Of a stretch of DNA of 64,000 nucleotides, positions 1 to 64,000 are shown piece after piece; position 1 is the stretch's first letter, and each line of letters begins with the position of its first letter. The notes under the pieces are model-generated. The model worked only from the letters and a program-made list of their open reading frames with translations. It made no database searches and was not told where the DNA came from. This DNA comes from Synechococcus sp. Nb3U1. Its GTDB lineage: Bacteria > Cyanobacteriota > Cyanobacteriia > Thermostichales > Thermostichaceae. Made by a program: the position numbers and the translations under genes. The stretch lies in NCBI RefSeq assembly GCF_021533835.1, contig NZ_JAKFYQ010000001.1, positions 1,088,079-1,152,078 of the forward strand. Reading direction: 5' to 3'.

Positions 1-2
1 TG

Positions 3-248
3 TTCACCGGCCATTCCTCGGTGCTTCTACCCCTGAATGCGCTGGTGATGGGCTGCTTGACGGTGGTACTTTATCGCGGGCTACGCCAGGTAGAGGGCCT
101 ACATGGACGACGACTGTGGTGGCACACCGCACTGGGTTTGGTCTACATGTTGCATTGGTTCCCGGTCATGATTATGACAACGGCTCGCATGTGTGTGCAG
201 CCCAAACGCCTGAAGTGGGTCAAAACGGTTCACTGTGGAGAGATCTAG
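3..248 (+). CDS. C-terminal end of a membrane glycosyltransferase (family 2-like), cut by window edge
   Basis: The reading frame is already open at the first base of the window and ends at a TAG stop, so only the last 81 or so residues are visible. They contain two hydrophobic stretches (around PLNALVMGCLTVVLY and LGLVYMLHWFPVMIM) and finish with a basic tail PKRLKWVKTVH. In cyanobacterial processive GT2 enzymes a similar RxKWVKT-type ending follows the last membrane helices; this family link is inferred from that tail and the helices only. The catalytic domain lies upstream of the window, so the substrate cannot be judged. A downstream spacer of about 100 bp containing GGGATCCC separates it from ilvC, which probably has its own promoter. 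Confidence 0.6.
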   Translation, partial: FTGHSSVLLPLNALVMGCLTVVLYRGLRQVEGLHGRRLWWHTALGLVYMLHWFPVMIMTTARMCVQPKRLKWVKTVHCGEI

Positions 249-282
249 AGAAGGTTTAGAGAAGATCCGGAGATTCTGTCAA

Positions 283-290
283 GGGATCCC
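283..290. repeat. GGGATCCC, representative copy of a genome-wide HIP-like palindrome
   Basis: This octamer, or its GGATCC core, recurs from one end of the window to the other, usually several times per kilobase, in coding DNA in any frame as well as in spacers. It behaves like HIP1 (GCGATCGC) of other cyanobacteria but with a different flank around the shared GATC. I did not count copies. The site contains GATC, a target of common cyanobacterial adenine methyltransferases. Confidence 0.85.
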
Positions 291-351
291 TTGGATCCTG
301 CTATTCTAGTCAAGCGCAAGTCAAACACAATACTGATACTACGGCCCAACT

Positions 352-1344
352 ATGGCACGCCTCTACTACGACACCGACGCCAACTTGGAGCTTTTGGCCG
401 ACAAAACCGTTGCCATCATTGGTTATGGCAGCCAAGGCCATGCCCATGCTCTGAATTTGCACGACAGCGGCGTCAAGGTGATCGTCGGTTTGTATCCCGG
501 TAGCCCCTCCTGGCCGAAAGCAGAAGCTGATGGGTTGATCGTCAAGTCGGTGGCCGATGCCGCTGCTGCCGCCGACTGGGTGATGATTCTGCTGCCTGAC
601 GAAGTTCAAAAGGCCATTTTCAACAGCGAGATCCGCCCCCATCTGCAAGCGGGCAATGTCCTGTTGTTTGCCCATGGGTTTAATATTCACTTCGGCCAAA
701 TTCAGCCACCCGCGGATGTGGATGTGATCATGGTGGCTCCGAAAGGCCCCGGACACCTGGTGCGCCGCACCTACCAAGCTGGTGAAGGGGTGCCCTGTCT
801 GTTTGCCGTGCATCAAGATGCCTCTGGAATGGCACGGGATCGGGCCATGGCCTATGCCAAAGGGATCGGTGGTACGCGAGCGGGTATTTTGGAAACCAGC
901 TTCCGGGAAGAGACGGAAACGGATCTCTTTGGGGAACAGGTGGTACTTTGCGGTGGCCTCACGGCTTTGATTAAGGCCGGTTTTGAAACCTTGGTGGATG
1001 CCGGGTATCAGCCGGAATTGGCCTACTTTGAATGTCTGCATGAGGTGAAGCTGATCGTGGATCTGATTGTCGAAGGCGGCCTGGAAAAAATGCGCCACAG
1101 CATCTCCAACACCGCAGAGTACGGCGACTACACCCGTGGCCCCCGCATTGTCACCGACGAAACCCGCGCTGAAATGCAACGGATCTTGGCAGAGATCCAA
1201 ACCGGACAATTTGCCCGTGACTTTGTGCTGGAAAACCAAGCCGGCAAGCCCGGATTCACCGCCATGCGGCGCCGCGAAGCCGAACACCCCATCGAAACAG
1301 TGGGCAAGGAATTGCGGGCCATGTTTAGCTGGCTGAAGAAATAG
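352..1344 (+). CDS. ilvC: Ketol-acid reductoisomerase (class I)
   Basis: Second enzyme of valine, leucine and isoleucine synthesis: Mg-dependent alkyl migration plus NADPH reduction of acetolactate or acetohydroxybutyrate, in the cytoplasm. The 330 residues match short, class I KARI. The Rossmann fingerprint GYGSQGHA is at residues 24-31. Cofactor-loop serines S51 and S53 point to NADPH, with Tyr48 where many relatives have Arg. Metal/substrate acids are D191 and E195 in DLFGEQ, and E227 and E231 in ECLHE. The ATG start gives the conventional MARLYYD N-terminus. serS follows 19 bp downstream on the same strand, so the two may share a transcript. Confidence 0.97.
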
Positions 1345-1363
1345 GCAGAGATAGGCAATTTTT

Positions 1364-2671
1364 GTGCTGGATCTGAAGTTGCTGCGGGATCACCCGGAAC
1401 GTGTACACCAAGCTCTCCAAAACCGGCGAGCTACTGTGGATCTAGACGGAATCCTCAAATTGGATCGGGAACGGCGGCAGTTGGAAACCCAGCGGGGATC
1501 CCTGCAGGCAGAGAGCAACAGCATCGGCAAAAAAGTTGGGGAGATCATCCGCCAGGGGGCGGATCCCAAGGGAGCTGAAGTCGCCGCCCTACGGCAACAG
1601 GGGATAGATCTGAAAGCCGAGATCGCCCAACTGGAGCAGCAGGAGCGGGAGATCGAGGAGCAGATTCAGTCGCAATTGCTCACGGTGCCCAACTTGCCTC
1701 TGCCGGTGGTGCCGGTGGGGAAAGACGAAACCGATAACCCGGAAGTACGCCGCTGGGGAGATGAGCTGAAGCTAACCCATAGCGTCTTACCCCACGATGA
1801 GATCGCCGAAAAGTGGGGATTGCTGGATTTTGGCCGTGCCGTCAAGGTGGCCCAAAGCCGCTTTGTCGCCATGATCGGGGTGGGGGCAGTCCTGGAGCGA
1901 GCCTTGATCGCCATGATGTTGGACCGTCATATCAGGGCTGGCTATACCGAGGTGATCCCACCCTTTTTGGTCAATAGCGCCGCTCTGCAGGGAACTGGGC
2001 AGTTGCCCAAGTTTGCCGAAGATGGCTTTCGGTGTGCGGAGGACGATCTGTGGTTGATCCCGACTGCGGAAGTGCCCCTCACCAACCTGTACCGTGACGA
2101 GGTGATTCCTGCCGAGCAACTGCCCTTCTACTTCTGTGCTCATACCCCCTGTTTTCGCCGCGAAGCCGGCAGCTATGGCCGCGATACCAAGGGGCTGATC
2201 CGGCTGCACCAGTTCCAAAAGGTGGAGATGGTCAAGGTGACGCACCCGGATCAATCGGAAGCTGAGCACGAGAAGCTGGTGCAGGATGCCGAAGCCATTT
2301 TACAGATGTTGGAGTTGCCCTACCGCGTTGTGGAGCTGTGCACGGGCGATTTGGGATTTTCAGCAGCTCGTTGTTTTGATCTAGAAGTGTGGTTCCCCTC
2401 CCAAAACCAGTACCGCGAGATCTCTAGCTGCTCCAATTGCTGGGATTTTCAGGCCCGACGAGCCAATTTGCGCTGCAAAGAAACTGGCCAAAAGGGAACT
2501 CAGTTTGTCCATACCCTGAATGGGTCGGGGTTGGCGGTGGGGCGGTCGTTGGCGGCCCTGTTGGAAAATCATCAGCTACCGGATGGTACCATTCGCATTC
2601 CTGAGGCATTGCGACCTTTCTTGAGCCCCCGCTTTCTTTCAGAGGATGGCATCCTGATCACAACCCCCTGA
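1364..2671 (+). CDS. serS: Seryl-tRNA synthetase
   Basis: Charges tRNA-Ser with serine in the cytoplasm. The 435-residue product has the full class II architecture: an N-terminal [12 protein letters not shown] segment leading into the long antiparallel coiled-coil arm (about residues 30-110, rich in E, Q and K) that grips the tRNA-Ser long variable arm, followed by the catalytic core. Class II motif 2 is visible as [18 protein letters not shown], and motif 3 near the end as [17 protein letters not shown]. Translation begins at GTG 19 bp after ilvC; the next in-frame choices would remove the conserved MLDLK start. No T-box-like leader is expected or seen. Confidence 0.97.
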
Positions 2672-2754
2672 GGACTATTCTCCATCCGGCCCCAAGGGAT
2701 CCCAGACTTTGATCTTGCCTAACCAACTGACCTGACCAACCTAGATGCAACCCA

Positions 2755-2826
2755 CTGGGGCAGATGGATTCGAACCACCGAATGGCGGGACCAAAACCCG
2801 CTGCCTTACCGCTTGGCGATGCCCCA
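2755..2826 (-). tRNA. tRNA-Gln (anticodon UUG)
   Basis: Read on the minus strand, the 72 nt fold as a cloverleaf: acceptor TGGGGCA/TGCCCCA with discriminator G, anticodon stem GCGGG/CCCGC around loop TTTTGGT (anticodon TTG), and T-arm GGTGG-TTCGAAT-CCATC. CCA is not encoded. The gene lies in the gap between serS and the convergent FHA gene. Its sequence is characteristic of bacterial and plastid glutamine tRNAs; in cyanobacteria it is normally charged by the Glu-tRNA/GatCAB route. Confidence 0.95.
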
Positions 2827-2902
2827 ATTCAAACGCTTAACTACTGTAGCGATGCTGCTTTACCTCTGTCAACGGGATCAAGTTGAGCCGAGCTCGAAAC
2901 CC

Positions 2903-3436
2903 CTACGAGTCGGGCTCTGCCCGAACGGATCCCCGGCGCGGGTCTTCCGTGATGCCGGAAATGAAGGGATTGGGCACATGGGGAATGCGAGCCACCTCGA
3001 AGAAATAGGCCCGTATCTCCGGCCCAAAGTAGATCACATCCCCGCTCTTCAGGTAATGGGTGGCCACCCGCGTCCCGTTGACGAACACCCCATTGGTGCT
3101 GGATTGGCCGCGCCGGTTGCCATCAATCAGACAGTAGGTAAAGCCTGTACGGCTGGATTTGGTGGGCACCCGCACCAGGTAGGCATGACGACGGGAAACA
3201 AAACGATTGACGATCTGCAGGGCATTGGAGGGATCCCGTCCAACTGCGTAGGCAGCTCCCCGCAGAATGTAGCTACAGGGCCTGAGGGGGTGACAAATCG
3301 ACAGCGTGAACTCCGGGTAAGACAGCGGCTGCTCAGGCACTCGATCGAATAAGTCCTCCGGTACATCGGAGTCTTGATCAGGGGGAAAGTTTGCCCCACC
3401 AATCTCGGTAACCGAAGTAAAAACGTCATGTGGCAA
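2903..3436 (-). CDS. FHA-domain protein
   Basis: The 177-residue protein carries one forkhead-associated domain at about residues 60-145, a phosphothreonine-binding fold. Visible landmarks are the GRD turn (AVGRDPSN), the SRRHA strand and loop (FVSRRHAYLV), the SSTNGVFVNG segment and a final LKSGDVIYFG strand. The first 50 residues are acidic and low in complexity; no kinase, secretion or membrane segment is visible. Such stand-alone FHA proteins usually act as adaptors for Ser/Thr kinase signalling, but no kinase gene is nearby, so the partner is unknown. It converges on tRNA-Gln. Confidence 0.85.
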   Translation of the reverse strand: MPHDVFTSVTEIGGANFPPDQDSDVPEDLFDRVPEQPLSYPEFTLSICHPLRPCSYILRGAAYAVGRDPSNALQIVNRFVSRRHAYLVRVPTKSSRTGFTYCLIDGNRRGQSSTNGVFVNGTRVATHYLKSGDVIYFGPEIRAYFFEVARIPHVPNPFISGITEDPRRGSVRAEPDS

Positions 3437-3738
3437 TGGCTTTTACCCCTCAACGCTGAGCAATGCCCACATCAAGTCGTGTCTCCATCCAGAAACGCTG
3501 GAACCAACCCTTACCCTCTCTGGAGGGTTCACAGCACAGAAGGATCTTCAGTAGATTGACAGAAAACCCACGAACAGTGAAGTACTGGGATAACCCATTT
3601 TCCCCAAAATCGATTAATCAAGCACAATTATTGTCTACGGTTATTGTCTACGGTCTGGGGCTGTTTGGGATCCGGATTCTCGGTTATGGGCCCCTCAGGG
3701 GTATTCTAAGGTAACAAGTTCTTAATAGCGGTACAGAA
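3437..3738. other. Spacer between divergent FHA and inositol-phosphatase genes
   Basis: About 300 bp with no convincing gene. It must hold the promoters of both divergent neighbours. The only clear pattern is an AT-rich segment with a perfect 13-bp tandem duplication (described separately) and a GGGATCC site. No clean promoter pair could be assigned. Confidence 0.5.
3628..3653. repeat. 13-bp perfect tandem duplication
   Basis: TTATTGTCTACGG occurs twice head to tail, about 90 bp upstream of the inositol-phosphatase-like gene. It could be a duplicated regulator site or simple slippage. Confidence 0.85.
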
Positions 3739-4566
3739 GTGACGGATGCCCTGCTGTGTCGGTTGGATGTGGCCTCAGAGGCTGCCCTAGAGGCGGCAGC
3801 TCTGTTGCGCAGCTATGCGGGGGGCACTCTGGCCATCGAAGAAAAACGACCGGGAGACTTGGTGACCGCAGCTGACCGTGCTTCTGAAGACTTAATCTTG
3901 AACATTCTCAAGCGGCACTTTCCGGAAGATGTCATTTTGACCGAAGAGTCCGGCCAACAGGGATCCGCTCAAGGCCTTTACGCTTGGATGATCGATCCGC
4001 TGGATGGTACTACCAACTTTGCCCATGGCTACCCTTTTGCCGCCGTCTCGATGGGATTGTTGCAAGGTCGAGAGCCCGTTTTGGGGGTGATTTGCGATGT
4101 TTTCCAAGGGGATCTGTTTCGGGCCGGACAAGGGATGGGGGCCACCCGCAACCACAAACCCATCCAAGTTTCCACCACCACCGAGTTGTCCCGTAGCCTG
4201 CTGGTAACCGGTTTTGCCTATGATCGCCGTGAAACCTCAGATAACAATTATGCTGAGTTCTGCCATTTCACCCATCTGACCCAAGGGGTGCGACGAGGTG
4301 GATCAGCCGCTCTGGATTTGGCCTATGTGGCCACGGGTCAGTTGGATGGCTACTGGGAACGGGGCCTCTCTCCTTGGGATATCGCGGCAGGGATCGTCTT
4401 GGTTCGGGAAGCCGGGGGCAAGGTGACCGCTTATGATGGGAGCCCGGTGGATGTTTACAGTGGCAGGCTGCTGGCCAGCAATGGCGAGTTGCACAGTGCC
4501 ATGCAGCAGGAACTGGCCCAGGTACGTCCTCTGCCGGTTTCGTTTCCAATGCGGGCTGAAGCATAG
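3739..4566 (+). CDS. Inositol monophosphatase family protein (SuhB-like)
   Basis: Mg-dependent sugar or inositol phosphate phosphatase of the IMPase/SuhB fold, cytoplasmic. The 275-residue product shows the metal-site signatures: E69-E70-S71, then I85-D-P-L-D-G-T-T-N-F94 with metal ligands D86 and D89, and the C-terminal SPWDIAAG motif. The start is GTG; no ATG is available near the expected N-terminus. The family includes myo-inositol-1-phosphatase, the histidinol-phosphate phosphatase HisN and the ribosome-associated SuhB; the sequence alone does not separate them. A solute-binding protein follows on the same strand after 83 bp. Confidence 0.9.
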   Translation: MTDALLCRLDVASEAALEAAALLRSYAGGTLAIEEKRPGDLVTAADRASEDLILNILKRHFPEDVILTEESGQQGSAQGLYAWMIDPLDGTTNFAHGYPFAAVSMGLLQGREPVLGVICDVFQGDLFRAGQGMGATRNHKPIQVSTTTELSRSLLVTGFAYDRRETSDNNYAEFCHFTHLTQGVRRGGSAALDLAYVATGQLDGYWERGLSPWDIAAGIVLVREAGGKVTAYDGSPVDVYSGRLLASNGELHSAMQQELAQVRPLPVSFPMRAEA

Positions 4567-4649
4567 GTGACTCAGGGATCCCTAACTCCATAAATCCAAT
4601 CATTCGGTAAACGGGCTGTAAACGGGCCATTCGGTGTCTATCCTGTCAA

Positions 4650-5627
4650 ATGCTGTCAAGTGAGAATAGGAGCAAGCGGTTGGGCAACAGGCAACAGACA
4701 AATCCATATCGGTTCGGGAAGGTTACACTTGCTCTGCTCCTGCTGATCACAACAGCAGCATGGGGGGCTGGAGCCGCTTCTTCACAATCGGCACTTCCCT
4801 TACCCAGAGCATCCTCAGAAATAGCCGCGAATGGGGCCGCTCAGGTCACAGATTCCCGTTGGGCTGAAATTCAAGAGCGGGGATGGATTCGTGTCGGTTT
4901 GGATCCCAGTCTGGGCCATGCTTATCTCTATACCGACTTGGATCAGGAAACCTACGCAGGTTTTGAGTGGGATATCCTGGAGGCAATTGCCCAAACCCTT
5001 CGGGTACAGGTCAACCCTGTGGTTGTTGCCTGGAGCGAGCAATTGGCGGCTTTGCAAGCGGATGAAGTGGATTTGATTCTGGGGGCTAGAGAACCTCTTG
5101 GTTTGGACTCTGAGCAGTTTCTCGCCACTCGGCCCTATTATCTCAGCCCACAACGCCTGGTGGTAAGGGATCCCGCCCCAAAGGACTCCGTCCCCCTGCC
5201 GCGAGAGGAGCCATTGCTCGAGGAGCTATCGCAATTATTTGGCCGAAAGGTGGGCATTGTAGTTAATAGTACGGGGGCAGCTTTGTTGGAGGCGTACAAC
5301 GAGAGAAGAGGCAATGCCATCCGCCTGTTTGCCACCAGTAACCCCGAGCGCTTGTTTGCTCAGTTACAGGCTGGCCAGTTGGATGCGGTGCTCATTGATC
5401 AACCGGTTGCAGCCATGGCCCTGCGCCAACCGAGATCTCGACTGCGCCTATCGGGGCCCCCCTTGTCCCCCATTCCCCTAGTGGGGGTGGTATCGTCTCA
5501 ACATCCTTCCTTAAAGCAGGCTTTGGATCAAGCGATCTCGGCTTTGTCTGAGGATGGCACTTTGCAGCAAATCTTGGAGAAGTGGCAATTATGGGAGCCA
5601 ACAGTGATGTCCCCCGCATCAACCTAG
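4650..5627 (+). CDS. Extracellular solute-binding protein, family 3 (amino-acid ABC type)
   Basis: The 325-residue product begins with a basic stretch and a hydrophobic signal segment (VTLALLLLITTAAWGAGA, about residues 25-42), so it is exported. The mature part is a SBP_bac_3 bilobal binding protein: a WIRVGLDP first strand, GFEWDILEAIAQTL, a DLILGA hinge strand, and an end like AISALSEDGTLQQILEKW, which is diagnostic of polar amino-acid binding proteins. No permease or ATPase is adjacent, so it is an orphan component or acts in sensing. Oddity: a 22-bp dispersed repeat lies within the coding sequence (KDSVPLPRE, about residues 178-186), probably in a loop between lobes. Its 3' end overlaps the next gene by 37 bp. 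Confidence 0.85.
   Translation: MLSSENRSKRLGNRQQTNPYRFGKVTLALLLLITTAAWGAGAASSQSALPLPRASSEIAANGAAQVTDSRWAEIQERGWIRVGLDPSLGHAYLYTDLDQETYAGFEWDILEAIAQTLRVQVNPVVVAWSEQLAALQADEVDLILGAREPLGLDSEQFLATRPYYLSPQRLVVRDPAPKDSVPLPREEPLLEELSQLFGRKVGIVVNSTGAALLEAYNERRGNAIRLFATSNPERLFAQLQAGQLDAVLIDQPVAAMALRQPRSRLRLSGPPLSPIPLVGVVSSQHPSLKQALDQAISALSEDGTLQQILEKWQLWEPTVMSPAST
5183..5204 (+). repeat. 22-bp dispersed repeat, copy 1 (inside a coding sequence)
   Basis: A 22-bp sequence beginning GGACTCCGTC recurs at 20379-20400 (three mismatches here) and, inverted, at 43237-43258. In this copy it encodes DSVPLPR within the solute-binding protein. Confidence 0.7.
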
Positions 5628-6607
5628 GGTTAGCCAGATACGAAGCCGACTACTATGCCGTCCTAGGAGTTCCCGTCAACGTTGACTCCAAAGGGATCCG
5701 GCGCGGCTATATACAAGCAGCCAAGGCCCTACACCCGGATCGGTTCATTGGGGATCCCGAGGCGGCAGAACGCGCCAACCTCCTGTTTGCTCGCCTGGTT
5801 AGCCCCGCCAACGAAGTGCTCACCAAGGATCGAGAACGGGGAGAATACGAAGCTGTCATCAAAATGCGGATCAAACGCTTGTTGGAGTCACCCCCTGCTG
5901 ATCTCTGGCCCTACGGGGAAGCCGTCAAAGGGCTGGCTGAGTTCGACAATTGGCAGGAGGAGTACGTCAAGCGGGTACACCAGCTTTCGACGGAGCAATA
6001 CAGCTCCATGGACGAGTTCCTCCACAAAACTGAACAACTGAGCGAATTAAATCTGGCCTATCTGTTGCTCAAAGCCAACTACAAAGGGATTCCTACCCGT
6101 TCCCGTAGCACCAGCAACTCCAGCAGCTTGGGTGGGAGCCCAACCCGAGCCGCGGTGAGCACTCCCCCTGCATCCCCTGCGCCACCCGTCCCGACGGTTC
6201 CTCCCGAACCCCCTGCCCCCAAGCTCAGCCCTGGCGAAACCCGCTTCATTCAAGCTCTGGATATGATCGAGCGCAAGCAATACCGGGATGCGGTGCAATA
6301 TCTGAACTTTGCCATCAGCGCTGAGCCGAATGTGGCCCGCTACTACCTACACCGAGGCATTGCCCACCTGAAGCAAGGGAATACTGGCATGGCCAAAGCA
6401 GATTTTCTGCAAGTTACCCGTCTGGATCCCACCAATCCTGAGTTGATGCTGGAGGTGCGCCGTTGGATGCAACAGACCGGGCCGCAACAGCCGATCCCAG
6501 GGATCCCGGCCAGCCGCCAAACCGCCCAAGCCCAAAAGGTGGTGCCGCCCCCCCGCAAGGAGGACAACGGTGGGTTGTTAGGCCGCTTCTTCGGCAAGAA
6601 AAAATAG
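5591..6607 (+). CDS. J-domain protein with C-terminal TPR region
   Basis: The 338-residue product has an N-terminal J-domain (about residues 18-90): YYAVLGVPVNVD, a helix II with YIQAAKALHPDRF containing the HPD tripeptide that stimulates DnaK ATPase, and LVSPANEVLTKDRERGEYE. A Pro/Ser-rich linker follows (about 175-220), then two TPR-like helices (QALDMIERKQYRDAVQYLNFAI and ARYYLHRGIAHLKQGNTGMAKADF), and a GLLGRFFGKKK tail. Unlike full DnaJ it lacks Gly/Phe and zinc-finger regions, so it is probably a specialised co-chaperone. A GTG 9 bp upstream is an alternative start. The coding sequence starts inside the preceding gene, suggesting translational coupling. Confidence 0.85.
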   Translation: MGANSDVPRINLGLARYEADYYAVLGVPVNVDSKGIRRGYIQAAKALHPDRFIGDPEAAERANLLFARLVSPANEVLTKDRERGEYEAVIKMRIKRLLESPPADLWPYGEAVKGLAEFDNWQEEYVKRVHQLSTEQYSSMDEFLHKTEQLSELNLAYLLLKANYKGIPTRSRSTSNSSSLGGSPTRAAVSTPPASPAPPVPTVPPEPPAPKLSPGETRFIQALDMIERKQYRDAVQYLNFAISAEPNVARYYLHRGIAHLKQGNTGMAKADFLQVTRLDPTNPELMLEVRRWMQQTGPQQPIPGIPASRQTAQAQKVVPPPRKEDNGGLLGRFFGKKK

Positions 6608-6613
6608 CGGCCC

Positions 6614-8194
6614 CTAGCGGGATCCCCCCAACACCAGCAGGGTAATCAGGGATCCCGTATTCCAGAGGCTATGCAGCAGAATTGGGGCCAGCAGGTTGCG
6701 GCTGTGGCTGTAGATCACACCCAGCACAATCCCCAGCATGGTCAGGGGCAGCAGATCCGAAAGATTGAGATGGGCGAGGGCAAAGGTAAAGGCGCTGACT
6801 AACACCGCTCCCCACATGGGCAGGTAACGACTCAGGGCCGGCAGCCAAAAACCGCGAAACAGCACCTCCTCAAAAATTGGGGCACATAAAGACACCACCG
6901 CAAAAAACACCAGCCGTGCTCCCCACCCCCGGCTATCCAACAGCAGGGGCAAAATCGGGTTTCCTCCCCCCGCCTGCGGCAACAGCAGTTGCGAGAGAGC
7001 CGCCGCCAACACCACCAAGGGCAGAGCCACCAAGTAACCACACAGGCCCCAAAGCAGCCAAGTGCCAAATAGCCGCACCCGCAGCAGGGAAGTAGGGTAG
7101 CGGTGTAAGAGGCGATACAGCAAGCCTGCCCCCAATAAGGCCCCGGAATTGTAGGTCAAAAACAAAGCCACCGCCTGGTGCCATGGGCTGAGCTGCCGCG
7201 TCTGTAGGCCGAGAATGATCACATAGAGCTGTGGCACCAACGCATTGAGGGCAATAAACCCTAAAAACCAACCGGTCAGCACCGCCTGCACCCCGCTCCC
7301 AGGCCAGGGAACCTCCCAAGCAGGGCCCAGGAGCGGTTGTTTGTGCCAGAGACTCCAACCCACCCAGCCCACCAGTAACAGCAGACCCAGCAACGCCCCC
7401 AGAACCGGGATCCCGCCCACTATTGCCAGTCGGAATAGAGCCGACAAAGCCAGCTTCTCCTGCTGTTGATTGAGAGCATTCAGGCTATCGCTGCGCTGTT
7501 GTAGTCGGTAAAGCTGTTGCAGAGCCACCGCCTCAAACCAGCCATCCAGATGATTGCGAATTTGCACTTCGGCTTCTGGCAAAATCCGCCGGGGTGTTGC
7601 CCACAGTCCCTGCAAAATCCGTGCCATCGCCTTTTGGCTGGATTCCAGCTCCATAGGTCGTTCTGGATCGAGCACCTGTTGCCACTGCTGTTCTGCTGCC
7701 TCCAGATCTTCTTGATAGGCATAAAGTAATCCACTGCGTATCCAAAGGGCATCCAATTCTGTCTGCAGATCCTGCATGGAGGCCAACAGAACGGGATCCA
7801 CAGGCGGCGGTTCCGTTGGCTCAGGATCAGGTGCATCGGTTACAGCGGTGGGAGCCAGCTGAGTCAGACGTTTTAGACGTTTCAGACGTTCCGCATAATT
7901 CTCGGCAGTTTGTTGGTAGCGATTGTTGGCCAGTTTGAACACATCCTGACCCAAGAGCGCCCGCGCCAAATCCTGATAGCGGGGATCGTCCAAAGTTCGG
8001 GAAGCCTGCAAAGACAGGTTGGTTTGAAACAAATCCAGCTGCGTTCGGGGAGGTGGCTGGAACCAACTGCTGGATAGCGAAAGTCCGACAATCAAAAGGG
8101 CCAAAAGGCTCAGCAAGTTGAGGATCCCATGGCGGAGAGAAAGCCAAGCAGGGGATGGGTCAGTAGAGGCTCCGACTTCAGGATGAGACATCAC
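6614..8194 (-). CDS. CPBP-family intramembrane metalloprotease
   Basis: The 526-residue polytopic membrane protein ends in a CPBP (CAAX protease and bacteriocin-processing, Abi) domain. Its motifs are visible: APIFEEVLFRGF (motif 1, EExxxR), FALAHLNLSD (motif 2 His) and LLHSLWN (motif 3 His/Asn). The N-terminal half has one membrane helix (ILNLLSLLALLIVGLSL), then a long soluble, charged helical segment of about 190 residues and further helices before the catalytic part. Members cleave prenylated or membrane substrates; the substrate here is unknown. It converges on the J-domain gene with only 6 bp between stops and lies downstream of trmB on the same strand. Confidence 0.88.
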   Translation of the reverse strand: MMSHPEVGASTDPSPAWLSLRHGILNLLSLLALLIVGLSLSSSWFQPPPRTQLDLFQTNLSLQASRTLDDPRYQDLARALLGQDVFKLANNRYQQTAENYAERLKRLKRLTQLAPTAVTDAPDPEPTEPPPVDPVLLASMQDLQTELDALWIRSGLLYAYQEDLEAAEQQWQQVLDPERPMELESSQKAMARILQGLWATPRRILPEAEVQIRNHLDGWFEAVALQQLYRLQQRSDSLNALNQQQEKLALSALFRLAIVGGIPVLGALLGLLLLVGWVGWSLWHKQPLLGPAWEVPWPGSGVQAVLTGWFLGFIALNALVPQLYVIILGLQTRQLSPWHQAVALFLTYNSGALLGAGLLYRLLHRYPTSLLRVRLFGTWLLWGLCGYLVALPLVVLAAALSQLLLPQAGGGNPILPLLLDSRGWGARLVFFAVVSLCAPIFEEVLFRGFWLPALSRYLPMWGAVLVSAFTFALAHLNLSDLLPLTMLGIVLGVIYSHSRNLLAPILLHSLWNTGSLITLLVLGGSR

Positions 8195-8236
8195 TGCAAA
8201 GGATCCAACTCAAGCGGGTTATATCTTATCCCCTGA

Positions 8237-8956
8237 TTATCGTCGCTCCAGCCAATAGCGGTAGATCGGCAAGCCCAATTGTTGGCAGTGCCACTCCCGT
8301 TGAGTGAGAATACCAAACGGGTTGTGATCCAACGGGCCGGCGTGGGGATTCCAAAATTGGGGGTGTTCCAAAAACCGCGTTGCCATTTCTTCGGCTACCG
8401 CCTGAATATCCGATTGCAGAAATACCGGGCTACCCGGCTGGAGCAGCACAGCCAAGTCTGCCACCAGTTGCGGCTGCACCACGCGCCGTTTGTGATGGCG
8501 CTTCTTGAACCAGGGATCCGGAAACTGGATTGTCACTCGGCTCAGATCCCCTGGGGCAAACAGGTGCCGCAAGGACACATTGATGTTGGCGAAGAGAAAA
8601 TGCAGGTTGTCGAGCTGCAGCTTATCCCCCCAGGCATTGGCTCGTTCCACCAGCGCCTGGCGAATTTCTACCCCCAAGAAATTCCACTCTGGCTGCTCTT
8701 GGGCGATGCGTAGCAAAAACCGTCCGCTACCCGTGCCAATATCCAGATGCAAGGGCTGCCCCAAGCGTCGGTACACCCGTTCCCAGTGGGGCGGGGGGGT
8801 GGGTTGCTGATATTGCACCTGCAATGGATTGACGTGTTGCCGCACCCGATGATTGAGGCTCCGCTGCAACGGGATCCCTACCCAGGGTCGGGGAGAAGAA
8901 CGATCTTCTGGTTGGCTAACGGATGAATATCCCATCCCTCCCACGTCCGGTTCCAT
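8237..8956 (-). CDS. trmB: tRNA (guanine-N7-)-methyltransferase
   Basis: Uses SAM to methylate G46 in the variable loop of many tRNAs. The SAM site is LHLDIGTGSGRFLL and the family signature is IQFPDPWFKKRHHKRR, both intact. The C-terminal part (HNPFGILTQREWHC) also matches the family. The start is uncertain: the conserved body begins at RVRQHVNPL, about 45 residues after this ATG, while a second ATG lies 7 codons further in and a TTG lies 10 codons upstream, so the real protein may be shorter than the 239 residues given here. It follows ldh on the same strand. Confidence 0.92.
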   Translation of the reverse strand: MEPDVGGMGYSSVSQPEDRSSPRPWVGIPLQRSLNHRVRQHVNPLQVQYQQPTPPPHWERVYRRLGQPLHLDIGTGSGRFLLRIAQEQPEWNFLGVEIRQALVERANAWGDKLQLDNLHFLFANINVSLRHLFAPGDLSRVTIQFPDPWFKKRHHKRRVVQPQLVADLAVLLQPGSPVFLQSDIQAVAEEMATRFLEHPQFWNPHAGPLDHNPFGILTQREWHCQQLGLPIYRYWLERR

Positions 8957-9006
8957 AGAACAGCCGCAAGTTTCAGCAACAGGCAAAAAAGCTGAGAGTA
9001 CCTAGG

Positions 9007-9981
9007 CTACCACTGAATATCCTCAATGATTTGCCGCAGGATGTGGGCGGAGTGGTGTAGTTGCTTGCGCTCGGTTTCCGTCAGGGACATAGCGAGGGTG
9101 CGTTCTACCCCGCGCCGCCCGATGATATTGGGCAAACTGAGGCACACATCCGATAGACCGTATTCCCCTTGAGTGAGGCTGCTTACGGTCAAAACACGGT
9201 GTTGATCCCGCAGTAGAGCTTGCACGATCTGGGTTACCCCCAACCCAATGGCGTAGCTGGTAGCCCCTTTGCGACGGATGATCTCATAGGCGGCATTGCG
9301 CACCTGCTCGAAAATATCCCCCAAATGGGCGGGATCCCATTCCGGCGAGAGGTCTCCAATCGGGGTGCCAGCTACGTTCACCTTACTCCAAACTGCCACC
9401 TCGCTATCCCCATGTTCGCCAATGATGTAGGCGTGTAGGCTGCGCGGATCTACTCCCAAGCGCTCCGCCAGAAGGTAGCGAAAGCGGGCCGTATCCAGAA
9501 CTGTGCCTGAGCCGATGACTTGCCCAGTCGGTAACCCAGACAGTTTCCAGGAGACGTAGGTCATGATATCGACGGGGTTACTCACTACCAGCAGAATGGC
9601 GTCGGGACAATGCTCCATCACAGCCGGGATCAAACTCTTGAAAATCTCGACGTTGCGCTGCACCAAATCCAGACGGGTTTCCTCAGGCCGCTGCTTAGCC
9701 CCTGCCGTTAAGATCACCACATCCGATCCGGCACAATCCGCCAGTTCGCCCGCCCGTACCCGTGTCGGCTCCACGAAAGGGATCCCGTGTACGAGATCCA
9801 TCACCTCTCCTTCTGCCTTGTTACGGGCAATATCGCTGATCACCAGTTCGTCCAAGGTGTTTTGAATCACCATCGAGTAGGCACAGGCCATGCCCACCTG
9901 TCCGGCCCCAATGATGGATCCCTTGAGGAGGCGGCGAGCACTTCCCGGATGCACTAGCGTCTGGGCTTCAGAAACGGGCAT
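9007..9981 (-). CDS. ldh: L-lactate dehydrogenase
   Basis: NAD-dependent interconversion of pyruvate and lactate in the cytoplasm. The 324-residue product has the nucleotide-binding GAGQVGMA near residue 25, the substrate loop [11 protein letters not shown] in which the discriminating position is Gln97 (LDH; malate dehydrogenases have Arg), R103, substrate Arg166 in DTARFR and catalytic His190 in IGEHGDSE. The [10 protein letters not shown] segment is also LDH-like. It is in line with trmB. A fermentative LDH suits an organism that meets dark anoxic periods, for example in a mat; that ecological reading is inference. Confidence 0.95.
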
Positions 9982-10271
9982 AAGCGATGACCCTCTTGAC
10001 CGGAGTTCTCCTCCAGCTTACAGAACGGAACGTAGTCATCGAGTGGGGGCAGCGGGAGTCTTTCACCCTGTTTTGAGATGTGGGCACGCTATCAGGCTTA
10101 ACCCAGGTATAACCCTGTCTTTACTTCAGACCGAAAGGCAAACGGTAAGGTGTTGTCAGGAATACGTAGACCTGGCCACACAAATCAGCCTCGACAGCAA
10201 CCGATTGCCGCTGGTTGGTGGAAGGAAGCCCAGCCTCAAGTGTGCTCAGTTTGCCCTATCGGAGCCAACCT

Positions 10272-10910
10272 ATGCCTGAAACGATGCCCAGCCATTCTGC
10301 CGCCAGTCTGACGATTCAGGAGCGCCAACTGCTGGAAGACCTCTATCGGGGACGCAATCTAACTCCCTACACCTCCGGCCAAAAGATTCCTTTGCTTTCT
10401 GAAGAATGGGTGATCGTCTGCCGAGGGGTGGTCCAGCTCACGACCAGCTACCCAAATGGCAGTGAGGCGTTGTTGGGGTTTGCCGGGCCCTCCATGCCCC
10501 TGGGATCCCCTCTCACCCTGTTGGATCCCTATCAGGCAACAGCTTTGACGGCTGTGGATGTGTTGCGGCTGTCGGCAGCGGAAGTGGAGGCCTCAGAAGC
10601 CCTGAGTCAGGGTTTGCTCAAGCAGGTGATGCGCCGATTGCGACAAACCGAAGCTTTATTGGCTTTGGCAGGACGGCGACGAGTGGAAGATCGATTGCGA
10701 CAATTGCTCTCTTTGTTAGCGGCGGAACTGGGATCCCCAGTTGCTGGAGGGGTTCGCATCCAGGTGCGCCTCACCCATCAAGATTTGGCCAATGCCATCG
10801 GTACTACCCGCGTCACCATTACCCGCCTCTTAAATCGCTTTCGCCAGCAGGGGTGGGTTACGCTGGATAAACACCGCCATCTTGTGATCAAACTTGCGGA
10901 TGCCATCTGA
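10272..10910 (+). CDS. CRP/FNR-family transcription regulator
   Basis: The 212-residue protein has an N-terminal cNMP-type beta-barrel region (about residues 20-110, with VCRGVVQLTTSYPNGSEALLG), a dimer helix (LKQVMRRLRQTEALLALAGRRRVEDRLRQ) and a C-terminal winged helix, HTH LTHQDLANAIGTTRVTITRLLNRF, close to the NtcA/CRP recognition helix. The canonical cAMP pocket (RxGES..) is not evident, so the ligand is unknown. It is not NtcA itself: the N-terminal barrel is shorter and differs. The chosen ATG is preferred over a TTG 57 bp upstream. It overlaps the following SDR gene by 11 bp, implying translational coupling. Confidence 0.85.
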   Translation: MPETMPSHSAASLTIQERQLLEDLYRGRNLTPYTSGQKIPLLSEEWVIVCRGVVQLTTSYPNGSEALLGFAGPSMPLGSPLTLLDPYQATALTAVDVLRLSAAEVEASEALSQGLLKQVMRRLRQTEALLALAGRRRVEDRLRQLLSLLAAELGSPVAGGVRIQVRLTHQDLANAIGTTRVTITRLLNRFRQQGWVTLDKHRHLVIKLADAI

Positions 10911-11577
10911 GGTTCCTGCCGCAACACCGACAGCTTGGGTCACGGGTATTACCGGCTACTGGGGACGGAATGTCGCCCTTTGTCTGCTGCGGCAAGGGTG
11001 GGGGGTGGTGGGTTTGTCGCGGTGCCAGCCCAAGGATCTGCAAAGTTGGGCTGAAGCACAGGGCAAGAGCTTGCAATGGTTCCACTTCGATTTAGCTGAC
11101 CCCAACTGGGATCCACTCCTGGATTTTCCTCAGGCAATCTTTCACTGTGCTGCTCGGTTTGATCAGGTTGATCAGGATCTGGCCTTAATGATGCAGGTGA
11201 ATGTCTTGGGGCCGATCCAGCTGATCGAGCAAGGGATCCAGACGATGTCCGACGGGGGTCGCATTGGAGTATTCCTTGGGCAAAATGGCCGCATTGGCCT
11301 GCCAGGCTTGGGGGAGTTTAGCGCTACGCAAGCCGCTCTCTGGACATGGGCCGAAGCTCGCTCCAGATCCCTAGCGGGTTCACGCCTGTCCTTGAGCTTG
11401 GTGTTTCCGCCGCGTGCCCCTTCCGGGTTGCAAGCTCAGTTGGCCAGTCAACTCAGTCGCCCCCCCCAAATTCGCCAACGCCCGACGGCGGATCCCTTGG
11501 TGAAGGGGGTATTGGCAGGAAAGCGTCGGGTAGGGCGTTGGCCCTGGTTGGCGGGGGTTGCTACTTTGCTGTGGTAA
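10900..11577 (+). CDS. SDR-fold protein lacking the catalytic Ser-Tyr-Lys residues
   Basis: The 225-residue product has a short-chain dehydrogenase/reductase Rossmann fold: TGITGYWG at residues 15-22 (TGxxGxxG), an HFDLAD strand and VNVLGP with Asn101. The active-site region, normally YxxxK, reads E-F140-S-A-T-Q144-A-A, so catalytic Tyr and Lys are replaced by Phe and Gln, and no serine sits at the usual upstream site (VFLGQNG). This suggests NAD(P) binding without ordinary SDR chemistry, perhaps a sensing role. The ATG overlaps the stop region of the CRP-family gene by 11 bp, and an alternative TTG lies 6 bp upstream. Co-expression with that regulator is likely. Confidence 0.75.
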   Translation: MPSEVPAATPTAWVTGITGYWGRNVALCLLRQGWGVVGLSRCQPKDLQSWAEAQGKSLQWFHFDLADPNWDPLLDFPQAIFHCAARFDQVDQDLALMMQVNVLGPIQLIEQGIQTMSDGGRIGVFLGQNGRIGLPGLGEFSATQAALWTWAEARSRSLAGSRLSLSLVFPPRAPSGLQAQLASQLSRPPQIRQRPTADPLVKGVLAGKRRVGRWPWLAGVATLLW

Positions 11578-11582
11578 GGGCC

Positions 11583-12446
11583 CTAGGCCAAGCTGGGGAT
11601 AGGAGCGGCACTGGGTACCGACTTGCGCCAAGCCTTGGGCTGTTGGAATTTGTGCAGATCCTGGATCAGCTGCACCCAGCCATCCGACATCGACTCCACC
11701 AAGAGCTTGCCTTTTTCCGGCGTAGCGGCAGTAGCGTCTCCAAGTACACCACTCTGGGTCAGATCGCGGGTCACCCAAGCAAACGGAATTGCCCCTTCCA
11801 TGCTGAGCAGACTATTTTCTGGTAGATCGTGAGGATACTCGCACACCAGCTTATCGGTTCGCACCGTTTCGGGCAGAATATGCATAAGAATGCTGGTTTC
11901 GCCATCGCCAGCATGAATACCAAATTCTCGTTCTTTCTCCGTAAACAGATCCCGCCCCTCGTGGGGGACACGCCAAGCCGCTACCGGGAAGAGCATGAAA
12001 TCTTCGTACTTCTGGTGCACATCCCGCGCCACGATCTCCAGCACCTGCGGTTGGCCGCCGTGAGAGTTGAGGAAGACCAGCTTACGAAACCCAGCTCGGT
12101 AAATGCTTTCGGCCACTTCAGTTAGCACCGCCATCAAGGTTTGGGCGGTAAGGGCGATGGTGCCGGGGAAATGCCAGTGTTCATTGGCCTTGCCATAGCA
12201 CTGGGTGGGCAAAACATAAGCCGGAATCTTGGGATCCAATTTTTCCATGGCGCGTCCGATGATGGCCGTGCCAATCGAAGCATCCACCACCAAGGGCAGA
12301 TGCGGCCCATGCTGTTCAATCGAGGCGACCGGCTGGATGATCACCACATTCTCTTTGTCGGGCATGGCCTGAATCTCGGTCCAAGTCAGGTATGGGAAGA
12401 AACGGTGGGGTGGAACAAAGGTGTGCATCATGGCAGGATCAGTCAA
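11583..12446 (-). CDS. Creatininase-family amidohydrolase
   Basis: Metal-dependent amide hydrolase of the creatininase fold (PF02633 type), cytoplasmic. The 287-residue product shows the metal-site pattern SIEQHGPHLPLVVD (E44, H46, D55), HWHFPGTIAL, LNSHGG (H129) and HAGDGETSIL. The family includes creatininase, the MftE peptidase of mycofactocin maturation and the ArfB formamide hydrolase of F420/riboflavin-type pathways; nothing nearby (no radical SAM or mycofactocin genes) settles the substrate. It converges on the SDR gene with 5 bp between stops. An alternative start ATG lies six codons in. Confidence 0.85.
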   Translation of the reverse strand: MTDPAMMHTFVPPHRFFPYLTWTEIQAMPDKENVVIIQPVASIEQHGPHLPLVVDASIGTAIIGRAMEKLDPKIPAYVLPTQCYGKANEHWHFPGTIALTAQTLMAVLTEVAESIYRAGFRKLVFLNSHGGQPQVLEIVARDVHQKYEDFMLFPVAAWRVPHEGRDLFTEKEREFGIHAGDGETSILMHILPETVRTDKLVCEYPHDLPENSLLSMEGAIPFAWVTRDLTQSGVLGDATAATPEKGKLLVESMSDGWVQLIQDLHKFQQPKAWRKSVPSAAPIPSLA

Positions 12447-12500
12447 ATTCAGAGGGAGCGTTGCCTAGCACCATGCTACAAAATTGAGTTCACGAAATGT

Positions 12501-12534
12501 CTGCGACGAATCTCGCGACCGAGATTCGTCGCAG
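12501..12534. repeat. Perfect 15-bp inverted repeat (hairpin)
   Basis: CTGCGACGAATCTCG pairs perfectly with its reverse complement across a 4-nt loop (CGAC). It lies in the 260-bp spacer between pdhA, whose end is 170 bp away, and the creatininase gene, whose start is 55 bp away. No T-run follows on either strand, so it is not a classical intrinsic terminator; it may be a transcript-end stabiliser, attenuator or dyad operator. Confidence 0.8.
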
Positions 12535-12705
12535 TGCTCTAAAAGCACAGGTTTGGCTGGATGGTGTAGACCGTAGAATGTGCGAAGCCGTGGCTTTTGC
12601 AGGGCTTCAGAAAATATTTCCCTTCAGGAGTGCTCTGGGATATAGCTTGCACCTTAGTGCTGCGAAATAGATTGAAAAGATTTGAGAAGCGCTGCGGAAT
12701 GAGCG

Positions 12706-13707
12706 TCAATCATCTTCTGCGAACACAAAGCGGTACAGCTCATCCAGGGTGGGTTCCGGGCTTTCCAGGGCAAAGGCAACGGCATCTTCGATCAATGCCG
12801 TGGTCTCTGCTTGAATGGTTTGAAACTCCGCTTCACTCATCAGTTGGTGTTCTAGCGCGTAGCGCTCCAGCTGTTTGATCGGATCCCGTTGCCGCCAAAA
12901 TTCCTTATCCTCGGGGCTGCGCAACTCGTCTGGGTCCGCCAAAGAGTGTCCCCGGAACCGATAGGTAATGCACTCGAGCAAGGTGGGGCCTTCTCCTGCG
13001 CGTGCCCGCTCAATCGCCTGTTGGGCGGCCTCTCGTACCGCCAGCACATCCATGCCATCGATCTGATAGCCGGGCATGCCAAAGGCCGGGCCTTTGCGAT
13101 AGATATCAGTATCGGAGGTGGCGCGCTCGTGGGCCATACCGATCGCCCAGAAATTGTTTTCCACCACATACAGAATGGGCAATTTCCAAAGGGCGGCCAT
13201 ATTCAAACATTCGTAAAACTGGCCGTTGTTGCAGGCCCCATCCCCGAAGAAACAGGCGGTGACTTGGTCGGTACCCCGATACTTTGCGGAAAAAGCCGCC
13301 CCGGTGGCCACTGGGATCCCTTCGGCAACGAAAGCATAGCCCCCGAGGAAGTTGTGTTCTGCCGAGAACAGGTGCATCGAGCCCCCTCGCCCCTTACTGC
13401 AGCCGGTGGCCTTGCCAAAGAGTTCCGCCATTACCGCCCGTGCTGGGATCCCGGTGCTGAGGGCATGGACGTGATCCCGATAGGTACTGCACACATAGTC
13501 GCTGGATTTCAGCGCTTTGATTACCCCGGTGGAAACCGCCTCTTGGCCGTTGTAGAGATGCACAAAGCCAAACATCTTGCCCTTGTAGTACATCTCGGCG
13601 CACTTGTCCTCGAACAGACGACCAAGCGTCATATCTTGGTAAAGGATGCGGGCTTCTTCGGCAGAAATGCGGGCCGTAGCCAAGGGGGGCGTAAGTTCCT
13701 GAACCAT
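12706..13707 (-). CDS. pdhA: Pyruvate dehydrogenase E1 component, alpha subunit
   Basis: Thiamin-diphosphate enzyme that decarboxylates pyruvate in the pyruvate dehydrogenase complex, together with E1-beta encoded elsewhere. The 333-residue product carries the TPP motif [20 protein letters not shown]...[15 protein letters not shown], the phosphorylation-loop region [15 protein letters not shown] and the GGSMHLF segment. Length and sequence are typical of the cyanobacterial/plastid form. It is a single gene here: the neighbour upstream (cdsA) is divergent, with a MITE-like element in between. Confidence 0.95.
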
Positions 13708-13881
13708 GCTGGGAAAGGGCCAAAGGTGACAAATCTTTGCAGTCCATCAATTATTGCATGCCCCGGCCAGATTGCAGCCTTGCGAAGGGATCCCTTCTCT
13801 GCCCAGATAGAGAGGTTACCCGCTGGCTGAGAAGGTTAAACTGAGAGGCTAAGGCAAGAAGCTTTTCCATTGCGGCAGCGG

Positions 13882-13988
13882 TACAGCTTTTCCCGACTAG
13901 ATGGAGGATCTGAGGCGGCCTGGAATCCTTATCAGATTAAGGAATTAGCCCATATGGACTGTAGTGAATATCGCTGGAAAAAGCTGTA
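13882..13988 (+). mobile_element. MITE-like element, copy A (107 bp)
   Basis: Imperfect 13-bp terminal inverted repeats (TACAGCTTTTCCC at the left, GGAAAAAGCTGTA at the right), related to copies at 25505-25610, 34061-34166 and 36387-36486. Both ends are flanked by TA, consistent with the TA target duplication used by IS630/Tc1-mariner elements. The inside is diverged from copies B and C. It has no coding capacity and lies 69 bp upstream of cdsA, between the divergent pdhA and cdsA genes. Confidence 0.65.
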
Positions 13989-14057
13989 TTCAGAGATTGA
14001 TGGAGCCGAGAGCCGTGACAGGGCCTACTCTTCTGTTTACTTACAACTCATGCTTGG

Positions 14058-14912
14058 GTGGAGAAAGTTTCGGCAGATTCACGCGACCGGATACGCATGA
14101 TGGGAGCACGTTTGGTCAGCGGTGCTGCAGCAATGTTGTTTGCTCTGATGGTCACCCTGCTGGGGGGTTGGTACTTTACGGCGGCGATTGGGCTGATCAT
14201 CTTTTTGGCGCAATTGGAGTTTTTCCGGTTGGTGCAGGCCAAAGGCAATGCCCCAGCCATGCGCACCACCATGTTTTCCAGCCAGATTTTGGTGATCTTG
14301 CAGCAGGTGAAACCGGAATGGACCAGTCCTGCTTTCATCGTGGCGGGATCTGTGATCTGTTTTTATCTGCTCTTTAAGCCGAAGGTGGCCACTATTGCCG
14401 ATATTGCCACCTCGATTTTGGGATTGTTTTACTGCGCCTTGCTACCGAGCTTTTGGATTCGGGTCAGGGCTTTGCCCCTGTCGGAGGGGATCGGCGAGGG
14501 CTTGCAGATTACCCTGTTGGCGATCGGTTGTGTGATCGCGGCGGATGTGGGGGCCTACCTGTGCGGGCGGGCCTTTGGGCGCACCAAACTCTCCATCCTT
14601 AGCCCGAAAAAAACTGTGGAAGGGGCAGTGGCAGGCATTGCCGCCAGTATGTCGCTGGCGGTGGCGGGGGCTGACTACTTAGGCTGGCCGTGGGGATGGA
14701 TCAGCGGCGGGGTCTTGGGGTTTCTGATCGGGTTAACCAGCTTGCTGGGAGACTTAACAGAATCCCTGATGAAGCGGGATGCCGGGGTCAAAGATTCTGG
14801 GGATCTGATCCCAGGCCATGGCGGCATTCTGGATCGGGGGGATAGCTACGTGTTCACCGCCCCGCTGGTGTTCTACTGTATGCAGTTGCTCAACACTTAC
14901 TCGAGCGGATGA
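14058..14912 (+). CDS. cdsA: Phosphatidate cytidylyltransferase
   Basis: Integral membrane enzyme making CDP-diacylglycerol from phosphatidate and CTP, feeding phosphatidylglycerol synthesis, which is essential for photosystem assembly in cyanobacteria. The 284-residue product has several hydrophobic helices and the complete C-terminal signature: SLMKRDAGVKDSGD followed by LIPGHGGILDRGDS. The start is GTG; an ATG 14 codons in (MMGARLVSG) is an alternative and removes only a charged N-terminal tail. A MITE-like element lies immediately upstream and may affect its promoter. Confidence 0.94.
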   Translation: MEKVSADSRDRIRMMGARLVSGAAAMLFALMVTLLGGWYFTAAIGLIIFLAQLEFFRLVQAKGNAPAMRTTMFSSQILVILQQVKPEWTSPAFIVAGSVICFYLLFKPKVATIADIATSILGLFYCALLPSFWIRVRALPLSEGIGEGLQITLLAIGCVIAADVGAYLCGRAFGRTKLSILSPKKTVEGAVAGIAASMSLAVAGADYLGWPWGWISGGVLGFLIGLTSLLGDLTESLMKRDAGVKDSGDLIPGHGGILDRGDSYVFTAPLVFYCMQLLNTYSSG

Positions 14913-15065
14913 AGATTGCAGCTTCTTCTTCATCTAAAATCTGAAGAGATGGATGTCTAGAAGACCTATTAGCTAAGCGGCGGGTAGACCGCAGGTCGTT
15001 CCTAGCCCGCACTGTATTTGTGAATTGTTGTGAATTGTGTTTATGTGTTTACTCAATAAAGATGG

Positions 15066-15956
15066 GTGTCGGGAGTTGTCACGCCGGGGAGTGTCAATAC
15101 TGCCATGTCTGGGATCCCTGCTGCCCCGTCGCCCGTTCCTCCCCGCTCTCTAGAGGGGTTAGACCTTGAGCAAATCAACCTGTCTGCCTCTTCCTTGGCG
15201 CTCCTGGAACACTGCCCCCGCCTGTTTCGCTACGTGTATCTAGAGCAGTTGATTTGGCCTTCTGCTGACGCTTTTGAACACGAACTGGAGCGGCAACACG
15301 GCCAACAGTTTCATCGTTTGGTGGAATTGCACAGTCAGGGGCGAGAGGTGGAGCCGCGTTTGCCCAGCTTGGATGAGGAGGTACAGCAGTGGTGGCGAGT
15401 GTTTTTGGCAAGCCCCCATGCTCATCCACAGGGGCGGGTGTTTGCGGAATTGCCCCTGTGGCAACGAATAGAGGGGTTTAAGCTGATCGCCCGTTTGGAT
15501 CAGTTGGTGATCGCCCCGGCATCTCTCCAGATTGTCGATTGGAAAACCGAGCGCCAACGCCCTCTTGATAGCCACCTACGCAAAAACTGGCAGGTTCGAC
15601 TTTATCCTTTGTTGCTCTGCGGAGTAGCGGAGCAACTGCCCTTAGAGAGCCCTTTTCGCCCTGAACAGGTACAGCTCACCCTCTGGTATGCCCAGCACCC
15701 GCAGCAACCCTTCCACTTGCACTACAGCGCTACCGCCTATGAGCAAGATCTGGCCCATCTGAAAGCCACCCTGACCCACCTGCGGCAATTGGAAGCGCAA
15801 AACTTTCCCATGACACCCCACACCGAACGCTGTGGCAGTTGTCTGTTTCGTTCCCGTTGCTATGGGCTGCTGCCAGAAGGGATCCCAGCAGAAGACCTGT
15901 TAGATTGGGTTTGGCCGACGGAAGAACCGCAGCAGGCTGATCCACAGGTTGATTGA
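15066..15956 (+). CDS. PD-(D/E)XK nuclease-family protein with Fe-S-type cysteines (RecB/Cas4-like)
   Basis: The 296-residue product has the RecB-like nuclease pattern: GQQFHRLVE (motif I helix), RLDQLV then IVDWKTE (the D...DxK core), QVRLYPLLL (motif Q/Y), and four cysteines in AddB/Cas4 arrangement, one in LLEHCPRLFRY near residue 50 and three in CGSCLFRSRC near the C-terminus. This predicts a [4Fe-4S]-stabilised DNA exonuclease or DNA end-processing factor. No CRISPR array, cas gene or helicase is close, so it is probably a repair or housekeeping orphan. The start is GTG; an ATG 13 codons in is equally plausible. Upstream lies AT-rich sequence with a repeated TTGTGAATTG. Confidence 0.8.
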   Translation: MSGVVTPGSVNTAMSGIPAAPSPVPPRSLEGLDLEQINLSASSLALLEHCPRLFRYVYLEQLIWPSADAFEHELERQHGQQFHRLVELHSQGREVEPRLPSLDEEVQQWWRVFLASPHAHPQGRVFAELPLWQRIEGFKLIARLDQLVIAPASLQIVDWKTERQRPLDSHLRKNWQVRLYPLLLCGVAEQLPLESPFRPEQVQLTLWYAQHPQQPFHLHYSATAYEQDLAHLKATLTHLRQLEAQNFPMTPHTERCGSCLFRSRCYGLLPEGIPAEDLLDWVWPTEEPQQADPQVD

Positions 15957-15976
15957 GAGCGACCCAAAGCATCCCT

Positions 15977-16942
15977 CTAGAGCAAGGCCGGTTGGGGCAG
16001 AATCTTCTTGGGCAACAACCCATGTACTCCCTTCATCGGACTATTCACCACCTGGGTAATGTGAAAGTGGATGGCAAGGCTACAGAGCACATAGGCTTCT
16101 TCCCGCTCGATGCCGACAAACTTGTGCAGAAAATCGATCATCCGCTTCAGGGCCAGCTCAAAGGCTGTATCCAGATCTTCGGCAAAGCCCATGGTGATGA
16201 AATCTGTAGGGGTTTCCGCCATCGGCACCTGGAAATGCAAATCCTTGCGCAGGATCAACTGCAGGGTGCCATTCATGGAGGTCTCGATCGCCGTCACATC
16301 AATTTCTCCATCCCCCTGAGCGGAGTGGCCATCCCCCACCGAAAAGAGCGCCCCGGGCAGGAAAACTGGCAAAAAGACACGGGATCCCGCCTGCAGCTGG
16401 CGGTTGTCGATGTTGCCGCCATAGGCCCCCGGCGGTACGGAGTTGCGGCTGGTTTCGTCGGTGGCTACCCCCAGAATGCCGAAGAAGGGGCAAATCGGGA
16501 CACGAATGCCGCTGCCAGGGGGAAATTCTGCCACCCCCCGTTCCAGATCCAAATCGATGAAGCGCAGCCGGGGTTGGTCGAACTCGCCGGGCAATGCCCC
16601 CCAACCGGGACGAATGGCATTGAAGCCAATCGGTAACCGGGGGGTTATCGACTGCAAGCGTACCTCCAAGACATCCCCCGGCTCTGCTCCCTCCACATAA
16701 ATCGGCCCGGTTAACAAATGTGGTCCCGGCCCCACCCGTCGCTCGGCAGGTAGGGTTTTACAAATTTCGATGAACTCCGGTGTGAAGAAGTGATCCGGGG
16801 CTTTGCCGTAGTGGGCGAACCCCGAGTAGGTCTCCACTTGTACCACATCCCCCGATTGCACCCGCAAGGCTGGGGACAGGGTTGAGGAAAACCCGCCCAA
16901 ATGAACAGTGCTGGGGGTGGCATTGAGGGTGTAGGTCGGCAC
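15977..16942 (-). CDS. Acetamidase/formamidase family protein
   Basis: Zinc-dependent amide hydrolase of the FmdA/AmdA family that releases ammonia from formamide or short amides. The 321-residue product contains the family landmarks: SGFAHYGKAPDHFFTPEF, HLLTGPIYVEGAEPGDVLEV, CPFFGILGVA, YGGNIDNRQL and FSVGDGHSAQGDGE. No signal peptide is visible, so it acts in the cytoplasm. It converges on the nuclease gene with 20 bp between stops; upstream is the divergent potA. Together with the nearby transporters and creatininase it suggests use of organic nitrogen, which is inference. Confidence 0.9.
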   Translation of the reverse strand: MPTYTLNATPSTVHLGGFSSTLSPALRVQSGDVVQVETYSGFAHYGKAPDHFFTPEFIEICKTLPAERRVGPGPHLLTGPIYVEGAEPGDVLEVRLQSITPRLPIGFNAIRPGWGALPGEFDQPRLRFIDLDLERGVAEFPPGSGIRVPICPFFGILGVATDETSRNSVPPGAYGGNIDNRQLQAGSRVFLPVFLPGALFSVGDGHSAQGDGEIDVTAIETSMNGTLQLILRKDLHFQVPMAETPTDFITMGFAEDLDTAFELALKRMIDFLHKFVGIEREEAYVLCSLAIHFHITQVVNSPMKGVHGLLPKKILPQPALL

Positions 16943-17152
16943 AGATGGGATCCCTTACGAAAAGGTGCACTCAAATCGTGAATCAGGTTGCCCGTCAAGC
17001 TCGTATCTCTGGCTACCGAATTCTTCATGAATGTTCTCCTGTTTTGGCCCCTCTTCGGGAGGCTCAGCTACAGAACTTGTGCCCAACGTAACTCCAGCTC
17101 ACCCGCAGACTTGCATACTGGGTAAGTGTTGTCCTCTTGCTTGCCAATTGTG

Positions 17153-18271
17153 ATGTCTAGTGTCCCCACCCCTTGGGATGTGGAATTGAAGGGCCTCTAC
17201 AAGCGCTTTGGGGATTTTGTTGCCCTGGATGGCGTCGATTTGCAAATTCGACGCGGCGAGTTTTTTGGCCTGCTTGGGCCTTCCGGCTGTGGCAAAACAA
17301 CCCTGCTGCGTATTCTGGCTGGTCTGGAGATGGCCGATGGCGGGGATGTGCGGATTCGGGGCCGTCAAGTCGGGCATTTGCCCGCCCACAAGCGCAACGT
17401 CAATACCGTTTTTCAGAGCTATGCCCTGTTCCCCTTCATGACCGTAGAGGAAAATGTCGGATTTGGCCTGCGTATGCGGGGATTGCGAGGAGAGACCCTC
17501 CGCAAAAAAGTGGCGGCAGCCCTGGAATTGGTGGAGATTGGGGCGTTTACCGGGCGTAAACCCCACGAGTTGTCCGGTGGGCAGCAGCAGCGGGTGGCTT
17601 TGGCCCGTGCCCTGGTGAATGAGCCTGAAGTACTTTTGCTGGATGAGCCGCTGTCGGCTTTGGATGCCAAGTTGCGCAAGCAACTGCAGGTGCAGTTGTG
17701 TGAGTTGCAGCGTCGTTTGGGGATGACTTTTATTTTCGTGACTCACGACCAGGAAGAAGCCTTGGTGACCAGCGACCGGGTAGCGGTGATGCGGGCTGGG
17801 CGCATTGAGCAAATGGGGTTGATCGATGAAGTTTACGAACGTCCGGCGACGGCGTTTGTGGCGGATTTTTTGGGGGCGAGCAATCTGCTCAAGGGCACCG
17901 CCTGTGGCACCGACTGTGTAGATACTCCCCTGGGGAGGCTGAAGGTGTTGGGGATCCCGGCCAGCCAGGAGCCGGTGCACCTTTCGATTCGCCCGGAAAA
18001 AATTCAGCTCTCTCGCAAAGGTTGGGATCTGCTGCCCAATCAAGTGTCTGTACGGGTAGAGAACCTGATCTACACCGGGGCGGAGAACCAGTACCTGCTG
18101 CAAACCGCCAATGGCCAGCACCTTAAGGCCACTGCTCTCAATACTCTCAATACTGATAACGAAGATTTTGGCTTTGAAATTGGCGAGTCTTTGATGGCCC
18201 ACCTACCCCCGAAAAGCCTGATTCGCTTGCGGCAGCCCCCTGCTATTCCCAACTCCACGGAGGAGCCTTGA
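17153..18271 (+). CDS. potA: PotA-type ABC transporter ATP-binding protein (spermidine/putrescine family)
   Basis: The 372-residue ATPase has Walker A GPSGCGKT at residues 42-49, Q-loop NTVFQSYALFP, signature LSGGQQQRVALARAL, Walker B VLLLDEPLSALD, H-loop THDQEEAL, and a C-terminal TOBE-like regulatory domain (about 270-360, with HLSIRPEKIQLS), which marks the polyamine/Fe/molybdate CUT1-like group. The ATG is chosen over an earlier upstream codon because it gives the family-like N-terminus. Its stop overlaps the start of potB by one base, so the two are coupled. The transported compound is inferred only by family; no PotC or PotD is adjacent. Confidence 0.88.
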   Translation: MSSVPTPWDVELKGLYKRFGDFVALDGVDLQIRRGEFFGLLGPSGCGKTTLLRILAGLEMADGGDVRIRGRQVGHLPAHKRNVNTVFQSYALFPFMTVEENVGFGLRMRGLRGETLRKKVAAALELVEIGAFTGRKPHELSGGQQQRVALARALVNEPEVLLLDEPLSALDAKLRKQLQVQLCELQRRLGMTFIFVTHDQEEALVTSDRVAVMRAGRIEQMGLIDEVYERPATAFVADFLGASNLLKGTACGTDCVDTPLGRLKVLGIPASQEPVHLSIRPEKIQLSRKGWDLLPNQVSVRVENLIYTGAENQYLLQTANGQHLKATALNTLNTDNEDFGFEIGESLMAHLPPKSLIRLRQPPAIPNSTEEP

Positions 18272-19239
18272 TGTTGAAGCTGCAATCACCTGTAGAGGAG
18301 AGGATCCCGCCTTCCCCCCTCCAGGGATCCCAGCAACAGGTGCGGTTTGGGGAAATGCTCACCCCGTTAGGGGAGCTATGGCGCAGCTTCATGTTTGTCG
18401 GGCCGGGAGTGCTGTGGGTGATGGGGTTTCTGGTGCTGCCGGGGCTGTTGTTGGTGGTGTACAGCTTCCTCAGCCGCGGGGATTTTGGCCAGATCCAACT
18501 GCCCCTCACCTTGGACAACTACCTGCGCATTCTCGGCTATGGCCCCTTGGGCTGGACACCGATTTACTGGCAGATTTTGGGCCGCAGTTTGCTGGTGGCA
18601 GCGGTGACGACCTTCTTTTGTGTGCTTTTGGCTTATCCGCTAGCTTTTTTTATCGCCGCGCACCCGCCCCGCCAGCGGGATCTGCTGCTGACCTTGGTGG
18701 TGATCCCTTTCTGGACGAATCTGGTGATTCGTACCTACGCCTGGATGTTAGTGTTGGGGCCGGAGGCTTGGCCGGCGCGTTTGGCCGCTTGGCTGGGGTG
18801 GATCCCACCCCAAACGGCGCTTTATCCCAGTTGGCTGGCGGTGTATCTGGGCATGGTCTACACGTTTTTGCCCTACATGGTTTTGCCCCTCTACACAGCG
18901 GTGGAGCGCATCGATTGGCGGTTGGCGGAAGCGGCACGGGATCTCTATGCTAACGGCTGGCAGGTATTCCTGTGGGTGCTTCTGCCCCAGACATTGCCGG
19001 GGTTGGCCTCGGGGCTGATTCTGGTCGGGATCCCCGCGTTTGGCATGTTCGTGGTGCCAGATTTGCTGGGGGGCAGCAAAACCCTGCTCATCGGCAATGT
19101 GATTCAGTTGCAGTTTGGCTCTAGCCTCGACTATCCCTTTGGGGCGGCCCTCAGCTTTTTGGTGACTGGGCTAACCTTGGCCTTGCTCTATGGTTACAGT
19201 CGTTGTGCAGGCACCCGCAGCCTAGAAGATCTGGTTTAA
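18271..19239 (+). CDS. potB: PotB-type ABC transporter permease
   Basis: The 322-residue inner membrane permease has about six hydrophobic helices and the cytoplasmic EAA loop that docks the ATPase (EAARDLYANGWQVFLWVLLPQTLPG), followed by GIPAFGMFVVPDLLGG, as in PotB/PotH-type permeases. ATG overlaps the stop codon of potA in a TGATG arrangement. The partner permease and periplasmic binding protein are not in the immediate neighbourhood and are either encoded elsewhere or absent. Its last 89 bp overlap the 3' end of the convergent Rieske gene. Confidence 0.88.
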   Translation: MLKLQSPVEERIPPSPLQGSQQQVRFGEMLTPLGELWRSFMFVGPGVLWVMGFLVLPGLLLVVYSFLSRGDFGQIQLPLTLDNYLRILGYGPLGWTPIYWQILGRSLLVAAVTTFFCVLLAYPLAFFIAAHPPRQRDLLLTLVVIPFWTNLVIRTYAWMLVLGPEAWPARLAAWLGWIPPQTALYPSWLAVYLGMVYTFLPYMVLPLYTAVERIDWRLAEAARDLYANGWQVFLWVLLPQTLPGLASGLILVGIPAFGMFVVPDLLGGSKTLLIGNVIQLQFGSSLDYPFGAALSFLVTGLTLALLYGYSRCAGTRSLEDLV

Positions 19240-20242
19240 GGGGGGTGTCGTGGGCTTTGATCAGGGCGGCCAATTGTTTGCGCATCAGGATCCCAGGCTT
19301 ATCCGTGAGTATGTGCTGTTCGGCGCTGAGGGTGAGGGGTACATCGGGATCCGTCGTTTCTAGGATGGCTTTATCTTCCAGGGTGACAGCCCGATCAAAA
19401 CGGATTACTTCTGCGGCTGGGGTATCGACTTCGGTGTCGTTGCGCAGACAGAACTGCACCACTTGGGAGGCACGGTCGTTAATTGGGGTGGGGGTATTGA
19501 CGATCACATGGCTGCGACCATTCGGGTAACGGATGTGGATGTGGTTGGTGAAAGGCAAATGCCAGATCAGAGTGGTGGTGCGTTCGGTTTTGCTGGCAGC
19601 AATACCCAGGTTTTGTTGCTGTAGCTCCGGGTTGGCCACACCCATGACCATGTGGCTGTAGATGCCGTAGTCCAGCTCCTTGAGCTCGAAGTGGCTGGGT
19701 AAGAGGTCTTCCATGCTGCCGAAGGTGTTTTGATGCACGAAGCTGATGTGGGCCGCATCGAACTCGTTTTCGCAAATGCGTAGGCCCGCGCACTCCCAGC
19801 GCTCATAAAACTCGTGAATCAGCCGAAAATGGGGATCCTCCGCTTCCGGGATCACCGGGATCCCCCGTAACGGCTCAGGATCCAGACACACCCAAGCGTA
19901 CCCGTAGCGGGCCTGACAGGGAAAGGCCGGGATCCGGTAGGAGCGGGGAATAGAGGCTTGATCTTCCCATTGGGGCACCTTGACACAAGCACCAGTGCCA
20001 TCGAACTCCCAGCCGTGGTAAGGGCAGCGAATATGGCCCTCGCAGACACTCCCTTTGGAGAGTTGTGCCGACCGATGACAACAGCGATCTGCTGCCGCCT
20101 GGGGTTGCCCCGTTTCGTCTAGCCAAAGGACAATCTTTTCCCCCAACAGCTCGAAGGGCTGCGGGGATCCCGCCTCCAACAGGCTCAGGGGCATCACAGG
20201 ATACCAAAATCGCCGCAAGACAGGATGCTGAGTCACTAACAT
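19151..20242 (-). CDS. Rieske non-haem iron oxygenase, paralogue 1
   Basis: The 363-residue product has an N-terminal Rieske [2Fe-2S] site, C54-x-H56 and C73-x2-H76 (CCH...CPYH), and a C-terminal catalytic domain with the mononuclear-iron motif ENEFDAAHISFVH (D162, H165, H170). This is the layout of alpha-subunit oxygenases related to PaO/CAO/Tic55-type enzymes, which hydroxylate or demethylate using O2 and ferredoxin. The substrate is unknown. It is about half identical by eye to the protein at 62425-63444; both begin MLVTQHPV. Its last ~29 codons (ending with a Cys/His-rich LLGCGCLHNDCNH tail) are read from DNA that also encodes the end of potB, so the tail may be a stop-loss extension. Confidence 0.9.
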   Translation of the reverse strand: MLVTQHPVLRRFWYPVMPLSLLEAGSPQPFELLGEKIVLWLDETGQPQAAADRCCHRSAQLSKGSVCEGHIRCPYHGWEFDGTGACVKVPQWEDQASIPRSYRIPAFPCQARYGYAWVCLDPEPLRGIPVIPEAEDPHFRLIHEFYERWECAGLRICENEFDAAHISFVHQNTFGSMEDLLPSHFELKELDYGIYSHMVMGVANPELQQQNLGIAASKTERTTTLIWHLPFTNHIHIRYPNGRSHVIVNTPTPINDRASQVVQFCLRNDTEVDTPAAEVIRFDRAVTLEDKAILETTDPDVPLTLSAEQHILTDKPGILMRKQLAALIKAHDTPLKPDLLGCGCLHNDCNHRARPRLAQSPKS

Positions 20243-20378
20243 GGGGCACCATCATCAATCAACAAACCCAGATTCTATGTATCAAATTCGTGAACTCGGT
20301 TTGGTAGCCCGTGCCACAATCCCTCTGCCTCAAGGGAATCCAAGACGGCTGGATCTGTCCTTGCGCGGAGGGGATCAA

Positions 20379-20400
20379 GGACTCCGTCCCGCTAACGCGA
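20379..20400 (+). repeat. 22-bp dispersed repeat, copy 2 (spacer)
   Basis: This spacer copy lies between the divergent Rieske and crtH genes. It matches the inverted copy at 43237-43258 with one mismatch in 22, and the copy at 5183-5204 with three. Flanking TCCGT/ACGGA bases form a short inverted repeat around it. Confidence 0.7.
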
Positions 20401-20508
20401 ACGGACATCGGGTAAGTTGAGAAAGGGAGTTGAGCCGCGATCTCTTTGGAGATAAGCAGCCCGAAGTCACATCAGTGCCCGTTTGTGAGGGATCCCTTGA
20501 CCCAAACC

Positions 20509-22059
20509 ATGCCTCCTCAAGTGCAGGCCACAGCTTCTGCCCCGGCCCCGAAGAGCAAAATCTTGGATGCCATTGTCATCGGCTCTGGGATTGGGGGCTT
20601 GGTTACCGCCAGCCAACTGGCGGCGAAAGGGTATGCGGTGCTGGTACTGGAAAAGTATCTGATCCCAGGGGGAAGTGCTGGGTATTTCGACCGTCCGGAT
20701 CCCAATGGCAGGGGTTCTTATCGCTTTGATGTCGGGGCTTCTATGATCTTCGGCCTGGGTACTCAGGGCACCACCAACTTACTGACACGGGCACTGGCTG
20801 CGGTCGGTCAAACGATCGATTCTGTTCCTGATCCGGTGCAAATTGCCTATCACCTGCCCAACGGCTTAAATCCACGGGTGCATCGAAATTACGAGCATTT
20901 CTTAAAAGAGCTGTCGGAGTATTTCCCGGCTGAGTCCAGCGGGATCCGGCGTTTTTACGATGCCGCATGGGCCATTTTCAACAGTCTGAACGCGATGGAG
21001 CTGCTCTCGTTGGAGGAGCTGGGCTACCTGTTTCGCTCTTTTGTGGGCAATCCCCTTGGTTGCTTGACCTTGGCGCGGTATTTGCCAGTGAATGTTGGCC
21101 AGGTGGCGCGGCGCTACCTACGGGATCCTAATTTGCTGCGCTTTGTGGATATGGAGTGCTACTGCTGGTCGGTGGTGCCGGCGGATCGCACCCCGATGAT
21201 CAATGCTGGAATGGTGTTTTGCGACCGGCACTACGGCGGCATCAACTATCCCAAGGGTGGGGTGGGGCAGATCGCCCAGAAGTTGGTGCAGGGGTTAGAG
21301 GCTCATGGTGGGCAGCTCCGCTACAAAGCGCGTGTCCGACAGATTCTGCAAGAGCGGGGGCAGGCCATCGGGGTGGAGCTGAGCTCAGGGGAAAAACTCT
21401 ACGCCCGTAAGGTGATCTCCAATGCCACCCGCTGGGATACCTTTGAACACCTATGGCCGGGATCCCTGCCGCAAGCAGAACAACGCTGGCAAAGCCGCTA
21501 CCAGCAATCCCCTAGCTTTTTAAGTTTGCACTTGGGTATTCGGGCCGAAGGGATTTGCGGCGAGCGAGATTGCCACCACATCCTGTTGGAAGATTGGGAG
21601 CAAATGGAAGCCGAGCAGGGCACGATCTTTGTTTCCATTCCCACCCTGTTGGATCCCGACTTGGCTCCCCCGGGCAGACACATTGTTCATGCGTTTACCC
21701 CCAGTTGGATGCAAACTTGGCAGGGGCTAACGCCAGCTCAATATCAACAGCAAAAACAGCAAGCCGCCGCTCGTCTTATCCGCCGTTTGGAGCAGATTTG
21801 GCCACAGCTGGGATCCCAGATTGAACTCAAAGAGGTGGGTACCCCCCGCAGTCATCGCCGTTTTTTGGGCCGAACCAATGGTACCTATGGCCCGATCCCC
21901 AATCGGGATCCCTGGGGTTTGCTGGGCATGCCCTTTAACCGCACGGCCATCCCCGATTTGTATTGCGTGGGGGATAGCACCTTCCCCGGCCAAGGGTTGA
22001 ATGCGGTCGCCTTTTCGGGCTTTGCCTGTGCCCATCGGGTTGCGGTGGATTTGGGGTGA
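20509..22059 (+). CDS. crtH: Carotenoid (prolycopene) isomerase
   Basis: FAD/NAD(P)-binding flavoprotein that converts poly-cis prolycopene to all-trans lycopene, associated with membranes in the carotenoid pathway. The 516-residue product has the dinucleotide fingerprint AIVIGSGIGGLVTASQLA, the CRTISO-like segments FDVGASMIFG, DMECYCWSV and GINYPKGGVG, and the highly characteristic ending GTYGPIPNRD...GLLGMPFNRTAI...LYCVGDSTFPGQGLNAVAFSGFACAHR. The ATG is chosen over a TTG 21 codons upstream because relatives start close to the FAD motif. The upstream spacer, shared with the divergent Rieske gene, holds a copy of the 22-bp repeat. Confidence 0.93.
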   Translation: MPPQVQATASAPAPKSKILDAIVIGSGIGGLVTASQLAAKGYAVLVLEKYLIPGGSAGYFDRPDPNGRGSYRFDVGASMIFGLGTQGTTNLLTRALAAVGQTIDSVPDPVQIAYHLPNGLNPRVHRNYEHFLKELSEYFPAESSGIRRFYDAAWAIFNSLNAMELLSLEELGYLFRSFVGNPLGCLTLARYLPVNVGQVARRYLRDPNLLRFVDMECYCWSVVPADRTPMINAGMVFCDRHYGGINYPKGGVGQIAQKLVQGLEAHGGQLRYKARVRQILQERGQAIGVELSSGEKLYARKVISNATRWDTFEHLWPGSLPQAEQRWQSRYQQSPSFLSLHLGIRAEGICGERDCHHILLEDWEQMEAEQGTIFVSIPTLLDPDLAPPGRHIVHAFTPSWMQTWQGLTPAQYQQQKQQAAARLIRRLEQIWPQLGSQIELKEVGTPRSHRRFLGRTNGTYGPIPNRDPWGLLGMPFNRTAIPDLYCVGDSTFPGQGLNAVAFSGFACAHRVAVDLG

Positions 22060-22082
22060 GCAGGACAGAAGCCTCCAACGGG

Positions 22083-23339
22083 CTAGCCCAGAGCCAAAAT
22101 AGCTCCTGTCTGCGGATCCCGAGATGGCCGTTGGGCGGGTCGAGGCGACGGATTCAAGCGACCGACAACCGAAAACAGCTCCGACTGTTCTACCACTCCC
22201 TTAAAGCGCCCCTCCCGATCCACTACAGCAATCGGCACCTCTCGATCCCAGTAAAGGAACAGATCTTCTAGACTGGTTGAGGCTTGCACCTGTGGAAAAT
22301 CCGTCTGCATGGCGGCCTGGAGCTCTTCATGTCCCATTTGCAACGAACGCTCCAAGTTTGCCGGAGTCAGCACACCCACGGGACGCCCTTGGCCATCCAA
22401 TACGTACAGCGTGTTCAGTTCATGGCAACGCATTTGCTCTGCCGCCGCTTGTAAAGAATCTTGGCCGAGGATCAAGTGCAGGGTTCTCCGGGTAATGGAA
22501 CCGGTTTTTAAGACTTGGGCGCGGTTCACCTCCTGAATAAATTGCCTGACATAATCATCCGCCGGTTGTGTCAGCAATTCCGAGGGAGATCCCACCTGTA
22601 CCAAAGCCCCATCCCGCATCATCGCCACCCGATCCCCGATCTTCAAGGCTTCTTGGATATCGTGGGTGATGAAGACGATGGTCTTGTGAAAGCGTTCTTG
22701 CAGCTTCAACAGTTCCTGCTGCATCTCCCGCCGAATCAAGGGATCCAAAGCACTGAAGGCTTCATCCATGAGTAAAATATCAGGATCCGTGGCCAGAGCC
22801 CGCGCCAAACCCACCCGTTGCTGCATCCCTCCGCTGAGGTCGGCAGGATAACGCTCTGCCCATTGCTGCAGCCCCACCATCTCCAGAGTTTCCAGGCCCC
22901 GTTGCCGTCGTTTTTGGGGAGCTATCCCCTGAATTTTCAGTCCGTACTCCACATTTTCCAAAACTGTGCGATGGGGAAAAAGGGCGAACTTTTGAAACAC
23001 CATGCCCATCGTTTGCCGGCGAATCTGACGCAGACGACCTGGCCCAACCCGCAGGATATCTTCCCCATCTACGTAGACCCGTCCACAGGTGGGCTGGATC
23101 AGCCGATTCAGGCAGCGCACCAGGGTGGACTTGCCGGAGCCCGAGAGGCCCATAATTACGAACAGCTCCCCCCGTTCAATCGTTAGGGAGATATCGGCAA
23201 CGGCGAGAACATGGCCTGAGCTTTGCAAGAGAGCTTCTCGATCTAGCCCCTGCTGCACCTGAGCTAGGGCCAATGGTGGGTTGGGCCCATAAATCTTGGT
23301 CAGATGTTCAATGCGAATTTTGGGTTCGGAGGCACTCAT
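22083..23339 (-). CDS. proV: Glycine betaine/proline ABC transporter ATP-binding protein
   Basis: Energises import of compatible solutes such as glycine betaine. The 418-residue ATPase shows Walker A GLSGSGKS, FQKFALFPHRT, signature LSGGMQQRVGLARAL, Walker B ILLMDEAFSALD and THDIQEAL, followed by a C-terminal pair of CBS domains (about residues 280-400). In OpuA such CBS modules sense ionic strength through the membrane surface, so osmotic gating is likely. It is last in the order proX-proW-proV on the minus strand, 45 bp after proW, the reverse of the usual E. coli order. Confidence 0.92.
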   Translation of the reverse strand: MSASEPKIRIEHLTKIYGPNPPLALAQVQQGLDREALLQSSGHVLAVADISLTIERGELFVIMGLSGSGKSTLVRCLNRLIQPTCGRVYVDGEDILRVGPGRLRQIRRQTMGMVFQKFALFPHRTVLENVEYGLKIQGIAPQKRRQRGLETLEMVGLQQWAERYPADLSGGMQQRVGLARALATDPDILLMDEAFSALDPLIRREMQQELLKLQERFHKTIVFITHDIQEALKIGDRVAMMRDGALVQVGSPSELLTQPADDYVRQFIQEVNRAQVLKTGSITRRTLHLILGQDSLQAAAEQMRCHELNTLYVLDGQGRPVGVLTPANLERSLQMGHEELQAAMQTDFPQVQASTSLEDLFLYWDREVPIAVVDREGRFKGVVEQSELFSVVGRLNPSPRPAQRPSRDPQTGAILALG

Positions 23340-23384
23340 GATCTACACAGTATGCAAGGCATTCAATTCAGTTCAGATAGATTC

Positions 23385-24344
23385 TCAGATAGATTCAACC
23401 TCCCTCGACATCTGCCACCGTCGCCAGCGTTTCCAGCCCCAGCCGATCAACCCGCGCCGATACCAAGAGCGTTGAAAATCAATGTGTCCCACCTGTTGCG
23501 TCACCCGATCCAGTGCAATTGCCAACAAGAGGATCCCTAGCCCGCCCGTAGCTGCCATCCCGACATTCAAGCCATTCAGGCCCCGCAGCACCACCAATCC
23601 TAAGCCGGGTACCGCGATCATGGAGGTGACCACCGACATCCCCAAGGCAAAGAGAACCGTTTGGTTGACCCCAGCCAGGATGGTAGGCATGGCCAAAGGG
23701 ATTTGTGTCTCCCAAAGGATCTGGTTAGGGGTAGCGCCAAAGGCGTGAGCAGCTTCTACAACTTCCGCTGGCACTTGGCGAATGCCCAGGTTGGTGAGGC
23801 GAATCAAAGGTGGCAAGGCATAGATGATCGTGGCGATGACGCCTGGAGCTTCTCCGATGCCAAACAACATCACCACCGGCACCAAATAGACAAACACTGG
23901 CAAAGTTTGCATAGCATCCAGGAGCGGGCGCAAGAGCCCCTCGAAGGGATCCGAGCGAGCACACAGCACCCCCAACGGGATTCCCAGGAGCACACAGACC
24001 ACGACTGCCGTTAACACCAGCGACAGAGAAACCATCGCCTCTTCCCAGGCCCCGACCCATCCGATCAGGCTTAAAGCCAGGAAGCTTAAGAATCCCACCT
24101 GTCTCCCGGCCAACTGCCAAGCCAAGGCTGTCAGGGATCCCAGCACCAAGGTGGGCGGACTGGTGACGAGGAGCTGCTGAAAGCCCTGCAACAGACTATT
24201 GATGGGTACCCGTACCGACTGAAACAAAGGTCGAAAGTGAGTGACGAGCCACTGAATGCCGCTACTGACCCAATCCGCAAAAGGGATGCGCACCTGATCG
24301 AAGGGATCCAGCAGGATACTCCAGAACAGGATGGGATCCGCCAT
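23385..24344 (-). CDS. proW: Glycine betaine/proline ABC transporter permease
   Basis: Inner-membrane subunit of the betaine/proline importer. The 319-residue product has multiple hydrophobic segments and the ProW/OpuAB-type core: ALPPLIRLTNLGIRQVPAEVVEAAHAFGATPNQILWETQIPLAMPTI, whose EAA loop contacts ProV, and the preceding DAMQTLPVFVYLVPVVMLFGIG. The ATG start overlaps the last base of the proX stop (TAATG), showing tight coupling; an upstream extension of 22 codons inside proX is rejected. The C-terminus is basic and Trp-rich (WGWKRWRRWQ). Confidence 0.92.
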   Translation of the reverse strand: MADPILFWSILLDPFDQVRIPFADWVSSGIQWLVTHFRPLFQSVRVPINSLLQGFQQLLVTSPPTLVLGSLTALAWQLAGRQVGFLSFLALSLIGWVGAWEEAMVSLSLVLTAVVVCVLLGIPLGVLCARSDPFEGLLRPLLDAMQTLPVFVYLVPVVMLFGIGEAPGVIATIIYALPPLIRLTNLGIRQVPAEVVEAAHAFGATPNQILWETQIPLAMPTILAGVNQTVLFALGMSVVTSMIAVPGLGLVVLRGLNGLNVGMAATGGLGILLLAIALDRVTQQVGHIDFQRSWYRRGLIGWGWKRWRRWQMSREVESI

Positions 24345-25390
24345 TACCCAGCCACCTGACGAGCCTGCTCCAGCCAGCCCTCGAAGCGTTCCCGATTGGC
24401 CTCGATCCACTCCAGCGCGTGACGACGGATATCTTCCGGGCTTTTTTCGCCATCGTGTACCCGTTTCTGCTGAGCATTGACATCCTCAATTGGGATCGAC
24501 ACCAGTTCCAGCCAGCGCCGTGCCACCGGATTGGCCCGTAGATAGTCAGCATTGGCTACCACGCGGATGCGATCCACGGCAAACCCCAAGTTGCGGCCAT
24601 CCACTACTGTATTGACCCGGTCAACATCCGCTTGTTCTTCTGGTAAAGAAGTAAAGGGCACCTCCAACCAAACCACATTCTCCTGTGGTTGCAAGAATGC
24701 CCCTGCCCAATGGGGAGAGTAGGCATAGGCAAGAATCGGCTCCCCTTGCTGCAAACGAGTGATGGTATCAGCGATCAGGGCATCGTATTCTCCCTGGACA
24801 AACTGCACCGTTGAGGTCAGTCCGTAAACCTCTAGATGATGCTCGGTGACTGCCGCGCAACCCCAACCCGGATTGCAACCCACCAAGTTAGCCTTGCCGT
24901 TGCCATCGCTATCGAACAAGCGGGCAATCTGCGGATCCTGCAGTTGCTCCAGGTTGCGGATGTTGTATTGCTCCGCAGTAGCTTTATCGATTAGATAACC
25001 CTGCACGGTGTTGTCCACCAATACCCCGACCCGCTCAAGACGGTCTTCTCCGCCGTTGTTTAGAATCATCGGGTAGTTCAAGTTTTCCCAATGGGCGGTG
25101 AGAAAGTTTACATCGTTGCTGCTGACGGCCGCATGGGCCAAAGCCACTTGCAGTTGTTGGGTTGGCTGAACACGGTAGCCCAGTTCGGATAAGCCCTCGT
25201 TGATGATCTCAGCCAAAAATAAAGAGTAAAAGTTGGTAGAAGCTGCTGGTTGAATCAGGGTACCATCCACCACCGCCAATGACTGAGCGGAGAGCTTGTC
25301 CTCCGCCAGGGATCCTCCCAAGAAGACCCATCCCAAAGTGAAGGCCACCGCAGAACTGCGTAGTAAAAATAAAGGTTTGAAGAGACTCAT
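24344..25390 (-). CDS. proX: Glycine betaine/proline-binding periplasmic protein
   Basis: Substrate-binding subunit of the ProXWV system. The 348-residue product has a Sec-type signal segment (FLLRSSAVAFTLGWVFLGG, about residues 8-26) and a type II OpuAC/ProX binding fold: VNFLTAHWENLNYPMI with the tryptophan typical of the betaine cage, CNPGWGC (a likely disulfide), YAYSPHWAGA and an EWIEANRERFEGWL end. First gene of the transport operon. The upstream region contains MITE-like copy B, 114 bp away, so that insertion may influence operon expression. Confidence 0.92.
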   Translation of the reverse strand: MSLFKPLFLLRSSAVAFTLGWVFLGGSLAEDKLSAQSLAVVDGTLIQPAASTNFYSLFLAEIINEGLSELGYRVQPTQQLQVALAHAAVSSNDVNFLTAHWENLNYPMILNNGGEDRLERVGVLVDNTVQGYLIDKATAEQYNIRNLEQLQDPQIARLFDSDGNGKANLVGCNPGWGCAAVTEHHLEVYGLTSTVQFVQGEYDALIADTITRLQQGEPILAYAYSPHWAGAFLQPQENVVWLEVPFTSLPEEQADVDRVNTVVDGRNLGFAVDRIRVVANADYLRANPVARRWLELVSIPIEDVNAQQKRVHDGEKSPEDIRRHALEWIEANRERFEGWLEQARQVAG

Positions 25391-25849
25391 TGCAATGCAA
25401 ACTCCGTAACGGAAAGGATCGAGGACACAACCGACGGATCGTTAACCTGAAATACGCCTCCTGTTAACGTTGTCTTTACCCGTATCCTGTTACCGCCCCA
25501 ATCTTACAGCCTTTTCCGACTTCACACAGGCGCTTGAGCTAGGTAAAAAAAATCTGGAACAAGGGACTGACCTGAATCTGCTGTATCAGATAACGCTGGA
25601 AAAGGCTGTATCCTGCTTTTGCCACGCCGTTTTTGATGAAACCTCGCTGGGTGGCTCATCATGAGATGTCTCCATTGCTCAAACTTCATTGCTCGAAAAG
25701 GTGTGAGGGTCTATCCAAGTCCAGAATTCGCAATCTGCGAATCTACTGTAGCAGTCATCATGATTTTGCTTAATGTTTGCGAAGTGATAGTATTTGATTT
25801 GAATAGTTAATACAATAGCTAATACAACCGCCGGGGAAAGTTCCAATTC
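25391..25849. other. Spacer between divergent proX and OGT-like genes
   Basis: About 460 bp. It contains MITE-like copy B. The rest, especially the 200 bp before the OGT-like gene, is AT-rich with no HIP-like sites and no recognisable gene. Promoters for both divergent neighbours must lie here. Confidence 0.5.
25505..25610 (+). mobile_element. MITE-like element, copy B (106 bp)
   Basis: Perfect 13-bp terminal inverted repeats, TACAGCCTTTTCC and its complement, with TA at both extremities. Six differences from copy C (34061-34166, opposite strand) over 106 bp indicate recent spread. An uninterrupted reading frame crosses the element, but the differences between B and C include three amino-acid changes against two silent ones, so it gives no sign of protein selection. 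Confidence 0.85.
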
Positions 25850-27820
25850 ATGACCGAAATGGATTCAGACTTCTTAAAAAATAAACTTTTGGCCGGAATC
25901 CACGCTCAACAGTCTGGGGATCTTCAGGGGGCAGAGGCCATTTACATGGAAATCCTGACGGAGTGCCCCGATCAACCTGATGCCTTGCATCTGCTGGGTA
26001 CGGTTGCTCAAGCCACAGGCCAATTAGAGTTTGCTGTCTCTCTAATTGCTGCTGCCATTGAGCAGGAGTCCAATGTTTCTCTGTATCATCACAATTTGGG
26101 CGTAGTCTATGAATCTTTAGGGCAACCCGAGCTTGCTTTAGTTTGCTATCAAGAGAGTTTCCGACTCGATCCAAGCGCTTACAACTCTGCCTTTCAAGCA
26201 AGCAAACTATTGATAAATCTGCGCCGACATGAAGAGGCAACTCCCCTTTTGTCTCAGATTTTAAAGAATTTACCTCAAGCAGGGATCCCTTCAGCAGAGT
26301 TAAATCTTTACCTGGCCATCACCCATTGGGAACAAGGTGAACATTCGATTGCGCTGAACCACCTAGAGAAGGCTTTGGAGTGGGATCCCAGCCTGGAACA
26401 AGCCAGATGGTTTTATCATCTTTATCTGCCGGCAATTTATCAAGACGAAGAGGAACTGAAAAATTTTCGCTCTCGTTTTACCCAACACTTGAATATTCTG
26501 ATTCAATCCACTCCTCTTGAGACTCAGGAACAGTGTAAAACTGCTTTGGATGCGGCCAGCTTGGGCACCAATCATTATCTGCAATATCAAGGCTATAGTG
26601 ATATTGAACTACAGCAGCAGTATGCTGACTTTATTCAAAAAATTGTTGTCGCTAACTCTCTAAGGTGGTCTTATTCTGTTCCTCTGCAATCTTCTCAGCC
26701 TGGAGATCCACTTCGTATCGGGTTTGTCTCTGATTCCATGCGGGCTTGTTCTTACAGCCGTCTTTCTCTGGGCTGGGTTAAGTATTTGAACCGACATCTA
26801 TTGCCTGACCAGAAACGATTCCGGGTGTATGCTTATCATCTGGATTCTAAAACAGATTTTATGACAGAGCTATATCGACAATATGCGGATGTTTTTCGTC
26901 ATATCCCAACGGGACTGGAGTCAGTAGTGCAGCAATTTGCGGAGGATCGGTTAGATGTTTTGGTGTATCTAGAAATTGGTTTGTCTCCTTTAATCTTACA
27001 ATTGGCATCTCTGCGGCTGGCTCCAGTGCAATGCTCTACCTGGGCTCATCCGGTCACCTCGGGACTTTCCACCATCGACTACTTTCTTTCCAGCGATTTG
27101 ATGGAGCCTGAAAACGGGCAAGATCACTACCGTGAGCAACTCGTTCGGCTTCCCCATTTAGGCACATGCTTTGAGAAGCCAATCTTGCCAATGCAAAAAC
27201 AAGCTCGGGCAGATTTTGGTCTGCGAGAAGATGCTGTTGTTTATCTCGCCTGTCAATACTTGGGCAAATATCTTCCTCAATTTGATGATCTGTTTGCTGC
27301 TATTGCCAAGCGAGTGCCGAACGCCCAGTTTGTTTTTTTGGCGTTGCCCAATACGGCTATTGCAGAGAAGTTTTGTCAACGATTGGCCAAGGTTTTTACC
27401 AGCTTTGATCTGAATATCCATGAGCATGTGCTCATGTTGCCTCGACTGGATTATCAAGCCTACTTGGATTTGAATCGTTGTGCGGATGTAATGCTTGACT
27501 CCTATGGGTGGTCTGGCGGGATCACCACCTTAGAAGCCCTCACGGTTGGGCTGCCCGTTGTCACCTGCCCGGGGGAGTTGATGCGGGGCCGCCATACCTA
27601 CGCGATGTTGAAAAGAATGGGCCTGGAAGTGCTGATTGCTTCTGATTTGACAGCATTTGTAGATCTAGCCGTACAACTGGGATCCGATCCTGATTTTCGC
27701 AGCCGCATGGCCACCGAGATTGAGCAACGACGGGATCTTCTCTTCGAAGACCAAGCGTGTGTGACAGCCTTGGGCCATTTTTTTGAGCATGTTGTGCTCA
27801 GCAGGGATCCCAGAAAATAA
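25850..27820 (+). CDS. TPR-linked O-GlcNAc-transferase-like protein (GT41 family)
   Basis: The 656-residue product begins with TPR helices (about residues 10-190; LLAGIHAQQSGDLQGAEAIY and following repeats) and ends in an OGT/SPINDLY-type glycosyltransferase region (about 285-645). Visible landmarks are LRIGFVSDSMRACSYSR, DVLVYLEIGLSP, SLRLAPVQCSTWAHPVTSG, the HEHVLMLPRLDYQAYLDL segment, the DVMLDSYGWSGGITTLEAL nucleotide-sugar site and GRHTYAMLKRMG. It probably transfers a sugar to protein or an acceptor in the cytoplasm. Compared with neighbours the coding DNA is more AT-rich and poor in GGATCC sites, hinting at acquisition. Divergent from proX. Confidence 0.88.
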   Translation: MTEMDSDFLKNKLLAGIHAQQSGDLQGAEAIYMEILTECPDQPDALHLLGTVAQATGQLEFAVSLIAAAIEQESNVSLYHHNLGVVYESLGQPELALVCYQESFRLDPSAYNSAFQASKLLINLRRHEEATPLLSQILKNLPQAGIPSAELNLYLAITHWEQGEHSIALNHLEKALEWDPSLEQARWFYHLYLPAIYQDEEELKNFRSRFTQHLNILIQSTPLETQEQCKTALDAASLGTNHYLQYQGYSDIELQQQYADFIQKIVVANSLRWSYSVPLQSSQPGDPLRIGFVSDSMRACSYSRLSLGWVKYLNRHLLPDQKRFRVYAYHLDSKTDFMTELYRQYADVFRHIPTGLESVVQQFAEDRLDVLVYLEIGLSPLILQLASLRLAPVQCSTWAHPVTSGLSTIDYFLSSDLMEPENGQDHYREQLVRLPHLGTCFEKPILPMQKQARADFGLREDAVVYLACQYLGKYLPQFDDLFAAIAKRVPNAQFVFLALPNTAIAEKFCQRLAKVFTSFDLNIHEHVLMLPRLDYQAYLDLNRCADVMLDSYGWSGGITTLEALTVGLPVVTCPGELMRGRHTYAMLKRMGLEVLIASDLTAFVDLAVQLGSDPDFRSRMATEIEQRRDLLFEDQACVTALGHFFEHVVLSRDPRK

Positions 27821-27985
27821 ACAGGGGTTCGACAGGGGATCCCATGCTCCTAATCCCAATTTGCACCGAGACTGTAAGAGAGCGAAACTTTTGCAAACGA
27901 AGCGTCGTCTATCCTGGAGATGTTTGCGTTCTTGAGGATCGGGCTTATGTATGCGGAACAACCGAAATGGCTCTCCACCACCCAG

Positions 27986-28807
27986 ATGAAACGCCGTCAA
28001 TTTGTGGTGGCCAGCGTTACTGCTGGGTTTGCCTTGGCAGTACAGCCGATCTCCGCCCAAACCCTCACCACCGATAGCGAAGGGTTAGAAGCTGGCCCCG
28101 TCACCATTCCCACCCCCAACGGTGAGATCCCTGGCTATCGTGCCAAGCCGATGGGATCCGGTCTTTTCCGGCTGGTTTTGGTGGTGCAAGAGATCTTTGG
28201 TGTTCACGAGCACATTCAAGATATCTGCCGCCGCTTTGCCAAATTGGGTTATGTGGCGGTGGCCCCTGAGCTGTTTTACCGGCAGGGGGATGTGTCTCAG
28301 TTGCAGAGCTTTGAAGAGATCCGCGCCATTGTCTCGCAAGTGCCGGATGCTCAGGTGATGGCGGACTTGGATGCTGCGATGGATTGGGCAATTGGCAATG
28401 CTGCTGCCGATCCTGAGCGAGTGGGCATTACGGGCTTCTGCTGGGGCGGGCGAATCACCTGGTTGTATGCGGCTCATCAGCCCAACTTGAAGGCAGGTGT
28501 GGCCTGGTATGGCCGTTTGGTGGGAGAGTCTACACCCTTGACCCCAACGCATCCGGTGGATGTGGCGGCCAATCTGAACGCACCCGTGTTGGGCTTGTAC
28601 GGCGGGGAAGATACCGGCATTCCGTTGGAAACAGTGGAACAAATGAAATCAGCCTTGGAAGCTGCCGGGGATCCCTCGCAATTTGTCATCTACCCAGATG
28701 CCCCGCATGCCTTTTTCGCCGATTATCGCCCCAGTTACCGGCCAGAAGCAGCAAGCGATGCTTGGGAAAGGCTACAAGCTTGGTTCCAGGAACACGGGGT
28801 GGTGTAA
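27986..28807 (+). CDS. Dienelactone hydrolase-family protein with twin-arginine-like signal
   Basis: Alpha/beta hydrolase of the dienelactone hydrolase family. The catalytic triad is visible as Cys in [10 protein letters not shown], Asp in YGGEDTG and His in DAPHAFF; the family glutamate is in [12 protein letters not shown]. The N-terminus [19 protein letters not shown]...ISAQ looks like a Tat or Sec export signal, so it may act in the periplasm. Start choice is uncertain: in-frame ATG or TTG codons 13 and 22 residues upstream would add a hydrophilic extension before the signal. The substrate cannot be inferred. It lies downstream of the OGT-like gene. Confidence 0.87.
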
Positions 28808-29009
28808 GGATCTTGACGGAAACTGATCTGGATCTGGTCAAGATTTAGCTTTGCAAGGTCTGGAGATTGGGGCAAGCTGGTATATAACTTACTTCGGGCC
28901 AGGTCATGATTGGGTGCTGTAGGGGTTAACCCATCCAGAACAATGGATTGGGTTCCCCATGCAAGCAAGATCTGGCTTAGGTATCCCTTCGCCCTCTTGG
29001 GGAACCAGC

Positions 29010-29252
29010 ATGAAAGCCTATGAATTTTTGACCCATACCGGCGTGGATGGTCAGATCATTTTGCCGCTAGAGGCCCAGGAACAGTTGCCCAAAAATCGGA
29101 TTGTGCGGGTGCTGGTGCTGGTGGATGATCTGGAGTCTGGCCCGATGGATCCGACGGATCCCTTTCGGCGCAAATTAACGGAACCGCAGGAACAACTGGA
29201 CAAGGATTCCTTGTGGCTTGAGTCCCCCACCCTTCCCTACGATGGCATTTGA
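29010..29252 (+). CDS. Small protein resembling an orphan antitoxin N-terminus
   Basis: The 80-residue product starts MKAYEFLTHTGVDGQIILPLE...LPKNRIVRVLVLVDD, a pattern seen in small cyanobacterial antitoxin-like proteins with a swapped-hairpin (AbrB-like) fold; this is a resemblance, not a firm assignment. The C-terminal half is charged. No toxin gene lies next to it: the following gene is on the opposite strand and overlaps its last 16 bp. A GTATATAAC promoter-like -10 lies about 130 bp upstream without a clear -35. An upstream in-frame start 17 codons earlier exists but lacks support. Confidence 0.55.
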   Translation: MKAYEFLTHTGVDGQIILPLEAQEQLPKNRIVRVLVLVDDLESGPMDPTDPFRRKLTEPQEQLDKDSLWLESPTLPYDGI

Positions 29253-31474
29253 GGCAGATTATCCCCCGATCCCAACAACTGCTTGGCCCGCTGCACAAAA
29301 ACCTCTACCGTCAAGCCGTTGAAACCCATCAACTCAGTTGGTGTGGCGGTGGTTTCCCCCCGTTTCCAGCTCAAGAAATCCCGTGGGCCAGCGTAGCGCA
29401 ACATCAGCGGCTCCAACATCAAACTGGCACCCCCCGTCACCCCAATCAAGGCATCCCCCGCCAACAGATCCCGAAACTCTGTATCCGCTAGAAACGTTCC
29501 ATCCGGTTGGGCACAGGTGAACCAAGCCACATCCTCAGGGCGATACAAACGGCGCGGGTTGACCACCGACACAATTCGGGATCCGATCCCTTGAACGTTC
29601 AGCTGCTCAGCCGCCTCAAACACGGGTAGCAGGATCATATCCCCCACCACTGCAAAGACCACGGTTTTGGATCCGGGGAGTTCCTGGAGTAGGGTGCAGC
29701 CCTGTTCCACCGCTTGGCGAGCTTGTTCTAGGGTGGTGCGGATGGGTAGAGGTGTTTTGCTGGCGATGATCGGGATCCCTTTGTTGAAGGTGCCCAATGC
29801 CCACTCGTAGGCGGCTTGCGTACAGTTGGCATCCGGTGGAAAAAGCGGGAAAACATTGCCGTTGCGCATCATGGCCGCCAGGTAAGCCTCAATTTCTGGC
29901 CGTTGGTGGGTCCAGCCGTTGCGCCCCTGTTCCAAAGCCCCGGCGGTGTAGAGGGCAATCAGAGAAGGGGTGGGTCGGCGCAATTCCGCCATCGCCTGGG
30001 TCACCGTCTGCCAGATGGGCAGGCCGTTGATGGCAAAGGATTCATAGGAACACCACAAGGCCCGCCCGCCGAAAAGCGCTAGGCCCGCCGTCAGCCCAGC
30101 ACAGGCATCTTCGCTGAGAGGTTCATAGACCTGTCCGTGGGGCTGCTGGTTGTAGAGGGGATCCACGGTGGGGTGAATCACCTTCAGGCCCTGGTTGATG
30201 TTGGCGATACCGGAAGCCTCGTTACCATCGGCATTGGCCACCAGAAAAGTGGGATCCTTTTGTCCCACCTGCACCACCATTGCGCCCATAGCCGTGGTAG
30301 AAACCTGTTTATCCCCCAGGGGAAACTCCGTTAGGGTTAGGGATCCCAACTCCGGCAGCAGACGGATGGATTCGGTTACCACCACTTGGGCGGCAGGGCC
30401 ACCGGCGGCCCGTTCACAATTTTGCCGCACCAAGGCCCAGGCCGCCGGAGCCAAGGCGCGCGCTCGCAGAGCCGCAACGATATCGGGGTTGTCCAGGGTG
30501 TGGTGGCCGTAGAGGTTGTGGGATTTGGAGCCTTTGGCATGTACACCGGATCCCTTCAGTTGCTTGAGAATGAAAACCGTCAGTTGACCTGCCATCGCCG
30601 CTTGGCTGGCCCGCTCCATTTCAGTGAGTACCCTCTGGGCAAAGCCGATCCGCCCCTCCCAGGAAAACTGGGTGCTATCCACGTAAGGGCCGGGCTGCCC
30701 GGCATCATCAAAGTCTTTGGCATCTACCAGCACCACTTCCTCAAAACCATTGCCCCGCCAGTACTCGGTCATTTGGGTATTGCTAGCGGTGGAAACCATG
30801 CTGTGGTGCTCTTGACTATAGCCATTCCAAACCAGTACGGGCAAAAAGTTGGTGCGCTGGGGAAACGCGGTGTGAAAATGACTCAGGGAGCTCATCACAT
30901 AAGGCTCCCCCAATCCACCATCTCCAATGGTCACCGGAAAGAGGCGATCCGGGTACAGTAAGGCTCCTGCCATGGCAAAATGTTGCCCCTGACCCAATGG
31001 CCCTGCTGGAGCCAGCAGGCCGGGAATATAGCCGGACAGGTGCCCTAGCAACCCCTCCCGTTCCCGAAAGCGGGCCCGCAAATCTGCGACGGTGTGAATG
31101 CCCATCCCCGCCAGGGATCCATCCAAAAACATGGCGGCATAAAACCCCGGTGCATGATGACCAACTTCGGTGGGGATATTCTTATGGCCCAAATACACCA
31201 GAGCCGCATAGGCTTCCGCTTGGCTAGCAAACCCACCTGGATGCCCTGAGGCTTTGCTAGCGGTCATTTGTAGGATCAGGTAGCGTAGCGCATCGGCATA
31301 GAGCAACGTTTGATAGGCCGCCACTCGACTACCGGGATCCGTCAGCTTGCCTGTATCGATATCGACCGCAGGGGTATGGCCCAATAGGTCAAACTCTGGC
31401 CAGGGATCCCCAAAATACTGGATCCCATCACAAAAGGCCGGGATCTGAGTAGTTGCATCCTGAGCCAGTGTCAT
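29237..31474 (-). CDS. Transketolase/phosphoketolase-like thiamin diphosphate enzyme (divergent)
   Basis: The 745-residue product has transketolase-superfamily layout. The N-terminal half carries ASKASGHPGGFASQAEAYAAL and the TPP/Mg motif starting at GDGGLGEPYVMSSL and closing at VLVWNGYS (GDG-x~25-N). The middle contains SKSHNLYGHHTLDN, and the C-terminal half has ANADGNEASGIANINQGLK, YEPLSEDACAGLTAGLALFGGRAL and YESFAINGLPIWQ, reminiscent of phosphoketolases. It lacks the usual start of XFP phosphoketolase and is longer than transketolase (about 660). From memory, cyanobacteria encode a second, divergent phosphoketolase-like protein; this may be it. The activity is unproven. Downstream it overlaps the small antitoxin-like gene by 16 bp. 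Confidence 0.75.
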   Translation of the reverse strand: MTLAQDATTQIPAFCDGIQYFGDPWPEFDLLGHTPAVDIDTGKLTDPGSRVAAYQTLLYADALRYLILQMTASKASGHPGGFASQAEAYAALVYLGHKNIPTEVGHHAPGFYAAMFLDGSLAGMGIHTVADLRARFREREGLLGHLSGYIPGLLAPAGPLGQGQHFAMAGALLYPDRLFPVTIGDGGLGEPYVMSSLSHFHTAFPQRTNFLPVLVWNGYSQEHHSMVSTASNTQMTEYWRGNGFEEVVLVDAKDFDDAGQPGPYVDSTQFSWEGRIGFAQRVLTEMERASQAAMAGQLTVFILKQLKGSGVHAKGSKSHNLYGHHTLDNPDIVAALRARALAPAAWALVRQNCERAAGGPAAQVVVTESIRLLPELGSLTLTEFPLGDKQVSTTAMGAMVVQVGQKDPTFLVANADGNEASGIANINQGLKVIHPTVDPLYNQQPHGQVYEPLSEDACAGLTAGLALFGGRALWCSYESFAINGLPIWQTVTQAMAELRRPTPSLIALYTAGALEQGRNGWTHQRPEIEAYLAAMMRNGNVFPLFPPDANCTQAAYEWALGTFNKGIPIIASKTPLPIRTTLEQARQAVEQGCTLLQELPGSKTVVFAVVGDMILLPVFEAAEQLNVQGIGSRIVSVVNPRRLYRPEDVAWFTCAQPDGTFLADTEFRDLLAGDALIGVTGGASLMLEPLMLRYAGPRDFLSWKRGETTATPTELMGFNGLTVEVFVQRAKQLLGSGDNLPQMPS

Positions 31475-31608
31475 CAGCGCAGCCTCGCTTTACTCGCGTG
31501 AATTTCCTCCTCACTGTAAACCTGATTGCGCCAGTCGTGAGAAGCTGAAGATTCCTACTGCCCTACTGGGAAAGGGATCCCGTTTTTCCCTTACCTTCTC
31601 TACATGAC

Positions 31609-32814
31609 ATGTCTCTTTCTCCTCATCTGGCGGTGTTCCTGGCCAGCCAGCCCCATCCTCCAGAAGTCTATACTCCCTCTACGGTTGCTGAACTGGCTCA
31701 GCTCCTCAAAGAACACCTAGAAAGCCACTCGGGACAAACCCTGTTGGTGGCTGGGAACGGCAGCAAGTTGAGTTGGGGCAATCCGACGGGATCCGACGTT
31801 CGGCTCGTTAGTACGCGGCAGTTGAATCGCTTAATTGACCATGCGGCTGCTGATCTCACCGTCACGGCGGAGGCGGGTATGACCCTGGTGGAATTACAGC
31901 AGATCTTGGCGGAAAAAGGGCAATGGTGGCCAGTAGATCCCCTTTATCCAGACTGGGCCACGTTGGGTGGGATCATCGCCACAGCCGATACAGGTTCTCT
32001 GCGGCAACGCTACGGCGGGATCCGAGATTTAATTTTGGGGATCACCTTCGTGCGCGCGGATGGGGCAGTGGCCAAAGCCGGCGGACGGGTGGTGAAAAAT
32101 GTGGCGGGGTACGACCTGATGAAGCTGTTCACCGGATCCCTGGGCAGTTTAGGCATTTTGACCCAGGTGAGCTTGCGGCTTTATCCTCTTCCCGCCGCCC
32201 AGGGTTGCCTAAAAGGGACGGGATCCCTGATGGATTTGGAGGGGTTGTGTCAGCAGCTTTTGCAAGCCAAGATTAGCCCAGTTGGGTTGGATCTGAGACT
32301 GGATGGGGGTAAACCGGATGTGGTGCTCCTCTTTCATGGTTCCAAGCGGGTGATCGCCGAGCAGATGGCCCAAACCCGAGCCTTGGGTGAGGCCCTGCAT
32401 TGGCAAGACGAGATAATAACCGAGATAACGACAATGCCAACTGAGGCGGGGCAAGCCCTGACAACTTTGCTGCCCAGTTCAATCCGTTCAGAAACAGTGC
32501 TGGTGAAATTCGGATGCTTGCCCAACCAGAGCCTTGGGGTTTTGCAGCAGTTTCAAACCCTTTTCCCCGGCTGTTGGGTACAACTACATCGGGGCTGTGG
32601 CCTAGGGCGAGCTTGCTTAGCCAATCCAGACAGGGGATCCCTGGAACAACTGCGGCAGCACTTAAAGCCTGTGGGCGGTTTTCTAAGCCTGCTGGAAGCT
32701 CCACCAACCTTGAAAGCAGCCCTTGCCCAAGACTTTGGCCCCGCCGGGATCCTGATGGACAAACTTCGTCAGCAATTTGACCCCGCCCGTATTTTCGGCT
32801 CTAGCCCAATCTAG
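31609..32814 (+). CDS. FAD-binding oxidoreductase, glycolate oxidase GlcE-like
   Basis: The 401-residue product has a PCMH-type FAD domain (about residues 20-200): TLLVAGNGSKLSWGNP (pyrophosphate loop), VTAEAGMTLVELQQIL, ATLGGIIATADTG, and GGRVVKNVAGYDLMKLFTGSLGSLGI, followed by a smaller domain ending MDKLRQQFDPARIF. This is the pattern of the GlcE subunit of glycolate dehydrogenase, which with GlcD and GlcF oxidises photorespiratory glycolate. No glcD or glcF is adjacent, which is usual for cyanobacteria. It is divergent from the transketolase-like gene. Confidence 0.85.
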   Translation: MSLSPHLAVFLASQPHPPEVYTPSTVAELAQLLKEHLESHSGQTLLVAGNGSKLSWGNPTGSDVRLVSTRQLNRLIDHAAADLTVTAEAGMTLVELQQILAEKGQWWPVDPLYPDWATLGGIIATADTGSLRQRYGGIRDLILGITFVRADGAVAKAGGRVVKNVAGYDLMKLFTGSLGSLGILTQVSLRLYPLPAAQGCLKGTGSLMDLEGLCQQLLQAKISPVGLDLRLDGGKPDVVLLFHGSKRVIAEQMAQTRALGEALHWQDEIITEITTMPTEAGQALTTLLPSSIRSETVLVKFGCLPNQSLGVLQQFQTLFPGCWVQLHRGCGLGRACLANPDRGSLEQLRQHLKPVGGFLSLLEAPPTLKAALAQDFGPAGILMDKLRQQFDPARIFGSSPI

Positions 32815-32828
32815 CCGCTAGCTAAACC

Positions 32829-33968
32829 CTACAAAGCTCCAAAGCGAGCAGGTAACGGGATCCCAAGCATCCCCAGCAATTTTTGCGCTGCATCCTGCCC
32901 CGACAGCCAGGCTCCTTCTATGCGGCTCCCCGCACACCAATCCCCCGCACACACCAGCGGCAACCCTCCCGAAGCAGCATCCGAATAGCAGGGAATGCGG
33001 GTTCCCAAGCTGGCCAGGCCCATGGTTTCGATGGGTAGAGAGTAGCGCCAGCGGTGCACCTGCATCCACTCCGGCGTGGCTAACTCAGGTTGAACCCGTT
33101 TAGCGGCATGCGCTAACAATTCTCGCCCTGCTTGATCCAGCTCAGATGGGGTGGCATCCACGTGTAAAGACGACCACTCCGGCCCTCCCTGCGCCACTAT
33201 CACTGGCGGCATCGATTCTGAGCGTTTGCTGCTATCCAACCCTAGCCAGACCAGCAGGGGATCCTCCAGACATTTAATTCCTTTCCAGTTGGGCAGCGGC
33301 ATTCCTTCCCCATAGCCGGCCAACACCGCGATACAGGGCAAATATTCAGCGGATTCCAGCAAGGGCAGCAGATTGCTAGCGGGGGGGATGGCCTCTTGCA
33401 GCAGGGGTAGCATCTGGGGGGCTGGGATCGCCACCACCATCGATGCAGCTCGATAAACACTGCCATTATCCGTGTGAACCTGCCAGGTTTTTTCCAGCGG
33501 TTTCAGGCTGACCACACGAGTTTGCCGCAGCACCTGTAGCGAGGTTGCCATGTGCTTGGCCAGAGCCGACATTCCCTCTGGGCAGATGTAGCGCGGTTTT
33601 TGCTCATTGGGATCTTCTGGGTGCAGCCCGTCTGAATCCAGAAGATGCAGCGAGCGTGTCCATTCTGTCAGTAGCCCCAGGCTTAGCAGCTCTTTCACCC
33701 AGCGGTTGAACCCATCGGAATCAGCAGTCAGGTATTGCGCTCCATGATCCACCGGCACCGTTTGTCCGGCATGTTCAACCCGGCGCGTGGCCATGCGGCC
33801 ACCCAAACCGGCAGATTTCTCTAGCACCAAGACCTGCAACCCTGCCCGCAACAGTTGCCTGGCACAAACCAAACCGGCTACCCCGGCCCCGATCACGATC
33901 ACATCAGCAGACTGTAGGTTGGTCGCGTCAGCCTGCGTTACTGCTGCTTGAGTCTCTTCATCCGACAT
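32829..33968 (-). CDS. FAD-dependent oxidoreductase (renalase/amine-oxidase-like)
   Basis: The 379-residue product has a Rossmann FAD fingerprint DVIVIGAGVAGLVCARQL (GAGVAG at residues 27-32), EKSAGLGGRMATRR and VDHGAQYLT, the hallmark of the renalase-like group, and a C-terminal GLPLVCAGDWCAGSRIEGAWLSGQ that closes the FAD site. Function is unknown; renalases oxidise off-pathway NAD(P)H isomers. The chosen ATG gives a normal N-terminus; the frame stays open 40 codons upstream into MITE copy C but that extension is not conserved-looking. It converges on the glcE-like gene with 14 bp between them. Confidence 0.85.
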   Translation of the reverse strand: MSDEETQAAVTQADATNLQSADVIVIGAGVAGLVCARQLLRAGLQVLVLEKSAGLGGRMATRRVEHAGQTVPVDHGAQYLTADSDGFNRWVKELLSLGLLTEWTRSLHLLDSDGLHPEDPNEQKPRYICPEGMSALAKHMATSLQVLRQTRVVSLKPLEKTWQVHTDNGSVYRAASMVVAIPAPQMLPLLQEAIPPASNLLPLLESAEYLPCIAVLAGYGEGMPLPNWKGIKCLEDPLLVWLGLDSSKRSESMPPVIVAQGGPEWSSLHVDATPSELDQAGRELLAHAAKRVQPELATPEWMQVHRWRYSLPIETMGLASLGTRIPCYSDAASGGLPLVCAGDWCAGSRIEGAWLSGQDAAQKLLGMLGIPLPARFGAL

Positions 33969-34060
33969 ACTGAGCCTACTGCTTGTAACCGGATCTGCAC
34001 TTTCAGTTGCCTCGCCAGCGCATGGGATCCCAGTGACCCTCCGCGTCGTGAATAGCATGC

Positions 34061-34166
34061 TACAGCCTTTTCCAGCGTTATCTGACACAGCAGATTCAGG
34101 TCAATCCCTTGTTCCAGAGTTTTTTTACCTAGCTCAAGGGCCTGCGTGAAGTCGGAAAAAGCTGTA
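34061..34166 (-). mobile_element. MITE-like element, copy C (106 bp)
   Basis: Same length as copy B and about 94% identical to it by direct comparison, in opposite orientation; termini TACAGC(C/T)TTTTCC with TA ends. It lies 92 bp upstream of the renalase-like gene with its right end nearest that gene. Confidence 0.85.
34077..34104 (-). promoter_or_regulatory. Promoter-like sequence inside MITE copy C
   Basis: On the minus strand TTGACC is followed after 16 bp by GATAAC, five and four of six matches to the bacterial -35 and -10 consensus, pointing outward toward the renalase-like gene. Copy B has the same -10 but CTGACC; copies A and D are weaker. Confidence 0.4.
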
Positions 34167-34269
34167 ATGGGTGCGAAGCACAATCACAATTCTACCGACC
34201 CAGATGTGACAGCATGGACATCCAATCAACATCCATCCAATGGATTCCAATGAATATGGATTCCAATGA

Positions 34270-34634
34270 ATGATGAATAAGGAAGCACCCGTGAAACGAA
34301 TGGGGATCCTCCTGTGGGCAGTGCTGGGGTTGAGCGGATCGCCGCTGTACTCGGAGAGCGCTGGCAGTCGGAAGCCCCGCCAGTCGCGATTCAGTCCGAG
34401 ATCCGAGGCTCCAAATTGCACATTCAGTTTTTGCCCGCCCTTGCCCCCGGCACTACAGTTACATTAAAACTACGCCCCATTTTCACTCCCACTACTTCAG
34501 GGGCTTACCTGTATGGGATCACCGCTTTGGCCAGGGATAGCCAGCCCTATCTCCATTTTCTTGGTTATGGTCGAGTAGTGTTCACGGATGGGGGCCATGG
34601 AGGGCGCCAGCGCTTTTGGCCTCTACACCGTTGA
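34270..34634 (+). pseudogene. Remnant of a DUF2808-type exported protein (frameshifted, truncated)
   Basis: One frame encodes a signal-peptide-like start (VKRMGILLWAVLGLSGSPLYS), after which the readable homology switches to another frame: IQFLPALAPGTTVTLKLRPIF...GAYLYGITALA...LHFLGYGRVVF. The latter matches the C-terminal half of DUF2808 proteins, a cyanobacterial secreted family of unknown function, as I recall the family. The N-terminal half of the domain, about 70 residues, is missing, so a deletion with a frame change has probably destroyed the gene. If translated separately, the second frame would give a 106-residue protein from a GTG. Confidence 0.6.
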
Positions 34635-34675
34635 AGGATTGCCTGAAGATGGCAATTCTTCATTCAGAGCAACAT

Positions 34676-35356
34676 CTAAAGTAAAATCAGCCCTAGTTTG
34701 ATCCCGGCGGTGACGGCTTCGGTGCGACTGGTGGCCCCCAGTTTATTGAACAGAGAGGTGATGTGAAATTTGACGGTGTGCTCGGAAATATGTAGTTGCT
34801 TGGCGATGGTTTTGTTGCCGGATCCTTCTGCTAGCAGGGTTAGAACCTCGATCTCGCGCGGAGTGAGTTGAGGGGGAGTTTCCCCTAAAGCAGAGTTTCC
34901 GGCAGAGGTCAGAGAGAGGGCGACAGACCAGCGCAGATGATCTGGATGAATAACCCACAAACCTGCTACTGCTGCCTGAACCGCCTGCCGGATCTCTTCC
35001 GCAGTGGCTTCACGAGTTAGCAATGCCCGCCCCTGTGCCAATTCCCCCCAAAACAAGGGATCCCCGCTGGCGGAGAGGATCACCCAGGCTAGGTTTTTGT
35101 CCTCCAACCAGAGAGAAGCCTCGGGAATGGGATCCAACTCATTCCACTCCAGGACAACCGCATCTGGCTCTAGCGCCTCAATTTGCGCGGTTAATTCCGG
35201 AATCCGGGTTTGCCCCACCACTCGGAGGGGATCCCGATCCAGCAGCGATACCAACCCCAGACGGGATATTGTGCTGGAGGCCACCACCAACACAAAAATG
35301 GGATCCGGAACAGGATCCCGCATATCTGGCTCAGGTTCGTTTAGGCTTCGCCCCAA
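34676..35356 (-). CDS. LuxR/NarL-type regulator with degenerate receiver domain
   Basis: The 226-residue product has a C-terminal LuxR HTH that is complete (LTPREIEVLTLLAEGSGNKTIAKQLHISEHTVKFHITSLFNKL). The N-terminal receiver-like domain (about residues 20-130) lacks the acidic pair (VASSTIS instead of VDD) and has Glu in place of the phospho-acceptor Asp (DAVVLEWNEL), so phosphorylation control is unlikely; it may read another signal or mimic the phosphorylated state. The start overlaps the preceding protease gene by 16 bp; an alternative ATG 11 codons in would sit 17 bp past the protease stop. Coupling with the protease suggests a shared stress role. Confidence 0.83.
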   Translation of the reverse strand: MGRSLNEPEPDMRDPVPDPIFVLVVASSTISRLGLVSLLDRDPLRVVGQTRIPELTAQIEALEPDAVVLEWNELDPIPEASLWLEDKNLAWVILSASGDPLFWGELAQGRALLTREATAEEIRQAVQAAVAGLWVIHPDHLRWSVALSLTSAGNSALGETPPQLTPREIEVLTLLAEGSGNKTIAKQLHISEHTVKFHITSLFNKLGATSRTEAVTAGIKLGLILL

Positions 35357-36264
35357 GGCCGTTCTCCCACCACTAAGCTCACTTCCAGCAAAGCCCCCGC
35401 CCGAATTACCCGCAGGTTCACCGTTTGCCCAATCCGCTCCGGCCCCAGCAAGGCCAGCACCTCGTAGGTATCCGTAACTGGAACTCCCTCCAGCGCCACC
35501 AACACATCCCCGATCAACAACCCCGCCTGTTCTGCTGGGCCTCCGGGTTCTAGGCTAATCAAAATCACCCCAGAGGCCGCCGACACCTGTAAAGACTGGC
35601 GCAGAGCTTCCGGTAGCCGTACCGATTGCATCCCGACTCCTAGGTAGCCACGGCTGATGCGCCCTTTCTCCAACAGCTGGCTGGCCACCCGTTGAACGGT
35701 GTCGGCGGGCAGAGTGAAGTCCAATTTGCGGCCCAAACGGGCAGTATTCATACCGATCCAATTCCCCATGGGATCCAACAATGGCCCCCCAGAAAACCCA
35801 GGGTAAAGACGGATATCGGGGCGAATCACCCGCTCAAGGCGAGGGCCACGACGGGTTGGCCAGCCTTCTAGGAGGGATCCCACCACCCCCAAACTGGCGG
35901 ATACCCCTTTTTCTCCCAGACGGGCCAGAGCAATCGCCAGGGATCCCACCCTTAGGTTCTCCAGATTTGCCACCGGCAGAGGCGAGATGGCATGACCCGA
36001 TTCCAGTTTCAGCAGAGCCAAATCCGTCCCCGGATCCCGACCGACTAGACGTGCTGTAGAGGTTTGCCCGCTGGCCAGCCGCACCGGGATCTCTTCTTCC
36101 CGCTCCAGGGTATGTTGCGCGGTTAACACAAGATCCGACTGCCAGTGGATCCCTGAAGAGGGAAAGTGATAGCGACCCAAGACAGAGACGACTGCGCCAG
36201 AGGCCTGCTGCACCACATCAGCCAGAATCTCGGAAAAACCAACCAGAGGATTCGCAGAATCCAT
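35341..36264 (-). CDS. Trypsin-like serine protease with PDZ domain (Deg/HtrA-like), no signal peptide
   Basis: The 307-residue product is a chymotrypsin-fold protease: catalytic His51 in LVLTAQHTL, Asp81 in PGTDLALLKL and Ser158 in PGFSGGPLLDP, followed by a PDZ domain (about residues 205-300; GYLGVGMQSVRLPE, GVILISLEPGGPAEQAGLLIGDVLVAL). It is shorter than typical HtrA (about 400) and has no leader or membrane anchor, so it is probably cytoplasmic. The ATG follows a GAGGTG ribosome site. It is upstream of and overlaps a LuxR-type regulator. MITE copy D lies 122 bp upstream of its start. Confidence 0.88.
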   Translation of the reverse strand: MDSANPLVGFSEILADVVQQASGAVVSVLGRYHFPSSGIHWQSDLVLTAQHTLEREEEIPVRLASGQTSTARLVGRDPGTDLALLKLESGHAISPLPVANLENLRVGSLAIALARLGEKGVSASLGVVGSLLEGWPTRRGPRLERVIRPDIRLYPGFSGGPLLDPMGNWIGMNTARLGRKLDFTLPADTVQRVASQLLEKGRISRGYLGVGMQSVRLPEALRQSLQVSAASGVILISLEPGGPAEQAGLLIGDVLVALEGVPVTDTYEVLALLGPERIGQTVNLRVIRAGALLEVSLVVGERPWGEA

Positions 36265-36386
36265 AGGAGCACCTCAAGGGGAAACGCTATCCCCAGCATG
36301 AGGCCTGAATAGGTGGGATCCCTTCGCCCAAAGGAGGAGCTCCATCCCTGGAAAAAGGGTTAGGGAGTTACCCAAAAACTCTTGGT

Positions 36387-36486
36387 TACAGCCTTTTCCA
36401 GCGATACAGACTACAGCCGATGCAGGCCAACCCTTTGTCTGATTCTTCTTGACCTTGTGTCGTCCATAAAGTCGGAAAAGGCTGTA
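36387..36486 (-). mobile_element. MITE-like element, copy D (100 bp)
   Basis: Perfect 13-bp terminal inverted repeats TACAGCCTTTTCC/GGAAAAGGCTGTA with TA ends; internal sequence clearly related to B and C near the right end but otherwise diverged, so an older insertion. It has the same orientation relative to the downstream protease gene as copy C has to its neighbour. Confidence 0.75.
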
Positions 36487-36950
36487 GCTTCAATCTAGCC
36501 CGCAGAAACTGGACTTTGTGGAACTCCAGGTTGACGCAAACAAGGATTAAGATGATCGAATGTTAAGTACTGTCGATATATAGAAGCCAATCAACTTATC
36601 TGCAAAAGATTCCCTATGTCGACAGTACCTAGCCTTACAAAGCTTTCAGTATTTTTACTGAAGCCCGAAAATACGAAGACCTCGTAAACTAATCAAAAGC
36701 TTCTTAGTTTTACACCTTAACTCTACAAGAGCAATCTCTAGATGTGGCCCTTGCGCAAGTTTTTTGCCGCAGGGTTCAAGATTCTATTGGCCAGTGAAGG
36801 GAAGGTTTCGGAATATGCTTTGGGTCGCACTGGAAAGGGTATTGCACCTGGCAATTGATGGGATTGAAGTGCCCTGCAGACCTTTGGGAAACATTAGGGA
36901 GCGGGAAGCTCAGGCTACTTCCATCAAGTTTTTTTAAGGAGAGCAATACC
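36487..36950. other. Structured AT-rich spacer upstream of the Roadblock-like gene
   Basis: No gene is evident in about 460 bp. It contains three potential hairpins in succession: GTACTGTCGATA at 36568-36579 pairing with 36617-36628 (one mismatch), TTCAGTA (36645-36651) with TACTGAA (36656-36662), and GTAAACTAA pairing with TTAGTTTTAC (about 36684-36713, one bulge). There are no HIP-like GGATCC sites. A long leader or small RNA is possible. Confidence 0.5.
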
Positions 36951-37328
36951 ATGCAGAGAATCGAAGACAGCCTAGTCCAGGCTTTAGCCATCGATGGAGC
37001 TTTGGGAGTGGCTTTGGGCGACTGGAAAAGTGGAATGTGCCTGGGATTTAAGGGTACCAACAGTCCCGCTTTTCCCGAAGCCAACTTGGAACTGGCTGTA
37101 GCGGGTAATACGGAAGTGATCCGCGCCAAGATGCGCGTTGCGGAATCTCTCAAGTTCAACGATGAAATTGAAGAGATATTAATTATTCTGGGGACTCAGT
37201 ATCATTTGATGCGTCTCATTAAAACTGTAAACGGATTGTTTTTCTACCTGGCTTTGGATCGGGCGAAGAGCAACCTGGCCCTCGCCCGGCTCAAGCTGAA
37301 CCAACTTGAGGCCGAATTAAAAATCTGA
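36951..37328 (+). CDS. Roadblock/LC7-like small protein
   Basis: The 125-residue product has the alpha/beta profile and wording of cyanobacterial Roadblock-like proteins: LAIDGALGVALGDWKSGMCL, then LELAVAGNTEVIRAKMRVAESL, EEILIILGTQYHLMRLIKT, LFFYLALDRAKSNLALARLKLNQLE. Such modules form dimers that act with small GTPases or in polarity and motility systems; no GTPase gene lies next to it, so the partner is unknown. The ATG is preceded at proper spacing by AAGGAG; an upstream in-frame ATG is not preceded by such a site. The long, structured spacer before it may carry regulation. Confidence 0.75.
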   Translation: MQRIEDSLVQALAIDGALGVALGDWKSGMCLGFKGTNSPAFPEANLELAVAGNTEVIRAKMRVAESLKFNDEIEEILIILGTQYHLMRLIKTVNGLFFYLALDRAKSNLALARLKLNQLEAELKI

Positions 37329-37345
37329 ATCTTCCTGAATGTTCT

Positions 37346-37447
37346 GATCTGAACAGATCCCTCCTGGGATCCCTATCAGGACACAGGTCTGAGATCAAAC
37401 CAAGATCAACGATCAAAACGATCAACAAGATCTCAAGATCTAGGATC
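37346..37447. repeat. Dense cluster of GATC sites
   Basis: Ten GATC tetranucleotides fall in about 100 bp between the Roadblock-like gene and tRNA-Leu, several in the repeated forms CAAGATC and ACGATCA spaced 8-12 bp apart; only one belongs to a GGGATCCC palindrome. Possible roles are a methylation-sensitive protein-binding site or simple local repetition. Confidence 0.7.
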
Positions 37448-37471
37448 TAGAGAGAGACCAGACAGCCAAAG

Positions 37472-37554
37472 TGCGGAACCGGGGACTTGAACCCCGAAGG
37501 TATTGCTACCACTAGAACCTGAATCTAGCGCGTCTACCATTCCGCCAGTTCCGC
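37472..37554 (-). tRNA. tRNA-Leu (anticodon CAG)
   Basis: The 83-nt minus-strand sequence folds with acceptor GCGGAAC/GTTCCGC and discriminator A, D-arm GCGGAATGGTAGACGC, anticodon stem CTAGA/TCTAG with loop TTCAGGT (anticodon CAG), a long class II variable arm TGGTAGCAATACC, and T-arm CGGGG-TTCAAGT-CCCCG. No intron and no encoded CCA. Confidence 0.95.
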
Positions 37555-37661
37555 GGCGATCTACAAGTCTGCCGAAGAAAAGGGATCCCTGTCAAGGCCT
37601 AGATTGGGGTTGGCAGATTGGGTGGGATCCCTCCAGCGGCTACATCTGTGCTGAAGCATTT

Positions 37662-38801
37662 GTGCTAGGCTCTGCTGCGCATCGTCAAAACCCAGAACTC
37701 ACTTTGGCTGCTTTTACCTTTACCTGTGAGGGCACCTGCCCCCATACCCAGGCTCGTGCTGGATACTTCACCACCCCCCATGGCGGGATCCCGACCCCTT
37801 GCTTTATGCCGGTGGGTACTCTAGCCAACGTGAAAACTCTTACTCCTGCTCAACTGAAAGAAACCGGCGCTCACATCATCCTCAGCAATACTTATCACCT
37901 GCACCTTCAACCGGGGGAAAGCATCATCCAAGAGGCCGGGGGGCTGCACCGTTTCATGGGCTGGTCGGGCCCCATCCTCACGGATTCTGGGGGCTTTCAG
38001 GTGTTCAGCCTCAGCGATATGCGCCAGATCGACGATCAGGGGGTGACCTTTCGCTCCCCTCACGACGGCCGTACCATCCACTTCACGCCGGAGCTCTCGA
38101 TTCAGATTCAAAATGCCCTCGGCGCGGATGTGATCATGGCCTTTGACGAGTGCCCCCCCTACCCCGCCAGTGCCGATGCTGTGGAACAAGCCGTATCTCG
38201 TACCACCCAATGGTTAAAGCGCTGTGTAGAAGCCCATCATCGTCCCGATCAGGCTCTCTTTGGCATCGCCCAAGGGGGCGTTTATCCCGAGTTGCGCCGC
38301 CGCTGTGCCGAAGCGATTCGCCAGTTGGATCTGCCCGGCTATGCCATTGGGGGTGTCAGTGTCGGAGAGCCTCCCGAGCTCATCCAGGCGATCGTGCGCC
38401 AGACTGCCCCCCATTTGCCAGCGGATCGACCGCGCTACCTGATGGGGGTGGGCACCTATGAAGAGATCCGCTCGGCGGTGGCATCTGGGGTGGATTTGTT
38501 CGACTGCGTGATCCCCACCCGCTATGCCCGACATGGCACCGTCATCAGCCGCGGCAACCGCTGGAATATCAAAAATGCCGAACATCGCCGCAGCCTAGAG
38601 CCGATTGACCGTGAGTGTAATTGTTATACTTGCCAGCACTTCAGCCGTGCCTATCTCTGCCATCTGATTCGGGCACAGGAGCTCCTGGGTTACACCCTAC
38701 TTTCGATTCACAATGTGTCGGAGCTGATGAACTATACCCGCAAAATGAGAGTGGCAATTCTGGAGGGACAATTTCACGAGCACTGGGATCCCTGGATCTG
38801 A
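37662..38801 (+). CDS. tgt: Queuine tRNA-ribosyltransferase
   Basis: Exchanges guanine 34 for the queuosine precursor in GUN-anticodon tRNAs. The product (379 residues from this GTG) contains [26 protein letters not shown], the active-site [12 protein letters not shown] aspartate, [24 protein letters not shown], the nucleophile region [13 protein letters not shown] and the zinc site CNCYTCQ with a fourth ligand His in LLSIHN. The start is uncertain: no ATG is nearby; candidates are this GTG and a TTG at 37704, the latter giving the more family-like N-terminus. The longer open frame runs into tRNA-Leu and is rejected. Confidence 0.93.
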
Positions 38802-38807
38802 ACCTAT

Positions 38808-39593
38808 TTAGGGTTGGTGCTCCGCATCACTGTCGCGACTGGGCTTAGCCGGGGCAGAGACGGTCGAAGAAACCGCCGCTTTGGGAGGTGTGGGCAGAGG
38901 ATCGCAGGAAAAGTGCTCCAACCCGAAACAGTAGCCGACGCTGCGTACCGTCTGGATCAGGTTGGGCTGGCGGGGATCCCGTTCTAGTTTTTTGCGCAGC
39001 GAGAGGATGTGGGTATCAACGGTGCGGGGGTTATCTGTAGAATCCGGCCAGGCTCGCTCTAGCAGCTCTAGGCGAGAAACGGGATCCCCATTGGCCTGAG
39101 CCAGCACCATCAACAAACTAAATTCCTGGGGGGTGAGGTCGATCCCTTCGCCAGCCAGGGTAACGCGCCGCTGGACTAAGTCGATTTTCAGCTCCCCATA
39201 CTGCAAAAAAGTGGGGGGCACACTGCGACGGAAACGACGGGCCAGGGCCTGAATGTGGGCATCCAGCAGTTGCATACTGAGGGGCTTGGTCAGGTAATCG
39301 TCTGCCCCCGCTTCCAGCCCGGCGATGATATCCGCTTCGGATCCCCGTTGGGAGAGCAACAGAATCAGCAGATCACAGTGGCGCTGAGCCCAGTGACACA
39401 GTTGCAACCCGGCCCGGTTGGATAGCTCTGCATCCAAAATCATCAGGTGAATGAGTTGCTGTTGCAGTAGAGTCTTCGCTTGGCGGATCGTATCCGCCTC
39501 ACAAACCTGATGCCCCGCCTGTTGTAGATGCCAACACAGCAAGCTGCGCAGGTGAGGGTTGCCTTCTGCCAGCAAGATTTGTAGGTGTTGCAT
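38808..39593 (-). CDS. OmpR/PhoB-family response regulator
   Basis: The 261-residue product has an N-terminal receiver (about residues 3-120) with phospho-acceptor Asp54 in LMILDAELSN and the conserved lysine in DDYLTKPLS; the acidic pocket is reduced to a single Glu (LLAEGNP). A C-terminal winged-helix DNA-binding domain follows (LTPQEFSLLMVLAQANGDPVSRLELLERAWP...VDTHILSLRKKLE...IQTVRSVGYCF). A proline-rich tail ends the protein. The internal ATG is chosen; the frame extends 77 codons upstream but without conserved features. No histidine kinase is adjacent, so the partner is elsewhere. Confidence 0.9.
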   Translation of the reverse strand: MQHLQILLAEGNPHLRSLLCWHLQQAGHQVCEADTIRQAKTLLQQQLIHLMILDAELSNRAGLQLCHWAQRHCDLLILLLSQRGSEADIIAGLEAGADDYLTKPLSMQLLDAHIQALARRFRRSVPPTFLQYGELKIDLVQRRVTLAGEGIDLTPQEFSLLMVLAQANGDPVSRLELLERAWPDSTDNPRTVDTHILSLRKKLERDPRQPNLIQTVRSVGYCFGLEHFSCDPLPTPPKAAVSSTVSAPAKPSRDSDAEHQP

Positions 39594-39789
39594 GGCCGTC
39601 CTCAATGGGGAAAAAGGAGAAAATTGGCTGACCAAGAACACGATGAAAACGCCCACTTTGGACGAAAATAGCCCTATACACCTCCGCAAGAACTTTCCCT
39701 GGCTACCCATTTGCATCCTGCCCACATCATAGACAGCCCCCCGGCCGCGGGCAATGCTGGTAAAGTGGAGTGCCCGTTCGCTAAACCCC

Positions 39790-40848
39790 ATGACCGATTC
39801 GCCTTCTTCTATTTCCGAGCGCAAGCAGGATCATCTGGACATTGTTCTACAGCAGGATGTTTCCGCCAAAGGGATCCGCACCGGGTTTGAACGGTTTTTT
39901 TTCGAGCATGTGGCTCTGCCGGAGCTGCACCTGGATCACATCGACTTGAGCAGCGAGTTCTTGGGCAAACGGTTACAAGCGCCCCTTTTGATTAGCAGCA
40001 TGACCGGAGGAACCGGCTCCGCTCATGAGATCAATGTGCATCTGGCCGCTGCCGCCCAACACTTGGGGATTGCCATGGGGGTGGGATCCCAGCGGGCCGC
40101 CCTAGAACACCCGGAATTGGCCTGGACTTACCATGTGCGCAAGGTGGCCCCGGATATTCTCTTGCTGGCCAATCTAGGGGCCGTGCAGCTCAACTATGGC
40201 TATGGGTTGGAGCAGGCTCGTCGGGCGGTGGAGATGATCGAGGCGGATGGGCTGATCCTGCACCTGAATCCTTTACAAGAGGCTGTGCAGCCCCACGGGG
40301 ATTCCGATTGGCGTGGATTGTATGGTCGCATCGAGCAGTTGGTAGCCCAGTTGCCGGTGCCGGTGATCGTTAAGGAAGTGGGCAATGGTCTGAGCGTAAG
40401 GGTTGCTCGGCATTTAGCAGAGTGTGGAGTCGCCGTTTTGGACGTAGCCGGAGCGGGTGGCACCAGTTGGAGCGAAGTGGAGGCCCATCGGCAACCGGAT
40501 CTGATGAGAAAACGCATCGCCCAAGCCTTCGTGGGTTGGGGGATCCCGACCGCTTTATCGCTGCTGGAGATTCGTTGTCAGTTGCCCCATTTGCCCTTGG
40601 TGGCTAGCGGTGGGATCCGCAACGGCATTGAGGTGGCCAAAGCCATCCGGTTGGGAGCCAATCTGGTGGGGATGGCGGCTCCGGCTCTCCAGGCGGTCTG
40701 TGGGGCACAAGAGCAAGCGGTGGTGGAGACTTTTGGAGCGGTGATTGAGGAGTTACGCATTGCCGCCTTTTGTACGGGATCCGCCAACTTGGCCCAGCTC
40801 AAGCAAGCCCCTCTGCGCCGTCAGGATACTTGGGATCCCTTGCCTTAA
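39790..40848 (+). CDS. fni: Type 2 isopentenyl-diphosphate delta-isomerase
   Basis: FMN- and NADPH-dependent isomerase that balances IPP and DMAPP for carotenoid, quinone and phytol synthesis. The 352-residue product shows ERKQDHLDIVL, PLLISSMTGGTGSAHEIN, MGVGSQRAAL, ANLGAVQLNYG, LHLNPLQEAVQPHGD, VIVKEVGNGLS, DVAGAGGTSWSEVE and VASGGIRNGIEVAKAI, all typical of IDI-2. Its ATG lies within the upstream leader of the divergent response-regulator gene. Cyanobacteria commonly use this type rather than IDI-1. Confidence 0.95.
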   Translation: MTDSPSSISERKQDHLDIVLQQDVSAKGIRTGFERFFFEHVALPELHLDHIDLSSEFLGKRLQAPLLISSMTGGTGSAHEINVHLAAAAQHLGIAMGVGSQRAALEHPELAWTYHVRKVAPDILLLANLGAVQLNYGYGLEQARRAVEMIEADGLILHLNPLQEAVQPHGDSDWRGLYGRIEQLVAQLPVPVIVKEVGNGLSVRVARHLAECGVAVLDVAGAGGTSWSEVEAHRQPDLMRKRIAQAFVGWGIPTALSLLEIRCQLPHLPLVASGGIRNGIEVAKAIRLGANLVGMAAPALQAVCGAQEQAVVETFGAVIEELRIAAFCTGSANLAQLKQAPLRRQDTWDPLP

Positions 40849-40872
40849 TGGGTGGGGAGTTGGTCTCTGCCC

Positions 40873-43476
40873 TCATATCCCGAGCACCTGCCATAAACTG
40901 ACAGTCAGTACCAAGGCCCCCAGATGGGAGAGCCACTGCCAGCCTTGCCGGGCTATTTTTTGGATCAACACCCAGGAGAGCACGAGGGCCACAATCAGCG
41001 TGGATCCCTGCAAAAAGTCGATCACCGCCGGATGGGCTGTCCAAGTCGGTAGGGTGGATCCCGTCTGGCCAAAGGTTGCCCAAGTTACCGGCAAAATCTG
41101 CCCGGCCTCCGTCAAGAAGAGGGGCCAATAAAAGGCCAAGGTTCCTCCCAGCACCAGGGGCAAATAGCCGTAGATCATCTCCGCAAACCCCCGCTGCCCT
41201 TTCCCTTTCCTCATCCCCTGCTGTAGCCAAGTCAATCCATAGGCCAAAACCGGGACAACGCTAGGGATCCCGAGCGCCAACAGAGCCGCTGCCAGATGAG
41301 GCCAAAACCCCTGCAAATCCCAGCTCAACCCCCACACCTGCTCAATCCAGGCCAGCACCTGCGGCAAACAATGGAGGTAGATCCCCCCCAGCAGCAGCAA
41401 TAGCAATGCCACCTCATGGGGGCGCGGGGTATGGGTGGTCCACAGTTCAATCCCCGGCGGGCGCAGGTTGAACTCCACCGAGCGGTGCGGGCAAGCTTTC
41501 AAACAGGTCATGCACAGCACACAGTCTTTGTTATCCTGCAGTTGCGCTGGATGGGAGTAGAGGGGGCAGCCCCCGGTTTCCAGGCCTTCCCCTTTTTGTG
41601 GCCCACCCTTGTAGCACTGGTAAGTGGTGCATTCCGCCGAACAGGTACCCTGCTGCGCCCGCAGTTCTGTTATTGAGAGTTTGGCGTAAAGGCCGTTCAT
41701 GCCTCCAATCGGGCAAAGATAGCGACACCAAAAGCGCCGCTCAAACAACAGCGAGCACACCACTGCCCCGCCCGTAATCAGCAACAGCAACCACGCCGAG
41801 AGATAGGCCGTATTGGGCAGATCCCAAATTTCTTCCCACAAAAAAATCAGGGCAAACCCGGCAAACAAGACCCATCCGCCCCATCGCTCCGCCGATTGTC
41901 GGGGCCATTTCCCCAGTTGCCGTGGCCACAGCCACAACGACAGCTTCTGCACCAATTCCCCGTAGATCATGAAGGGGCACACGGCACACCACACCCGCCC
42001 CAAAACCGGGAACACCAGCAGCACCAGCGGCCACCACCAAGCCCAAAATAAATTCAACCCAACGTTGTGAGCCCGATCCTGGGGGCCCCAAAACAGCAGA
42101 AACACCACCAGCGTATAAGTAGGCAGCACCAGGCCATAGTTGAGGCGATCCGTCCACCAAGGGCTGCGCAAAAACTTTCGCAGGCTCGGATAGGCATTGA
42201 GGAGGTTGAGGCGAAACTGTTTGCCGCGAGGTTGAGGGGCCCAAAACACCTCTTCGTTCAGCACCGGCGCCCCTGCCGCCTGTACCACTGCCCGTTCGAT
42301 TAAGTTACGCAGTTCCCGCGAGTTGCCAGGGTAGTCGTAGCTTTGCAGGCGGCGCAAGGCTTCTGGGGCCAGGCTTGGTTTCGGGATCCCACGGCGGCGG
42401 GTATAAAGGCTGAGGAAATAGTCGGCCTTGGCTTTGATATCGGCTTTGCGTACCCGTAGCGGCGGCACCTTGATGGCGGTCACCCAGGGTTCTAGGGCAG
42501 GGATCACCCGTTCCGACACCATGAGAATCCGACAGCGATAGGGGCGGGGATCCAAAGCCGGTTCGCTCTCCCCCCGTTGTACCGGTGTGTAGGATCCCGT
42601 CTCCAGTAGCTTCAGGATCTTAGGCATCAGCTCAGCGGGCAGCTCTTGGATGTTATTCAGAAGTAGAGTGCCCTCTCCCAGCCACTCCAGCAATCCTGGT
42701 TTGCCCCCGGCCCGTCCAAACAGATCAGCGCCACTAGACTGCAAAGCGCTGCAATCCAGCTTGATCATAGGTTGGCGACGATAAGGGGATCCGAAGTGGA
42801 TCAGGGCGGCAATATTGTCTTTTTCTAGGCCCGGTTCCCCAAAAATCAAAATCGGCTCGCGGCTGTGGGCGGCCTCCTTCACCTGCTGGCGCAACCGCAC
42901 CGCGTACCGGCTGGGGCCGACGATGCCCCGCTCTACCTTCGGCACCAAATAGGGCCGCAAAGCCACCTGACGTTCTTGTTCGTAGGTGAGGCGAGCCGTC
43001 ATCTGGGCCAGGGCTTCTGCCAATTCCTGGGCTTCCACTCGGTTAGACAGCCAGGTCGCCACCTGGGGATGCCCTGCTGCCCAGGCCCGCACCGCAGCAG
43101 CAGGGATCCAGCCCAAGCTCCCATTTGAGAGGGCGATCACACTCCGGGACAAGGGTTGCTCCGCCAGCACCTCTGCCAAACCGACAACGGATCCCGGTAA
43201 CAGGCTCACCCGCGACAAGGGATCCCGTTCTTCCCGTCGCGTCAGCGGGACGGAGTCCATGCGCCCCTGGATCAAAATCTGGATCCCGTCTGGCACCGTT
43301 CCGGCTTCTGCCAAAGCCTGCCCCTGCTGAAAGGGGTGCTCCTGCATCTGTTCCGCCAGCGGATACAAACTCTCTAGCGACAGCGCTTGAAATAGGGTGT
43401 GATTTTTGAGCCACTGGGCACGCTCTGCGGGGGTCATCTGCGGTGCCTCTGCTGTTGAACATCCCGTTAGCTGCAT
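40873..43476 (-). CDS. Fusion: cNMP-type sensor, degenerate sigma54-activator AAA+ domain, membrane [4Fe-4S] polyferredoxin
   Basis: The 867 residues form three parts. Residues ~25-150 look like a CRP-type cNMP-binding barrel. Residues ~180-415 are an NtrC/PspF-type AAA+ domain: GIVGPSRY, a Walker A-like GEPGLEKD (213-220, altered from GxxGxGK[ST]), Walker B GTLLLNNI (269-276, D and E replaced by N), VPPLRVRKADI and YDYPGNSRELRNLIERAV, but without the GAFTGA loop that contacts sigma54. Residues ~440-867 contain several membrane helices, CxxCP and CxxxCP pairs (C497/C500, C584/C588) and two [4Fe-4S] cysteine sets (C612, C616, C621, C637; C652, C655, C658, C662), like NapH/NosR/CcoG. Cyanobacteria are not known to have sigma54, so a redox-signalling role is inferred. 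A 22-bp repeat encodes DSVPLTR near residue 77. Confidence 0.8.
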   Translation of the reverse strand: MQLTGCSTAEAPQMTPAERAQWLKNHTLFQALSLESLYPLAEQMQEHPFQQGQALAEAGTVPDGIQILIQGRMDSVPLTRREERDPLSRVSLLPGSVVGLAEVLAEQPLSRSVIALSNGSLGWIPAAAVRAWAAGHPQVATWLSNRVEAQELAEALAQMTARLTYEQERQVALRPYLVPKVERGIVGPSRYAVRLRQQVKEAAHSREPILIFGEPGLEKDNIAALIHFGSPYRRQPMIKLDCSALQSSGADLFGRAGGKPGLLEWLGEGTLLLNNIQELPAELMPKILKLLETGSYTPVQRGESEPALDPRPYRCRILMVSERVIPALEPWVTAIKVPPLRVRKADIKAKADYFLSLYTRRRGIPKPSLAPEALRRLQSYDYPGNSRELRNLIERAVVQAAGAPVLNEEVFWAPQPRGKQFRLNLLNAYPSLRKFLRSPWWTDRLNYGLVLPTYTLVVFLLFWGPQDRAHNVGLNLFWAWWWPLVLLVFPVLGRVWCAVCPFMIYGELVQKLSLWLWPRQLGKWPRQSAERWGGWVLFAGFALIFLWEEIWDLPNTAYLSAWLLLLITGGAVVCSLLFERRFWCRYLCPIGGMNGLYAKLSITELRAQQGTCSAECTTYQCYKGGPQKGEGLETGGCPLYSHPAQLQDNKDCVLCMTCLKACPHRSVEFNLRPPGIELWTTHTPRPHEVALLLLLLGGIYLHCLPQVLAWIEQVWGLSWDLQGFWPHLAAALLALGIPSVVPVLAYGLTWLQQGMRKGKGQRGFAEMIYGYLPLVLGGTLAFYWPLFLTEAGQILPVTWATFGQTGSTLPTWTAHPAVIDFLQGSTLIVALVLSWVLIQKIARQGWQWLSHLGALVLTVSLWQVLGI
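43237..43258 (-). repeat. 22-bp dispersed repeat, copy 3 (inside a coding sequence, inverted)
   Basis: The reverse complement reads GGACTCCGTCCCGCTGACGC then GA, one mismatch from the spacer copy at 20379-20400. Here it encodes DSVPLTR in the cNMP-type domain, the same reading frame as DSVPLPR in copy 1. Confidence 0.7.
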
Positions 43477-43553
43477 TATCCCGCTCGTTTTGGGAAGGCT
43501 GCCGGGTTGTTGGGATCCTTTACCGAGGTCATTCTCAGTTATACCGGACTTGG

Positions 43554-45188
43554 CTAGGGCAGGTGAAACTGACGACTGATCCGCACCATCGGCCCCAGCC
43601 CCAGCCGCGTCGGGTTCAAAGCCTGCATTTCGAACAGCGCCAGGATGTGCCGCATCTGCAACTCAGGCCGCACCGAGGTCACCCCCATCGCCACCACCAG
43701 ACCGCAGTAGCCACCCGTATCCCGGCAGCGCCGTTCCCAGCGTTTGCGAGCCATGGAGTGAATCGGGTCATCCTCGGGAAATTCCCCAAACAGGTGCAGA
43801 TCCTGATTTCCCGTTTGCACAATTTCTAGGTCGTAGCGATCACCATCAAAGGGATCCACCCCTGTGTTGAAACAGATTCCCTGTGGCCCTCCTTCTCCCT
43901 GCAAGTTTTGGATCAGCTGTTTTGCCTTTGGACGGGAGGTGCGCACAATCACAACGGGCAGCCCTTCTCCGCCCTCCACCAACTTGCTTTCGGGGAGGGG
44001 ATGCAGTTGTCCCATCAGCCGGAGGGCTTCTACTGTTGTCCAGGGCAAAACTCCCAAACCCAACTGAGCTCCCTCCGGCACTAAGTCATCCCGCAATAGC
44101 GTGTGGGCGGTTGTCTCCGACTCCTCCTCCCCTAGCTCCAGCAGATCCGCTGCCAAATCGGGCAAGGCTCGCACCTGTACCGAGAGGGTACTTTCCTTCG
44201 TCTGATTTTTGGATTGAGGATTGGGAATGCGATATCGCCCTTGGCAGGCTTGAAAGTCTTGCTCCAATTTGTTGTGGTGTTGCTCGAGAAAGCGATGCAG
44301 CGCCTCCAGAGCCACCGTCAAAATCGCCGCCTCATCCTCCTGAACTGTAGAGCGCAAGCCCTCTAGAGGGTGGATGGTGCCGAAATTGGGCTCGATCTCA
44401 TCGGGATCCAACTCCGCCAAGTCCAGATCCGGCAGCTCATTCAGGTCGGGATGACGAGCTTGGAAGGTGAGGTAGAGACAATCTTGCTTGAGGAAGGCTT
44501 CTTCCATCTCTTCAGGCGTATCCGGCTGGCCCGCATCCTGGCGAAACTGCTTGAGGGAATGCAGAGAACGGTAAAATAGCACCCCATACTCCATGCCCAG
44601 CCGCCCCATCACCGAAACATATAGGGTGTCCAGATCCCAGTGGTTCAGCTCGATAGCCAGAGCCTGATGATCTTCTAAATAGTCCCAGGGGGCATCTTGC
44701 CAGAGGGTAAGGGCTTTTTGGGTGAGCAAATCGGCATACTCTGCCGGTAGAGGGGGTGGGATCCGCTCATGGGCATCCTCAAAGCTTTGGAGAATTTCAT
44801 CGATTAAGGGCAGCTCCGGCTGACATTCCACTTTGATATCCAGCTCGTGTAAAACTCCACGCAAGAAAAATTGCACCTCTCGATCCCGGACGATAATCTT
44901 TTGCGGACGGGCAGGCGAGGCGGAATGGGGACGCTCCATGGCCAGGATCAGGGTACGCACCATCGGCTCAATCCCCGAACCGAGGGGCACAACCTCCATC
45001 GCCCGCACCACCCCCTGAATGCCGTCCACCCAAAGGATGCACTCCCCTTCCGTGGCGCCAGGACTCATCTGGGATCCCATGCGGAGCCGTCCCGAGAGGC
45101 TGTGGCGATCCCCTTCCCACACCGATGGCACCTGAGGCAGCTTTTGTAGTCGACGAACTGTAGCGGCTGGGAGACCGGACATAGACAT
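43554..45188 (-). CDS. Conserved-looking protein of unknown function
   Basis: The 544-residue soluble protein is acidic and has no signal peptide or membrane helix. I do not recognise a family with confidence. Visible parts are an N-terminal segment (residues ~1-120) with VVRAMEVVPLGSGIEPMVRTLILAMERP, a helical middle, an acidic stretch LNELPDLDLAELDPDEIEPNF, and a C-terminal segment VVIVRTSRPKAKQLIQNLQ...CFNTGVDPFDGDRYDLEIVQTGNQDL...RRCRDTGGYCGLVVAMGVTSVRPELQMRHILAL that reads like a small alpha/beta domain. The ATG MSMSGLPAA is chosen over a start 17 codons upstream. It is 77 bp upstream of the cNMP/AAA+/Fe-S gene on the same strand and could be co-transcribed with it. Confidence 0.75.
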   Translation of the reverse strand: MSMSGLPAATVRRLQKLPQVPSVWEGDRHSLSGRLRMGSQMSPGATEGECILWVDGIQGVVRAMEVVPLGSGIEPMVRTLILAMERPHSASPARPQKIIVRDREVQFFLRGVLHELDIKVECQPELPLIDEILQSFEDAHERIPPPLPAEYADLLTQKALTLWQDAPWDYLEDHQALAIELNHWDLDTLYVSVMGRLGMEYGVLFYRSLHSLKQFRQDAGQPDTPEEMEEAFLKQDCLYLTFQARHPDLNELPDLDLAELDPDEIEPNFGTIHPLEGLRSTVQEDEAAILTVALEALHRFLEQHHNKLEQDFQACQGRYRIPNPQSKNQTKESTLSVQVRALPDLAADLLELGEEESETTAHTLLRDDLVPEGAQLGLGVLPWTTVEALRLMGQLHPLPESKLVEGGEGLPVVIVRTSRPKAKQLIQNLQGEGGPQGICFNTGVDPFDGDRYDLEIVQTGNQDLHLFGEFPEDDPIHSMARKRWERRCRDTGGYCGLVVAMGVTSVRPELQMRHILALFEMQALNPTRLGLGPMVRISRQFHLP

Positions 45189-45393
45189 CCAAACATCCAA
45201 GAAAAAGCAGCAGAAGCACCCAACAGACCGGGCGAACACACCAAAATCATAAGGAGGAATGACCCACCCACTTTGGGAGCAAGATGACAGGATCCCGCCG
45301 CAGTTGATCTAACCACTAGTGTAGGAGCTGAGACCTCCTTCGGGGATAGAAGAACATTTGGCCAAAGTCCCTAGGAAAAAGTGATCCCAGCCC

Positions 45394-45418
45394 CAGGTTT
45401 GGATCCCTGGCAAACCTG
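45394..45418 (-). terminator. Possible terminator of tRNA-Thr
   Basis: CAGGTTTG and CAAACCTG form a perfect 8-bp stem across a 9-nt loop containing GGATCC. On the minus strand a run of five T follows only about 15 nt later, so this is a weak candidate. Confidence 0.35.
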
Positions 45419-45448
45419 TGCAACTTGTGCAACTGTTGTGAACCTCAA

Positions 45449-45521
45449 AGCTGATGGTCAGACTCGAACTGACGACCGCTCGATTACAAGTCGAGTGCTC
45501 TACCAACTGAGCTACACCAGC
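45449..45521 (-). tRNA. tRNA-Thr (anticodon UGU)
   Basis: The 73-nt minus-strand sequence folds with acceptor GCTGGTG/CATCAGC, D-arm GCTCAGTTGGTAGAGC, anticodon stem CTCGA/TCGAG around loop CTTGTAA (anticodon TGT), and T-arm GTCAG-TTCGAGT-CTGAC. Discriminator T; CCA not encoded. Confidence 0.94.
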
Positions 45522-45705
45522 AATTTAGGCTTGTCGATTTTAGCATTCTCCTTCCTTCTCTGTAGACTGTAGCTCCCCGCACCAAAGCAGCCTTAGATTC
45601 TCGCCTGTGGTGCTCTGCGCTGATCTCCTGAAAAGGTCAGCCCGAGCTCATTTCAAGAGGTTGCCATTCATCCCTGCTGGTTAGTCAATACCCGGTTCTG
45701 AGCTA

Positions 45706-46062
45706 TCAGGCCTGAGTGCCCTGTAAAAACACGCGATGCACCAAACCACTGACAATGGAAAGCACAATCGCCCCAACAAAGGCCCAGCCGAAGTTATCGA
45801 TGTTGAAGGCATCTCCAGCTAGAACATCGGCAAGGGCCAGACAAATGCCATTCAGGATCAGCCAGAACAAGCCCAGGGTGAGGATCGTAATCGGCAGGGT
45901 GATCAACTGCAAAAACGGCTTCACCAGGCCATTCACCAACCCGATCACCAGAGCCGCCAACAAAGCGCCCCCAAACCCAGAGACATGGATCCCTGGCAAA
46001 AGCCAAGCCAGAATCATCACGCTCAGGGCAGACATCAGCCAGGTAGCCAACAGGGTTGCCAT
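45706..46062 (-). CDS. Small four-helix membrane protein, PF04020/phage-holin-like family
   Basis: The 118-residue product consists almost wholly of four hydrophobic helices: LATWLMSALSVMILAWLLPG, GALLAALVIGLVNGLVKPF, ITLPITILTLGLFWLILNGICLAL and WAFVGAIVLSIVSGLVHRVF. The motifs VNGLVKPFLQLITLPITILTLGLF and LPGIHVSGF are typical of the widespread PF04020 family often called phage holin-like. No phage genes surround it; it is a chromosomal membrane protein of unknown role. It is followed upstream (towards higher coordinates on the minus strand) by bolA and grxD. Confidence 0.85.
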   Translation of the reverse strand: MATLLATWLMSALSVMILAWLLPGIHVSGFGGALLAALVIGLVNGLVKPFLQLITLPITILTLGLFWLILNGICLALADVLAGDAFNIDNFGWAFVGAIVLSIVSGLVHRVFLQGTQA

Positions 46063-46107
46063 GTTTCCTCCTCTGCTAGGGTGCTTAGTCTGTGGTTGTT
46101 TCCAGCT

Positions 46108-46425
46108 CTATATTTCCAGTTCTATGCTAGCTGAGCCAGGTGTGGATCCCGTCCACTGCTCAGGGCTATAGGTTTGCAGGGCTAGAGCGTGGATGTTGAT
46201 GCCCATCTGCTCCGCCAGGGCCCCATAGACCAAGCGGTGCTGCTGCAAAGTTGTTTTGCCCGCAAACAAAGGCGACACAATCTGTACCCGATAGTGCCCT
46301 CCGGCCCCTAAGGGATCCCGTCGCCCCCCATGGCCGGCATGGCGATGGGATTCATCCTCCACCTGCACATGAAGCGCTTGCAGTCGATCTACCAGGCATA
46401 GCCGCAGTTGTTCAGGAGTGATCAT
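46108..46425 (-). CDS. bolA: BolA-family protein
   Basis: BolA proteins pair with CGFS glutaredoxins to bind a [2Fe-2S] cluster and report iron or redox state. The 105-residue product shows the family core VQVEDESHRHAGHGG, GGHYRVQIVSPLFAGKTTLQQHRLVYGAL and INIHALALQTYSPEQW. The ATG (MITPEQLRL) is the conventional start; a TTG 13 codons upstream is less likely. It lies 44 bp downstream of a CGFS glutaredoxin gene on the same strand, the expected partner, so the pair is almost certainly an operon. Confidence 0.92.
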   Translation of the reverse strand: MITPEQLRLCLVDRLQALHVQVEDESHRHAGHGGRRDPLGAGGHYRVQIVSPLFAGKTTLQQHRLVYGALAEQMGINIHALALQTYSPEQWTGSTPGSASIELEI

Positions 46426-46469
46426 GCCCGCAGACTTCGAGGAGGGATCCTCTTCAAACGACAAACTAC

Positions 46470-46811
46470 CTAGGACTGAACGGCTGTCCCAGCAAAAGCC
46501 GCTTCTAGCAGGGGGCGCAACTCATTGCGGGAGTGCATTTCTTGAACAATGTCGCAACCGCCCACAAACTCCCCATCGATGTACACCTGCGGGATGGTCG
46601 GCCAATTGGAAAATTCCTTGATGCCCTGGCGAATCTCGGGATCCTCGAGCACATTCACAGCCGCGTAGGGGAAGCCCAAACTATCGAAAACCCGCACCGT
46701 TGCATAAGAGAACCCACACTGGGGCATCTCTGGGGTGCCCTTCATGTAGATCAACACTTTGTTGGCGCGGATCTGGTCGCGGATTTTCTCTTCCAAAAGG
46801 GGATCCAGCAT
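46470..46811 (-). CDS. grxD: Monothiol glutaredoxin (CGFS type)
   Basis: Small Fe-S carrier and iron-sensing partner of BolA. The 113-residue product has the MKGTPEMPQCGFS active site typical of Grx4/GrxD, FSNWPTIPQVYIDGEFVGGCDIV (cis-Pro and GG glutathione site) and a C-terminal helix. The start ATG (MLDPLLEEK) is chosen over one three codons upstream. First gene of the grxD-bolA pair; divergent from cysE. Confidence 0.95.
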   Translation of the reverse strand: MLDPLLEEKIRDQIRANKVLIYMKGTPEMPQCGFSYATVRVFDSLGFPYAAVNVLEDPEIRQGIKEFSNWPTIPQVYIDGEFVGGCDIVQEMHSRNELRPLLEAAFAGTAVQS

Positions 46812-46950
46812 GGTGATCAAACCGGTTCAGCAACAGCAGGGGACAGGCAAGTCAAGCTCCTATCCTAATCTCATTCTCATCCACTTCTGACGAACGTCAA
46901 CCGGTAAAACTCGGTTCCGTCCTTTCCCACACCCCTGCCTCCACCAAAAA

Positions 46951-47790
46951 ATGTTAGAAGGAGAAGCAGTGGAGATATCTGACCAGAGGCCATTCATGCT
47001 AATGGAAGCCGAGCACTCGGTGGTCGAAGATCCCAGCCCAACTGCGTCCCCCGATGAGGGTACGCTTTCGTCTCCATCCCCCAAGCCGGGGTTCTGGCAA
47101 ATGGTGAGGGAGGATATCAACTGCGTTTTCGAGCGGGATCCGGCGGCACGCAATCGCTGGGAAGTGATCTGCACCTATCCGGGGATCCACGCGCTATTTT
47201 TGCATCGGATTGCCCATTGTTTGTGGAAACGGCGCTGGTTTTTCTTAGCCCGGTTGCTCAGCTTTTTTGCCCGTTCCTTCACCTTGATCGAGATCCATCC
47301 GGCAGCTCAGATCGGGCGGCGCTTTTTTATTGACCATGGCTGTGGAGTGGTGATCGGCGAGACGGCGGAAATTGGCGATGATGTCACCCTCTACCATGGG
47401 GTTACTTTGGGGGGTACCTCTTGGGATAAAGGGAAACGCCACCCCACCCTAGAAAATGGCGTGATTGTGGGTACAGGGGCAAAGATCCTAGGGCCTGTTC
47501 GCATTGGCCAGGGATCCCGGATTGGGGCGAATGCAGTGGTAATTCAGGATGTAGCTGCCGAGATGACAGTGGTAGGGATCCCAGGGCGGGCGGTGATTCC
47601 GCCTCACCAACGACGTATTCCTGCCCATGGCATCGACCTCGATCACCATCTCATGCCTGACCCAGTGGGACGAGCCATCGAGCGTCTGCTGCACCGCATT
47701 CAAGATCTAGAAGCCCAAGTGGCCCACCTGAACCAAGAGCGGGAACAGGCTCGGCAAGAGCAAGTCAAGGGTGGCTCAGAGTATCCTTAG
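46951..47790 (+). CDS. cysE: Serine O-acetyltransferase
   Basis: Acetyl-CoA-dependent first step of cysteine synthesis from serine. The 279-residue product has an N-terminal helical region ([38 protein letters not shown]) and a left-handed beta-helix of hexapeptide repeats: [69 protein letters not shown] and [13 protein letters not shown]. Catalytic His in [10 protein letters not shown] is present. The start is uncertain: this TTG/ATG-region start versus an ATG 15 codons later (MLMEAEHS); the early segment is poorly conserved. A C-terminal coiled, charged tail is unusual but harmless. Confidence 0.94.
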
Positions 47791-47878
47791 GCAAATCCCA
47801 AGGTATGCTGTGGGGGCGTTGGATACTGGCCTATTTCGGTATCTTTTGTAACTATGCTCTATTTTGGGTACCAAAAGG

Positions 47879-49495
47879 ATGCCTTCTCAGGACTTCTCGT
47901 CGTTGGCCTTACTGAGTGTGTCTGACAAAACCGGGCTGATCCCCTTTGCTCAAGCCTTAGTCCAGGAGCATGGGTTCCAGCTGCTCAGCAGTGGCGGTAC
48001 CGCCAAAGCCCTCTCGGAAGCAGGGATCCCTGTTACTCCCGTCTCCACCCATACCGGTGCACCCGAGATCTTGGGTGGGCGGGTCAAAACCCTCCATCCC
48101 CGTATTCACGGCGGCATTTTGGCCCGCTTGGAGCGTAGTGATGACCAAGAAGATTTAGATTCGTTGGGGATCCCGCCCATTACGCTGGTGGTAGTGAATT
48201 TTTATCCGTTTGAAGAAACCGTGGCCCAAGCGAGCGTTTCGCTGGCGGAAGCCACTGAGCAAATTGACATTGGTGGCCCGACGTTGGTACGAGCAGCCGC
48301 CAAAAATTATGCTCACGTCACAGTGCTGACGGATCCGGCCCAATACCCGCAGTATTTACAGCTATTGTCTAGTGCTCGTGGCGAACCCGAACGGTTGGCG
48401 TTTCGCTTCGAGTGTGCCCGGTGTGCCTTCAAGCAGGTGCTGGCCTATGATCGCGCCATTGCCAACTATCTGGCCCGTCCAGAATTGATCCAACAACTGC
48501 AACCTCAATCGGATCCCCCCACTGAGGGTACTTTTCAACTGCAAGGGATCCCTCGGCAAACCCTGCGTTACGGCGAAAATCCTCACCAAGCCGCCACTTG
48601 GTATGTTGTGGATGCCGCTGCTCCTGGCTGGCACAAAGCCAAACAACTGCAGGGTAAGGAACTGAGCTACAACAACCTGCTAGATTTGGAAGCCGCCCGC
48701 GCCATCATCGCCGAATTTGGCCCAGGCCAAGGTGATCCAGAACTTGGGGCACAAGCTGTGGCCGCGGTGGTCAAACACAACAACCCCTGTGGCGTCGCCC
48801 TGCGGCCCTCCTTGGCGGCGGCCTTTAGCGCTGCTTTTGCTGCCGACTCGGTCTCTGCCTTCGGGGGCATCGTCGCCCTCAATCAAACCCTGGATCGCGA
48901 GACCGCCCACCTGCTGGTGGAACCTTTCTTAGAATGTGTGGTGGCCCCCGACTGCACCCTGGAAGCAGCCGAGCTGCTCTCTGTCAAAAAGAATTTGCGG
49001 GTTTTGCTCCTACCCGATTGGCAGGTGGAACCTGCCCAGACGATCCGCACCTTGGCTGGGGGTTTTTTGGTACAAGATGCTGACCTACCCCAGGGATCCG
49101 GCACTCAACAGTCTTGGCGAGTGGTGACAGAACGGCAACCCACCCGAGAGGAATGGGCCGAGTTGGAGTTCGCCTGGAAAGTTTGCAAACATGTCAAATC
49201 CAATGCTATCGTCATCGCCAAGCAAGGGCAAACGGTGGGCATTGGGGCTGGGCAGATGAACCGAGTCGGAGCCGTAGAAATTGCCCTTAAACAAGCGGGA
49301 TCCGAAGCCTCTGGAGCCGTGCTGGCCAGCGATGGATTCTTCCCCTTTGCCGATAGTGTCGAGGTGGCCGCCCAATCCGGGATCCGCGCCATTATTCAAC
49401 CGGGGGGAAGCATTCGGGATCCCGACTCGATTGCGGCCGCCAATGCTGCAGATATTGTCATGATTTGCACCGGTATTCGCCACTTTTTGCACTGA
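47879..49495 (+). CDS. purH: Bifunctional AICAR transformylase/IMP cyclohydrolase
   Basis: Last two steps of de novo purine synthesis. The 538-residue product has the N-terminal IMP cyclohydrolase domain (ALLSVSDKTGLIPFAQAL, LSSGGTAKALSEAGIPVTPVS, LGGRVKTLHPRIHGGIL) and the C-terminal formyltransferase domain with LRYGENPHQAATWY, GKELSYNNLLDLEAA, VVKHNNPCGVAL (catalytic KH), WKVCKHVKSNAIVIAKQGQTVGIGAGQMNRV and the IIQPGGSIRD loop. ATG is preferred over TTG five codons upstream. It is followed by the convergent pentapeptide-repeat gene. Confidence 0.97.
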   Translation: MPSQDFSSLALLSVSDKTGLIPFAQALVQEHGFQLLSSGGTAKALSEAGIPVTPVSTHTGAPEILGGRVKTLHPRIHGGILARLERSDDQEDLDSLGIPPITLVVVNFYPFEETVAQASVSLAEATEQIDIGGPTLVRAAAKNYAHVTVLTDPAQYPQYLQLLSSARGEPERLAFRFECARCAFKQVLAYDRAIANYLARPELIQQLQPQSDPPTEGTFQLQGIPRQTLRYGENPHQAATWYVVDAAAPGWHKAKQLQGKELSYNNLLDLEAARAIIAEFGPGQGDPELGAQAVAAVVKHNNPCGVALRPSLAAAFSAAFAADSVSAFGGIVALNQTLDRETAHLLVEPFLECVVAPDCTLEAAELLSVKKNLRVLLLPDWQVEPAQTIRTLAGGFLVQDADLPQGSGTQQSWRVVTERQPTREEWAELEFAWKVCKHVKSNAIVIAKQGQTVGIGAGQMNRVGAVEIALKQAGSEASGAVLASDGFFPFADSVEVAAQSGIRAIIQPGGSIRDPDSIAAANAADIVMICTGIRHFLH

Positions 49496-49521
49496 GGTTT
49501 TGGGTAAGGGGGCGCTGGCTT

Positions 49522-50442
49522 TTAACCCTCCTCCATCCAAACCATACCGGCCCTAACGGGATTAAACCCCTGCGGCAGTAAGGTTTGCCGGTTGTACAGA
49601 GCTCCCTCCAGATGAGCCTGCCCCAGGTTACGGGCTTGCACCCTAGCTCCCCGCAAATCTGCCCTCTGAAAAGTAGCACCGCGCACACTCACCCCCACCA
49701 ATCCAGCTCCCCGTAGATTGGCCTGTTGCAAATTGGTTCCCAACAACAGCGCCGAACTCAGATCCGCGCCGCTCAACTGGGATCCCTGTAAGCTACAGCC
49801 GATCAGGATGGTGCCGTACAAGCAAGCATTGGCCAACAGAGCCCGGCTCAACTCCGCTCGGGTTAGGTTGGTGCTGGTCAGGCTGGCCAGGCTTAAATTG
49901 GCCCCCGTGAGAATGGCCCCCCGCAGGGCGGCCCGGCTGAGATCGCTGCCACTCAGATTGGCCTCTCGTAGGTCGGTTTTCCACATAAAAGCTTCTGAAA
50001 GGTTGGCCCCGATCACGTAGGCATGGCGGAGGTTTGCCCCCTCCAGTCGGCTGCCCGACAAGTTGGCCCCGGTGAGGGTAGCAGCCGTTAGATTCACCCG
50101 TTCCAAATTGGCCCGGCTGAGATCTGCCCCAGCTAGGTTAGCCCGTTGCAAATCCGCCTCGCGCAAATTGGCTCCGCGCAAGATGGCCTCAACCCAGTCG
50201 ATCTCCCGCAACTGGGCCCGGTTCAAATCAGAGCGGCTGAGATCGCTCCCCCCCAGATCGGTACGGCTGAGATCCACCTGAGCCAGTTGACTGCCCCGAA
50301 AGTCCCGCCCGCCCGCCCGGTAGCGTACCCACAAATCTGCCCTCGTAGTGACAGCTCGGGCTTCAGAGCCCTTAGGGAATAGAGCCATGGCCTCTGGATC
50401 GACAGGCTCAGGGGGTTGAGAACGGGCTGAACTGATCATCAC
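49522..50442 (-). CDS. Pentapeptide-repeat protein immediately downstream of gyrA
   Basis: The 306-residue product consists largely of A(D/N)LxX pentapeptide repeats from about residue 45 to 280 (runs such as LREADLQRANLAGADLSRANLE), predicting a right-handed quadrilateral beta-helix with acidic-to-neutral faces. It has no signal peptide or membrane segment. Related folds include the gyrase-mimic proteins MfpA and Qnr; cyanobacteria also have many pentapeptide proteins of unknown role. It begins 74 bp after the gyrA stop on the same strand, so co-expression with gyrase is plausible. Function remains open. Confidence 0.9.
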   Translation of the reverse strand: MMISSARSQPPEPVDPEAMALFPKGSEARAVTTRADLWVRYRAGGRDFRGSQLAQVDLSRTDLGGSDLSRSDLNRAQLREIDWVEAILRGANLREADLQRANLAGADLSRANLERVNLTAATLTGANLSGSRLEGANLRHAYVIGANLSEAFMWKTDLREANLSGSDLSRAALRGAILTGANLSLASLTSTNLTRAELSRALLANACLYGTILIGCSLQGSQLSGADLSSALLLGTNLQQANLRGAGLVGVSVRGATFQRADLRGARVQARNLGQAHLEGALYNRQTLLPQGFNPVRAGMVWMEEG

Positions 50443-50516
50443 TTCCCATTCAAGTAGGTGGCTTTCACTTTCTCCAGCAGTATAGAGGCTGGAATAGCGG
50501 CTTGAAATAAGTGGCT

Positions 50517-53066
50517 TCAGCTTTCTTCAGATACTCCATCCGCAATCTCGTCGGTTTCCTCCGGATCCCCAATGAAGGAGGCCGGTACCACCGTCACTCC
50601 CACAATACTGTCTTCTGTATCCAACCGTTGCACTAAGACCCCCGTTGCTTCCCGCGACTGGGTGGGGATGGCCTTAGCGGATTGCCGCATGACGATCCCT
50701 CTAGCGGTCACCAACATGATTTCGTCTTCGGCATTAACAATGCGCAAGGAAGTCAACTCATCGGAGTCTTGGCGGAACTTGGTAGCGATCACCCCTTTGC
50801 CCCCCCGGTTCTGCTGGCGGAAATTATCGATGGCCGAGCGTTTGCCCCGCCCTGCTTTGGTAATTACCAACACCCAAGGGTTGGCCAATCCTTCTCCCTC
50901 CTGCTCAGCAGCCATCACTGATTCGGCAAAGATGATATCCATACTGACAATGTCGTCCCCAGGGTTGAGGGTAATGGCCCGCACACCACGGGTGGCCCGT
51001 CCCAAGGGGCGCAGTTGTTCATCATCGGCTCGGAACCGAATCGACATGCCTTGGCGGGTGGCCATCACCACATCATCACTGGAACGGGCCCGGCGCACCC
51101 AACGCAACTCGTCATTCTCTTCCAAGGAAATGGCGATTAACCCGTTGGAGCGAATGTTGGCAAAGGCGCTAAGGGCCGTTTTTTTGATGTACCCCCCACG
51201 GGTGAGCATCACCAGATACTCATCGTCGGTAAATTCGCTCACCGGCACCATCGAAGTAATCCGCTCTTCGCGGGTGATGGGCAACAACTGCACAATGGCA
51301 CTGCCGCGAGCAGTACGGCTACCCTGAGGGATCTGATAGCCCCGCAGCGTATAAACCACGCCGCGATCGGTGAAAAACAGGATGGTGTCGTGGCTGCGGC
51401 AGGCAAAAAATTGTTCGATGGCATCATCTTCTTTGATGCGGGCGCCGGCTTTGCCACGGGTGGCACGCCCCTGCACTTGAAATTCTTCAATGCCCATGCG
51501 CTTGATGTAGCCCTGCTCCGTTAGGAAGATGATTGTTTCGCGGTTTTCGATCAGGTCGGCGGTTTCTAACTCGCAATCTTCTAAGCAGATCTGGGAGCGG
51601 CGCGGGCTGGCAAAGCGGGTCTTGATCTGCTGCAGTTCTTCGCTGATGATCTGCATCACCCGCTCCCGGCGAGCCAGGATATCCCGCAGGTCGGCAATTT
51701 GCCGAACCAATTCTTCGTGTTCTGCTTGAATTTTTTCCGATTCCAAGGCGGTTAAACGGCGCAGCTGCATTTGCAGGATCCCGTCCGCTTGCGCCTCGCT
51801 GAGGCCGAACACTGCCTGCAACTCCGTTCGGGCTGTGGCGGTATCGGCGGCTTCCCGAATCAGGGCAATCACCCGATCCAGATGCCCCAAGGCCAACAGA
51901 TACCCCTGCAACAGATGATCCCGCTCTTCGGCTTTTTGCAGCTCGTAGCGGGTGCGCCGCTCGATCACCGCTTCCCGGAAATCCAGGAAAGCTTGTAGAG
52001 CATCCCGCAGGGTGAGGGTGCGTGGCTCACCATTGAGGATGGCCAGCATATTCACTCCAAAGTTGGCCTGTAGGGGGGTTTGTTTGTAGAGGTTGTTCAG
52101 CACCACCTGGGCTTGGGCATCCCGCTTCAGCTCGATCACCACCCGCATGCCATCGCGGTCGCTCTCATCGCGAATGTCAGCAATGCCCTCTAGGCGCTTT
52201 TCGTTGACCATCTCAGCGATCTTCTCGATCATGGCCGCCTTGTTGGTTTGGTAGGGCAGCTCGGTGATGATGATCGCATCCCGTGTCGGTCGACCTCGGT
52301 GTTCCAGAGTTTCGATGGTGGCTACCCCACGCATGGTGATGGATCCACGCCCAGTGGTATAGGCCTCCCGAATGCCACTCTGGCCCATAATCAAGGCCCC
52401 AGTCGGGAAGTCAGGGGCGGGGATCCACTGCATCAGTTCCAGGCTGGTTAGGTTTGGGTTTTGGATCAGGGCAATCAGGCCATCCACCAGCTCCCCCAAG
52501 TTGTGGGGCGGAATATTGGTGGCCATACCGACAGCAATGCCCGAAGAGCCATTCAGCAGTAACTGCGGGATCCGTGTCGGCAACACCAGCGGTTCTTGCT
52601 GGGATCCATCGTAGTTATCCCCAAAATCGACGGTATTGGCATCAATATCTTGCAGCAGGCTGGTTTGGGCAAAGGCCGTCAACCGACACTCGGTATAGCG
52701 CATCGCCGCTGGCGGATCGTTGTCGACGGAGCCGAAATTGCCATGCCCATCCACCAGGCGCTCACGCATCGAGAAATCCTGGGCCATCCGTACCAGCGCG
52801 TCATAGACCGCTTGATCCCCGTGGGGATGATATTTCCCAATCACATCCCCAACAACACGGGCACATTTGCGATAGGGGCGATCCGCACTCAGACCCAACT
52901 CGTGCATGGCGTAGAGAATGCGACGATGCACTGGCTTGAGGCCGTCCCTAGCATCGGGAAGTGCCCGCCCCACAATCACGCTCATGGCGTATTCTAGGTA
53001 GGACTGAGACATCTCCCGTTGCAGATCGGTGGAGATGATACGCACCGTCGATTCGTTATCGCTCAT
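50517..53066 (-). CDS. gyrA: DNA gyrase subunit A
   Basis: ATP-driven negative supercoiling with GyrB. The 849-residue product has the winged-helix catalytic region with active-site Tyr124 in [10 protein letters not shown], the quinolone-determining stretch [20 protein letters not shown] (Gln85 occupies the position of E. coli Ser83; Asp89 matches E. coli Asp87) and the C-terminal pinwheel with the gyrase-specific GyrA box as QNRGGKG, which separates it from topoisomerase IV. The ATG MSDNEST is chosen; a 26-codon upstream extension is not conserved. A pentapeptide-repeat gene follows on the same strand. Confidence 0.97.
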
Positions 53067-53262
53067 GGGGTTGGGGTACAGGTTGGGGATCTCGGTTTGG
53101 CCTGGGCAGGGTTCCAGAAAGATACAGACCCTGCCCGTGGGCAAACTGGGAGTGAATGAGTAGAGTGTTTTTTGTACTCTTAGTCTACCATTCGCCTTCT
53201 GTGAGGGCGGTGCGCTGACCTAATCGTGGGCGAGCGGAGTTGCTTCTGGCAGGAGGTAAGGA

Positions 53263-54180
53263 GTGGGTGATCAACGGCCTCTATCCAGGGTTTCTCAGGG
53301 ATCCCGAGTGGGTATTGCCAACCCAATCCGCATGGGACAACCGGGTGGCCATCGTCCTCTGGTGCGCCGTGGGATCCCATCCCAGGGGCTGCGGGATCTG
53401 TATCATCTGTTGTTGACCCTGACTTGGCCCGGATTCTTGGGGGTGTTGGCTGGGGGATATATCCTGGCCAACGTCGGGTTTGCGCTGCTCTATTTGATTG
53501 GCACCAACAATATTGCCAATGCTCGTTCGGGCCACTTTGGGGATGCTTTCTTTTTTAGCGTACAGACCATGGCCAGCATTGGCTATGGAGCCATGTATCC
53601 CCATAGCCTCTACGCCAACCTGCTGGTCACCTTAGAGGCGATGTTGGGGGTAGCGGGTACAGCGGTGGCCACAGGTTTAGTGTTCGCCCGTATTTCGCGG
53701 CCTACGGCTCGGGTTCTGTTCAGCCGGGCGGCAGTCATTCATGCTCAAGATGGCTATCCCACCCTGATGTTTCGGGCGGCCAACCAGCGCTTCAACCAAA
53801 TTGTCGAGGCCCAGATTCGCGTCACACTGGCCTGCAACCAAATCTCGGCCGAAGGGGAGTGGATGCGGCGGCTCTACGATTTGCGCTTGGTGCGCTCCAT
53901 GTCTCCCATTTTTGCTGTCACCTGGACGGTGATGCACCGGATCGAGCCCGATAGCCCCCTTTACGGCCTCACGCCTCAGGATCTAGAGGCGGGCCAAGCG
54001 GAGCTGATCATCACCCTGACCGGCATCGACGATACCTTCTCCCAAACCATCCATGCTCGCCACTCCTATCTAGCGGATGAGATTCGCTGGGGCCATCGCT
54101 TCGCCGATATTCTCCACCTCGATAGTGATGGGCATCGGTACGTAGATTACGCCCACTTTCACACAACTCTGCCGGTTTAA
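53263..54180 (+). CDS. Inward-rectifier potassium channel (KirBac-like)
   Basis: The 305-residue product has a two-helix pore module: outer helix around FLGVLAGGYILANVGFALLYLIG, pore helix and filter VQTMASIGYGAMYP (SIGYG in place of TIGYG) and inner helix NLLVTLEAMLGVAGTAVATGLVFARIS. A cytoplasmic immunoglobulin-like beta-domain follows (VLFSRAAVIHAQDGYPTLMFRAANQR...), the hallmark of Kir channels. The start is GTG with no better option. Potassium conductance is inferred from the filter. Confidence 0.9.
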   Translation: MGDQRPLSRVSQGSRVGIANPIRMGQPGGHRPLVRRGIPSQGLRDLYHLLLTLTWPGFLGVLAGGYILANVGFALLYLIGTNNIANARSGHFGDAFFFSVQTMASIGYGAMYPHSLYANLLVTLEAMLGVAGTAVATGLVFARISRPTARVLFSRAAVIHAQDGYPTLMFRAANQRFNQIVEAQIRVTLACNQISAEGEWMRRLYDLRLVRSMSPIFAVTWTVMHRIEPDSPLYGLTPQDLEAGQAELIITLTGIDDTFSQTIHARHSYLADEIRWGHRFADILHLDSDGHRYVDYAHFHTTLPV

Positions 54181-54257
54181 GAACTGGTCATCCAATCCGG
54201 GAGAATCAACCCGATATGATGGGATGGGGACGCCCCACCTAAATATGGGAGGTCAAG

Positions 54258-54911
54258 ATGTGGCCCTTAAATCGCAACCTGGCTGAACGGGTGAAAGAAG
54301 CAATGCAGGAATATGCTCCCACTCGCGACTTGGAGGTGTCGGTGAGCGAACGGGGTGGGGTGATCACCTTTCAAGGTCGGATCCCTGCCGAAAATTATCG
54401 CCAAATCCTGCGTTACACCGCCGAAGGGATCAAGGGCGTGAAAGAGGTGGATACCAGCCAATTGATCCTTGTCACTCCAAGCTCTGGTGAAGTCGCCGCA
54501 GATCCGGTAGGGACCGCCCCGGTGGTTGAGTCCAGCCATTTGGCCAAAGCCGCCCTCCAAGCCCTAGAAGCGGATCCCCAATTGGTAGATGCCCCCATCG
54601 ATGTGTTGCAACGGGGATCCAGTGTGGTGCTGCGAGGAGCAGTGGCAAGTGCAGAACTGGTCGAGCGGGCGATACAGGTAGCCCAAAGTGTAGCTGGAGT
54701 CACGGAGGTGGATATCACGGGTTTGCAGATCACACCCGCCTCAACTCAGCCCACAGAGGAGCTCTATACCGTCAAGGCTGGCGATACCCTCTCCAGGATT
54801 GCCCAGCAGTTTTACGGAGATGCCAACGCTTACCTGCGCATTGCCCAAGCCAACAACATCAGCAACCCCAACCTGATTCAAGTCGGGCAGAAATTGCGGA
54901 TCCCGCGTTAG
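54258..54911 (+). CDS. BON-domain and LysM-domain protein
   Basis: The 217-residue product has two BON-like domains (about residues 8-75, with GVITFQGRIPAENYRQILRYTAEGIKGVKEVD, and 95-155, with SSVVLRGAVASAELVERAIQVAQSVAGVTEVD) and a C-terminal LysM module (YTVKAGDTLSRIAQQFYGDANAYLRIAQANN...LIQVGQKLRIPR). This is the layout of YgaU/Kbp-type proteins, which bind potassium in E. coli; BON domains bind membranes or lipids and LysM binds glycans. No signal peptide is visible. It follows a potassium channel gene 77 bp upstream on the same strand, an attractive functional link that is inference. Its stop overlaps the stop of the convergent neighbour by 3-4 bp. Confidence 0.88.
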   Translation: MWPLNRNLAERVKEAMQEYAPTRDLEVSVSERGGVITFQGRIPAENYRQILRYTAEGIKGVKEVDTSQLILVTPSSGEVAADPVGTAPVVESSHLAKAALQALEADPQLVDAPIDVLQRGSSVVLRGAVASAELVERAIQVAQSVAGVTEVDITGLQITPASTQPTEELYTVKAGDTLSRIAQQFYGDANAYLRIAQANNISNPNLIQVGQKLRIPR

Positions 54912-55948
54912 CTGGCTTGTTGGTTGAGCAGTTCCTGGAGCAAGTCTCGTGCCGCTCCCATGAAGCGCACCACATCGGGATGATGGCTCCAGATCGGGTC
55001 ATCTTCTGGAAAGACTTCTAGGGAGAACATATCCTGGATGGCTCGTAGGTAGGGCAATACCAAGTCATAGCTGGGGGGGGTGAGGTGAAAATGCAACGAT
55101 TCATCCAGCAACTCCAACATTTGTCGCACCAGATTCCAACTCACCTTCAGTGCCGGATAGAGCATGACGCAAAGGGGGAAAAGCTCCTGCTGTACAGCGG
55201 CCACGCTGCCTTCTAAGGTGCAAAGACCCAAATACACCTGGAACATCTCTACATCGCGGATGCTGGAGATCCGGACTTCCACGTCCGTCAGCAACCCGCT
55301 CTCGCTACGGTAATCGCTGAAGCGTTGAGCCACTTCTCCACAAATGGATTCTGCCACCTGTGTGATGACGGGCAACAGCTCTTGAACAGCAGCTAGTGGG
55401 GGCGAAATAGTTTGTCCAGCATGGGCGGCGGCTTCATACGACCGTTGCAGGGGCATGTACAGGTGGTCGTCCATCACCTTCAGGTATGGGTAGAAGAGAC
55501 TGCGTTCCTGGGCCGATAAAGCCTGCAACACCCCTTGCCCGGTGTAGTGGAATTGCATGCTCATGAAGCCCAGCACCCGTGGATCCGGTCGGGTATAGCG
55601 AGCGCGCAATTGGCCGCAGGGGGTGGCGATCTCAGCCGAAAAGCGCTCTGGCGGCAGCTGCTCTTGGTAACTTTCTGCCGCTTTCTCGAACAGTTGCTGG
55701 GAGTCGTCCGCGATCTGCCACGGATCAATCAAATCGGGATCCAAACGGTGGCGGGTTATTTCAGCGGCCAGCAGTTGTTCAGTTTTTGCCCAAGCCTGGG
55801 AGCTGGCAAAGCGCAGGGATCCTTTAACCTTTTGTGCCAGTTGGGCGTTGGGATCTGCAATCGGTGACGCCTGATCTCGCAATTCTTTCACATATTTCTG
55901 CGCCCAAAGGGCCGCCAAACTGCGATCAGTGGTTCCCATCGATTCCAT
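54908..55948 (-). CDS. Conserved cyanobacterial-like protein of unknown function
   Basis: The 346-residue, mostly alpha-helical soluble protein shows no motif that I recognise. Notable segments are KVKGSLRFASSQAWAKTEQLL, DPRVLGFMSMQFHYTGQ, LSAQERSLFYPYLKVMDDHLYMPLQRSYEAAA and EVRISSIRDVEMFQVYLGLCTLEGSVAAVQQELFPLCVMLYPALKVSWNLVRQMLELL. There is no signal peptide or membrane helix. The protein resembles long uncharacterised cyanobacterial proteins in composition, but I cannot name one. It converges on the BON-LysM gene, sharing stop-codon bases. Confidence 0.75.
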   Translation of the reverse strand: MESMGTTDRSLAALWAQKYVKELRDQASPIADPNAQLAQKVKGSLRFASSQAWAKTEQLLAAEITRHRLDPDLIDPWQIADDSQQLFEKAAESYQEQLPPERFSAEIATPCGQLRARYTRPDPRVLGFMSMQFHYTGQGVLQALSAQERSLFYPYLKVMDDHLYMPLQRSYEAAAHAGQTISPPLAAVQELLPVITQVAESICGEVAQRFSDYRSESGLLTDVEVRISSIRDVEMFQVYLGLCTLEGSVAAVQQELFPLCVMLYPALKVSWNLVRQMLELLDESLHFHLTPPSYDLVLPYLRAIQDMFSLEVFPEDDPIWSHHPDVVRFMGAARDLLQELLNQQAS

Positions 55949-56248
55949 CGCTCCTTCCTCAGGTTACGGTTTGTTTTTTGCTATACCTTTAATACCTTAC
56001 CGTAAGAACTCGTAGAGAAAGTTACAGGATGTTAGTAACTGCACATATTCCGTTACTCTGCCATCAGAAAGCCAAGGGGTGAGGGAGAGAGAGGATTCTC
56101 AGGGATCCCGTTCAGCCCAGGAGAACCTTAAAATCACCTGCAATCCGCTCGGGAAAGTGGAGTTTATATGGCAAGATCGAGCAGGATTGGATCAAAGATC
56201 TGGATCCCTCCTCTCTTGACTTAACCCTTTCACGAAGGAAGACAGAGT
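55949..56248. other. Spacer between divergent unknown gene and peroxiredoxin gene
   Basis: 300 bp with no gene seen. It holds a CTTACCGTAAG dyad near 55996 and AT-rich stretches likely to contain the promoters of both genes; no consensus pair could be assigned. An AAGGAAG ribosome site precedes the peroxiredoxin ATG. Confidence 0.45.
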
Positions 56249-56899
56249 ATGTCCCTCCGACTCGGCGATACCGTTCCCAATTTCACTCAACAGTCCACCC
56301 ACGGCGAAATCGACTTCTACTCCTGGGCGGGAGATAGCTGGGTGGTGTTGTTCTCTCACCCTGCTGACTATACCCCTGTCTGCACCACCGAACTGGGCAC
56401 AGTGGCCAAGCTCAAGCCCGAATTTGATAAGCGCAGCGTGAAGGTGATCGCCCTCAGCGTGGATGATGTAGATTCCCATGCGGGCTGGACGAAAGATATT
56501 GAAGAAACCCAAAACACCACCCTGAACTACCCGATTTTGGCGGATGGAGATCGCAAGGTCTCTCAGCTCTACGACATGCTGGATCAAACCAACATCAACA
56601 AAGAAGGGTTACCTCTGACGGTGCGCTCGGTGTTCATCATTGACCCCAACAAGAAGCTGCGTCTCACCCTCACTTATCCTGCGAGCACGGGCCGTAATTT
56701 CGATGAGCTGCTGCGGGTGATCGATTCGTTGCAACTGACGGATAACTACAGTGTTGCGACCCCTGCTGACTGGAAAGATGGGGACGAAGTGGTGATTGCG
56801 CCTTCCTTAAAAGACCCAGAAGTGCTGAAGCAAAAATTCCCGAAAGGCTACAAGGAAGTGAAGCCCTATCTGCGGCTCACCCCTCAGCCCAACAAATAG
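56249..56899 (+). CDS. 1-Cys peroxiredoxin (Prx6 type)
   Basis: Thiol peroxidase reducing H2O2 and lipid peroxides. The 216-residue product has the peroxidatic site FSHPADYTPVCTTELG with Cys45 as the only cysteine in the protein, confirming the 1-Cys class, and the long C-terminal Prx6 extension (WKDGDEVVIAPSLKDPEVLKQKFPKGYKEVKPYLRLT). No export signal. A good ribosome site and an intrinsic terminator bracket it, so it is probably a monocistronic, stress-regulated gene. Confidence 0.95.
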   Translation: MSLRLGDTVPNFTQQSTHGEIDFYSWAGDSWVVLFSHPADYTPVCTTELGTVAKLKPEFDKRSVKVIALSVDDVDSHAGWTKDIEETQNTTLNYPILADGDRKVSQLYDMLDQTNINKEGLPLTVRSVFIIDPNKKLRLTLTYPASTGRNFDELLRVIDSLQLTDNYSVATPADWKDGDEVVIAPSLKDPEVLKQKFPKGYKEVKPYLRLTPQPNK

Positions 56900-56960
56900 T
56901 TCTTATAGTTCTTGAGGACTGGTTCGGGGATCCTCTCCAACCAAAACTATCCTCCATTCT

Positions 56961-56987
56961 GGGATCCTCTTAGGGGGATCCTTTTTT
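56961..56987 (+). terminator. Intrinsic terminator built from two HIP-like sites
   Basis: GGGATCC, an 8-nt loop and GGGATCC are followed by TTTTTT. Because GGATCC is self-complementary, two nearby copies pair to make the stem (extended by G-T pairs). It lies 60 bp downstream of the peroxiredoxin stop. Confidence 0.7.
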
Positions 56988-57016
56988 GTCGAAGCGATGG
57001 AACAGAAGCCAGCTGA

Positions 57017-58660
57017 TCAAAGTTCCAGAAGGCTTAATTGCAAGCTCGAATTGATTTGAGGCTTAGGACTGGCTTTTCGGTGAGAAGAAGGAGACCTCTC
57101 CACATGGGCAACTAACCAAGTGCGCAGGGCTTGTCGTTCTTCAGCATCCAAATTCTGCAAATCCAAGGGTGCTGGAAACAAATCTCGCTCCAGCTGCAAG
57201 GCCCAGTGGATTTCAGAGGGAAACTGCTCCCAGCCAAAGGGCAACCAGCTCTCGGGTAGCAGGGCCAGATGAGGGATAACATCGGCACTATGTTGAAATG
57301 TTTGCCTAAGCCTGTCTAGTTTCTGAACGCGCCGTTGGCGGGCTTCTTTGTAATTGAGAATGGGAAGAATGTATCCAGGCGGGGATCCCAGTTGCTCTGG
57401 GGGGATAGACCGCAGTTCCGGTAGCCAGCGCTTGATAAAGGATCCCTCAGGATCGCAGCGATCTACGGCTGTTTGGCCAGGATTGTAAATGCGTGTCCAG
57501 GTTTTATCCACACAATGGGTCACGCCTGCTTGCATCGCCCACTGATAATGATCGATCGGGCAATCTCCATCGATGAGGTGACGCATAAAGTGCAGAGCCC
57601 CGTAGCGCCAATCCATCCCCAAGAGATTGCTCAAAAAGCTGGCATAGATCGCCCTAACTCGAAAATTGAGGGAGCGGTACCCGCCTGTTGCCATCAGGCA
57701 CCGCGCTGCGGCATCCACTATCGGAAAGCCCGTCCGCCCCTCCTGCCAAGCTCGGTATAACTCCGGATCGAAGTCCCAATCCTGCTGGTCAAAAACGCGA
57801 TATAGAGAACTCAATTCCAGCTGGGGCAGATAACGAAACCGCTGTGTAAAGCCGGATCCCCAGCGCAACCGCGAGATCAACTGCTGGGCACTCCGCCGTT
57901 TCCGCTCATCCGGCTCTGCTTGAACAGCTTGCTGCACGGTTTGCACACATTCCCGCACCGAAATCACCCCAAACTTGAGGTAGGGGCTGAGGCCGGTGGT
58001 CACCTCCGCGCTGGGGTAGGAGAGTTGCCAGTAGTAGCGCTGGGCTTTGTGGCGCAAAAACTGTTTCAGGGCTTGGCGGGCGGCTGCGGTTCCCCCAGCA
58101 GGGATCCGCTTCTCATCGGGGGTCAACCCCAACTTGGCCAGGCTGGGGATGGGCTCTGAAGATATCTCTTCCGGTACTGCAATCTGGGCAGGTGTTGGGA
58201 TTAGAGGATCCGCCATCTGCTCAAACCAAAGCTGCCGATAGTGCGGATAAGCCACCAATTCCGGCAGACTGCCCAGGGGTTCAAACCAACGAATGGGGAT
58301 CCCTTCTGCCCGCAAGATCCGGTTGAGACGAGCATCCCGCGCCCGACCATAGATGCGCTCACAATCGCTGTAGGCATAGATCCCTTCCGCCTGGCTGCTA
58401 TGAACCAGTCGCGGGAGAATTTCCAGGGGATCCCCCCATTTCAGGATCAGCCGTCCGCCCCGTTGCCGCAGTTCCCGATCCAGGGATCCCAGACAACTCA
58501 GCATGAACGCTACCCGTGCTACTCCCGTTTCTGGGTGATGGAGCAAGGCCGGATCCAGCACAAACACCGGGATGACCTGTCCGCGTCGCGCCGCCCGCTC
58601 CAGTGGGGCATGGTCTGAAATGCGCAGATCCCGCCGAAACCAGACAAGGGTGCGATTCAT
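57017..58660 (-). CDS. Deoxyribodipyrimidine photolyase/cryptochrome family protein
   Basis: Light-driven DNA repair or light sensing flavoprotein. The 547-residue product begins MNRTLVWFRRDLRISDH with the antenna-binding alpha/beta domain (residues ~2-135) and ends with the FAD-binding helical domain: SRLRWGSGFTQRFRYL, GRTGFPIVDAAARCLMATGGYRSLNFRVRAIYASFLSNLLGMDWRYGALHFMRHLIDGDCPIDHYQWAMQAG, and TRIYNPGQTAVDRCDPEGSFIKRWLPEL. The segment QWAMQAGVTHCVDKTWTRIYNP departs from the usual QWAxxTGxDxxPYFRIFNP pattern, so this may be a distinct branch. The ATG is chosen over a 24-codon upstream extension. Confidence 0.92.
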   Translation of the reverse strand: MNRTLVWFRRDLRISDHAPLERAARRGQVIPVFVLDPALLHHPETGVARVAFMLSCLGSLDRELRQRGGRLILKWGDPLEILPRLVHSSQAEGIYAYSDCERIYGRARDARLNRILRAEGIPIRWFEPLGSLPELVAYPHYRQLWFEQMADPLIPTPAQIAVPEEISSEPIPSLAKLGLTPDEKRIPAGGTAAARQALKQFLRHKAQRYYWQLSYPSAEVTTGLSPYLKFGVISVRECVQTVQQAVQAEPDERKRRSAQQLISRLRWGSGFTQRFRYLPQLELSSLYRVFDQQDWDFDPELYRAWQEGRTGFPIVDAAARCLMATGGYRSLNFRVRAIYASFLSNLLGMDWRYGALHFMRHLIDGDCPIDHYQWAMQAGVTHCVDKTWTRIYNPGQTAVDRCDPEGSFIKRWLPELRSIPPEQLGSPPGYILPILNYKEARQRRVQKLDRLRQTFQHSADVIPHLALLPESWLPFGWEQFPSEIHWALQLERDLFPAPLDLQNLDAEERQALRTWLVAHVERSPSSHRKASPKPQINSSLQLSLLEL

Positions 58661-58757
58661 CAGCAAAGCCCAAAAGGGATCCGATTGGTTCTTTCCGCCG
58701 CCACAACCCTGGGTCAGCGGGATCCTTAACAAACCTTAACCGATCCCCTATTGGACT

Positions 58758-58982
58758 TCATAGGAACCCAGGGCGGCGCATCCAGTACTCCAACTGATGC
58801 AGACTGCGCTCTTGGGCCAGTTTCGCCTGTTCCAGCTCGATGCGATGGGCCACAGCTAGGATTTCCTGTTCTGGATCTTCGGCTGCTTGGGGCAACTGGC
58901 TCGGCTCGGCTTCGGTTCCGCCGCGGGGCCAACTGTGGCGCAGCGCTTCTTCCAGGCGGATGTAGTAGTGGGTTAGCAACAT
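58758..58982 (-). CDS. Small charged protein of unknown function
   Basis: The 74-residue product is rich in Glu, Gln and Leu and looks mainly helical (HYYIRLEEALRHSW; ILAVAHRIELEQAKLAQERSLHQLEYWMRRP). No family is recognised. Support for being real comes from the strong ribosome site GGAGGTGAG ahead of the ATG and a well-formed promoter about 25 bp further upstream. It precedes the photolyase gene on the same strand by about 100 bp. Confidence 0.6.
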   Translation of the reverse strand: MLLTHYYIRLEEALRHSWPRGGTEAEPSQLPQAAEDPEQEILAVAHRIELEQAKLAQERSLHQLEYWMRRPGFL

Positions 58983-59008
58983 GATCTCACCTCCTCCGTA
59001 TTACAAAT

Positions 59009-59037
59009 ATACTACATAAATAATACATACTCGTCAA
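59009..59037 (-). promoter_or_regulatory. Sigma70-type promoter for the 74-residue gene
   Basis: On the minus strand TTGACG is separated by exactly 17 bp from TAGTAT in an AT-rich context; transcription would begin about 20 bp before the ATG at 58982, close to its GGAGGTGAG ribosome site. Confidence 0.65.
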
Positions 59038-59055
59038 TTGCTGTCCCTGTTGGGG

Positions 59056-59418
59056 TTAAACCGGCTCTGGCGGTTGCCGGATCGGCTCCTGCTCTTGCCA
59101 AAGACGAAACAGCAGCGCTTCTACCGACGGCTCCTGTTGAGTGACCAGGGTGCCTGTATCCACCTTGGAGTTGGCGGCCAACCAGAAGCCGGTCAATTCC
59201 ACCTCCAGCCACTCCTCATCACAAGGGATCCAATCCAAATCGGCGGGCAATTGGTGGGCAGAGTCCAGCGGCAGCAACAGGGTGCCAACGGCGATTTCCT
59301 GCCAAAGGATTGCCCCAACACAGGCTGCCAACTGATGTTGTTGGCGCAGCCAATCCTCTTGAGACTGGGTTACCCGTTCCACGTACACTCCGGTTTCGCC
59401 ATAGATGAGTTTCAACAT
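59056..59418 (-). CDS. alr0857-like small conserved cyanobacterial protein
   Basis: The 120-residue product (MLKLIYGETGVYVERV...SQEDWLRQQHQLAACVG, ...CDEEWLEVELTGFWLAANS, VEALLFRLWQEQE) resembles, from memory, a short cyanobacterial family typified by alr0857 of Anabaena, whose function is unknown. It is soluble and acidic. It lies 74 bp upstream of the 74-residue gene, but that gene has its own promoter in the gap. An intrinsic terminator for an upstream minus-strand unit precedes it. Confidence 0.6.
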   Translation of the reverse strand: MLKLIYGETGVYVERVTQSQEDWLRQQHQLAACVGAILWQEIAVGTLLLPLDSAHQLPADLDWIPCDEEWLEVELTGFWLAANSKVDTGTLVTQQEPSVEALLFRLWQEQEPIRQPPEPV

Positions 59419-59506
59419 GGGATGAAGCCCCTAGAAAGATGATTTGAGCAATTGCGTGGTGCTGGATTTAGGGATGAAGAGACGCCCCACCGAGCGTAAA
59501 GGCACT

Positions 59507-59539
59507 AAAAAACCCCGCCTCTGGAGTTCGAAGCGGGGT
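59507..59539 (-). terminator. Intrinsic terminator ending an upstream minus-strand transcript
   Basis: On the minus strand ACCCCGC, a 14-nt loop and GCGGGGT are followed by TTTTTT. The stem is strong and the T-run immediate, so some transcript from above 59540 ends here; the only open frame there is the doubtful one at 59559-59918. Confidence 0.8.
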
Positions 59540-59558
59540 CGGGGGAAGGAAAGTTTCC

Positions 59559-59918
59559 TCAGAGGGGCACAGCTAGCCTGGCCCTATACCGACGGCTTCG
59601 GTGGTGATGGAACATGCCATTAATGGTTTTGCAGAAGCTCCCTTGCTGGGTGGAGTTTTTAGACAGTGCGATCAGAAGAATGGGTAATACTGCAAAACAA
59701 CGACGGCGAATGCCGGCCAGCAGGGCAGCTAGGGATCCCTGAGGAGCTTGGGGTCGGGCCACATTGAAGAGATCACCGAAGAGATCAACCCCACAGAGCA
59801 AGCCAAAACTGGCCCACAGCGGATCCACCAGCCACCCAAACGGGTGACCAGAAGGCATCAGCGGTAGGACAGCAGGATGAGACACGGCTTTAGCTCTTAT
59901 CCGAAACGTTGTGAACAC
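59559..59918 (-). CDS. Doubtful small open reading frame before a strong terminator
   Basis: A GTG-started frame of 119 codons with a few hydrophobic stretches (WASFGLLCGVDLFGDLF, CFAVLPILLIAL) and a basic end (HHHRSRRYRARLAV). No family is recognised and the composition is not convincing. It is listed because a strong terminator lies only 20 bp after its stop, so the region is transcribed; a non-coding RNA is an equal alternative. Confidence 0.3.
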   Translation of the reverse strand: MFTTFRIRAKAVSHPAVLPLMPSGHPFGWLVDPLWASFGLLCGVDLFGDLFNVARPQAPQGSLAALLAGIRRRCFAVLPILLIALSKNSTQQGSFCKTINGMFHHHRSRRYRARLAVPL

Positions 59919-60060
59919 AGGGGGAACATCTCCACGACCTAGAAGATCCCTGACTGACTAACATACTACACTGGTGCTACAGGGATGTCTAGTCTCTTTT
60001 GAGCGTTTTCTGGATCATTTTTGATTTCGTTCTCGGATCCCAGTCGCCGCCTGGGCAGAA

Positions 60061-60447
60061 CTAATCTCGCCAAGAGACTTTTCCTTCGATGGCTTGTTCC
60101 CAATCTCTGCCATTAAAGGTGGGGAATTGGTAGTTTTCTAGTGGGATCCCGTCCAGGCAGCGCACATTCACATCAATCTTGTCGGGATCCGAGCGGGGAA
60201 TATAGAACGGGTGCATGCCACACACTCGGCAGAAGTGGTGCTTGGCGATGTGGGTGTTAAAGCTATAGGTCGCTAGATCGGGTTGGCCGGAAAGAAGCTG
60301 AAACGCCTCCGGGGGCACGATCAGGTGAATAAAGCCCTTCTTGGTGCAAATGGAACAGTTGCAGAGGGTAGCCGTATCCAGATCCCCTTCCACAACGAAT
60401 CGAATCTGCCCACAGTGGCAACTTCCTTCGTAGCGCTGCTTGGCCAT
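60061..60447 (-). CDS. GFA/CENP-V-domain protein
   Basis: The 128-residue product has the zinc ligands of the GFA fold: EGSCHCGQIRF, LCNCSICTKKGF and HHFCRVCGMHPFYIP. The family was named for glutathione-dependent formaldehyde activation, but most members have unproven activity. The ATG MAKQRYEG is preferred over a start 17 codons upstream because relatives begin close to CHCG. The protein is cytoplasmic. It sits downstream of scpB on the same strand. Confidence 0.9.
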   Translation of the reverse strand: MAKQRYEGSCHCGQIRFVVEGDLDTATLCNCSICTKKGFIHLIVPPEAFQLLSGQPDLATYSFNTHIAKHHFCRVCGMHPFYIPRSDPDKIDVNVRCLDGIPLENYQFPTFNGRDWEQAIEGKVSWRD

Positions 60448-60520
60448 AGCAATCTTCTTGGGGTACGAGTTGGGATCCCTGCGGGAGGTGCGCTCCATTG
60501 GGGATCCCTATGGAAAAAGT

Positions 60521-61096
60521 TTACTCTTCTGCTAAAGCAGCGGTTTCTGCCGCCTCTTTAGCCAGCTCATCCACTGTAAAGTAGCGGTGAAACTTATCCG
60601 TTACTCGTAACCACTGGGAACGGCTGCCTTCCTTGCGATAGCGGGTGACAAAGCCTTTTTCCACCAACTCCGCCACATGCTGATAGGCACTCTGCCCGCG
60701 TAACTCCACCAAATCCACCTGCGAGAGGGGCCCACGTAGAATGATCGTCGCCAAGGTACGGGTGGCCCCAACGCCGATTTCAGGGGGCAAAAGCTGATTG
60801 GCCAGTTCCAGAAACGGTTCCCGCAGTTGCAGGGCAAACCCCTCCCCCACCTGCAACACCTCTAGAGCCGAATCGCGGTGGGTATAGTCTTCCATCAACT
60901 CCAGCAGCGCATCGTAGGCATCATCGCGGCTACAGTGGGCCAACTGGGCCAAAGTCGACAACTCCAGAGGCTGCCCCTTCAGGTAGAGAATCGCCTCGAT
61001 CTGATTTTTCAAGGCAAACGGACGCTCCAGAGAGGGATCCCTGCCCTCTAAGTCCAGTAAGGGATCCGAAACCGACTTAGAACGACGAGGGGCCAT
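60521..61096 (-). CDS. scpB: Segregation and condensation protein B
   Basis: Part of the SMC-ScpAB condensin that organises the chromosome. The 191-residue product has two winged-helix domains: the N-terminal one (FALKNQIEAILYLKGQPLELSTLAQLA...DALLELMEDY) and the C-terminal one (GATRTLATIILRGPLSQVDLVELRGQSAYQHVAELVEKGFVTRYRKEGS). The ATG MAPRRSKS is chosen over one 12 codons upstream. scpA is not nearby. It precedes the GFA-domain gene on the same strand. Confidence 0.92.
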   Translation of the reverse strand: MAPRRSKSVSDPLLDLEGRDPSLERPFALKNQIEAILYLKGQPLELSTLAQLAHCSRDDAYDALLELMEDYTHRDSALEVLQVGEGFALQLREPFLELANQLLPPEIGVGATRTLATIILRGPLSQVDLVELRGQSAYQHVAELVEKGFVTRYRKEGSRSQWLRVTDKFHRYFTVDELAKEAAETAALAEE

Positions 61097-61188
61097 ATCA
61101 ACCCAGGATCCGCTCAACTTGCCCCGTAGCATAGCAGCTGTTTTGGGCTGAGAGATCCCGTGCGTGTCTTGAACCCGGCTAGGTGCTC

Positions 61189-62232
61189 TTAGGCGAACAT
61201 GCGCGCTTCTTTGGGGGGCAGAAACTCCGTCGTCAGAATCTCACTAGCATCAGGAACTCTCTGCAAGCCATACCCTTCGGCCACCTGAGCCAGAGAAGTC
61301 TGCAACCGCTGGAGATCCACCGCGCTCACCCCATTGGCACGGGTATCGGGAGTATCCCAGTAGTTGGCAATGGTGTACTTGAGACGAGCCAATTCCGTGT
61401 CTTGATCCAACGCATCAGCCCCTTCAAAGTGCTTGGCCAAGGTGGCAAAAGCCGCCTCAGGATCTTTAATGGTTTCTACCAATCCCTTCACGTACCCGGC
61501 AACAAAGCCTCGCGCAATATCTGGATTTTCCCGCACATACTGCAAGCGGCTCATCACGATCGGGCCGTAAAGATTGAGGCCATAGTCGTTGAAGTAGAAC
61601 ACTTCCAATTCATCTTCGGAAATCCCCAGTTTTTGTAAGCTGGGCACCACCGAAGGACCAAAGCCCGAAATCGCTTGCACTTCACCACGGGCCAAGAGGG
61701 GTTCCCGCAGCGCTGGTTCACAGTTCACCCATTCCACCGACTCCGGATCTATACCGACGATACTGGCCAATACCGGCCAGAGACGACGAGCCCCATCCCC
61801 TGCCGGAGCCCCACACTTTACCCCCGCCAACTGCTTGGGATCCGTAATGCCATTTTTCTTGAGGGTGAAAATACCGCCGGGATGCCGGTTTGACTCGATC
61901 ACCACCGCAATCAGGGGCACTTCGGGGTTCTTCTCGTTGAACTCCATCATCGAGTACATATCCCCCTTGGAGAAGGCATAGCGCCCTGCCGCCAGCTTGG
62001 AGAGCGCATCCGCGGATCCCGCCCCCCGCTCAATTGTCACATTCAAGCCATTTTCCTGGAAATAGCCCCGATCCATGGCTAGCGTAAAAGGAGAATCCGG
62101 CCCGGCAGGTAACCAACCATTGGTGATCAAAATATCTTTGTTTTGCCCCATCGCCCGCTGCATGCCTAGGGCAGCGAAGGGCAGGCTGAACATCAACGTT
62201 GAAGCCAAACGTCTGGATAGCTTACGTGTCAT
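61189..62232 (-). CDS. NMT1/THI5-type ABC transporter substrate-binding protein
   Basis: The 347-residue product has a signal segment (RRLASTLMFSLPFAALGMQRAMGQ; twin arginine possible) and a NMT1-like periplasmic binding fold: ILITNGWLPAGPDSPFTLAMDRGYFQENGLNVTIERGAGSADAL, GRYAFSKGDMYSMM, GITDPKQLAGVKCGAPAGDGARRLWP and VQAISGFGPSVVPSL. Relatives bind pyrimidine thiamin precursors, sulfonates, nitrate or aromatic acids. No permease or ATPase is adjacent. It lies just downstream of Rieske oxygenase 2 on the same strand, separated by about 190 bp of AT-rich DNA. Confidence 0.88.
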   Translation of the reverse strand: MTRKLSRRLASTLMFSLPFAALGMQRAMGQNKDILITNGWLPAGPDSPFTLAMDRGYFQENGLNVTIERGAGSADALSKLAAGRYAFSKGDMYSMMEFNEKNPEVPLIAVVIESNRHPGGIFTLKKNGITDPKQLAGVKCGAPAGDGARRLWPVLASIVGIDPESVEWVNCEPALREPLLARGEVQAISGFGPSVVPSLQKLGISEDELEVFYFNDYGLNLYGPIVMSRLQYVRENPDIARGFVAGYVKGLVETIKDPEAAFATLAKHFEGADALDQDTELARLKYTIANYWDTPDTRANGVSAVDLQRLQTSLAQVAEGYGLQRVPDASEILTTEFLPPKEARMFA

Positions 62233-62424
62233 GGGGGTTGCTCCAGTTGAAGAAAATGAGGAAAAATCTTGCGGAAAATAGCCGAAAGCTTAAGCTGACT
62301 TAGAATCAGGAATGAACAGCTTTGTTTTAGTGATATTAGAGTCAAACATTCCAAGAGCTTCTGTATAGGCAGCAACCAATTCTTGGAATTTGGCATCTTT
62401 TTTTTCAGGCTTGACTGATTTGGT

Positions 62425-63444
62425 TCACACTTTGCTCGCAAGGGATCCCCGCTCGCTCTCTCGCAAAAGAGCCATCAGTTTACGACGCATCAGAATGCTG
62501 GGCTTATCGGAGAGCATGTGTTGCTCGGTTTCTATCCCCAAGGGACGATCCGCCGGGATGGTTTCTAGAATCGCCTGATCTTCGTCCATCACCTGCCGGT
62601 TAAAGGCGATGATGTTGGCGGCTGGGGCATCTTCTTCGCGGTCGTTGCGGATCCAGAAATGGGCCATCTGGGAGGTGTAATCGTCGATGGGGGTCATGGC
62701 CACGAACAGGATCGCCTCTAGGCCATTTGGGTAAACGATCTTGCCCCGGTGTAGGAAGGGCATAAACCAATCGCCACAGGTGCGGCGCAGGGTGCGGTCT
62801 TCGCTCATGCCCAAGTTGCTTTTTTGCAGGTCGTTGTTCACCGCTGGGATTTCAGCATAGGTGTGAAAGCCGTAGTCGGTTTCGTGAATCTCAGAAAGAG
62901 CCGGGATTGGGTTGCTGGTATCCCCAAAGGTGCGGGTGTGGACGATGCTGAAATGAGAATTATCAAAGACATTTTCCATAAAGCTGAAGGCGCTGCACCG
63001 CCAAGACTCATAAAAGTCGTGAATCACTCGATAACGGGGATCCTCCGCCTCGGGAAAGTCGGGAATGGGCAGCAAGGGATCCGGCTCCAGGCATACCCAG
63101 GCATAGTCGTAGCGGATTTGGGTTTGAAACGCCTTGACCTTGTAGCTGACCGGGATCCCTTCATCGGCCTGTAGCTGGGGCACCTTAACACAAGCGCCCG
63201 TCGCATCAAACTGCCAGCCGTGGTAGGGGCACTGAATGCTCCCCTCCACCACACAGCCGCGGGAGAGCTGAGCCGTGCGATGACAACAGCGATCTTCCAC
63301 CGCTGCCACGGTTCCTTCTGGAGTTAGCCAGAGTACGATCCGCTGGCCCAACAGTTGAAAGGGTTTCGGTGCCTCCTGCAAATGGGAAAGGGGCATAATC
63401 GGATACCAAAAACGCCGGAAAACAGGGTGTTGGGTAACCAGCAT
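62425..63444 (-). CDS. Rieske non-haem iron oxygenase, paralogue 2
   Basis: The 339-residue product has the Rieske [2Fe-2S] ligands C53-x-H55 and a later CPYH pair, and the mononuclear-iron motif ENVFDNSHFSIVHTRTFG. It is the paralogue of the protein at 19151-20242: both start MLVTQHPV, both continue RRFWYP(I/V)MPLS, and the C-terminal IxAEQH/IETEQHMLSDKP(S/G)ILMR(R/K)(K)L region matches. The ATG is chosen to match the paralogue; an upstream extension of 23 codons exists. Substrate unknown. Downstream on the same strand is an NMT1-type binding protein gene, suggesting an imported substrate. Confidence 0.9.
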   Translation of the reverse strand: MLVTQHPVFRRFWYPIMPLSHLQEAPKPFQLLGQRIVLWLTPEGTVAAVEDRCCHRTAQLSRGCVVEGSIQCPYHGWQFDATGACVKVPQLQADEGIPVSYKVKAFQTQIRYDYAWVCLEPDPLLPIPDFPEAEDPRYRVIHDFYESWRCSAFSFMENVFDNSHFSIVHTRTFGDTSNPIPALSEIHETDYGFHTYAEIPAVNNDLQKSNLGMSEDRTLRRTCGDWFMPFLHRGKIVYPNGLEAILFVAMTPIDDYTSQMAHFWIRNDREEDAPAANIIAFNRQVMDEDQAILETIPADRPLGIETEQHMLSDKPSILMRRKLMALLRESERGSLASKV

Positions 63445-63668
63445 GGGCAAAAGCCTCGGTTGAGTGCAAGGGATCCACCCGATTGCAAGCAATTCGTGAA
63501 TCTCTGTTTGCATGGTAAGGAGGGATCTTCAGTGGATTCCGTATCCGTCAACACGAGTTGGGCAACGAAGTGTATGGGAAATGGACCGGGGGGAGCTTGG
63601 TCTGGTTGAGGTGGAAGATTGTCGTTAATGCTTTGTAAAATCAAACTCTCAAGATACTCCCCCTTCCC

Positions 63669-64000
63669 ATGACCTCCTATGCTCTGGCGTGGAACCCCAT
63701 TCAAACTCAAACCCTCATGGGCCACAGTGGGGCCATTTCCGTGTTGACAGTAGCTGGGGAGCTGTTGATCAGCGGCAGTACGGATCGCACCGTGCGGATC
63801 TGGCATTGGGGATCCGGTGAATTGCGCCATTGTCTACGCGGGCATGGAGGGGCGATTCGCGGCTTGGGACTGACCCGCTGGCGGGGACAGGAGCTCCTGG
63901 TGAGTGGGTGTCGCTTTGGGGAGGTACGCTTCTGGGATCCCCTCACAGGCGAGTCGTTGGGACAGTTGACCACAGAGTTGGGATCGTTGCAGGCACTGGT
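63669..64000 (+). CDS. WD40-repeat protein, N-terminal part (runs off window)
   Basis: From an ATG at 63669 the frame stays open to the window end, encoding at least 110 residues: MTSYALAWNPIQTQTLMGHSGAISVLTV, LLISGSTDRTVRIWHW (WD-type blade ending), RGHGGAIRGLGL and LLVSGCRFGEVRFWDPLTGE. GHSGAI and GHGGAI with SGSTDRTVRIW and SGCRFGEVRFWD show at least two beta-propeller blades. Likely a scaffold protein; binding partners and full length lie outside the window. It is divergent from Rieske gene 2. Confidence 0.85.
   Translation, partial: MTSYALAWNPIQTQTLMGHSGAISVLTVAGELLISGSTDRTVRIWHWGSGELRHCLRGHGGAIRGLGLTRWRGQELLVSGCRFGEVRFWDPLTGESLGQLTTELGSLQAL

Follow-up and report, generated by a model that had tools for sequence, protein, structure and literature searches.

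What does a transcription-activator ATPase module do in front of a membrane iron-sulphur protein in a cyanobacterium? The question is raised by one gene in the window analysed here, a stretch of 64,000 nucleotides from the genome of Synechococcus sp. Nb3U1. Regulators of electron flow through the cyanobacterial quinone pool remain to be assigned, and the product of this gene belongs to a widespread, highly constrained family whose members are misleadingly annotated as 'nitrogen assimilation regulatory protein' or as cyclic-nucleotide proteins. The NosR-like proteins offer a parallel, in that NosR was initially termed a transcription regulator and was later assigned electron-transfer and activation roles (PMC5928378). 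If the reading favoured below is true, a transcription-activator ATPase became the controller of a membrane redox protein.

The gene and its site

The 867-codon frame at positions 40873-43476 reported in the earlier note exists, but it lies on the minus strand and is likelier to start at codon 14, where the homologues start. Codon 1 is ATG in the window and ATA in both sister species (L002 and L003), TAG stands directly ahead of codon 14 in L003, and a Shine-Dalgarno-like AGAGG (43446..43450, minus strand) lies 8 nt before the ATG of codon 14. Judged by these features, the protein more likely has 854 residues (40873..43437, minus strand) than 867, and codons 1-13 of the long frame (43438..43476, minus strand) are probably untranslated. 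Residue positions throughout follow the 867-residue numbering of the long frame.

Upstream lies a co-directional gene for a DUF6930/DUF7309 protein (43554..45239, minus strand), and on the other side a convergent gene for a type 2 isopentenyl-diphosphate isomerase (39754..40848, plus strand; TIGR02151); both flank the site in the genus only. The DUF6930/DUF7309 protein, kept beside the gene within the genus, has no assigned function. In the sister species G004 the gene has recently been lost, and between the same two neighbours there remains a stretch with three stops that corresponds to residues 789-867 (L136:8013-8276).

Domain architecture and the membrane iron-sulphur part

Pfam and NCBIfam matches agree with the three-part architecture proposed earlier, namely a CRP-like domain, an AAA+ domain of the NtrC/PspF type and a membrane polyferredoxin. 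The Pfam matches are cNMP_binding (48-131), Sigma54_activat (186-301), AAA_lid_14 (341-404) and two copies of Fer4_5; in NCBIfam numerous activator models cover the AAA+ part, and NapH matches weakly at 491-670. The membrane part comprises a NapH/NosR-like module of four helices with the motifs CX2CP (497-501) and CX3CP (584-589) (41677..42162, minus strand; PF12801 twice, TIGR02163 below cut-off, model pLDDT 85), two presumed [4Fe-4S] sites (41437..41664, minus strand; PF00037 weak at 648-664) and a C-terminal extension of about five helices in the predicted models (residues 686-867; 40876..41421, minus strand). The cysteines named in the earlier note, the two membrane pairs C497/C500 and C584/C588 and the cluster sets C612/616/621/637 and C652/655/658/662, were correctly placed, and all 12, including the eight of the cluster sites, are invariant in 137 of 137 distinct relatives. 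CX2CP and CX3CP end helices 2 and 4 and are followed by CX3CX4CX15C, a non-standard set, and by CX2CX2CX3CP, the standard ferredoxin motif. Helices 2 and 4 are followed by positive charges, which, as a reading of the sequence, place these motifs on the cytoplasmic side.

Proteins of the NapH/NosR/MauN type (TIGR02163, PF12801) share with the window protein the four-helix module, the two Cys-Pro motifs and two presumed cytoplasmic [4Fe-4S] sites thereafter. Unlike them, it has CX2CP in the place of the first CX3CP, departs from the standard at the first cluster site, continues into about five additional C-terminal helices, carries a regulatory head in front and has no nap or nos genes around it. 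As the scores against the NapH models TIGR02163 (48.4 of 213 bits) and NF007013 (39.4 of 234 bits) are both far below cut-off, the module is, by this measure, not NapH itself. For NapH, quinol oxidation has been proposed as the role of the membrane segments, and its two CX3CP motifs are both important (PMC5928378). A predicted model of residues 425-867 (49 sequences) reached a mean pLDDT of 85 and a pTM of 0.87, with pLDDT below 60 in the cluster region. When the membrane part was compared with solved structures, Foldseek gave no hit with an E-value below 0.37, VIA-align gave none with a Z above 6.1, and a sequence search of PDB with the membrane profile gave nothing significant; no known fold can be named from the model, an absence of match that does not make the fold new.

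An activator-type AAA+ domain without sigma-54

The AAA+ domain with its lid (residues 183-410; 42247..42930, minus strand) is recognised by PF00158 and PF25601 above cut-off. In an AlphaFold2 model (mean pLDDT 75) this part matches the AAA+ domain of FleQ with a Z of 21.8 and an rmsd of 2.8 over 226 residues, and activator AAA+ domains in general with a Z of about 21. Elsewhere in the same genome PF00158 finds only weak matches. The AAA+ fold and lid, the PPLRxRKxDI and PGN motifs and the Walker A lysine are held in common with the sigma-54 enhancer-binding proteins (NtrC1, PspF, FleQ, NorR, NifA), and both motifs picked out earlier, VPPLRVRKADI and YDYPGNSRELRNLIERAV, are present.

Unlike those activators, the window protein lacks GAFTGA, the Arg-finger segment and a DNA-binding domain, has NN in Walker B and comes from a genome without rpoN. 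The earlier note had described both Walker motifs as damaged. For Walker B (TLLLNN, residues 270-275; 42652..42669, minus strand) this is true: DE has become NN, N274 and N275 are found in 109 of the 111 proteins of subfamily A, to which the window protein belongs, and neither the Walker B glutamate nor the pattern GT[LIVF]3DE occurs in any of the 137 relatives. Walker A proved less damaged. The sigma-54 activators have GE(S/T)GTGKE and the family GEPGL(E/G)KD, with G218 often E, and the window protein's remnant GEPGLEKD (213-220; 42817..42840, minus strand) includes K219, which is invariant in 137 of 137. Loss of GAFTGA, also noted earlier, extends to all 137 relatives; the loop is shortened. 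The Arg-finger pattern FRxDLxxRL is likewise found in none of the 137; its segment is shortened, and a relocated arginine is possible. Neither Pfam nor the models place a DNA-binding domain C-terminally, the membrane domain following directly after the lid. The likeliest state of the AAA+ domain would be that of a non-hydrolysing nucleotide binder, and the invariance of the Walker A lysine fits nucleotide binding.

The best single PDB sequence match to the window protein is VpsR, a degenerate activator from Vibrio whose Walker B likewise has something other than DE (LLLND) and whose Arg-finger segment differs. Unlike the window protein, VpsR is a soluble, DNA-binding, c-di-GMP-dependent transcription factor with no membrane or iron-sulphur part.

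According to the earlier note cyanobacteria are not known to carry sigma-54 and the enhancer-binding module has probably been reused, an idea that an rpoN gene in the same genome was to refute. No rpoN (PF04552 above cut-off) was found in this genome or in 58 relatives (59 genomes), and the four control genomes were all positive. A published survey of 29 cyanobacteria agrees, sigma-54 and its activators being absent from them (PMC3162934), so that reuse of the activator module is well supported. A hidden sigma-54 was rejected on the strength of the same search and its controls. Given the absence of rpoN and the membrane helices that occupy the position of the DNA-binding domain, we have here an activator-type AAA+ domain without a sigma partner. 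That the protein might still be a working sigma-54-type activator, or another transcription factor, tethered to the membrane is accordingly very improbable: the structural likeness to activators and the close AAA+ match to VpsR, which acts with c-di-GMP, speak for it, and the missing rpoN, GAFTGA and Arg-finger segment, the dead Walker B and the membrane helices where a DNA-binding domain would sit all speak against it.

The CRP-like domain

The N-terminal part (residues 20-150; 43027..43419, minus strand) has a CRP-like cyclic-nucleotide-binding (CNB) fold; PF00027 matches it just above cut-off (E 7.9e-7), and in the predicted model it matches CNB domains with a Z of about 17 over 134-141 residues. 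It shares this N-terminal fold with the CRP/FNR family, unlike which it has no helix-turn-helix, a variable phosphate-binding arginine position and a dispensable domain. In Pfam matches and the model, the CNB domain is followed not by a helix-turn-helix but by a long linker helix (residues 137-176 in the AlphaFold2 model; 42949..43068, minus strand) and then by the AAA+ domain. The phosphate-binding position is R111 in the window protein and R in 35 of 111 members of subfamily A, the alignment being uncertain there. Cyclic-nucleotide sensing, considered in the earlier note, found no positive support, as the arginine position is variable and the domain has been lost in several lineages.

Distribution, conservation and selection

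Among 386 genomes drawn evenly from the cyanobacterial phylum, 103 contain family members (E under 1e-60). Full-length matches with E=0 occur across the phylum; the 59 related genomes hold many full-length matches in open frames at 55-65% identity. The best 80 loci of a scan of genome contigs are all cyanobacterial, and so are all full-length matches in a plasmid search for the AAA+/membrane fusion outside cyanobacteria. Between three species of the genus the whole-gene dN/dS is 0.067-0.094 at a dS of 0.6-0.75. Among the parts, the lowest ratios belong to the iron-sulphur part (0.020-0.046) and the AAA+ domain (0.033-0.039); TM1-4 follow with 0.074-0.087, the last helices with 0.096-0.123 and the CRP-like domain with 0.16-0.22. 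The AAA+ domain, catalytically dead by its motifs, is yet constrained as strongly as the iron-sulphur part, and such strong purifying selection (dN/dS 0.03-0.04) argues that it is functional.

That the frame might be a sequencing or assembly fusion of separate genes, as the earlier note had allowed, or a decaying pseudogene, has negligible probability. Broken copies in L135, L144 and L155 and the remnant in G004 might suggest it, but the full-length frame is intact and open in many independent genomes and evolves under purifying selection; we therefore reject it and regard the fusion as real and ancient. No text describing the CRP-like/AAA+/NapH-like domain order was found among open-licence full texts. 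Judged by eye, no co-occurrence of the family with cytochrome bd or nifH is evident. In the nifH gene of this genome (C1:712478-713294, beyond the window) a frameshift or a sequencing error has divided the reading frame into two overlapping ones; some relatives of the genus have an intact gene.

Subfamilies, stand-alone relatives and genomic context

A tree of the membrane part separates subfamily A, a presumed picocyanobacterial group without the CRP-like domain, with which we infer group f3 to be identical, and paralogue B (about 900 aa; L131-L135, L144, L161, L162, L164, L172:9902-13539 and L173:9878-13569). The genome studied here has form A only. Identity between A and B is 23% in the CNB domain, 32-34% in the AAA+ domain, 58% in TM1-4, 62% in the iron-sulphur part and 33% in the last helices. 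Several branches within A (L027/L029, L156/L157 and L158) have lost the CRP-like domain. Beyond the cyanobacteria, Deinococcus ficus WP_027463891.1, a '4Fe-4S binding protein', aligns at 31% identity with almost all of the membrane part, the C-terminal helices included, and unlike the window protein has neither a CRP-like nor an AAA+ head. The rise in conservation from the CNB domain to the iron-sulphur part, this headless form and the repeated loss of the CRP-like domain suggest a membrane core with an accessory head. That the iron-sulphur core would be the common element and the head its regulator is the main argument for an electron-transfer core.

In one line, that of G032 and G046, a single frame holds the AAA+ domain twice (L030 and L128:8142-11508; 1121-1134 aa). 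On the D. ficus plasmid pDFI1 the gene for the stand-alone membrane module (L171:7066-9347) overlaps one whose His-rich product has a putative signal sequence.

The earlier note had proposed a look for conserved gene neighbours; in subfamily A none is conserved beyond close relatives, the neighbours being lineage-specific, and a cysteine synthase gene is adjacent in none. In 11 of 15 loci, paralogue B has a co-oriented cysK (cysteine synthase) gene next to it or within about 1.2 kb. Its Walker A mostly has a near-standard ending (GTGKT or GSGKT) and its Walker B is mostly DN. In various genomes its surroundings include genes for SQR-like flavoproteins, DUF302 proteins, TauE sulphite exporters, ETHE1-like hydrolases, Hdr-like subunits and cytochrome bd, extra petC and psbA genes and, in some islands, SBF- and ArsP-family transporters of the metalloid type; some copies lie on plasmids, as in Pseudanabaena and Aulosira. 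A similar proximity of sqr and variant psbA genes is known from Geitlerinema (PMC5061849). These surroundings hint at photosynthetic or sulphur electron transport, and B may, by analogy, be the form for sulphide or low oxygen and A that for ordinary photosynthetic conditions. The B protein at AP018309.1 73018-75732 (L173) has probably been misannotated on account of its AAA+ domain, its label being 'nitrogen assimilation regulatory protein'.

Functional interpretation

Our preferred reading, which we put forward tentatively, is that of a regulated, quinone-linked iron-sulphur membrane protein with a non-hydrolysing, nucleotide-binding AAA+ head. From the features described above we infer a quinone partner, nucleotide binding, gating and a direction of electron flow. 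A membrane protein of the NapH/NosR kind would mediate electron exchange of the quinone pool with a partner in the cytoplasm, the two [4Fe-4S] clusters at the cytoplasmic face would serve as the electron path, and the cytoplasmic head of CRP-like and AAA+ domains would control the membrane part. The AAA+ domain, having lost the sigma contact, hydrolysis and DNA binding, now probably binds nucleotide without splitting it, and this binding would change how the head is shaped or assembled, thereby gating the membrane part. The earlier note had suggested control by a nucleotide or by the oligomer state of the AAA+ domain, of which the invariant Walker A lysine fits the former. Several observations count against this reading. 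NapH and NosR pass electrons outward to partners, and the gene for such an electron partner is not linked here; subfamily A is without a conserved neighbour beyond near relatives. The CX2CP of the first motif, the non-standard first cluster site and the low NapH scores would also weaken the likeness on which it draws. A more specific proposal, doubtful though conceivable, is that the nucleotide state would directly set photosynthetic or sulphur electron flow, the activator AAA+ domain having turned into a non-hydrolysing sensing gate that acts on the flow itself rather than on transcription.

The earlier note had seen in the protein a signalling machine; conservation favours an electron-transfer core with a regulatory head, and signalling becomes one rival among others. 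In its clearest form, the [4Fe-4S] part would sense the redox state of the quinone pool or the cytoplasm and the head would be the output, for instance by tethering or freeing a regulator at the membrane. The composition of the head from two regulator domains and the strong constraint on the dead AAA+ domain are in line with this, as are the patchy presence of the family and its loss in a sister species, which would suit a dispensable regulator. Across subfamilies, however, conservation is lower in the head than in the other half, the CRP-like part of the head has often disappeared and no partner regulator is conserved near subfamily A, all of which leaves a membrane redox sensor rather unlikely. 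Still less probable is a role in maturation or metal reduction, as with NosR or CcoG, in which the electrons supplied would go into assembling a redox enzyme or handling metals and not into bulk flow. A role of NosR in N2O reductase activation has been proposed (PMC5928378), and the overlap with a His-rich protein gene in Deinococcus and the SBF and ArsP transporters of some B islands point the same way. Subfamily A, however, has no linked gene for a client enzyme, and the Deinococcus case is a single plasmid and thin.

A further association of NapH-like and CRP-like modules is seen in a second cyanobacterial protein of about 930 aa (L167:1620-4412, L168:2224-4989 and, in the genome studied here, near 1413528 of C1), in which the NapH-like membrane part is N-terminal and the CRP-like domain C-terminal. 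The coupling of the two seems to have arisen twice.
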